Origin: a virus
Strand: one strand, 5' to 3'
Length of the DNA stretch: 27,570 nt
IMG/VR virus record: IMGVR_UViG_3300029309_000278
Coordinates: 1 to 27,570 of that record
A program made the position numbers and the translations under genes. Every line of letters starts with the position of its first letter. Position 1 is the stretch's first letter. The notes beneath the pieces were generated by a model that ran no database searches, was not told the DNA's origin, and worked only from the letters and a program-made list of their open reading frames with translations. Below, piece by piece: positions 1 to 27,570 of the stretch.

Positions 1-404
1 TGAAAGAGGACTTCTTGGAATACCCTCCCTTTTTCAATGGAGAGTAAATTTCTAACATTTTCAAAGATGGCGAACTGAGGTCGAATTTCCCTAAGTAACC
101 GAATGCACTCGTAAAATAATCCTGACCTAGTTCCTTCTCCAATTCCCCTTTGACTCCCTCCAATACTGATATCTTGACAGGGAAAACCGAATGTTGCGAT
201 ATTGAATGATCCTCTGGGTGCTGTGAAAGTTTTGATGTCTTCATGGATTGGTACTCCTTTAAAATTTTTTGATAATACTTGTTGGCAATAAGGATTAATT
301 TCTACAAATTGCTTAGTTTCAAATTGTCCTTCAAAGAATGATTCAGCTAATGCAAATCCTCCTATACCTGAAAAACAATCTAGGACTTTTAATGGTTCAG
401 TCAT
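1..404 (-). CDS. DNA (cytosine-5) methyltransferase, partial
   Basis: The gene reads leftward from an ATG at 404 and runs off the left edge, so only the N-terminal 134 residues are present. It would transfer a methyl group from S-adenosylmethionine to C5 of cytosine in DNA. Motif I (DCFSGIGGF, residues 9-17) is the SAM-binding loop. Motif IV (GFPCQDIS, 73-80) supplies the catalytic Cys76. Motif VI (ENVRNL, 115-120) supplies the ENV glutamate. Order and spacing match the C5-MTase family. The target-recognition domain lies outside the window, so specificity is unknown. The ATG overlaps the TGA of the upstream small gene in ATGA, implying translational coupling. No restriction endonuclease partner is visible; in phages such enzymes often protect the genome from host restriction (inference). 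Confidence 0.93.
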   Translation of the reverse strand, partial: MTEPLKVLDCFSGIGGFALAESFFEGQFETKQFVEINPYCQQVLSKNFKGVPIHEDIKTFTAPRGSFNIATFGFPCQDISIGGSQRGIGEGTRSGLFYECIRLLREIRPQFAIFENVRNLLSIEKGRVFQEVLF

Positions 405-601
405 GGCTGTGGCATCTCCTCTAATTGATTAGATACATAAACTTTTATAGCTTTTTCAGCTTCTTGTAAAGTGTCAAATGTTTCATGGGTAGATTCATTT
501 TCATAAGCTAATTCAAATTGACCTACACCATTTGAACAAGAAATAATTTCCCATTTTTCAAATAAATTTTCTAAAATTTCTGTGTTTACTGAGTGGCTCA
601 T
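401..601 (-). CDS. Small hypothetical protein (66 aa)
   Basis: I do not recognise a family. The product is an acidic 66-residue soluble protein with a helical N-terminal third (NTEILENLFEKW) and a likely second helix near LQEAEKAIKVYV. There is no signal peptide, membrane segment or Cys pair. Its ATG at 601 overlaps the TGA of the upstream 56-residue gene, and its own TGA overlaps the methyltransferase ATG, both as ATGA. It is therefore the middle member of a tightly coupled leftward trio. A GGAG-like stretch (AAAGGAGATC) just upstream serves as ribosome binding site. Coupling makes it a genuine gene, but its role cannot be inferred. Confidence 0.75.
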   Translation of the reverse strand: MSHSVNTEILENLFEKWEIISCSNGVGQFELAYENESTHETFDTLQEAEKAIKVYVSNQLEEMPQP

Positions 602-768
602 AATAGATCTCCTTTAATAGTTTGATTAGGGTTTTGTAGCTCTTCTAAATCGGCTTTAGCTAGGTCATCTATAGCGTTGAATGCATTATCCCATTCATCC
701 CTATAAAAACGGTCTAGGCTAGTGTTAGCTCTGAGATTGTAATAGGCATCTCTATATCTTCTTTTCAT
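598..768 (-). CDS. Small hypothetical protein (56 aa)
   Basis: Reading leftward from 768, an ATG follows a very strong Shine-Dalgarno (TAGGAGGAAATT) and opens a 56-codon frame ending in TGA at 598-600. The protein starts MKRRYRDAYYNLRANTS, has a basic aromatic N-terminus and an acidic helical C-terminal half (AIDDLAKADLEELQ). No family is recognised. The evidence for a real gene is the AGGAGG at optimal spacing, the fit between the flanking genes with no gap, and the ATGA coupling to the next gene. Without it this stretch would be an unexplained 176-base hole in an otherwise packed block. Confidence 0.75.
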   Translation of the reverse strand: MKRRYRDAYYNLRANTSLDRFYRDEWDNAFNAIDDLAKADLEELQNPNQTIKGDLL

Positions 769-777
769 AATTTCCTC

Positions 778-1005
778 CTATGTGTAACTAGCTGCATCAA
801 ATTCAGCATTAGGGTCATCTTCCATACCCTCCGCTTCTTCAATAAAATAATCCATAGCTTTTTGAGCATAGTAAATCTTTGCTAGTTCAGATCTTGTTTC
901 TTGTTTTAAAGTATTCCAATCTTGGGAATCTTGTATTCTTTCATCTAATAGTTTTTCCCTATCACCCAAAAGATCGAGAACGTATTGTGCAGTTTCTTTA
1001 TCCAT
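778..1005 (-). CDS. Small acidic helical protein (75 aa)
   Basis: An ATG at 1005 preceded by AGGAG about ten bases upstream gives a 75-residue acidic protein predicted to be almost entirely helical (YVLDLLGDREKLLDERIQDS, then YYAQKAMDYFIEEAEGM). No family is recognised. The start overlaps the stop of the upstream gene by 8 bases (ATGGATAA), so the two are probably translationally coupled. Its TAG stop lies inside the Shine-Dalgarno of the following 56-residue gene. The helical, charged character would suit a protein-protein adaptor or host-modifying early protein, but that is only a guess from composition. Confidence 0.75.
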   Translation of the reverse strand: MDKETAQYVLDLLGDREKLLDERIQDSQDWNTLKQETRSELAKIYYAQKAMDYFIEEAEGMEDDPNAEFDAASYT

Positions 1006-1159
1006 TTTTGTTATGCTCCTGTATTGCAGTAATTAAATGTTGATCAAATTCATCAAAAGTTATTTTGCCATTGTGATAAGCATTCATAACTTGATAACCT
1101 ACAAGATTATAGATTTGCGTGTAGGAAAGTTTGTATCTATGTATATATTTTTTAGTCAT
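998..1159 (-). CDS. Small hypothetical protein (53 aa)
   Basis: I place the start at the ATG at 1159 (MTKKYIHRYKLSYTQIYNL), which follows GGGGAAATGAG. A longer frame could begin at 1201, but its extra 14 residues lie fully inside the upstream gene and have no ribosome binding site. The 53-residue protein is basic and Tyr-rich at the N-terminus and contains a likely helix-turn-helix-like pair (YTQIYNLVGYQVMNAY, then ITFDEFDQHLITAIQEH). Two helices of this size are too little to call DNA binding. It overlaps the upstream stop by 8 bases and the next start by 8 bases. An intermediate start at 1168 is also possible. Confidence 0.7.
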   Translation of the reverse strand: MTKKYIHRYKLSYTQIYNLVGYQVMNAYHNGKITFDEFDQHLITAIQEHNKNG

Positions 1160-1460
1160 CGTTCTCATTTCCCCAACATAGTATGCAAGAGCCAAAATCA
1201 TATAATTGGCCTTCCATAGATACTGAATATGCAGACTTGCTAGTCTCTTTATTCATGTATTCTTTTAATTCTTCTATAGACTCTTTTGTATTAGTCTTTT
1301 CATCGCCATAGTAGGCACAGATCTTGTCGAATGTCTCTTCATTAAATAAAGGGGCATACCACCCGTTCCACCTTTGAGCAGGGTTGTACCACCCCTCAAA
1401 TGTGGGGGGTAGGTCATCAACATTATTACCACATGGTAAATAAAATAATCCGCGTTCCAT
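1152..1460 (-). CDS. Hypothetical protein (102 aa), WNGW-type small phage protein
   Basis: The 102-residue protein starts at 1460, with AGGAG about 13 bases upstream. Its recognisable part is the aromatic stretch around residues 23-46 (FEGWYNPAQRWNGWYAPLFN), followed by a helix (EETFDKICAYY). Similar W-N-G-W plus P-x-F blocks recur in small phage and plasmid proteins of unknown function; this resemblance is from memory. Three Cys are present, two of them near the C-terminus (SCILCWGN), without an obvious metal site. It leads the four-to-five gene coupled run down to the methyltransferase. Confidence 0.8.
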   Translation of the reverse strand: MERGLFYLPCGNNVDDLPPTFEGWYNPAQRWNGWYAPLFNEETFDKICAYYGDEKTNTKESIEELKEYMNKETSKSAYSVSMEGQLYDFGSCILCWGNENDD

Positions 1461-1660
1461 TTTTTAGTAGTCTCCTAATGATTAGAGTGTGTGTGTTTTG
1501 GTTGGTGTAACCTTTAATTAAATTACCATAGTGCAAGGTAATTGTCTAGTAATTGAAATTTAAAAAAATTTTTGACTTTTCCTGGAAAATTTTGCAGGGA
1601 ACTCCATCAGAATTATTTGTAAATTTCTGATTTTTAAGAATTTATTTTGGGGTAGAGGTT
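1461..1660. other. 200-base gap between leftward genes, no gene seen
   Basis: This gap separates two leftward gene groups. Read leftward it contains an imperfect hairpin (TTCCCTG, ten-base loop, CAGGAA, near 1578-1600) followed after some bases by a run of T (1564-1572). This could be a weak terminator for the gene at 1661-1864. A second inverted repeat, ATCAGAA at 1606-1612 against TTCTGAT at 1625-1631, has a T-run on the + strand, where no gene needs it. The right-hand part before the next gene is rich in CA dinucleotides. I see no convincing promoter, though one is expected upstream of the gene starting at 1460. Confidence 0.45.
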
Positions 1661-1864
1661 CTAACTCGGTCTATCCTCTGTCAATTCAAGCTTTAAGTCG
1701 AATAGTGGAGTTTGCCCCCTCTGTTTATGCCTATAAAAAGTAACTTGATACCCTTTAGATCTCGCAAAGTTTATAAGAAGGTCATGCACTTCGTTGATGT
1801 TTGATGCACCTCCGCAGGCATTAATCCTTATCCTCTGCGGTTTAGTAATTTTGTAATCAGTCAT
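1661..1864 (-). CDS. Small basic hypothetical protein (67 aa)
   Basis: The 67-residue, basic protein starts MTDYKITKPQRIRINACGG and has a helical middle (NEVHDLLINFARSKGY) followed by beta-like alternation (QVTFYRHKQ, FDLKLELTE). The beta-helix-beta pattern resembles a small ferredoxin-like fold, but no motif identifies a family. Its ATG at 1864 overlaps the stop of the upstream 137-residue gene by 8 bases (ATGACTGA), the same coupling geometry seen twice more in this block. No independent ribosome binding site is obvious, in keeping with re-initiation. Confidence 0.75.
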   Translation of the reverse strand: MTDYKITKPQRIRINACGGASNINEVHDLLINFARSKGYQVTFYRHKQRGQTPLFDLKLELTEDRPS

Positions 1865-2270
1865 AACTTAAACATTCGCAGCCATAGCCATTGTGAAAGG
1901 CATTTATAAGGTCTAAGGTTTCCCCCTCTATCTCCTCGCTTGGGTCTTGTCTCCAGATAATATCTTTAATATTTTCTAATTCTTTTAAAGTTTCTACATT
2001 TTCATATAAAACATAATCGGTAGTAATCATGTAAGGACATCCATCCATCTTGTACTCTAGTTCCACGAATAACGTAGGGCATAAGCACTTATAGCCAGTT
2101 CCCCCATAGTTGTAGATCTCTGTTTCAACATTGCTAATATGATCCTTAAGAGATCCATCAGCATTATATAAATGTTCCTTATTAAAATATCTTTGTAAGA
2201 CAGTTTTAATATAAACATGGGGTGATGCAGTTAAAAAACATTCCCCATAATCGGTTTGTGTTAGCGTCAT
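1857..2270 (-). CDS. Hypothetical protein (137 aa)
   Basis: This is a 137-residue acidic soluble protein with six Cys, two of them as C-x-C pairs (YKCLCPT near residue 61 and GCECLSYD at the C-terminus). The Cys pairs could form a metal site or be incidental. No family is recognised. Predicted structure is mixed, with a long acidic helix (ENVETLKELENIKDIIW). The ribosome binding site is weak (CAGAG upstream of the ATG at 2270). The gene is separated from its upstream neighbour by a 98-base leader holding the hairpin module at 2304-2361. It is coupled to the gene at 1661-1864. Confidence 0.8.
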   Translation of the reverse strand: MTLTQTDYGECFLTASPHVYIKTVLQRYFNKEHLYNADGSLKDHISNVETEIYNYGGTGYKCLCPTLFVELEYKMDGCPYMITTDYVLYENVETLKELENIKDIIWRQDPSEEIEGETLDLINAFHNGYGCECLSYD

Positions 2271-2303
2271 AATGAGTTGACTCTGTAAGTGAATAATGAA
2301 AGG

Positions 2304-2361
2304 TATATAAACCCTTCAGTATGCCCACATATAGAGGGCATAAGGAAAGGATTAAACCACT
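2304..2361 (-). promoter_or_regulatory. Hairpin module between leftward genes
   Basis: The inverted repeat TATGCCC (2320-2326) and GGGCATA (2336-2342) with a nine-base loop gives a 7-bp GC-containing hairpin in the leftward transcript. It is flanked by TATATAAACC at 2304-2313 and GGATTAAACCACT at 2349-2361. Both flanks recur around the inverted repeat at the next junction (2679-2688 and 2699-2712). The arrangement is therefore a repeated intergenic element rather than a chance stem. There is no T-run, so it is more likely an RNA-processing, stability or regulatory element than a terminator. GGTTTATATA on the leftward strand could also be part of a promoter. Confidence 0.45.
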
Positions 2362-2368
2362 TAATTAA

Positions 2369-2608
2369 TTAATATTGAGGTGTAGGATCAAATCCTATAA
2401 TTTCATTTTCAAAAATTTCCTCTATTTCATCAAAATTTTCATCAAAATAATTTAAATATTGATCCATAATATTTAATTTTGAATCTTTATTTCTTACATA
2501 TTTAATTACCTCTAAAATCAATTCTACTTGATCTATAGGGCACTTAATTTGATCAAATAAGCATTTAATTTGATTTAATTTTAATTCTTTAATTGTTTGA
2601 GTTTTCAT
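2369..2608 (-). CDS. Small AT-rich-coded acidic protein (79 aa)
   Basis: This 79-residue protein starts MKTQTIKELKLNQIKCLFDQ and ends in a strongly acidic stretch (NYFDENFDEIEEIFENEI). The N-terminal half repeats a small unit (LNQIKCLFDQIKCPIDQVEL), so Ile-Lys-Cys occurs twice. The coding sequence is extremely AT-rich even for this block. No ribosome binding site is visible upstream of the ATG at 2608. The acidic amphipathic C-terminus would suit a DNA-mimic or partner-binding role, but I cannot support any function. It sits alone between two hairpin-bearing junctions. Confidence 0.65.
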   Translation of the reverse strand: MKTQTIKELKLNQIKCLFDQIKCPIDQVELILEVIKYVRNKDSKLNIMDQYLNYFDENFDEIEEIFENEIIGFDPTPQY

Positions 2609-2649
2609 AATAAATTAGAAATAAATTAAACATAAGCGGCTATTTAAAG

Positions 2650-2726
2650 CCACTCTATAAAGGTTAAATATAAGTAGATATATAAACCTTTAGAGAGTGG
2701 ATTAAAACCACTCTTAACCTTTATAG
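2650..2726 (-). promoter_or_regulatory. Three-arm inverted-repeat structure with alternative pairings
   Basis: Arm A, 2650-2665 (CCACTCTATAAAGGTT), pairs with arm B, 2685-2700 (AACCTTTAGAGAGTGG): 16 positions with one mismatch and a 19-base loop. Arm C, 2714-2726 (TTAACCTTTATAG), the end of the Gp88-like gene, is perfectly complementary to 2655-2667. AGAGTGG at 2694-2700 can also pair with CCACTCT at 2708-2714 across a 7-base loop. The pairings exclude one another, so the leftward transcript has competing folds just past a stop codon. Function is inferred: transcript-end protection, attenuation or a processing site. No T-run follows, so it is not a classical terminator. Confidence 0.55.
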
Positions 2727-3598
2727 CTATCTATACAAAACTCTAATTTTTTAGCGTTATCTTTATTCTCTACTATTTTAAATCTCAAGCCTATGATATG
2801 GGTATCTGTATTAATATCTAAAAATCTGCAATCTGTAATATCTCCATCTATTACAGTTAATTCTCTACCTTTATAAGTAAATGTTTTGGGTAATGATTGA
2901 GATTTTTTAAGATTAAAAGCGGCCGCGTAGTTTAAACCCTTTTCAATAGCTTTTGAAAATGTATCAAATTTTGAACCGTGTGATAAGGTTAAATGATAAT
3001 TTAGCTTTTTAGCAATATCAAACCGCCTGTCAACGCGTTTTGTATAATCATAGAATTGAACAAAGTTTCTAAGTACTTGATTATTATCTAAGTTTAAACC
3101 CTTTTGAACTGCTTCAATTACTGATCCGTATCTAATAGGCTCTATATAGATATTAAAAGCCTTTTGTATATAGTCAGTATCCTCTTGAGTTAAGTGGACG
3201 CTAATAGATTCCCAAGGGTAATCACTTACTCCATTAAGCCTAAAGCTAACAAGTTTTGAAGTTTTATTTTTGAAATAATGTCTAAAGCAATTAATTACTA
3301 AGTACCTTAAAAACATTTGATAATCATTCATAAAAGCATTATTGCGTCTTATTCTGCATTTGATTTTTCCATCTAAATATACAGGATTTCCGCTAGTCAT
3401 AAGACAAACAGAACGGCAAGAACCTGCTGCTGGACAGGCTTTTGGCGTATTCATTAGCATTAAGCAAGCGGTTGGGATTTCCTCAATCTTGTTATTCTTT
3501 TCAATTTTTGGATTTGATCCAATAGTAAAGAAGTTTTGAAAGCTTAGATTATGTTTCTTTTGAAAAGCTTTCATGCTTTCAGTATGTTTTGTACTCAT
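2714..3598 (-). CDS. Gp88-like phage protein with Cys cluster
   Basis: This 294-residue protein resembles the phage 'Gene product 88' family, whose biochemical activity is unknown to me. The supporting features are an N-terminal block with a Cys cluster (TACLMLMNTPKACPAAGSCR, Cys45, 55, 61, 65 and 81) followed by a basic R-R-N-N segment, and a C-terminal block (VIDGDITDCRFLD, then HIIGLRFK) like the family's conserved 'VIDGD..D.RFLD...IIGL'. The Cys set looks like a metal or Fe-S site. A middle region, residues 110-240, is basic and mixed alpha/beta. AAAAGG lies upstream of the ATG at 3598. It is first in the leftward block, directly facing the divergent control region, as expected for an early gene. 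Family assignment is from memory and moderate. Confidence 0.7.
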   Translation of the reverse strand: MSTKHTESMKAFQKKHNLSFQNFFTIGSNPKIEKNNKIEEIPTACLMLMNTPKACPAAGSCRSVCLMTSGNPVYLDGKIKCRIRRNNAFMNDYQMFLRYLVINCFRHYFKNKTSKLVSFRLNGVSDYPWESISVHLTQEDTDYIQKAFNIYIEPIRYGSVIEAVQKGLNLDNNQVLRNFVQFYDYTKRVDRRFDIAKKLNYHLTLSHGSKFDTFSKAIEKGLNYAAAFNLKKSQSLPKTFTYKGRELTVIDGDITDCRFLDINTDTHIIGLRFKIVENKDNAKKLEFCIDSYKG

Positions 3599-3662
3599 TG
3601 TTTAAAACCTTTTAAATGAATTTGATTTATGAAAAAAGAGTTTTAATTACTCTTATATATAC

Positions 3663-3693
3663 AGTATAGCAAATTATTAATAAGTTTTTTCAA
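3663..3693 (-). promoter_or_regulatory. Candidate sigma-70-type promoter for the leftward block
   Basis: On the leftward strand an extended -10 (TTTGCTATACT; hexamer complement at 3663-3668) is preceded by TTGAAA at 3688-3693. The 19-base spacer is slightly long, but the TG of the extended -10 can compensate. It would start transcription near 3656, about 58 bases before the Gp88-like start codon. The leader holds a small AT-rich hairpin (3636-3654) followed by T residues in the leftward sense, which might attenuate. This is sequence inspection only. Confidence 0.45.
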
Positions 3694-3749
3694 AGTTAAT
3701 AAGTATAGAAAAAATTGCAATAAAAAACCTTAAAAAGTTTTTAACATAC

Positions 3750-3758
3750 TTTTCCACA
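3750..3758 (+). promoter_or_regulatory. TTTTCCACA, match to cyanobacterial DnaA box
   Basis: The 9-mer TTTTCCACA equals the DnaA-box consensus reported for cyanobacterial oriC regions. It is a single copy in an AT-rich context just left of the repeated TTGTAACAA sites. A single 9-mer match can occur by chance in sequence this rich in T and A. Its location in the only large divergent gap makes it worth recording as a possible host-initiator site. Confidence 0.3.
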
Positions 3759-4074
3759 ATTACTAGCAACATATCTTAAGGCCATATCTTGGCCATAAAT
3801 AACAATTTTGTAACAATTATGGAGTAAAAAAGGGTAATATAACGCTAAAAAGTACAATATTTTGTATAAAATCGGGGCAAAATGTAACAAAAACCAGGAA
3901 AATGAAACAATTTTGTAATAATTGCGTTATTTGTAACAATTTTCTGTAATATTTCGGCTTAATCTTTGCTTTATTTGTAATTATTTTAAATAAACTGTAA
4001 CAATTCGGCCTATTGGGTCATATTCTGTAACATTTGTCATATATATTCTTTTTTTTGTTTCAACCTTGTAACAA

Positions 4075-4103
4075 TTGACGGCTTCGCCTGATGTCTCACA
4101 ATT
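4075..4103 (+). promoter_or_regulatory. Candidate promoter for the rightward virion block
   Basis: TTGACG at 4075-4080 and ACAATT at 4098-4103 are 17 bases apart, close to a sigma-70 arrangement. The -35 directly abuts the last and best TTGTAACAATTG copy (4066-4077), overlapping it by three bases, so a protein on that dyad would cover the promoter. The -10 is poor and the promoter is tentative. Confidence 0.25.
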
Positions 4104-4198
4104 TTTTTGCCCCAAAATCACCCCTTTTAAGGCTTGCTAGGGGGTCGAAGTATAGAGAACTTAAAATTAGAGCTATATATCTATAAATTTTCGAAATA

Positions 4199-5557
4199 AT
4201 GCCCGTTTCACCACTAGATTTTGAGTTATATTCACGAGTGACTGGAAATCCCCTTCCTATGTCTGCAGCTGAGCGTATGAAAATGGCTCCTGAAGTGTAT
4301 CAATTTACAAAAGACTATGGACGCAAGTCTATGGGACAAAGATTAGGAAATTTAGCAGGAAATGTACTAAAAGTAGGGGCGTTAGGAGCAGCTGCGTACG
4401 CTGGAGCAAGAGCATTTGGTATACCAAGTACTGAATATGGTCAAAATGTTACAGAAACTCAGACTTCTTCGAATTTAATTAATCAAGCAGCAGATAAAGC
4501 ATCTCAATTAGTAGAAACCGACACAGTTAGTGAATCATTAGCAGAAAATCAAGTTCCAGAAAAATCTATAGAAAACTTAGGAGCCGAAGCTTCAGAAGAA
4601 ATGTTTGGTAGTCCTTTAGGTAAAGGACAATTAAAAAATTATGTTTCTAATTTATTAGAGCCTTCTCCAGAAATACAACGAGCTGCAGGGGTTGTCCAAG
4701 AATTTGCACCTCAAACAAGTCAAATTACTAAGAATCCATTAACTGACAACCCTGATATAGATGATATACCTGGAGGTGAAACAAGCACTGCTCCATCACT
4801 TGATTTTGCCGAGGAAATAGAAGATATAAATATAAATGGCACTAATACATCTGCAACGAGAAAGCTAACTCCTAGAGTTATTGCTATTGCTTCTAGTTTA
4901 GATAAAGGTCTTGGAACGAAAACTCCTGAAGAACGTATAATTATTGCTCAAGAAATTGAGAAAAGAAGAGTAAAAAATCCTTTAGAAGAAAGAGCTGAAG
5001 AGAATCAAGAGGCTATTGACTCTGGTTTCATGAGATTATCAGATGAAGAAAGAAAAAAAGAATCTATAAGACTTGGAAGCACTGGTGGCATACCAAATAA
5101 AACTGATATGCAGGAAATAAGAAAAGATCCTGAATATATAGCTGCTCAGGAATCTATGTTGCCTAAGACCACAGCAGAAAAGGCTGATGACTTTAGAGCT
5201 AAATTTGTAGAAGGAGCTTATTCGGATATTGTAAGGGGTCAAAGGGGCAATCAATCATTAGGAATTACACGCATTCCAGCAACTAATGGAGATGCACAGA
5301 CAGGTTTTGTACTTGCTAACAAACCTCTTGATCAATCTCCAGATACAGCAAAAACTTATGGTTTTGGAGTAGCACCAGGTGCTGAAGATATGCTAAAAAA
5401 TCAATTACAGGACAGTACTTTTGATTTATACATGGATAGAGGGCTTTCTGAGGCAAAACCAGGTAAAAAGAGAAAAGCAGGAGAAATTTTTGAATTTCTT
5501 TCTCCAAGAAAGCGGATAGTACAAGGTGAAGCCGATCTTGGTGACATTGTAATGTAA
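4199..5557 (+). CDS. Probable internal/structural virion protein (452 aa)
   Basis: This is the first gene of the rightward block, 452 residues. Residues 48-72 form a Gly/Ala-rich hydrophobic stretch (NLAGNVLKVGALGAAAYAGA) that could insert in a membrane as an amphipathic or glycine-zipper helix. The rest is hydrophilic, Glu/Ser/Thr-rich and probably extended, ending in a basic patch (RKRIVQG) and an acidic tail. I recognise no enzyme motif. A protein with one membrane-seeking segment, encoded beside several similar Gly/Ala-rich proteins and upstream of the terminase, fits an ejection or internal-core protein. No Shine-Dalgarno precedes the ATG; the start is chosen because the frame opens there and follows the non-coding region. 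Confidence 0.75.
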   Translation: MPVSPLDFELYSRVTGNPLPMSAAERMKMAPEVYQFTKDYGRKSMGQRLGNLAGNVLKVGALGAAAYAGARAFGIPSTEYGQNVTETQTSSNLINQAADKASQLVETDTVSESLAENQVPEKSIENLGAEASEEMFGSPLGKGQLKNYVSNLLEPSPEIQRAAGVVQEFAPQTSQITKNPLTDNPDIDDIPGGETSTAPSLDFAEEIEDININGTNTSATRKLTPRVIAIASSLDKGLGTKTPEERIIIAQEIEKRRVKNPLEERAEENQEAIDSGFMRLSDEERKKESIRLGSTGGIPNKTDMQEIRKDPEYIAAQESMLPKTTAEKADDFRAKFVEGAYSDIVRGQRGNQSLGITRIPATNGDAQTGFVLANKPLDQSPDTAKTYGFGVAPGAEDMLKNQLQDSTFDLYMDRGLSEAKPGKKRKAGEIFEFLSPRKRIVQGEADLGDIVM

Positions 5558-5591
5558 CCTTTGCTAAATTTAAAGTACTAACAACAAAATC

Positions 5592-5780
5592 ATGACTAAA
5601 TTTTTATTACCAATCGCAATTAATGTCATAAACAAAGCGGTTGACAAAATTCCAGAGGATCTTGATGATTTATTAAAAAAATTCGTCGTTTCTCTTCTAA
5701 AAAAAGCTGCTGCCAAAACTGGTAACAATGTGGATGACTTGTTAGTCGCACAGCTTGAAAAAGCTTTATTTGAAAAGTAA
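5592..5780 (+). CDS. Small amphipathic helical protein (62 aa)
   Basis: The 62-residue basic protein is helical throughout: a hydrophobic start (FLLPIAINVINKAV), an acidic turn (PEDLDDLL), then a basic amphipathic helix (KKFVVSLLKKAAAKTG) and a final helix. No signal-peptide cleavage site is seen. The family is not recognised. It lies 34 bases after the 452-residue gene and 2 bases before the next, within the probable virion-protein run, so a minor virion or membrane-interacting component is the best guess. Confidence 0.65.
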   Translation: MTKFLLPIAINVINKAVDKIPEDLDDLLKKFVVSLLKKAAAKTGNNVDDLLVAQLEKALFEK

Positions 5781-5782
5781 TT

Positions 5783-6277
5783 ATGGTTCAATTTGTAAAC
5801 CTAAACAGAAATCTAAAGAATCCAGCAGATAAAGCTGTTTTTCAAGGAAAAAACCCTGCAAACAAAACTACTGGTCCTAATACTGGTGGTTTTACACCTA
5901 GTGGTGATCCAGCAGGTCTAGCAGATCCTTGGAGAGCAACTCTTGATAAAAATCCTTTAAACGAAGATTTTTACCAAAGTTCTTATACTTTTGCAGGACA
6001 ATCTGAGGATGCACAAAGAAGGCTTGATGGTTTACAATTTGAATTTGGGAATTCTTTTGAAGAAGGAAATAATGCTTTTGCTTCGGAATTTGTTAGAAAA
6101 TATGCTGCAGCGGTAGGAGGATCTAATACTGCTGAAGGTAAAGAAATGATTGAACGCGATAGAATAGTAAGACCGGAGAATTTAGCTCAATTATCATCAC
6201 AACCGGCAACTGGTGGTAATGCTGTCCAAGATCCGAATGTTGCTGGAAAATTCCCAAGTCAAGAGGTAAACGTCTAA
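5783..6277 (+). CDS. Hypothetical virion-block protein (164 aa)
   Basis: This is a hydrophilic 164-residue protein rich in Asn, Gly, Pro and Gln, with long low-complexity ends and a more structured centre (residues 65-125, containing SYTFAGQSEDAQRRLDGLQF). It has no Cys, membrane segment or catalytic motif. It begins 2 bases after the preceding stop, and its own TAA overlaps the next ATG (TAATG), so it belongs to one transcript. The block 'LDKNPLNEDFYQSSYTFAGQ' echoes 'ILDKNPFGENEE' in the 196-residue protein at 6951, hinting at related linear motifs among these neighbours. Function is unknown; a minor virion protein is plausible. Confidence 0.7.
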   Translation: MVQFVNLNRNLKNPADKAVFQGKNPANKTTGPNTGGFTPSGDPAGLADPWRATLDKNPLNEDFYQSSYTFAGQSEDAQRRLDGLQFEFGNSFEEGNNAFASEFVRKYAAAVGGSNTAEGKEMIERDRIVRPENLAQLSSQPATGGNAVQDPNVAGKFPSQEVNV

Positions 6278-6918
6278 TGGTAGCAACAGCATTAGGAAAA
6301 GCAGCAGCACTATCAGCAGGTAAACGTGGTGTATCTAAAATGGCAGGAGATGCTTTATTTGATTTTTTTAAAAATATAGGACCTAAAACTGCAGCAGCTG
6401 TAAGAGGTGTAGGTAAAGAGGTTGTTGAACAAGGTGCTGGTCAAGCTGCTAAAAATGTTTTAGGAAGAAAAGTAGGTGGTCTTACTGCAGAACAACTGGC
6501 AACATCTGCTATACCTTTTGCTGCATCTGCTGGTATGACTGGAGCACAAGCAGCAGGGATTGAAACAGCTGCATCACTTGCTGGAAAAATTGCACCCGTA
6601 GTTGCTACCGGAGCTACAGCACTTTATGGACAAAATATCATTGATAATATTTTTGATCAACAAAATGTAGGTAGTCAGCCATTTAGGGGAAGAAAAACCG
6701 GTGTTTCTGAATTTGATAGTTTTTTACATCAACGAGCATTAGAGCAACAAAGAATTGAAAATGAACTGGCCGTCATACAACAAAAGGCTGTGTTGTCAGT
6801 ACCAAGTCCACTAGATATGGCACAAGCTGAAAAGATAACAACGGAAGCAGGTGAAGCTACAAATAGAGAAGTATTAGCCGTAGCTAGAAGTTTATATGGA
6901 ACTGGTTTCCGTGCATAG
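6277..6918 (+). CDS. Gly/Ala-rich probable internal virion protein (213 aa)
   Basis: The 213-residue protein starts in the TAATG overlap. Residues 1-130 are Ala/Gly-rich with alternating Lys (ALGKAAALSAGKRGVSKMAG, AIPFAASAGMTGAQAAGIET, IAPVVATGATALYGQNI), giving amphipathic or membrane-inserting helices with GxxxA spacing. The C-terminal third is a charged helix with Gln/Glu repeats (LHQRALEQQRIENELAVIQQ). Such a membrane-active N-part with a soluble helical C-part suits a DNA-ejection protein. No lysozyme or transglycosylase motif is present. Assignment rests on composition and position. Confidence 0.7.
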   Translation: MVATALGKAAALSAGKRGVSKMAGDALFDFFKNIGPKTAAAVRGVGKEVVEQGAGQAAKNVLGRKVGGLTAEQLATSAIPFAASAGMTGAQAAGIETAASLAGKIAPVVATGATALYGQNIIDNIFDQQNVGSQPFRGRKTGVSEFDSFLHQRALEQQRIENELAVIQQKAVLSVPSPLDMAQAEKITTEAGEATNREVLAVARSLYGTGFRA

Positions 6919-6950
6919 TAATTTTATAATTATGAAAAAGCTTTAAAGTA

Positions 6951-7541
6951 ATGAGTAGATACAGTAGTGGAGTTTCCGGTTTAGAAAGAGCAAAAGATCA
7001 AAATCCTTTTACTTTCGGAGGACAATCTTTAGGAATAAAGGGTGGTACTTCATTTAACGCACCTTCATTTGGAGATATTTACAGTAAAAGCAACGGAGGT
7101 TCAACTTCATTTAATACTAATTATTTTCCAACTGTAGGAAAAGACTCGAAAAGTCTTATTTTAGATAAAAATCCTTTTGGAGAAAATGAAGAAAAAGAAG
7201 ATAAAGGTAAAAGTTTTCTAAACAAAGCTATTTCAGGAGGACTCGATTATTTTAAAAAGTCTATAGAAAAAAGCGATACTGATAAATTAATAGATTTTGC
7301 AAAATCACAAGCAAAGGCACAATTTGGTGGTGCAGGGGGTGGTGCTTTTTCAGAGGTTGCACAAGGTTTAAGTTATGGACAATTACCTGCCCAAAGTCAA
7401 CAAATGTTTATTCCTGGACAACAGGGAGGTAAAAGTGTAACACAAAGAATAGCTGGAGGTGCTGCTGGTTTATTACAAGGACTTTCAACAGGGATTCCTC
7501 ACGCAGGCGGTATTGGACTTGTAGCTGGTCTTTTAGGTTAA
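6951..7541 (+). CDS. Hypothetical virion-block protein with Gly-rich C-terminus (196 aa)
   Basis: The 196-residue protein has a Ser/Gly/Asn-rich, probably unstructured N-terminal half with two similar units (TFGGQSLGIKGGTSFNAPSF and YSKSNGGSTSFNTNYFPTV). An acidic-basic helix follows (FLNKAISGGLDYFKKSIEKS). The C-terminus is Gly-zipper-like (IAGGAAGLLQGLSTGIPHAG, then GIGLVAGLLG) and likely membrane-associated. It shares the motif LDKNPFGEN/LDKNPLNED with the protein at 5783. The family is not recognised. It fits the same internal/ejection group as its neighbours. The upstream 32 bases hold no clear Shine-Dalgarno. Confidence 0.7.
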   Translation: MSRYSSGVSGLERAKDQNPFTFGGQSLGIKGGTSFNAPSFGDIYSKSNGGSTSFNTNYFPTVGKDSKSLILDKNPFGENEEKEDKGKSFLNKAISGGLDYFKKSIEKSDTDKLIDFAKSQAKAQFGGAGGGAFSEVAQGLSYGQLPAQSQQMFIPGQQGGKSVTQRIAGGAAGLLQGLSTGIPHAGGIGLVAGLLG

Positions 7542-7600
7542 TTTTCAATATTTGGTTAATTTAGAATATCACTAACAAAGATTTTTTGGAAAAGTAAAAG

Positions 7601-8428
7601 ATGGCTCCAGTATTATTAGCACCACTATTAGCAAAGGGCGTAGCAGCTGGTGCAGGTGCTTTAAAATATCTACCCGTAATTGGTGCAGTCGGTGGAGCTA
7701 TTCCGGGATTAAGAAAAGGTAATTTAGGTGAAGCTGCTCTTGGATCAGGATTTGGAGCATTAACAGGAGGTTTAGGAACAGGTAGTTTAATAACAGGTGC
7801 TACAGGGCAAGTTGGTAGAATGGCTGGTCAGAAAGGAGTTCAAGCAGCATTAAAGAAAGGAGCTAAGGCTATAGGTGGTCAAGAGTTAGCAAAGCAATTA
7901 ACTAAAAAGAATATTCAACAAGCAGTGCAAGCTGGTGTTCCTTTAGCAGGAGCTGCCGGTGTATTTGGGTTAGCAAAAGCAGGTGGAGATTTAGGAATTC
8001 CTCCAGCAGGTGCAGGACTCAGAGGAGCTGCAGGATTAGCAGGTTATGGATCAGTTAGAGGAGAAGGCATGGCTGCAGGTGGAACACCATTACCACCTGG
8101 GATGGGTCAGTATGGAGGTATATCTCCAATAGGTGATCCATTAAGTGTCGTAAGTCCTTTAGGTTTAGATGCCGGTCGTCGTTTAAGAACAATTAAAGAT
8201 GCTGAAGCTTTAAGAGATGCACAAAATATTCTCTTACCAACAGTTAGGAAATACTCTGAGCAAGCTAAGAGAGATGAGTTTGCAAGAAGAATGGCTGCTG
8301 CTGGTATCAGTACTAACATTGCACTTAATGCGGATCTTACAAGAGCAATGCAACAAGCAGGCTTACAAATGGGTGCAACTGCAGCTGAACAGGCTGGAGC
8401 TGCTATTACTCGTCCTTATCAGTACTAA
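7601..8428 (+). CDS. Glycine-zipper probable internal virion protein (275 aa)
   Basis: The 275-residue protein is strongly Gly/Ala-rich. Residues 1-75 are hydrophobic with GxxxG and GxxxxG spacing (VLLAPLLAKGVAAGAGALKY, IGAVGGAIPGLRKGNLGEAA, GSGFGALTGGLGTGSLITG), and residues 110-160 repeat that pattern (AGVPLAGAAGVFGLAKAGG). The C-terminal 100 residues are a charged helix (LRDAQNILLPTVRKYSEQAK, RRMAAAGIS) ending in Gln/Ala. Glycine zippers are typical of membrane-inserting, pore-forming helices, so this is the best candidate here for a membrane-conduit ejection protein. No precise family is recognised. A 13-base sequence upstream (7551-7563) recurs upstream of the gene at 9293. Confidence 0.72.
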   Translation: MAPVLLAPLLAKGVAAGAGALKYLPVIGAVGGAIPGLRKGNLGEAALGSGFGALTGGLGTGSLITGATGQVGRMAGQKGVQAALKKGAKAIGGQELAKQLTKKNIQQAVQAGVPLAGAAGVFGLAKAGGDLGIPPAGAGLRGAAGLAGYGSVRGEGMAAGGTPLPPGMGQYGGISPIGDPLSVVSPLGLDAGRRLRTIKDAEALRDAQNILLPTVRKYSEQAKRDEFARRMAAAGISTNIALNADLTRAMQQAGLQMGATAAEQAGAAITRPYQY

Positions 8429-8430
8429 AA

Positions 8431-9246
8431 ATGAGTAGAATGTCAAATGCTGAACTTTTAAAAGAGTTCCAAAAAAATCCGACATTAGAAACTTATGAAG
8501 CAGTTGCAGGTGGACTAGCACTTCCTGCAAATATTGGAGATCCTAGATTTCTAGTACCGGAAGGTAAAGAAATAATTAATGCACCCGGAATTTTAAATAG
8601 AATTAGAGGTAAAAAAATAATTGTTGATAAAGATAGACCTAAAGGTGCTTTTAGATTTGCAGCACAATTAAGAGATGCTCTTAGCGGACAGAAAACAGAT
8701 TTTGATAAATTAGGTGGAAGAATTGACGAGAAGACAGGAGCATATGATCAATTTGGTGGAGTAACACAAGTCACTGACGATCTTGAAAAGAAATTTAGTC
8801 CAGTCCAAGCTAAACGTATTGAAAAATATTTAAAAACTGAATTAGAAGAACCAAAAACTGCATTAGAAGAAACTCAAGAATATTTAAAGTCTTATAAACA
8901 AATTCTTGGTGATGATGAACTTAGAGATTTAATTAAATCAAGAAATAGAGAAACTGCTGTAGAAAATCAACTACAATATCTGGCTACAGAGCCTATAAGA
9001 CAAGCCTTTCTTAATAAGGCTGCAGAGGATGCTGCACAAAGAGGTTTAAGGGTAAGAGCTGCAAAAGAAATGATGCCATCTAATATTCAGAATATAATGT
9101 TATCAAAACAAGCTCAGGCAGCTACAGCTGCCTCTGCTGAGGCAGAACTAAGAAAGGCTGCAGCTATCCAACAAGATGCTGCAACCAGATTTGCCGGACT
9201 CGGCATGCAACGTCCATTTGGACAGCCTAATCCTTTAATCACCTAG
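8431..9246 (+). CDS. Hypothetical virion-block protein, helical (271 aa)
   Basis: This 271-residue charged protein starts 2 bases after the preceding stop. The N-terminal 100 residues look globular and mixed (ILNRIRGKKIIVDKDRPKGA). From about residue 125 to the end it is helical: ERIEKYLKTELEEPKTALEE, LKSYKQILGDDELRDLIKSR, then a long Ala-rich helix (KQAQAATAASAEAELRKAAA). Coiled-coil association is likely. There is no enzymatic motif and no hydrophobic segment. By position between two presumed internal proteins it may be part of an ejection-core assembly. Function is not established. Confidence 0.7.
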   Translation: MSRMSNAELLKEFQKNPTLETYEAVAGGLALPANIGDPRFLVPEGKEIINAPGILNRIRGKKIIVDKDRPKGAFRFAAQLRDALSGQKTDFDKLGGRIDEKTGAYDQFGGVTQVTDDLEKKFSPVQAKRIEKYLKTELEEPKTALEETQEYLKSYKQILGDDELRDLIKSRNRETAVENQLQYLATEPIRQAFLNKAAEDAAQRGLRVRAAKEMMPSNIQNIMLSKQAQAATAASAEAELRKAAAIQQDAATRFAGLGMQRPFGQPNPLIT

Positions 9247-9292
9247 AAGTTTGGTTAATTTAAACTTAAAGAGTTACTTGAGGTAAACCGTT

Positions 9293-9778
9293 ATGATGGG
9301 AGGAGGATCCCCACCACCACCACAGATAATATATCCACCAGCTGTGTCTGCAGCTCCAACAACTCAGGTGCCTAGTCAGGCTCTTGCTGCTCAAGGAGCA
9401 CTTAATGAAGTAAGTGGAAAACAGCAAAGGTTGAATATGGAGCTTGGTGCCCAGTTAGATAGAACTAACGCAGAGTTCTTTGCTGGTCAAGATATTAGGC
9501 GTGGAAAAGCTGCCTCTGCAGAACAACGTCTTACTATTGATAAAGCTGGAGAAGATACTCGTGCAACTCAAAGAGTTGTTGGCCAAGAGCGTCGTGCTGA
9601 GATAGGTGAAACTGGTCTTCAATATAGAAGAGGATTAGAGACTGCAGGAGAACAAGACAGAGCGTTGACAAGAGAAACAGGTAAAGAGACAAGACAGACA
9701 GATTTGCAAAGAGAGATGTTTAGACGCTATAAAGAGAATAGAGATTACGAACAGGCTCAGAGCCAATATAGAACATGA
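9293..9778 (+). CDS. Charged repetitive helical virion-block protein (161 aa)
   Basis: GAGG lies about nine bases before the ATG at 9293 (ATGATG; either could start). The 161-residue protein begins with a Gly/Pro-rich leader (MMGGGSPPPPQIIYPPAV). It then becomes a long, highly charged helix from about residue 40, with an irregular repeat of Gly-Glu-x-x-R units (DKAGEDTRATQ, VVGQERRAEIGETGLQYRR, ETAGEQDRALTRETGKETR). Repeats of this kind occur in marine phage internal or tail proteins, from memory; the family function is unclear. The TGA overlaps the next start as ATGA, coupling it to the small-terminase candidate. Confidence 0.7.
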   Translation: MMGGGSPPPPQIIYPPAVSAAPTTQVPSQALAAQGALNEVSGKQQRLNMELGAQLDRTNAEFFAGQDIRRGKAASAEQRLTIDKAGEDTRATQRVVGQERRAEIGETGLQYRRGLETAGEQDRALTRETGKETRQTDLQREMFRRYKENRDYEQAQSQYRT

Positions 9779-10260
9779 AGAAATGGATTCAGACTTTATC
9801 TAACAAAGATCGTGAATCCTTTCTTGAATTTTGTAAAAAAGCTTCAAGCCCAATACAGATATATTTATTTGCCCGATTTTTAGGATTCCAAGGGACGGTA
9901 GTGGAATGTAATGAATGGTCAATAAAAGAATTTAAAAAACGTAATTTTAATGAAGTTTTAGAATCTGAAATAGATAATATGAGAGTTGATATAAATAAAC
10001 TTCGCGATGCTATTGATATGGGAATTGTAAAACAGGATATGGGTGCAGCAAGAATTGCAATGCTCCAGAAAGAATTACGTGGAGCTATAAAACAAATAGA
10101 AGATAAGAAAATTTTACAGGATAAACAAGGTTTAATTCTTGCAGGAGCAGATAGAGCATTAAGAGAAATGCTTTCTATTTTTAGAGATGATCCAATAGAA
10201 GGTCCTTTACAGGAAGCATCGATGGGAGTCTGGACAAAAATATTACAAGAAGAATCTTGA
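9775..10260 (+). CDS. Candidate terminase small subunit (161 aa)
   Basis: The 161-residue protein is mainly helical. It has a basic N-terminal domain (KKWIQTLSNKDRESFLEFCK, residues 2-21, and ARFLGFQGTVVECNEWSIKE, which could be a helix-turn-helix), a central coiled-coil-like stretch (RVDINKLRDAIDMGIVKQDM, ARIAMLQKELRGAIKQIEDK), and a C-terminal acidic tail. Small terminases recognise packaging-start DNA and typically combine an N-terminal HTH with a helical oligomerisation core and a TerL-binding tail. The gene lies 24 bases upstream of terL, the usual place. No family signature is certain, so the assignment is contextual. The start is set by the ATGA overlap. Confidence 0.6.
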   Translation: MKKWIQTLSNKDRESFLEFCKKASSPIQIYLFARFLGFQGTVVECNEWSIKEFKKRNFNEVLESEIDNMRVDINKLRDAIDMGIVKQDMGAARIAMLQKELRGAIKQIEDKKILQDKQGLILAGADRALREMLSIFRDDPIEGPLQEASMGVWTKILQEES

Positions 10261-10284
10261 GCAAAAGTACGCTATGCTACGTTC

Positions 10285-11808
10285 ATGGCAGGAACTAGTA
10301 TTTATAGCGTCTATAGACGTACAGCAAGAGCAGCTGCAAAACAACAAGTAGTTAAAAAAACTTCTAATGTTGATGTAGAAAGAGCTAGAAAAGATTTTGC
10401 CTATTTTTGTGATGTTGTAGGGGGAAAACCACCTGCTAAGCATCATCGAGAATGGCATAAGTATTTATGTACTGGTGATGACAGTGTTTGTCTAAGAGGT
10501 ATAGCCGGACCTAATATTGATATCTTGGCTCCAAGAGGATCTGCAAAATCTACAGTTTTAGGTTTGTATACAGCATGGGCAATAGGTGTTCATGCAACAC
10601 AAAAATTACCTTTAAAAATTTTATATATTTCTTATACCGTTGATGTAGCTAGACCAAAGAGTGCAGCAATAAAAAGAATAATAGATGAAAGTAAAATCTA
10701 TAAAGAAATTTTTCCAAAAGTTAAGATTGCTAAGGGAATAAATTCAAATGAATATTGGAGTATAGATTGGAAATTTGCAGGAATAAAATCAACAGGTGAA
10801 GAAGAATTTAGCGTTTGTTGTGCAGGATTAAAAGGTGCTGTTACGTCCAAAAGATCACATCTTTGCATAATAGATGACGCAATAAAAAGTTCCGATGATA
10901 TTAAGAATAAAGATATTAGACAAGCAATGGAAGATAACTGGAATGCAGTTATTGTTCCTACGATGTTTGAAGGAGCTAGAGCTATTTGTTTAGGTACAAG
11001 ATTTCGACATGACGATATACACGCTAGAGCTTTCTTACCATCTAATGGTTGGAAGCAAATAGTACAATCTGCAATAACTGTAGATAAAGAAGGAGAGGAA
11101 ATATCGTATTGGCCTGATATGTGGAGTTTAGATTATTTAAAAGATAGAAGACGTATCGCTCCTGTTGCATTTAGTTTCCAATATCAAAACCAGATTGTAC
11201 AAACTAGTGAATTATCATTATCTCCAGACTTAATTGTTAAAGGAACTATTGCTACAGATTTTGATGCTTTAGGAGTTGGTGTTGATTTATCTGCTGGAAT
11301 TAGAGAAAGAAATGATTATACAGTTTTTGTTATGGGTGGAAGAGTAAAAGACAAGATTCATATTATTGATTGTAAGAGAGTAAGAGTTATGGGAAATATA
11401 GAAAAATTAGATCTTTTAATGGAAATGATGGAAGAATGGGGAGTTATTCACAGAGACGGTAAAAATTTATTTCCCACAGGAAGTTCATTGCATATTTGGT
11501 CTGAAGCAGTTGCATATCAAGCATCATTGGAAGCAGACTTTAAAAGAATATGTCAAACAGAACAAGGATTATATAATTTAATTTGGCATCCTGTCAAAGG
11601 ATTTCGCGGAGACAAAGTTGCTCGTTTTAGGGGGATTATGGGATTATTTGAGCAAAGAAAGATAATTTTTAATAAATATAGAAAATTTGGAGCTCTTACA
11701 GATGAGATAGTAAATTTTGGGGTTAGCTCACATGATGATTGCGTAGACGCTCTAGTTTGGCTATGTAATGGGTTAATGACTCGTGGAAAACTTGAGTTAG
11801 AGTATTGA
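10285..11808 (+). CDS. terL: Terminase large subunit
   Basis: This is the packaging motor: an ATPase that pumps DNA into the prohead and a nuclease that cuts the concatemer. In the 507-residue protein, Walker A is APRGSAKST (82-90) and Walker B is LCIIDD (193-198). The coupling motif is CLGTRF (235-240). The RNase H-like nuclease domain has GVDLS (Asp334), an acidic strand HIWSEAV (Glu406) and SSHDDCVDAL (Asp484/485, Asp488). Length and motif order are typical of complete TerL proteins. No good Shine-Dalgarno precedes the ATG at 10285; the next gene upstream ends 24 bases earlier and is the probable TerS. An earlier ATG at 10274 is out of frame. Which packaging type (cos, pac or direct repeat) applies cannot be told. 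Confidence 0.95.
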   Translation: MAGTSIYSVYRRTARAAAKQQVVKKTSNVDVERARKDFAYFCDVVGGKPPAKHHREWHKYLCTGDDSVCLRGIAGPNIDILAPRGSAKSTVLGLYTAWAIGVHATQKLPLKILYISYTVDVARPKSAAIKRIIDESKIYKEIFPKVKIAKGINSNEYWSIDWKFAGIKSTGEEEFSVCCAGLKGAVTSKRSHLCIIDDAIKSSDDIKNKDIRQAMEDNWNAVIVPTMFEGARAICLGTRFRHDDIHARAFLPSNGWKQIVQSAITVDKEGEEISYWPDMWSLDYLKDRRRIAPVAFSFQYQNQIVQTSELSLSPDLIVKGTIATDFDALGVGVDLSAGIRERNDYTVFVMGGRVKDKIHIIDCKRVRVMGNIEKLDLLMEMMEEWGVIHRDGKNLFPTGSSLHIWSEAVAYQASLEADFKRICQTEQGLYNLIWHPVKGFRGDKVARFRGIMGLFEQRKIIFNKYRKFGALTDEIVNFGVSSHDDCVDALVWLCNGLMTRGKLELEY

Positions 11809-11832
11809 GGATTTAAACTAGAAGTATTAACA

Positions 11833-12018
11833 ATGCCAGAACCTTCTTTTTACAAACTTGAACTAGAGCAAGATGCTTATGGTTCAGCAGTAATTGCATT
11901 ACCTGATGAGCTATGTCATGACATGGCACTACAACCAAATGAACGATTTGATGTTGAAGTTGAGGGAGATGTAATTACTTTTAAACGGTTACATGCTGGT
12001 TATGACATTGACAAGTAA
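11833..12018 (+). CDS. AbrB/MazE-like swapped-hairpin small protein (61 aa)
   Basis: The core of this 61-residue protein (IALPDELCHDMALQPNERFD, then VEVEGDVITFKRL, residues 20-53) follows the SpoVT/AbrB/MazE pattern: 'i.lP.el...l.l..Ger.dvev.gd.itlkr'. Family members form a swapped beta-hairpin dimer that binds DNA, either as transition-state regulators or as antitoxin N-domains. Cyanophages often encode lone small proteins of this kind. No toxin gene is next to it. Its place between terL and portal is unusual for a regulator; it could act on late transcription or be a structural reuse of the fold. The acidic character argues for caution about DNA binding. Confidence 0.6.
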   Translation: MPEPSFYKLELEQDAYGSAVIALPDELCHDMALQPNERFDVEVEGDVITFKRLHAGYDIDK

Positions 12019-12034
12019 CAGAGGTACCTAATTA

Positions 12035-14290
12035 ATGGCCGAGAGTAATAGTAAATCTGTTTTGGATGAAATGATTAAATCCGTCATAACTCGTGACGGA
12101 AAAGGATCGGCTGATACTATGTTGGTCAGTTCCCATTTATCCCAAATGAAGATGTTTGGAATAAGACAGGGAGTTGAGTTTTATCCACAACAAGATAATT
12201 TTGGAACACAAAGATTTGATTTTATTCAACAGGTCATAAAGTTCAATCAATTAGATGCAAGGTTAGATGCAATATGGGATAGATTTTTATCTTATGGAAA
12301 AGGTTTATTTTATATAAGACCAACAAAAAAATCTTACAGAATTTATTGGTTTAATAAAGATTCTTATAGGACATATTATTCTCCTGAAGGTGAATTAGAA
12401 GAAGTCATTATTATTTATCCCTACAAGGTAAGATCTTCGAAAGGTTTTGCAGGTGTCGGTTTAAATACTGATAAAAGATATATGAGATTAAAAATAACTG
12501 CTACTGAAATAGAAGAATATCATTCAGAACAAGAAATAACTTTTGAACAAGAAAATACAAATTTTGCAACTTTTGATAAAAAAATTGTAGAAAATACTAT
12601 GGAGTTTATTCCATGTGTTGAAGTATTTAATAATCCTGATGCTTTTGGAACTGATGGTTCAGGTGAGTTTGATTTTATAGCTAATCAGATTACTGCTCAT
12701 GATGAGATGGTAAAAAATATTAGAGCTAACTTATCATTCTTTGGTAATCCAACTCTTTTATCTTCTAGACCAAAACAAGACATTGTAGAAAGCGATTCTG
12801 AAACTGCACAAAGACCTAGTATATCTAGTCAATCAGGTTTCGGATCTAATCTTGATTTATTTGGCTCTACTTATAAACAAGATCCTATAACAAGAGCACA
12901 ACCCGGATATTCAGGTAGGCCAGGAAGTGGAATGAGAGTTCCCAGAGTTATTGCAAATTTAGAGCCATCTGATCGTGTTGGATTTATTACTCCTAATGCA
13001 GTTAGTTCTGATCAGGCAAGATTCGCTGAACAATTAAGAAGTGAAATTAGATTAGCTCTAGGGGGAATAGATGATCTAAGTATTACTAACGTAACGGCTA
13101 CAGAAATTAAATCTGCTTATGGCCGAGTTAGTGCTACTGCTAAAAAGAAATGTTTACAGATTTATCAATATGGAATTTGTAAATGTTTCGAATTAATTAT
13201 TTTCCAAGAAGAGCAAATTTTTAGAAAATCATTGGCATTTGCTTCAGGAATAGAATATCCAAAATTACCAGAAAATACGGAAGATCCAAAGGCATTTGAA
13301 AAGTATGAAAAACAAAAAATTAAATATGAACAAAAACTTCAGCAAGCTGTTGAAACCGCAGTAGAAACAAAAGAAATACCTGATGGTGTTTTAGGACTAG
13401 CTCCAGACGGAGATAGAACAGTTCTTTGGAGATGGATGGGACCTGTTTATGAAGATACAGCACAAGATAAACTCAATCAATCCATCTTTACTAGAAACCT
13501 TCAAGAATTGGGGGTTGATAGTATAGAAGCACTGAAGTACTTATTTCCTTCGAAAACTGATGACGAAATTGCAGGGATGCTTTCTGGTTATCCGTTTAGA
13601 ATGGTAGGTGAAGTACAAAGGGCATATTCCGCATTTATTGACTTAATAAATCAGGAAATGCGAACCCCACATCCTCAGCAGCCTAACTTACCGATGGCAG
13701 CTGATCCACGTTTGGATTTAACTCCATTCTTATATCGAACATTAGAGTCATTACAAAAAGAGGTAACTTATGCAGGACGCTACCGCTCAGCAGACCCAAT
13801 CAGCACCCCAAGTATCCCAGACCCAGCAGAGCAGCTACGTGGCTCCTCAGACAGCAGCCCAAGCTCCTTCCGTGGCAACTTCCCCACAATGGGTGAATCC
13901 ATCCCAACCAGCACAGGCCCCAGCCCCAGTGGCACAAGCCCAGATGGGGGTACAAGGAATCCAATACAACCCTACAGCGTACAGCCCCCAGCCACAGCAG
14001 GCAGCCCCACAAGCGGAGAACCCATACAAGGACGCATTCAACAGGGTAGTCGGGCTCCTGAGTTCACCAGTGCAGTTCCCATCCCTGGGTCAACAGTCAG
14101 TGGCGAATCCAGCAGCAGACCAGGCCAACTACGGATACCAACAAACAACCCCATACAACAATCCGGCTCAGCAGACTTATACGCCTTCGAACAACAACAG
14201 CCAGGCATACTCCAACAATTATTCCCAAACTTCTCAGGAGATAACACAAGACCAGCTCCTAGCAAACGGGGTAAGCGAGGCAAGTCTTGA
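12035..14290 (+). CDS. Portal protein with overprinted C-terminal tail
   Basis: This is the head-vertex dodecamer through which DNA enters and leaves. The 751-residue frame has portal-like features: an N-terminal alpha/beta region (RFDFIQQVIKFNQLDARLDA, FLSYGKGLFYIRP), a wing with Tyr-rich strands, and a long stem/crown region (NITAHDEM-like helix near 215-235; TATEIKSAYGRVSATAKKKC near 362-381). Assignment also rests on its place after terL and before the scaffold and capsid genes. Residues 1 to about 578 look like a complete portal. The remaining 173 residues (Ser/Pro/Gly-rich, ending in the basic SKRGKRGKS) are coded in a +1-shifted overlap with the next gene. The tail is probably disordered. 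AGAGGT with spacing 9-10 precedes the start. Confidence 0.82.
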   Translation: MAESNSKSVLDEMIKSVITRDGKGSADTMLVSSHLSQMKMFGIRQGVEFYPQQDNFGTQRFDFIQQVIKFNQLDARLDAIWDRFLSYGKGLFYIRPTKKSYRIYWFNKDSYRTYYSPEGELEEVIIIYPYKVRSSKGFAGVGLNTDKRYMRLKITATEIEEYHSEQEITFEQENTNFATFDKKIVENTMEFIPCVEVFNNPDAFGTDGSGEFDFIANQITAHDEMVKNIRANLSFFGNPTLLSSRPKQDIVESDSETAQRPSISSQSGFGSNLDLFGSTYKQDPITRAQPGYSGRPGSGMRVPRVIANLEPSDRVGFITPNAVSSDQARFAEQLRSEIRLALGGIDDLSITNVTATEIKSAYGRVSATAKKKCLQIYQYGICKCFELIIFQEEQIFRKSLAFASGIEYPKLPENTEDPKAFEKYEKQKIKYEQKLQQAVETAVETKEIPDGVLGLAPDGDRTVLWRWMGPVYEDTAQDKLNQSIFTRNLQELGVDSIEALKYLFPSKTDDEIAGMLSGYPFRMVGEVQRAYSAFIDLINQEMRTPHPQQPNLPMAADPRLDLTPFLYRTLESLQKEVTYAGRYRSADPISTPSIPDPAEQLRGSSDSSPSSFRGNFPTMGESIPTSTGPSPSGTSPDGGTRNPIQPYSVQPPATAGSPTSGEPIQGRIQQGSRAPEFTSAVPIPGSTVSGESSSRPGQLRIPTNNPIQQSGSADLYAFEQQQPGILQQLFPNFSGDNTRPAPSKRGKRGKS

Positions 14291-14780
14291 AGTAATTAAT
14301 CATTTTGGTGCAGATGCTCCAGCAGTGCTTAATAACTATGCCTGTCAGCTAGAAGATTCACTTATAACAACAAATACTCAATTACAAGAGGCAGTTAATC
14401 TTCTACAAGAAATGTCAACAGAGCATAAAGCTTATGAGACAATTCTTACAGATCCAGATGTTTTAGCTGACTATACATGTGAGTTCTTCGGAGAGAATGG
14501 ACCATATCCAGTAGAGGATGATGCTCCAGCATATCCACAAGCTCCTACATTTGCAGGACAACAGCTACCTAACCCAGCTGCTGCACAAGCTCAGCCACAG
14601 GCTCCAGCAAGACCTCAGATGCCTGTTCCTCCACAGCCACAAGCTCCAGCAAATTCACAAGATTTCTGGAAAGACTTTGGTGGAGCAGCCGATAGAGATC
14701 CACAAAATGCATGGAGATACTTGAATGCTGCACAGCAGAATCCACAAGTATTCCGTGAGAAACTTCTGGTAATGGAATAA
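13770..14780 (+). CDS. Candidate scaffolding protein (336 aa), overlapping the portal gene
   Basis: The start at 13770 follows AGAGGTAACTT, a good ribosome binding site inside the portal gene. The first 173 residues overlap the portal frame. They are Gln/Pro/Ala-rich and probably unstructured, apart from a short segment (NPYKDAFNRVVGLLSS). The non-overlapping part has a coiled-coil helix (NNYACQLEDSLITTNTQLQE, then AVNLLQEMSTEHKAYETIL, about residues 189-226), an acidic segment, a second Pro/Gln-rich linker and a terminal helical domain (SQDFWKDFGGAADRDPQNAW to the end). The gene order portal - this gene - capsid, the coiled coil and the disorder all fit a scaffolding protein. Pro/Gln-rich linkers on both sides of the overlap end suggest that this frame is the original one. 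No sequence family is recognised. Confidence 0.75.
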   Translation: MQDATAQQTQSAPQVSQTQQSSYVAPQTAAQAPSVATSPQWVNPSQPAQAPAPVAQAQMGVQGIQYNPTAYSPQPQQAAPQAENPYKDAFNRVVGLLSSPVQFPSLGQQSVANPAADQANYGYQQTTPYNNPAQQTYTPSNNNSQAYSNNYSQTSQEITQDQLLANGVSEASLEVINHFGADAPAVLNNYACQLEDSLITTNTQLQEAVNLLQEMSTEHKAYETILTDPDVLADYTCEFFGENGPYPVEDDAPAYPQAPTFAGQQLPNPAAAQAQPQAPARPQMPVPPQPQAPANSQDFWKDFGGAADRDPQNAWRYLNAAQQNPQVFREKLLVME

Positions 14781-14938
14781 TGGGTGGAAGAATGGCAGGA
14801 ATGGCATTAGATGATTTTCTAATGCCTTTTGCTGCAATGATTACAACTCAGCAATTAATGAATGCTAAAAAGCTTAAAGATCAAGAAAAAGCTTTAGCTC
14901 AAATGGGTGTTCCTTACAATCCTCTTTTAATGAGATAA
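14780..14938 (+). CDS. Small Met-rich protein (52 aa)
   Basis: The stop of the scaffold candidate and this ATG overlap as TAATG. The frame encodes 52 residues beginning MGGRMAGMALDDFLMPFAAM and ending VPYNPLLMR. It is Met-rich (nine Met), with an amphipathic or weakly hydrophobic N-terminal helix followed by a basic helix (NAKKLKDQEKALAQ). It ends one base before the next gene. The fit without gaps and codon use like its neighbours support a real gene. Function is unknown; a minor head protein or small membrane-associated factor is possible. Confidence 0.65.
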   Translation: MGGRMAGMALDDFLMPFAAMITTQQLMNAKKLKDQEKALAQMGVPYNPLLMR

Positions 14939-14939
14939 C

Positions 14940-15371
14940 ATGAAACACAAAAAAAAAGCCAGCACTACGGAAAAAGCAGATAAATTTTTACAAGGAATAG
15001 GAACTGCTGGTGGACCTATAGGTTCTCCTCAGTTAGTTGGATTTGGTGGTACTGACACCATGAATCAATTAGCAGCTGGCAATAGAGATGAATATGCAAA
15101 TATAAGAATGCGTGAAGGTGATACAAGAATTGTAGAGGGTGCAAAAATGCCTTCTGATTTAGATGCTTCATATTTAAAACTTAATTTGCCGGGTTCTCCT
15201 TTACCTGCAAATGGTTTATTAGCTCCACAAAATTTAAGAGCTGCAGAACAAAATCAAGATTTTATTAGAAGTCAAGAGCAGATGTTCTTAGCACAATACC
15301 TTCCAGCAGCTGGATTATCTCAGTTACCTGTAGGTCAGCCTGCTTTAGAATCAAAGAAAGGTAAAAAGTAA
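14940..15371 (+). CDS. Hypothetical head-region protein (143 aa)
   Basis: The 143-residue protein starts with a basic tail (MKHKKKASTTEKADKFLQG), continues with a Gly/Pro-rich part and ends in a Gln/Leu-rich helix (FIRSQEQMFLAQYLPAAGLS) and a Lys tail (KKGKK). It has no membrane segment or catalytic motif. It abuts the next gene with no intervening base, and that gene also begins M-K-H-basic. Its position between scaffold and capsid suggests a minor capsid component, but I recognise no family. Confidence 0.68.
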   Translation: MKHKKKASTTEKADKFLQGIGTAGGPIGSPQLVGFGGTDTMNQLAAGNRDEYANIRMREGDTRIVEGAKMPSDLDASYLKLNLPGSPLPANGLLAPQNLRAAEQNQDFIRSQEQMFLAQYLPAAGLSQLPVGQPALESKKGKK

Positions 15372-15596
15372 ATGAAACACGCAAAAGCTAAACAAGCAAA
15401 AGGTAAAGCAGAAAAAGCTTTAGCTCAAATGGCGATGGAAGCAGAAATGGCAAAAGCTTCTGAGTCTGATTTACAGCCTGAAGATGGATATATTAATCCA
15501 ATGGGACGTATAGGTGTTGTAAGGCCAACGACATATTCTCTGACCAATCAGTTAGACGGAACTACAACTCAATCAGTAATTAATCCAGAAACTTAA
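15372..15596 (+). CDS. Small basic hypothetical protein (74 aa)
   Basis: The ATG directly follows the preceding TAA. The 74-residue protein has a Lys/Ala-rich helical N-terminal half (MKHAKAKQAKGKAEKALAQM, then AMEAEMAKA) and a C-terminal extended half with VVRPTTYSLTNQ. The Lys/Ala-rich part resembles nucleic-acid-binding tails and could contact packaged DNA, but no family is known to me. It is the last gene before the capsid leader. Confidence 0.65.
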   Translation: MKHAKAKQAKGKAEKALAQMAMEAEMAKASESDLQPEDGYINPMGRIGVVRPTTYSLTNQLDGTTTQSVINPET

Positions 15597-15707
15597 ATAA
15601 TCTCGTTTATTAAGGGTAAGTATAATTGTACTTAATGGAATTTACTTTCCAGTTATACAGAACACAATACAGTGTTCGCAATCAGCAAACCTAGCTGAAA
15701 TTCTAAA
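15597..15707 (+). promoter_or_regulatory. Capsid-gene leader with promoter-like hexamers and a small hairpin
   Basis: This 111-base gap precedes the capsid gene, which is likely to need high expression. TATAAT at 15621-15626 is a perfect -10 hexamer but has no convincing -35. Further on, TTGTAC (15626-15631) and TTATAC (15653-15658) are separated by 21 bases, too far for a standard promoter. GAACAC (15660-15665) and GTGTTC (15672-15677) form a 6-bp hairpin in the leader. A strong Shine-Dalgarno is absent: only AGCTGAAATT lies upstream of the ATG. A promoter here is plausible but not shown. Confidence 0.35.
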
Positions 15708-16853
15708 ATGTTTATAGATAACGATTTTCCGAAGCTGCTGGGTGCCGAGTTATATAGACCACATCCTGCGTATATCGTAGAAATGGCAACAGAGCCAGTG
15801 GTTGTACATGACTTCACCAAGCAGCCAGGTCAGACCGTTCAGTTAGACCGCTACCGTTTCTTTGGCAATCCTGGAACTAAGACCTCTAGAGAGAGGACTC
15901 AAGACCAGACCATTGGAACAGCTAACAGCAGATCTATCGTAAAGGACAAAGTACTTGTATCTCTTAGAGAGTATACAGGTCCAGCTGACCCTAACAACAC
16001 ATCTCTTCCTAGCACATTCAAAATTGCTAGAGAAACCCTAATGACAGCTCAGCGTTTGCTGCTTGATACTGGGAACTTAAATATGTTCCACCAGTCAATT
16101 GGCTCACTGACTTTATTAGATGACTATAGAAGATGGAGAGATCGTGTATTCCTCGATGAACTATTCAAGTCTGAATCTCGTGGTGCTGCCTCTGATACTC
16201 AGGGTGGACATTACTATCCAAATGGTAAGACAAAGTCTAGCTCTACTGCATTGAATGCTTACAGTGCTACAGAATTTGCTTCTGAGCGTTTTAAGTTCAA
16301 TGTAAAAACTGACCTTCTTGAGGTAGTTAAGAGTTTAAGAAAGCGTCACGTACCAGTTTTCGCAGACGGATATTATCGTTGTATAGCAGATCCTTCATTC
16401 ATGAAAGATCTAAGAGCCGATCAAGGCTTCCGTGAAGTAGCAAGATATCCAGGAATGGGACAAGGTAACCCTCTAATGGGTGCAATGGGTCCTAACCAAG
16501 CACTCTATGCTGGTGGACAGTATGGACAAGCTCAGTTCGTAGCTGGTGAGCCAGTTATGCCTTCTGGATTCGTGTTTGAAGGAGTAAGATTCTTTGAGTC
16601 TACAAACTTCCCTGCCAAAGAAATTTCGGTCGATATTGGTAACGGTGCAGGTGCTTCTACAAGGACAACTCCAGCAGGATTGTTCTTTGGCCCACAAGCA
16701 ATTGGTGTTGGTATTGGTGGTCCTAATGCTCAAGTTTTAATTAACAATAATGATGATTTCTCAAGATTCATTATCCTTATATGGCAGCTTTATGCTGGTT
16801 TTGCGAACTTGAATAAGGACTTCATTACCACTGCCTTCACAATTACAGAGTAA
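15708..16853 (+). CDS. Major capsid protein (N4-gp56-like)
   Basis: The 381-residue protein forms the icosahedral shell. Position (scaffold candidate upstream, expressed with its own leader) and composition support this. Codon use is less AT-biased than in neighbours, as is usual for an abundant protein. Features resembling the N4-gp56-type capsid family are a central block KKRHVPVF-like 'RKRHVPVFADGYYRCIADPS' (211-230), directly followed by a D-L-R-x-D motif (FMKDLRADQGFREVARY), and later GFVFEGVRFFES, matching the family's 'G..G.RF.E'. The N-terminal 60 residues (YIVEMATEPVVVHDF, then DRYRFFGNPG) are also typical. Family name is from pattern memory; capsid role is more secure than family. 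Confidence 0.85.
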   Translation: MFIDNDFPKLLGAELYRPHPAYIVEMATEPVVVHDFTKQPGQTVQLDRYRFFGNPGTKTSRERTQDQTIGTANSRSIVKDKVLVSLREYTGPADPNNTSLPSTFKIARETLMTAQRLLLDTGNLNMFHQSIGSLTLLDDYRRWRDRVFLDELFKSESRGAASDTQGGHYYPNGKTKSSSTALNAYSATEFASERFKFNVKTDLLEVVKSLRKRHVPVFADGYYRCIADPSFMKDLRADQGFREVARYPGMGQGNPLMGAMGPNQALYAGGQYGQAQFVAGEPVMPSGFVFEGVRFFESTNFPAKEISVDIGNGAGASTRTTPAGLFFGPQAIGVGIGGPNAQVLINNNDDFSRFIILIWQLYAGFANLNKDFITTAFTITE

Positions 16854-16869
16854 TAGGAGGTATTAACTA

Positions 16870-17685
16870 ATGGCAACTTACAAAAGTAACGCAGGAGCAA
16901 TCCTACAACCAGGTAATCAGATAAACAAATTATCCTCATTTAATAATGAAGGTGTATTTGGCTGGCCTGGAATTGAAGCTTTCGAGCAAATTGGTTTTGT
17001 AAAAATCAATAATGCTTCAGCTGATAAAGCTAATTTTAAAAGCTTCGACATAACTGTACCTTCTCCAGACAGAAGAGTTGATGATCGTGTTAGAGATGAT
17101 CGCACTAGTTTGGTTGTTGAAGCAAGTTCAGATAGACCAGCATATGTTTATGGTGCGTCTATAGCTCTTGCTCAAGACGATCCTTCAGGTGGTCTTCCTT
17201 CTTTCCCAGCATCTCCAATAACAGCAGACCTTGTTGGTACTAATACAGAGCTACTTCTACTTGGTCCCGCTAATGGTGCTGTACCTTTCGGTGTTCCTAC
17301 AACTCAACTTAACGGTTTAGCAGCAGCTTCTAGTTCTATCGCATTCAGTGGTACAACTATTGCTCAAGGAACAGGTGACACAACAAATGGAGATATTCCA
17401 TTCTGGACAAGTGTTACAGCAACAATTGCTCGTGCAGACGCAGCAAATTCAATGATGTTCAAAGTAACATCAAACACTACATTCAAAGTGTTCAACATTG
17501 ACGCTATTACAGATACTTCTGTTAATGGTGACGGTGTATCTATATCTGCAGATGACATCACTGCAGGTAAAGCAGCTTACCTTGTTTGTCGTGTTAACTA
17601 CTTACGCCCAGCGAAACAAGTTGAGTGGAGTGATATTTCATCCTTCATCGACTTTGCTTCACAAGTAGGTGGTAACGATTCATAA
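16870..17685 (+). CDS. Second probable capsid/decoration protein (271 aa)
   Basis: The gene has a near-perfect Shine-Dalgarno (AGGAGGT) and starts 16 bases after the major capsid stop. It is followed at once by a strong terminator, so the two form a high-output pair. The 271-residue protein is Ala/Ser/Thr/Asp-rich and beta-structured (FKSFDITVPSPDRRVDDRVR, AYVYGASIALAQDD, MMFKVTSNTTFKVFNI), ending with VCRVNYLRPAKQVEW. It has one Cys and no membrane segment. This suits a decoration/minor head protein or a highly expressed tail-tube protein. Homologues in related phages would decide. I do not recognise a named family. Confidence 0.72.
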   Translation: MATYKSNAGAILQPGNQINKLSSFNNEGVFGWPGIEAFEQIGFVKINNASADKANFKSFDITVPSPDRRVDDRVRDDRTSLVVEASSDRPAYVYGASIALAQDDPSGGLPSFPASPITADLVGTNTELLLLGPANGAVPFGVPTTQLNGLAAASSSIAFSGTTIAQGTGDTTNGDIPFWTSVTATIARADAANSMMFKVTSNTTFKVFNIDAITDTSVNGDGVSISADDITAGKAAYLVCRVNYLRPAKQVEWSDISSFIDFASQVGGNDS

Positions 17686-17711
17686 TCTATATTTTTGAAT
17701 ATTTTGGAAAG

Positions 17712-17734
17712 GCGAGTCTCGCGACTCGCTTTTT
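17712..17734 (+). terminator. Rho-independent terminator after the capsid pair
   Basis: GCGAGTC (17712-17718), loop TCGC, GACTCGC (17723-17729), then five T residues (17730-17734). The 7-bp perfect GC-rich stem in an AT-rich genome with a four-base loop and an immediate U-tract is a textbook intrinsic terminator. It begins 27 bases after the stop of the 271-residue gene. It would limit readthrough from the capsid pair into the downstream genes, consistent with needing far more capsid than connector. Confidence 0.9.
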
Positions 17735-17791
17735 CATTGTCAATGAAAAATTCTTAAGGTAAACTAAATTAGAAGAAGACAAAGTTTAATT

Positions 17792-18232
17792 ATGTTGTAT
17801 CAGCACAAAATCAACGGTGGAATAGTTGAAAAAATATCTCAACACGGCCCTGGTGTTGTGATGGTCATGAATGCTAATGATGAAGTTGATTATGTAAATG
17901 AAGAAGATTTAATACCTTGTGTTGCTGCTACAGGTGAAAAAATAAAAACCGAAGAAAGATTAAAAGCAGAATTATCTGCTTCTGGAGATAAAGAAGCAAA
18001 AGTAAGTAATAAAGAAACTTTTCCTGTAGATAGTCGCATAAACATCAATACAGCAGGTGCTCGACAGATAGCAGATGCATTGCCTGGAGTAGGTTTAAAG
18101 ACTGCAAGAGATATAAAAGATTTACAAACCACACTGTCAGGAGAGAGATTTACAAAACTTGAACAGTTGAGGGGAATAAAACGTATAGATTGGGACGAAA
18201 TATTTAAAGAAAACTTAGTGAGAGTAGACTAG
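17792..18232 (+). CDS. Helix-hairpin-helix (ComEA-like) protein in the head cluster (146 aa)
   Basis: The C-terminal domain (residues 83-137) contains ININTA (83-88), ALPGVGLKTARDI (96-108) and LEQLRGIKRID, matching the ComEA/HhH pattern of 'iNiNtA....L..lpGvG...A..I....... F....L..vkGig'. HhH domains bind the DNA backbone non-specifically. The N-terminal 45 residues (INGGIVEKISQHGPGVVMVM, then YVNEEDLIPCV) look like a small SH3-like barrel, separated by a Lys/Glu-rich linker. The gene lies just after the capsid terminator and before a likely neck gene, so a head-completion role contacting DNA is inferred. Recombination or repair genes are not adjacent. The domain call is firm; the role is not. 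Confidence 0.75.
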   Translation: MLYQHKINGGIVEKISQHGPGVVMVMNANDEVDYVNEEDLIPCVAATGEKIKTEERLKAELSASGDKEAKVSNKETFPVDSRININTAGARQIADALPGVGLKTARDIKDLQTTLSGERFTKLEQLRGIKRIDWDEIFKENLVRVD

Positions 18233-18257
18233 TAACAGGTAAATTTTACTTGTTTGA

Positions 18258-18737
18258 ATGAAGCTTGACACATTTATACAGTCTAAAGTTCGTTGGCATT
18301 TAGGTTATAACTTAACTTCTATACCTGCTGGTGACCAAGCCAGATTAGAAGAAGCTCTTAACAATGTTCAGGATTCTTTTTGGGTTAGTAAAATTGTTGA
18401 ACAGCTAGGTCGTTGTGATGAAGCTGAAAAACGAACTGATATGACTGGTAGTATTAACAACGATACTTTACCAAGAAATAGAATTGAAAGTATTGCCGGT
18501 GATGTTGATCGTACAGTTGCAACTTCAGATTTTAGAGAAACTTTAAAAACTTGGACAGAAATTTATATTTATGAGACAGATAGATTAGCAATGCATTTAT
18601 ATGTACCTAATTATAGAAATCCAGCTCAAGCAAGATATAGATTTAATAGAGAAGGTGCAGAATTTATTCAAGCACTTCCAGGGCCTGCTGATGTTGCTGT
18701 AGGAACAAGGTTATTACTAGAAAATAGTCATAGATAA
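18258..18737 (+). CDS. Probable head-completion/neck protein (159 aa)
   Basis: The 159-residue protein is mixed helical, with a helical N-terminal region (KLDTFIQSKVRWHLGYNLTS, RLEEALNNVQDSFWVSKIVE) and a C-terminal portion ending LPGPADVAVGTRLLLENSHR. I do not recognise a named family. Length, the position downstream of the capsid genes, and the helical head resemble head-tail adaptors in other phages. A weak hairpin lies in the 25 bases upstream of the start, and no strong ribosome binding site is visible. Confidence 0.65.
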   Translation: MKLDTFIQSKVRWHLGYNLTSIPAGDQARLEEALNNVQDSFWVSKIVEQLGRCDEAEKRTDMTGSINNDTLPRNRIESIAGDVDRTVATSDFRETLKTWTEIYIYETDRLAMHLYVPNYRNPAQARYRFNREGAEFIQALPGPADVAVGTRLLLENSHR

Positions 18738-18739
18738 AA

Positions 18740-18994
18740 ATGATTTTACCTACAACAAAACTTGGATATACTTTAGGGATTAGAAGAGATAAAGATATCA
18801 TTAGTCCTAGAGAAAGACAAAAAGCCAGTCCTTTTAAAGGAAGAAGGCGTACTAGAATGGCAGGTGAAAAGCGAGTAGATATTTTTTCTGTTCGCCCCGA
18901 TGAAGCACCTTTTTCTTATACAAAAGGTACTAATTTACCTAAACGGTTTACTCAAACTTTAGACATTCCAATAGATAGGGAGGAAGAAAATTAA
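18740..18994 (+). CDS. Small basic hypothetical protein (84 aa)
   Basis: This 84-residue protein begins 2 bases after the preceding stop. The first half is strongly basic (GIRRDKDIISPRERQKASPF, KGRRRTRMAGEKR), which may contact DNA or neighbouring subunits. The end is acidic (PIDREEEN). No secondary-structure-rich domain or known motif is present. Coupled spacing on both sides makes it a genuine member of the structural operon, perhaps a small connector or linking peptide. Confidence 0.65.
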   Translation: MILPTTKLGYTLGIRRDKDIISPRERQKASPFKGRRRTRMAGEKRVDIFSVRPDEAPFSYTKGTNLPKRFTQTLDIPIDREEEN

Positions 18995-19174
18995 ATGGCT
19001 AACAAAAAAGGTAAAATGCCACCACAGTTGTTAGAGTATTTTAAAAATAAGAATAAAAAGAAAGAAGACGGTAAAGAAATGTCTGATAAAGAGAAGCGTA
19101 AAGAGGCTTTAGATAAATCTAAAATGGTAAAAAATAAAAAGGGAGTCAAAAAAGAAGACAAAGAAGATAAGTAA
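18995..19174 (+). CDS. Lysine-rich small protein (59 aa)
   Basis: An ATG directly after the preceding TAA (AGGGAGGAAG as Shine-Dalgarno) opens a 59-codon frame. 21 of the 59 residues are Lys, with many Glu and Asp (MANKKGKMPPQLLEYFKNKN ... KKEDKEDK). It is predicted helical at PQLLEYFKN and otherwise disordered. The strong ribosome binding site and exact abutment support a real gene. A highly charged tail protein of this size could bind DNA or act as a capsid/scaffold-associated peptide. Function is not known. Confidence 0.7.
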   Translation: MANKKGKMPPQLLEYFKNKNKKKEDGKEMSDKEKRKEALDKSKMVKNKKGVKKEDKEDK

Positions 19175-19221
19175 AAAAACCTTGCTTTATAATTAAAGTA
19201 AGTCTTCTTGAATAAATAAAC

Positions 19222-20019
19222 GTGGCAAGTAGTAGTTCAAACAAACAACCATTGATGGTTGACCGCCCAGCAACCAATTCAACGCTATGTACAGTTGCTT
19301 CTGGACAGTCATTTCTAACAAGTTTAGTTCCAACAGCTGTTGGTAATGCAACTAAAGTTTTTGATGTTGACTCTGCATTAGTAGATACATCGATTAGTGG
19401 GGCTTATATAGATGAAATTTGGTTTACTTATTCAAAAAGAGCTATACAAAAACTTGATGCTGTAACTCCTACGCAAGGAACATACTCTGCAACTGGTACA
19501 GTTTGTACCGTAACTTTATCAGGTGGTCATAATTTAGAAATAGGTCAAAAAGTATTTTTAGATTTTCTTACATATAACACTGGAGTAGTTCCAAAAGATG
19601 ATACTTTTGAAGTTAAAGACACATTAAACTTCACATCAACCACATTTGATGTAGATGTACCTTCACAGTCAGCATCAAATGGTAATGTCAATGTTTCTTT
19701 ACCAATTGATTTTTGTTTCTATCTTGTTAGTACAGGTACAGTGACAAATATAAATCAATTTTTCCCCTTATTTACTCAAAGTATTCCACAAGTTTCAGAA
19801 AATCAGATATTAAGTACAACTTTAACTGAAAAATTACCTTTAATAAATCATCCTACCGTACAATCCGGAGCATTAAATTTTGCAGGATCAAATAATGAAA
19901 TAGCTCCAAAACAAAGAGGTTTAATGCTTAGAAGAGGACAGGCATTATTTGTAGCTGCTAGTGGATCAACTGCATTGACTAACGGTTTTTACTGTAATGT
20001 TCAAGGTGGTTTCTATTAA
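19222..20019 (+). CDS. Beta-rich virion structural protein (265 aa)
   Basis: The frame opens at GTG (19222) with no ribosome binding site visible; the next in-frame ATG is at 19255. The 265-residue protein is beta-rich. Residues 88-158 (YSATGTVCTVTLSGGHNLEI to NGNVNVS) form one copy of a module found three times in the next protein. The rest contains alternating strands (FCFYLVSTGTVTNINQF) and ends LFVAASGSTALTNGFYCNVQ. No catalytic site was found. The likely role is a tail or decoration protein. Its position directly before the 756-residue protein, with a shared module, suggests the two assemble together. Confidence 0.72.
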   Translation: MASSSSNKQPLMVDRPATNSTLCTVASGQSFLTSLVPTAVGNATKVFDVDSALVDTSISGAYIDEIWFTYSKRAIQKLDAVTPTQGTYSATGTVCTVTLSGGHNLEIGQKVFLDFLTYNTGVVPKDDTFEVKDTLNFTSTTFDVDVPSQSASNGNVNVSLPIDFCFYLVSTGTVTNINQFFPLFTQSIPQVSENQILSTTLTEKLPLINHPTVQSGALNFAGSNNEIAPKQRGLMLRRGQALFVAASGSTALTNGFYCNVQGGFY

Positions 20020-20024
20020 AGATC

Positions 20025-22295
20025 ATGCCATTCGAATTCGATCGATTCGATAAGAAATCAAATTTCGAATTTAGTAAAAATTTTAAAAATTTTGATAATA
20101 ATCCAAAAAAATCTAGTGCTTATCCTAGAGGTTCTGATGGATATGCATTAGAAAGCGAAATAAAATTCTATAATCAAGATTCTTTATGGACTAGATGGAG
20201 AAGAGGTTATGAATTATATACTTTTACTCAAACGATATTAGGATCTAACGCTAAAGAAAGAGATAAAAGAGGTGATTATAGATTATTTTTTACTTTTCAA
20301 CAGTTTCCCGGAGTTTTTATTCCTGCAAGAATATTTACTTTTCCTTCTACTAATCAAGAATTAGGAGAACATATTTGTGGAATGAGAGATACTGATGGTT
20401 TTAGTTTTTATGATTTTGGATTACCAATATTAGAAGTAAGATACTTAGCACCTTCTGTATCTGCTACATATTCACAAAGTGGTACCACTTTAATAGTAAC
20501 TAAAAGTGATCATGGACTATTTCCAGGCGATGATGTTTTTCTAGATATTTCTACTGGCAGTGGCACTGATGAAACATTGACAATTGTAAGCAAAACACAA
20601 AATACTTTTACCCTTACAGCCTCTAATTCTGTTACAACCTCTGGAAATGTAACTTATCATAATTCAACAGCCTTTAATGATACACGATGGCGATTTGTAA
20701 GAGTAAAATTAAGGTCTTTACCTACTGAAGTTGCCTTCTTAGCAGGTGAGAGAATGGCTGATCGGATAGTTGAAAGAGATCCCGGAATATCATCAACATA
20801 TTCAAGATCAGGTAGCACCGTTACAGTTACTTGTAACTCTGCTCATGGGTTGTCTACTGATAACAAAGTTTTTGTTGATGTAAGTACAGGATCTTTAATT
20901 TCAGGTAGATATACAATCGAAGTTACTAGTTCTACTGAATTTAAATTTACAACAATACCTACAGGAACTACATCAGGTAATTTAACTTTATTTAGGTTAA
21001 TAAGAGGATTTAGATATGATGATTATGTTGGATATACAGTTACAGGATCTGATGCCTCAACAAATGAGATTATTTTTCAAAAGGCAGATAGCTACGGAGC
21101 AAAGACTGTAGATACAATTGCTAAGACTACCGTACCAGCTCATAGAGGTTTTGCAGTAGGTAGATTTTTAACTACAGAATTAAGATGGAATTGTTCTTGT
21201 CAAGATTTTTCTAGAAGAGATAGTTATGATTTATTTAGCCAAAATAATCATGAAAGGTTTCCTGTTACTGCTATAAGAGATACAAAACCTGGTAATATAA
21301 TTCAAAATGATGGTAGTCTTGATGAAAGAAGAGATGAACCTGGTGTATTTAGAGATTTAGGTTACGTCACAATAAATAATTTTTATGAGTTACCAGAATA
21401 CGAAGATAAAAAACAAGATTCTTTTCAAAATTTACAATATTATCAACTACGTTGGTGTAAACATATTTACGCAGCCATGTGGTCAATACTCCATGATGAA
21501 GGTAATGAACCACTAAAGTTAGCAGCTAAATATACACAAAGCGGAATTAATTTAACAGTTGATTTTGAAAATCATAATTTGAATAAAAACGATAAAATTC
21601 AATTAAATTTTACAAGTGGTAATGCAATTTCAGGTGAATATACAATAAGCGATGTTCCTAATCCAAATAGTTTTGTAGTTATTTATCCTTTTTCTCAGAC
21701 TACAGGTGGATATGTAACTGTAGAAAATTTAAAAAAACATGAATATGTTGGAGCATGGTTATTAGAACCTAGTGACAAACCTATAGGAAAAGGATTAGAA
21801 AACTGGGAAAAAAGATGGGCTAAAGAAAAAAGAAAAATGCAAGAAGCTGTTGAAATTTTTGCTTTATATAATCGGTCTACAAAATGGGAAGGTAATAAGA
21901 ATATTATTGGTGATTTTAATCTTCCACAAGATGTAGCTAATTTTGATCCATCTGTAATTGCAATGACATTAACTGATAGTTTAAAAAGAGATTCTAAAGG
22001 AGATTTAGATAGAGAAGGTCAATCTTTAAATACAACCAATAGAATGATTGCAATGATAAATAAATTATTTAATAAATCTCCTACTGTATTAGATGATATA
22101 AAATTTGGAATTATAAATAAACCGCTTACTGAATTTACTCAATCTTTTGAGTCAGGTTTATTAAAAGCAGGCGATTATATAAATGGTGAGTTAGTTGATA
22201 CTGCAATAAATACTAGTAATTTAGATGCTGGATCATATAATCCAGAGACTGCTCAAGATACAGTAGTAGATGCAGGATTATATATTAACAGTTAA
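20025..22295 (+). CDS. Large virion protein with three beta-modules and a SWIM-type Zn motif (756 aa)
   Basis: The 756-residue protein begins 5 bases after the preceding stop. Residues 1-145 are aromatic and basic (WTRWRRGYELYTFTQ). Beta-modules follow at about 149-212, 259-323 and 503-567, each with the pattern 'YsqSGttl.Vt...Hgl..gd.v.ld.stG......y.i......F.......tsGnvt'. Between modules 2 and 3, C390-x-C392 (WNCSCQDF) and C478-x-H480 (RWCKHIYAAMW) form a SWIM-type CxC...CxH zinc site split by 85 residues. Residues 590-690 are helical and basic. Size and position suit a baseplate/tail-hub or nozzle protein. No enzymatic motif is present. The role is inferred; the motif is directly visible. 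Confidence 0.78.
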   Translation: MPFEFDRFDKKSNFEFSKNFKNFDNNPKKSSAYPRGSDGYALESEIKFYNQDSLWTRWRRGYELYTFTQTILGSNAKERDKRGDYRLFFTFQQFPGVFIPARIFTFPSTNQELGEHICGMRDTDGFSFYDFGLPILEVRYLAPSVSATYSQSGTTLIVTKSDHGLFPGDDVFLDISTGSGTDETLTIVSKTQNTFTLTASNSVTTSGNVTYHNSTAFNDTRWRFVRVKLRSLPTEVAFLAGERMADRIVERDPGISSTYSRSGSTVTVTCNSAHGLSTDNKVFVDVSTGSLISGRYTIEVTSSTEFKFTTIPTGTTSGNLTLFRLIRGFRYDDYVGYTVTGSDASTNEIIFQKADSYGAKTVDTIAKTTVPAHRGFAVGRFLTTELRWNCSCQDFSRRDSYDLFSQNNHERFPVTAIRDTKPGNIIQNDGSLDERRDEPGVFRDLGYVTINNFYELPEYEDKKQDSFQNLQYYQLRWCKHIYAAMWSILHDEGNEPLKLAAKYTQSGINLTVDFENHNLNKNDKIQLNFTSGNAISGEYTISDVPNPNSFVVIYPFSQTTGGYVTVENLKKHEYVGAWLLEPSDKPIGKGLENWEKRWAKEKRKMQEAVEIFALYNRSTKWEGNKNIIGDFNLPQDVANFDPSVIAMTLTDSLKRDSKGDLDREGQSLNTTNRMIAMINKLFNKSPTVLDDIKFGIINKPLTEFTQSFESGLLKAGDYINGELVDTAINTSNLDAGSYNPETAQDTVVDAGLYINS

Positions 22296-22297
22296 TT

Positions 22298-22732
22298 ATG
22301 GCAGTACAAATTCAAAGTCGTAGATCTAGTACAGCTAATGATAGACCTTTCCCTGTTAGGTTAGGTTCTGGGGAACTAGCACTAAATAATAATAATGTTA
22401 GTCCCGGTTTATTTTTTGCAGATAATACTGCTTCTCCTAGTACAGGTTTAATCAAGGTAGGTCCTGTACATATTGGAAATACAGCTCCCAACACTTCTCC
22501 TGCTGGTTTTACATCCTTAAGTAAAGGAGAAACTTGGTTAGACACAGCGAGTACTCATATATTTAAAGTTTATGATGGAGCAGCATTTCAACCTGTAAAG
22601 GCGGTAGCATCTGTTTCTGCAGGACAGCCAGCTAATCCTATTGATGGGCAATTACATTGGGATACCGCAGGAGGCGGTAGCGGTGTTTTAAAAATATATT
22701 TAGCCTCTGCTGGTAATTGGGTAGATGTTTAA
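22298..22732 (+). CDS. Tail-fibre-type protein, Mtd-N-like start (144 aa)
   Basis: The 144-residue protein begins MAVQIQSRRSSTANDRPFPV and continues RLGSGELALNNNNVSPGLFF, the 'qfrRs....P....l..GElalN....glff' opening common in cyanophage fibre and adhesin proteins. The C-terminal half (GETWLDTASTHIFKVYDGAA, GQLHWDTAGG, LKIYLASAGNWVDV) has two copies of a 'G..w.dt......yd...w' strand pattern. It is therefore probably a short fibre or fibre adaptor that oligomerises. It ends exactly where the antisense gene ends (stop codons adjacent). The family call is by pattern recall. Confidence 0.75.
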   Translation: MAVQIQSRRSSTANDRPFPVRLGSGELALNNNNVSPGLFFADNTASPSTGLIKVGPVHIGNTAPNTSPAGFTSLSKGETWLDTASTHIFKVYDGAAFQPVKAVASVSAGQPANPIDGQLHWDTAGGGSGVLKIYLASAGNWVDV

Positions 22733-22975
22733 TTACTTACTTAATAAATGATCAAGTATTCTGTCCAATTTACTATGAACAGCCTGCATTTCTCTTAAAA
22801 AATCTTCTTTCAAAACGTAATCGTGAATAACTTCATTTCTTAGTTTATCAACATTTGTCTCTATATTTTCAAATCTTTTATCTAATTTTTTATTAAAATT
22901 TCCAAGAGCTCTACTTATACCGGCAAAAGCTCCAACACTTCCAGAAATAATTGCTGCAATTAATTGTGGTTCCAC
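22733..22975 (-). CDS. Small membrane/coiled-coil protein on the opposite strand, holin-like (80 aa)
   Basis: This is a leftward gene inside the rightward structural operon. It starts at GTG (22975) behind GGGAGG with an eight-base spacing. The 80-residue protein has one hydrophobic N-terminal segment (LIAAIISGSVGAFAGISRAL, residues 5-24), then a basic turn and a long coiled-coil-like helix (FENIETNVDKLRNEVIHDYV, EMQAVHSKLDRILDHLLSK). A single membrane helix with a charged coiled coil is a holin/lysis-accessory topology. No lysin gene is seen in this window. Its TAA abuts the stop of the convergent fibre gene. It could be transcribed from a local leftward promoter in 22976-23044 (TAGAAT-type -10). 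Function is inferred only. Confidence 0.72.
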   Translation of the reverse strand: MEPQLIAAIISGSVGAFAGISRALGNFNKKLDKRFENIETNVDKLRNEVIHDYVLKEDFLREMQAVHSKLDRILDHLLSK

Positions 22976-22989
22976 TTTGTATTCCTCCC

Positions 22990-23007
22990 TAATACTATTC
23001 TATAGGG
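22990..23007 (+). promoter_or_regulatory. T7-promoter-like sequence upstream of the decoration genes
   Basis: TAATACTATTCTATAGGG resembles the T7 RNA-polymerase promoter core TAATACGACTCACTATAGGG but is two bases shorter in the middle. It lies 37 bases upstream of the start at 23045, in the short gap beside the antisense gene. It is the only such match I found. It may be coincidence in AT-rich sequence; no phage RNA polymerase gene is seen in this window. Confidence 0.25.
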
Positions 23008-23044
23008 TTTTTACATTTTAAAATATTAAAAGTGAGAGATTTAC

Positions 23045-23575
23045 ATGGCAACAGGATACGAACCAAATATAGAGGGTGCTATAGCTGTCCTTAGAGACTT
23101 AATGATAGCTAATAGTTTTACAATGACCCGTCAACCTTATGAACCTAATTATAGGGGTTTGGTTGATGCAGTTATTGATTTAAAAGAAGGCTTTCCTACT
23201 TTTGCTCCTTTGCAAGTTGGGTTTGATGCAACAGCTTTTGAGGATGTTAGTGAAAATGATGCTTTATTTATGAGGACTAGTGATGGTCAGGTAGGTAAAG
23301 CAAGTGCATCAAACGGACTTCAAGAGAATGCTCAAGTTGTGGGATTTGCAAATGCAGATGCCAGTGCCAGTAGTACTGTAAAAGTAATTGTAATTGGTTT
23401 AAAAACCATGAGTGGTTTGGATGCCGGAGATTTATATTTCTTATCTCCATCTACAGCCGGAGCAATAACTTTAACTCCCCCATCTAGTGCTGGACAAGCT
23501 GTTGTAAGGGTAGGCGAAGCCTCTACAGCCACAGACTTTGCTATTCGAATTGAACCACCTATTAAATTAAGTTAA
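23045..23575 (+). CDS. Virion decoration/fibre protein, paralogue A (176 aa)
   Basis: The 176-residue protein carries two YEPN motifs, at 5-8 and 32-35, the second followed by R-G-L-V-D-A-V-I-D-L-K. Then comes a beta-barrel region ending in a conserved block (SGLDAGDLYFLSPSTAGAIT, then PPSSAGQAVVRVGEAS). It is closely related to the following gene, and the shared C-terminal block occurs in many marine phage virion proteins. The first YEPN repeat is absent from paralogue B, so the N-terminus has been duplicated internally. The likely role is a head decoration or fibre-associated trimeric protein. The stop overlaps the next start (TAATG). Confidence 0.78.
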   Translation: MATGYEPNIEGAIAVLRDLMIANSFTMTRQPYEPNYRGLVDAVIDLKEGFPTFAPLQVGFDATAFEDVSENDALFMRTSDGQVGKASASNGLQENAQVVGFANADASASSTVKVIVIGLKTMSGLDAGDLYFLSPSTAGAITLTPPSSAGQAVVRVGEASTATDFAIRIEPPIKLS

Positions 23576-24039
23576 TGTCTAGTGTAGAAAATTACATTCC
23601 ATATGAACCTAATGCTCAAGGTTTTACAGAGGCTTTAATTGATTTAAAATCAACAATGCCTAGTCAAACAGTATTTAAGGTTACTGGGTATAATACTACA
23701 TGTTTTGAAAATGTTATTCAAGGTGACGCATTATTCTCAAGAGCTAGTGATGGTCAAGTTGGTAAAGCCATTGCAAATGACACGTTTGATAAAGCATGTG
23801 TTGCAGGAGTAGCTGAGACAACTCAGACAGCTGGACAGACAGTAAGAGTAATTGTTACTGGAATTGTTGCTACTTCTGGTTTAAATGCAGGTGATCAATA
23901 TTTTTTATCAGCAGCTTCTGCAGGAGCAATTGTTGAAACACCTCCATCAAGTGCTGGACAATATGTAACAAGAGTAGGAGAGGCTGGAAGTACTGGTCAA
24001 TTTATAGTAAATGCTGAGCGACCAATTCTTTTAAGCTGA
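23575..24039 (+). CDS. Virion decoration/fibre protein, paralogue B (154 aa)
   Basis: The 154-residue paralogue of the preceding gene has one YEPN motif (residues 10-13), the same helix (GFTEALIDLK), the same Cys-free middle pattern (ALFSRASDGQVGKA against ALFMRTSDGQVGKA) and the same C-terminal block (SGLNAGDQYFLSAASAGAIV, PPSSAGQYVTRVGEAG, ending RPILLS against PPIKLS). Tandem gene duplication with divergence explains this. The two could form hetero-oligomers or decorate different sites. It is followed by a 66-base gap with a hairpin. Confidence 0.78.
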   Translation: MSSVENYIPYEPNAQGFTEALIDLKSTMPSQTVFKVTGYNTTCFENVIQGDALFSRASDGQVGKAIANDTFDKACVAGVAETTQTAGQTVRVIVTGIVATSGLNAGDQYFLSAASAGAIVETPPSSAGQYVTRVGEAGSTGQFIVNAERPILLS

Positions 24040-24069
24040 CAGTTTAGTGGATTTAAAATAAATACAAGT

Positions 24070-24091
24070 AAGTTCTTTCGATCAAGAACTT
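24070..24091 (+). other. Perfect 8-bp hairpin upstream of the repeat fibre gene
   Basis: AAGTTCTT (24070-24077), loop TCGATC, AAGAACTT (24084-24091). The stem is perfect but AT-rich and is not followed by a T-run, so it is not a standard terminator. It sits in the 66-base gap before the fibre gene at 24106 and would lie in its leader, where it may act as a processing or stability element. Confidence 0.5.
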
Positions 24092-24105
24092 GATTGTAAT
24101 AAGTA

Positions 24106-25515
24106 ATGGCAACAAGAAAGGCATTAGTACTTGTCTCTGGTCTTTTTCAGGAGTTAAACTCTTCTTCTGATAAATTAGATTTTGCTGGTAATAGTACTTC
24201 TGATTTAAGTGAGGGTACAAATGAATATTTTACACAGACGAGAGCTAGAGGCTCAGTAAGTGGTAATAGTTCTCAGGGATTGACATATAATTCATCGTCA
24301 GGAGCATTTGGTCTTGCCAACATACCAAATTCCTCATTAACTAATTCATCTTTAACAATAGGAAGCACAGCCGTCGGTCTTGGTGCAACAGTCGGGACTT
24401 TTACAGGATTAACATCCTTAGCCTCTACAACATTAATAGCTGGTGTTGCTGATGCTGCAAATTCAATTAAAATTGCCAGTGGAAATATTGTTTTTGAAGG
24501 ATCTAATGCAAATGATTTTGAAACCACTTTAACTGCAGCCGATACAACTGGATCTGATAAAACAATTACTTTACCTGACACTACAGGAACCGTTGCTCTC
24601 ACAAGCGATATTGTTTATCCAGTAACTTTAGATAATTCAGTAACTTTAACAAATAAAACTTTAGCTCTTGGATCAAATACAATATCGGGAACATTTGCAC
24701 AATTTAATACTGCTGTTACTGATGCAACTCTTGTTTCTACAACAAGTTCTGATACTCTTACAAATAAATCTGTAAACCTTGCAAACAATACTTTAACTGG
24801 AACATTTGCTCAATTTAATACGGCTGTTTCAGATGCCACATTAGTTTCAACTACAGGAACAGAAACTTTAACAAATAAAAGCTTAACTGCTCCAGTGCTT
24901 ACAGGATCTTCTGCTTCTGCTGGTAGCATAATTTTTAAAGAAGATACTGATAATGGAACAAATTCTGCAACATTAAAGGGACCTGCATCGACTGCTGATG
25001 TAACCATAACTCTCCCAGCTGAAACAGGAACTGTTCTTACCACTGCGTCTTCAATCGCAAACAGTAATCTTGCAAATAGTTCATTAACAATTGGTAGTAC
25101 TGGAATTGCTTTAGGAGGAAGTGCAACAACATTTACTGGGTTAGCTTCAATAACTTCTACTGCAGTCGTTACAAATGACAGCGGATTTAGAATTAGAAAT
25201 AATTCAGATAATACGAAAATTGGAGCTTTTAGTTCAGCATCTATTACAGGTGGTCAAACACGAACATTAACATTCCCTGATGCAGATGGAACTATAGCAA
25301 CCCAAGCTTATGTAAATGCTCAGATTACCGCTGAAGATTTAGATGTTACAGGAGATTCAGGATCAATTGCGATTGATTTAGATTCTGAAGCTCTAAATAT
25401 AGAAGGAGGAACAAACATCACAACAGCTGCAACAGGTAACAAAGTTACAATTAATATGCCGACTGCTTTTGCAACGGAGAGCTTTGCTACCGCAATAGCA
25501 GTTGCTTTAGGATAG
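24106..25515 (+). CDS. Repeat-containing tail fibre protein (469 aa)
   Basis: The 469-residue protein is Ser/Thr/Ala/Asn-rich and beta-structured, as trimeric phage fibres are. A 37-residue unit, beginning TLTNK and containing GTFAQFNTAV, is repeated in tandem from residue 180 (units 180-216 and 217-253, then a partial one at 254). A longer-range duplication relates residues 73-165 to 318-400 (NSSLTIGSTAVGLGATVGTF against NSSLTIGSTGIALGGSATTF). TITLPDTTGTVA recurs in diverged form near 303 and 387. 'TLTNKTL' repeats are common in cyanophage fibres. The C-terminus ends AIAVALG, similar to the next protein. A long fibre shaft or receptor-binding fibre is the likely role. Confidence 0.82.
   Translation: MATRKALVLVSGLFQELNSSSDKLDFAGNSTSDLSEGTNEYFTQTRARGSVSGNSSQGLTYNSSSGAFGLANIPNSSLTNSSLTIGSTAVGLGATVGTFTGLTSLASTTLIAGVADAANSIKIASGNIVFEGSNANDFETTLTAADTTGSDKTITLPDTTGTVALTSDIVYPVTLDNSVTLTNKTLALGSNTISGTFAQFNTAVTDATLVSTTSSDTLTNKSVNLANNTLTGTFAQFNTAVSDATLVSTTGTETLTNKSLTAPVLTGSSASAGSIIFKEDTDNGTNSATLKGPASTADVTITLPAETGTVLTTASSIANSNLANSSLTIGSTGIALGGSATTFTGLASITSTAVVTNDSGFRIRNNSDNTKIGAFSSASITGGQTRTLTFPDADGTIATQAYVNAQITAEDLDVTGDSGSIAIDLDSEALNIEGGTNITTAATGNKVTINMPTAFATESFATAIAVALG
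24643..24885 (+). repeat. Tandem 111-base (37-codon) repeat in the fibre gene
   Basis: Units lie at 24643-24753 and 24754-24864, with a partial third to 24885. Each starts TLTNK and includes GTFAQFNTAV and DATLVSTT. The first two units are similar at protein level with diverged codons, so the duplication is old or codon-shuffled. Unit number is likely to vary between related phages through recombination. Confidence 0.8.
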
Positions 25516-25519
25516 TATT

Positions 25520-25921
25520 ATGTCAACCCAAGTCCAATTTAGAAGAGGAACAACAGCCGAGCATTCAAGTTTTAAAGGTGCTGATGGTGAGGTTACTGTT
25601 GATACTTCGATAAGAACTGTTGTTATTCATGATGCAATAACAAATGGTGGATTTCCTTTATTAAGACAAGATGGATCAAATTCTGCTTTAGGTTTAGGAT
25701 CTGTTTCTAATTGTTCTTTAAAATTTCAAGGGGATCCAAATACAGGATTAATAAGTCCATCAGCTGACAACATATCTTTAGTTACTGGAGGAGTTAGCCG
25801 TCTTACAATAGATTCAAATGGTTCTGTAACTATTCCAGGTAATGTCACAATAAACGGTACATTATCTGCTAGTACTACAGACTTTACCGATCAAATTGCA
25901 TTAATTCTTGCTTTAGGCTGA
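25520..25921 (+). CDS. Tail fibre protein with Mtd-N-like domain (133 aa)
   Basis: The 133-residue protein begins MSTQVQFRRGTTAEHSSFKG, then ADGEVTVDTSIRTVVIHD, then GGFPLLRQDGS. This is the N-terminal domain pattern of the phage tropism determinant family (Mtd_N: 'qfRRGT...h..F.ga.GEvtvDt...tvvvHdG...GG.pl.r'). The remainder is a beta-shaft with ISLVTGGVSRLTIDSNGSV, then a coiled tail ending DQIALILALG. It is short for a whole tropism protein, so it may be a fibre base or an adaptor joining the neighbours. The end resembles that of the preceding 469-residue fibre (AIAVALG). Confidence 0.78.
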   Translation: MSTQVQFRRGTTAEHSSFKGADGEVTVDTSIRTVVIHDAITNGGFPLLRQDGSNSALGLGSVSNCSLKFQGDPNTGLISPSADNISLVTGGVSRLTIDSNGSVTIPGNVTINGTLSASTTDFTDQIALILALG

Positions 25922-25922
25922 T

Positions 25923-26261
25923 ATGGCAAATACCTTCAAAAGTGACACAAAGACGAATGTCGTAACAGATGCTGTAAGTAGCACTAATACGAATGTCGTA
26001 ACATGTGGTGGAAGTGCGACAATTGTTCTTCTAAGTGTTTTAGTTTCAAATACAACCGGAGCTAGTGCTCAAGTAGATGTATTTCTTGTTACCGCTGGTG
26101 ACGATGTACATCTTATAAGAAATGCTCCAGTACCAGCAGGAAGTTCTTTAGAGCTCATAAGTGGTTCAAAAGTAATTATGGAAGCAAATGATATTTTAAG
26201 GGTAAGAGCAGGGACAGCAAGTGCTTTAGATGTAACTGTCAGTTACTTAGAACAGACTTAA
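25923..26261 (+). CDS. Small virion protein, beta-sandwich type (112 aa)
   Basis: The 112-residue protein is mostly beta, with a continuous pattern (TIVLLSVLVSNTTGASAQVD, VDVFLVTAGDDVHLIRNAP, SSLELISGSKVIMEANDILR) of the kind seen in marine phage virion proteins near fibres. It contains one Cys and no membrane helix. A 15-base direct repeat at 25953-25967 and 25989-26003 encodes its two TNVVT segments. It starts 2 bases after the preceding stop, so it is translationally linked. A fibre-tip or decoration protein is plausible. Confidence 0.72.
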   Translation: MANTFKSDTKTNVVTDAVSSTNTNVVTCGGSATIVLLSVLVSNTTGASAQVDVFLVTAGDDVHLIRNAPVPAGSSLELISGSKVIMEANDILRVRAGTASALDVTVSYLEQT

Positions 26262-26274
26262 GGAGGTATAACAA

Positions 26275-27444
26275 ATGGCTCTTAATACAGTAAGTTCAGA
26301 TAGACTTTCTACAAATGTAAAGAATACAAACTTTACAGCATCTGAAAAACAAGATTTAACAGATGATATTTTACCTTTAGCTGGACAGATAGGTAATAGA
26401 AATTTAATAATTAATGGAGCTATGCAAGTGGCTCAACGTGGAACATCGGAAGCTAGTGTTAGTAGTTCAAAATATGCTAATGCTCCTGATAGGTGGAGAT
26501 TCATAGCTTCTAACGCAGGTACTTGGACACTATCACAAAGTACAACTAGTCCTAATCTTTTTAAAAATTCTTATAAATTTGATTGTACGACTGCTGATAG
26601 TTCTTTGGGAGCAGCAGATTTTTTAGCTTTTGATCAAGCTTTAGAAGGTAAAGATTTACAAGGTTTAGGTTGGGGAACTTCTGATGCTAAATCACTTACA
26701 GTTTCTTTCCATGTTAGATCAAATAAAACAGGAACTTACACTTGTGAATTATTTCAAGGAGATGGAGCTACTGGAGGTAGTAATATTCTTGTATCAAAAT
26801 CTTATACAATTAGTGCTCAAGATACTTGGGAAAAGAAAACAATAACATTTTCTGGTAATACAGCAGTTGCATTTACAAATGACAATAGTAGACAATTAAC
26901 TTTAAATTTTTGGTTAGGAGCAGGTAGTAACTTCTCAGGAGGAACTTTTAGTGATGGTACTTTTCATAATGCAGCTAATAGAAGAGTAGCTTCTGGACAA
27001 GTTAATTTAGCAGATAATACTTCTAATGAATGGTACATAACAGGAGTTCAATTAGAAGTAGGCAGCGTGGCAACAGATTTCGAGCATAAGTCATTTACTG
27101 ATGAATATTTAAGATGTGCTAGATATTTTCAAAGACTTGGTGGAACTAGAAAATATTTTGTAGGAAGAACATCTAATAATGATGGACTTCATGCTTCTCC
27201 TTCTTGTGCAGTACCTTTAAGAACTACACCTACTATTACTATGTCTGGTAGTTATGAATTATTTTCATCAGTTGGCCAGGGAAGTTCATCAACCACACCA
27301 ACCGTAGACACTTATAATACTGATGATTTTAATAATTGCTTTTTAGGAGATATTTTCTTTGTAATGTCTGGTAGTTATGCCAATGATGCTAGAGTAGGAG
27401 TAGTCAGACAAAATAACCCGATAAATTTTGATGCGGAGCTTTAA
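26275..27444 (+). CDS. Receptor-binding tail fibre with carbohydrate-binding-like domain (389 aa)
   Basis: AGGAGGT lies 8 bases before the start. The 389-residue protein opens with a fibre-attachment segment (MALNTVSSDRLSTNVKNTNF). From residue 40 it has GNRNLIINGAMQVAQRGTS, the characteristic start of a beta-sandwich domain in many marine phage fibres, then PDRWRF (71-76), SLTVSFHVRSNKTGTYT and EWYITGVQLEVGS. This architecture resembles carbohydrate-binding modules and probably contacts host surface glycan. The C-terminal 110 residues (YLRCARYFQRLGG onward) form another domain. It is the largest receptor-binding candidate in the window. Confidence 0.82.
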   Translation: MALNTVSSDRLSTNVKNTNFTASEKQDLTDDILPLAGQIGNRNLIINGAMQVAQRGTSEASVSSSKYANAPDRWRFIASNAGTWTLSQSTTSPNLFKNSYKFDCTTADSSLGAADFLAFDQALEGKDLQGLGWGTSDAKSLTVSFHVRSNKTGTYTCELFQGDGATGGSNILVSKSYTISAQDTWEKKTITFSGNTAVAFTNDNSRQLTLNFWLGAGSNFSGGTFSDGTFHNAANRRVASGQVNLADNTSNEWYITGVQLEVGSVATDFEHKSFTDEYLRCARYFQRLGGTRKYFVGRTSNNDGLHASPSCAVPLRTTPTITMSGSYELFSSVGQGSSSTTPTVDTYNTDDFNNCFLGDIFFVMSGSYANDARVGVVRQNNPINFDAEL

Positions 27445-27446
27445 TT

Positions 27447-27570
27447 ATGGCTAGATACAAAATTAGAAAATTTATAACAAGCGAAGGAGAGAGAACAGAT
27501 ATTCTTGATCAAGAATCAACCCCAAATATGGCTATTCCGTTTGATGAAGGAAATCGTCATTATCGAGAAT
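27447..27570 (+). CDS. Partial gene at the right edge, unknown product
   Basis: An ATG two bases after the fibre stop opens a frame that runs off the right edge, giving 41 visible residues (MARYKIRKFITSEGERTDIL, then DQESTPNMAIPFDEGNRHYR). The sequence is basic then acidic and hydrophilic, with no membrane segment. Its opening resembles small marine phage structural proteins, but identity cannot be given from so little. The position suggests it belongs to the fibre cluster. Confidence 0.65.
   Translation, partial: MARYKIRKFITSEGERTDILDQESTPNMAIPFDEGNRHYRE

Follow-up and report, generated by a model that had tools for sequence, protein, structure and literature searches.

The window analysed here, meaning the whole stretch of 27,570 bases of an IMG/VR virus record (IMGVR_UViG_3300029309_000278, positions 1 to 27,570), carries a head module in the usual gene order, in which the terminase is followed by the portal, the inner gene and the major head protein. 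The terminase large subunit (10285-11808, + strand) matches phrog_38 with E 1.7e-78, and the major head protein (15708-16853, +) matches phrog_1357 with E 1.7e-16. The portal gene (12035-14290, +) lies between the terminase and the scaffold/capsid genes and encodes 751 aa, with a folded core at about residues 1-578 and a tail at residues 579-751. Its product matches phrog_20475, a family of head and packaging, virion structural proteins (E 3e-213), and shows weak matches to the PHROG portal families (E 0.12-0.5). The structure model of this protein is poor (pLDDT 40), but the PDB entries that it hits significantly are those of phage portals or of portal-tail complexes (P-SCSP1u, SaPI1/80alpha, T7 and others), so that on the strength of modelling a portal is the likely identification. 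The gene that follows, here called the inner gene (13770-14780, +), encodes 336 aa and lies between the portal and major capsid protein genes. Its product has no Pfam or PHROG match and no match to a scaffold family, and searches of PDB sequences, Pfam and Rfam returned nothing useful; since position is the basis of the assignment, we call it a probable scaffold protein. The predicted fold suits this role, being, at low confidence, disordered to about residue 158 except for one helix and helical thereafter. Beyond the inner gene, a 52-codon ORF (14780-14938) overlaps its stop codon (TAATG) and fills the gap before the next gene (14940-15371), whose protein has a basic C-terminal run, ESKKGKK, resembling the SKRGKRGKS of the window's portal.

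The inner gene begins inside the portal gene at an offset of 1735, that is, in the +1 frame, and the two genes share 521 nt inclusive (13770-14290, +), exactly the out-of-frame overlap described in the initial annotation. The other observations made there on the bare sequence were also accurate: TGA at 13894-13896 does belong to the third frame, which has 6 stops in the window overlap, and a recount reproduced the hand counts of G and C (34 of 60 bases at 13921-13980 and 21 of 60 at 14341-14400). A sequencing frameshift near 13770, named there as a possible refutation, is ruled out because hundreds of contigs agree, and for the same reason an assembly frameshift was rejected as the origin of the overlap.

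A search of 50,697 phage records gave significant matches to the portal and the inner protein in Synechococcus phage S-EIV1 alone. Its homologous genes stand in the same order as those of the window, with identities of 53% for the portal, 41% for the inner protein (taking the full-length homologue), 62-67% for the terminase and 71% for the capsid protein, and its portal and inner genes overlap by 554 nt. Scans of viral contigs and GTDB genome contigs then yielded hundreds of relatives. In the first sets (IMG/VR plus S-EIV1), a +1 overlap of 464-638 nt is kept in 124 of 126 complete loci, the two exceptions being lesions confined to single contigs. An extended set holds 213 complete loci with overlaps >400 nt, representing 186 distinct sequences; since this count was filtered on overlap, the fair statement of conservation is the list of exceptions, which comprises a nonsense point mutation of the portal core upstream of the inner start (L018), a 134-nt deletion within the overlap (L017/L200, one contig), a break upstream, in the portal core (L172), and a contig that ends a few bases past its stop (L245).

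More distant relatives carry the same arrangement. A tblastn match to a megaplasmid of the cyanobacterium Kovacikia minuta revealed a phage-like terminase-portal-scaffold-capsid block, the portal of which is about 34-36% identical to that of the window. Together with six IMG/VR relatives this locus makes up a third clade, in which the +1 overlaps measure 521-575 nt and the portal cores are about 34-39% identical to the window's. In a fourth group of three loci (L293-L295; portal about 32-33% identical), the inner gene starts further 3', the +1 overlap is shorter (272-395 nt), and the portal tails are shorter too. The open portal frame of L293, where the start codon is uncertain, has a probability of 0.55 of arising by chance on its own; those of L294 and L295 exceed what chance would give. 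The search of relatives turned up no outgroup in which homologous portal and scaffold genes are free of overlap. These viruses of cyanobacteria form a large lineage, mostly uncultured, and the comparisons indicate that selection maintains the overlap across members only about one third identical in sequence.

Two of the loci show further features. The 1.2-Mb K. minuta 'plasmid' with the S-EIV1-related block (L283; NZ_CP083583.1 703587-728222) is perhaps a prophage or a phage-plasmid, and has an HNH-like ORF downstream of its capsid gene. In another locus (L284, 5999-6860), an HNH-endonuclease-like ORF has the intact portal gene on one side and a partial copy of the portal 5' end, 34 codons long, on the other, which looks like the insertion of a mobile endonuclease gene with duplication of its target.

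The inner start signal, AAAAGAGGTAACTTATG (13754-13772, +), is written within portal codons for Gln-Lys-Glu-Val-Thr-Tyr. In the window, a GAGG Shine-Dalgarno sequence stands 6 nt upstream of the inner ATG, which is itself embedded in the portal codons x-Tyr-Ala (T-ATG), and a TAA (13764-13766, +) closes the inner frame one codon 5' of this ATG; the inner frame is likewise closed immediately upstream of the ATG in nearly all loci. The ribosome binding site that had been assigned to the inner gene is thus correct, and it is conserved in relatives. At the 186 distinct loci, the portal Tyr codon at the inner start is always TAT (63% elsewhere), and the Glu codon carrying the Shine-Dalgarno sequence is GAG in 171 (31% elsewhere). 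The inner start falls within invariant portal codons. With TAA at 13764-13766 shutting the inner frame, this start is independent and needs no frameshift upstream of it.

The public record of S-EIV1 gives a different picture of the inner gene. The GenBank protein AHV82225.1 (KJ410740.1 59863-60264; 8318-8719 in our locus L081) begins only past the portal stop, so the first half of the inner protein is unannotated in this phage. The conserved inner ORF starts at 59287, within the portal gene, and AHV82225.1 is a shortened form of it. Two other genes of this phage deserve mention. The S-EIV1 major capsid gene (L081 9239-10465; KJ410740.1 60784-62010) looks misannotated: the full capsid frame runs at about L081 9314-10465 and is 71% identical to the window's capsid protein, and in the record an antisense CDS (AHV82227.1) is annotated across the first half of the capsid frame, with AHV82228.1 covering the C-terminal part only. 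The S-EIV1 gene for the terminase large subunit (L081 2535-5075) has about 330 extra codons mid-gene, between positions corresponding to residues ~194-200 of the window terminase, possibly an intein or another insertion.

The initial annotation had proposed estimating dN/dS in both frames, and this check was run. Substitutions were classed by their effect on the portal and the inner frame in an OLGenie-like count that is not the published program, with selection estimated from disjoint pairs at kappa 1-4; all-pairs estimates were also computed. Purifying selection was found in both frames. Portal-frame dNN/dSN was 0.43-0.61 in the clade resembling the window and 0.56-0.76 in the S-EIV1 clade, with all intervals <1, compared with 1.2-2.2 (up to 2.3 over all estimates) in controls having the same frame relation in single-coded, non-gene frames. 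Inner-frame dNN/dNS within the overlap was 0.27-0.43, and 0.27-0.49 over all estimates. In the portal frame, constraint is strongest at the tail start and in RPGQLR...SADL...QPGILQQLFPN, and in the inner frame it is strongest in an AFNxVVxLLSxPVQ block. Constraint is thus divided between the frames by blocks, but incompletely, as the identities of the two frames, taken column by column, correlate positively.

Chance was assessed by resampling synonymous codons for the inner protein under the codon usage of the phage in question. For the window overlap this gave a mean of 13.6 portal-frame stops, with no sample open; across the 124 loci the mean was 10.3 and the frame was never open, as compared with an observed count of 0 stops in 124/124. 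Even when each sequence's own codons were shuffled, 3.6 stops still arose and 2.3% of sequences stayed open. As had been supposed from the window, openness of the portal frame is not automatic, the third frame being closed in 124/124 loci, and the frequent portal-frame stops in homologues that would have spoken against coding occur in none of them. These sequence comparisons consistently indicate real dual coding, neither chance nor assembly error.

Codon choice in the inner gene bears the mark of the second frame. T-ending inner codons before AA, AG or GA number 0 of 2542 in the overlap and make up 45-50% elsewhere in the same genes, in line with the earlier expectation that C-ended codons are imposed by the portal frame, and T endings also fall from 0.50 to 0.20 at inner codons where no stop could arise. 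In the window, the shift is confined to the overlap, again as claimed: third positions of the inner frame are T 0.13 and C 0.30 within it, and T 0.37 and C 0.07 after the portal stop. GC content in the window rises from 0.26-0.40 upstream to 0.51-0.61 in the overlap and falls to 0.36-0.50 downstream of it, and this GC-rich patch results from the double coding constraint, under which T-ending inner codons are excluded or reduced. Stop avoidance proved insufficient as the sole cause, since with it the GC expected rises from 0.503 to no more than 0.517, while 0.598 is observed; it is joined by constraint on the amino acids of the portal frame. RNA structure is unsupported as a reason for the conservation (z +1.06).

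The tail of the portal holds several short motifs. One of the SPIPxPGxTV type, PEFTSAVPIPGSTV (14057-14098, +), gives a profile match across clades, and the block from RPGQLR to SADLYAFEQQQPGILQQLFPN (14117-14230, +) has near-invariant residues and the strongest late portal-frame constraint (dNN/dSN 0.33-0.58 by blocks); PIPVPG and SQPGILAQLFPN are among the stretches of tail sequence. The basic end SKRGKRGKS (14261-14287, +), which the initial annotation had singled out, does not hold up as a feature: relatives lack it or have it altered, and in the S-EIV1 clade the extreme portal C-terminus is free of portal-frame purifying selection. The freshwater extension at the C-terminus of the tail likewise lacks portal-frame constraint. 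In view of the known place of portal C-termini and of its short motifs, the tail may serve as a flexible portal arm inside the head. In the inner frame, the block ENPYKDAFNRVVGLLSSPVQFP (14016-14081, +), a predicted helix (residues 85-98 in the model of the inner protein), is under the strongest constraint, with dNN/dNS 0.13-0.27.

Taken with the predicted proteins, these data make it very probable that the 521 nt are translated in both frames, to give a long-tailed portal and an independently started protein at the scaffold position. One could suppose instead that the scaffold frame alone matters and that the portal simply reads through to the next stop, its tail being tolerated junk. Disorder of the tail and variability of its extreme C-terminus would fit, but portal-frame dNN/dSN lies well below 1 and below the controls, portal-frame stops are completely absent, inner codon choice is shifted even where no stop is possible, and a tail motif is common to different clades, all of which makes this proposal highly improbable. 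The converse, that only the portal frame matters in the overlap and that the inner protein starts past the portal stop, is what the public S-EIV1 annotation of AHV82225.1 implies; it is scarcely credible given the strong, conserved Shine-Dalgarno sequence and ATG at 13770, the inner-frame purifying selection within the overlap and the conserved helix block that lies inside it. Finally, the phase is +1 at every locus, as a programmed +1 frameshift would require if it joined portal and scaffold in a fusion that replaced or accompanied the two separate proteins. Such an event would be marked by an open downstream frame lacking an independent start, but here the inner gene has its own conserved ribosome binding site and the inner frame is shut right before the ATG in nearly all loci. 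The conserved embedded start and the stop just upstream therefore favour independent initiation, and nothing indicates a shift 3' of the ATG, the one place left for it, so we consider frameshifting extremely unlikely.

The initial annotation had taken the portal tail to be new, overprinted sequence, reasoning that a portal of about 578 residues would be complete. The premise is sound, as 536 aa suffice for T7 gp8 and 522 aa for P-SSP7 gp8; the age assigned to the tail is not borne out. Codon usage is equally atypical in both frames and favours neither as the older, and every clade found has the overlap. In profile comparisons the portal tail matched third-clade tails through the SPIPxPGxTV motif (hhalign E 1.7e-5, probability 78%), the scaffold N-terminus gave no significant match to the third clade (E 0.58), and swapped-frame comparisons across clades gave nothing, so the sole significant cross-clade match is in the frame that was supposed to be the newer.

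We give an even chance to an origin in which the portal gene, its stop lost, was extended into a scaffold gene already present. The best matches by structure, the T7-like portals, have the lengths just given and overlap their scaffold genes by no more than 1 nt, the start of the tail coincides with that of the inner gene, and the Gln/Pro/Ala-rich style of the inner protein extends beyond the overlap; yet codon usage does not mark the portal frame as younger, cross-clade matching is better for the tail motif than for the scaffold arm, and the overlap is present in every clade found. Somewhat short of an even chance is the opposite course, in which a start codon arose in the 3' end of an already long-tailed portal gene and the scaffold N-terminal arm is new. 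This would account for a portal-tail motif recognisable across clades where the scaffold N-terminus is not, and for the later inner start and shorter overlap of the fourth clade, but the tails of that clade are shorter as well, T7-like portals have no such tail, and an inner helix block is present at the corresponding place in the third clade.

Returning to the preferred reading of two independently initiated products, the head-module message would be read from 12035 to give the 751-aa portal, the last ~173 residues of which would form a disordered Pro/Ser/Gly-rich tail with short conserved motifs. Ribosomes would also initiate independently at 13770, on the Shine-Dalgarno sequence and ATG written in portal codons, to give the 336-aa scaffold-position protein, in whose first half a disordered arm rich in Gln, Ala and Pro is predicted, with a single conserved helix. 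Selection acts on both products, with the load partly split along the DNA, such that a critical motif in one protein tends to face a tolerant linker in the other; inner T-ending codons are barred where a portal stop would arise and reduced elsewhere, leaving the GC-rich patch. Computation shows the overlap with its conservation, the constraint on the two frames, the embedded start and the suppression of codons; from these we infer that both proteins are produced as predicted and that the inner one is the scaffold. That a portal arm inside the procapsid contacts the scaffold, the shell or internal proteins is a guess, and one rather more apt to be wrong than right.

In tailed phages, lysis genes are the best-known case of long out-of-frame overlaps. 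In lambda Rz/Rz1, two products of one process are encoded in a +1 overlap with complementary sensitive and silent segments in the two frames (PMC5295617, PMC6139136). Like the overlapped P2-type spanins, this is a +1 overlap of a tailed phage whose products serve one process, and it offers the nearest working parallel. It differs in that lysis genes are involved and the short gene is fully nested, whereas here head genes overlap end to start by >500 nt; spanins also exist as separate genes, while no separated form was found in this lineage. The order portal, scaffold, capsid is shared with T7 genes 8 and 9 and P-SSP7 gp8 and gp9, the portal fold being recognised by structure search, but these portals are tailless, unlike the window's, and the genes lie about 100 nt apart in T7 and overlap by 1 nt in P-SSP7. 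The head genes of S-EIV1 have the arrangement of the window, with the inner gene's first half left out of the annotation. In the nested protease and scaffold genes C and Nu3 of lambda, the scaffold start lies inside an upstream head gene in frame, so that both products share one sequence, unlike the pair described here, which is read in different frames. Overlapping genes of the phiX174 type are the classic case of dual coding, terminal overlaps included (PMC8227390), but phiX174 is a small ssDNA phage, and the present lineage is one of tailed dsDNA phages (S-EIV1, 79 kb) that would seem to have little need to compress their genomes. Among the open-access papers searched, none was found to describe dual coding of portal and scaffold in an overlap.

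Here, then, two head genes share >500 nt across a large environmental lineage in which portal cores fall to about 34% identity, and in the only isolate found the first half of the inner gene is missing from the GenBank annotation. Overlap-averse gene callers can truncate head genes in this group. The hundreds of genomes constitute a naturally replicated data set on how selection splits one DNA between two disordered proteins, and the finding points to an undescribed portal tail. As a tentative reading, with the balance of probability against it, the overlap may be an ancient, lineage-defining dual-coding lock of portal and scaffold, with interlocking disordered arms and the Pro-rich tail as a new element of the portal vertex. 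If this is true, the two arms would act in the same assembly step, and each protein would constrain the evolution of the other.
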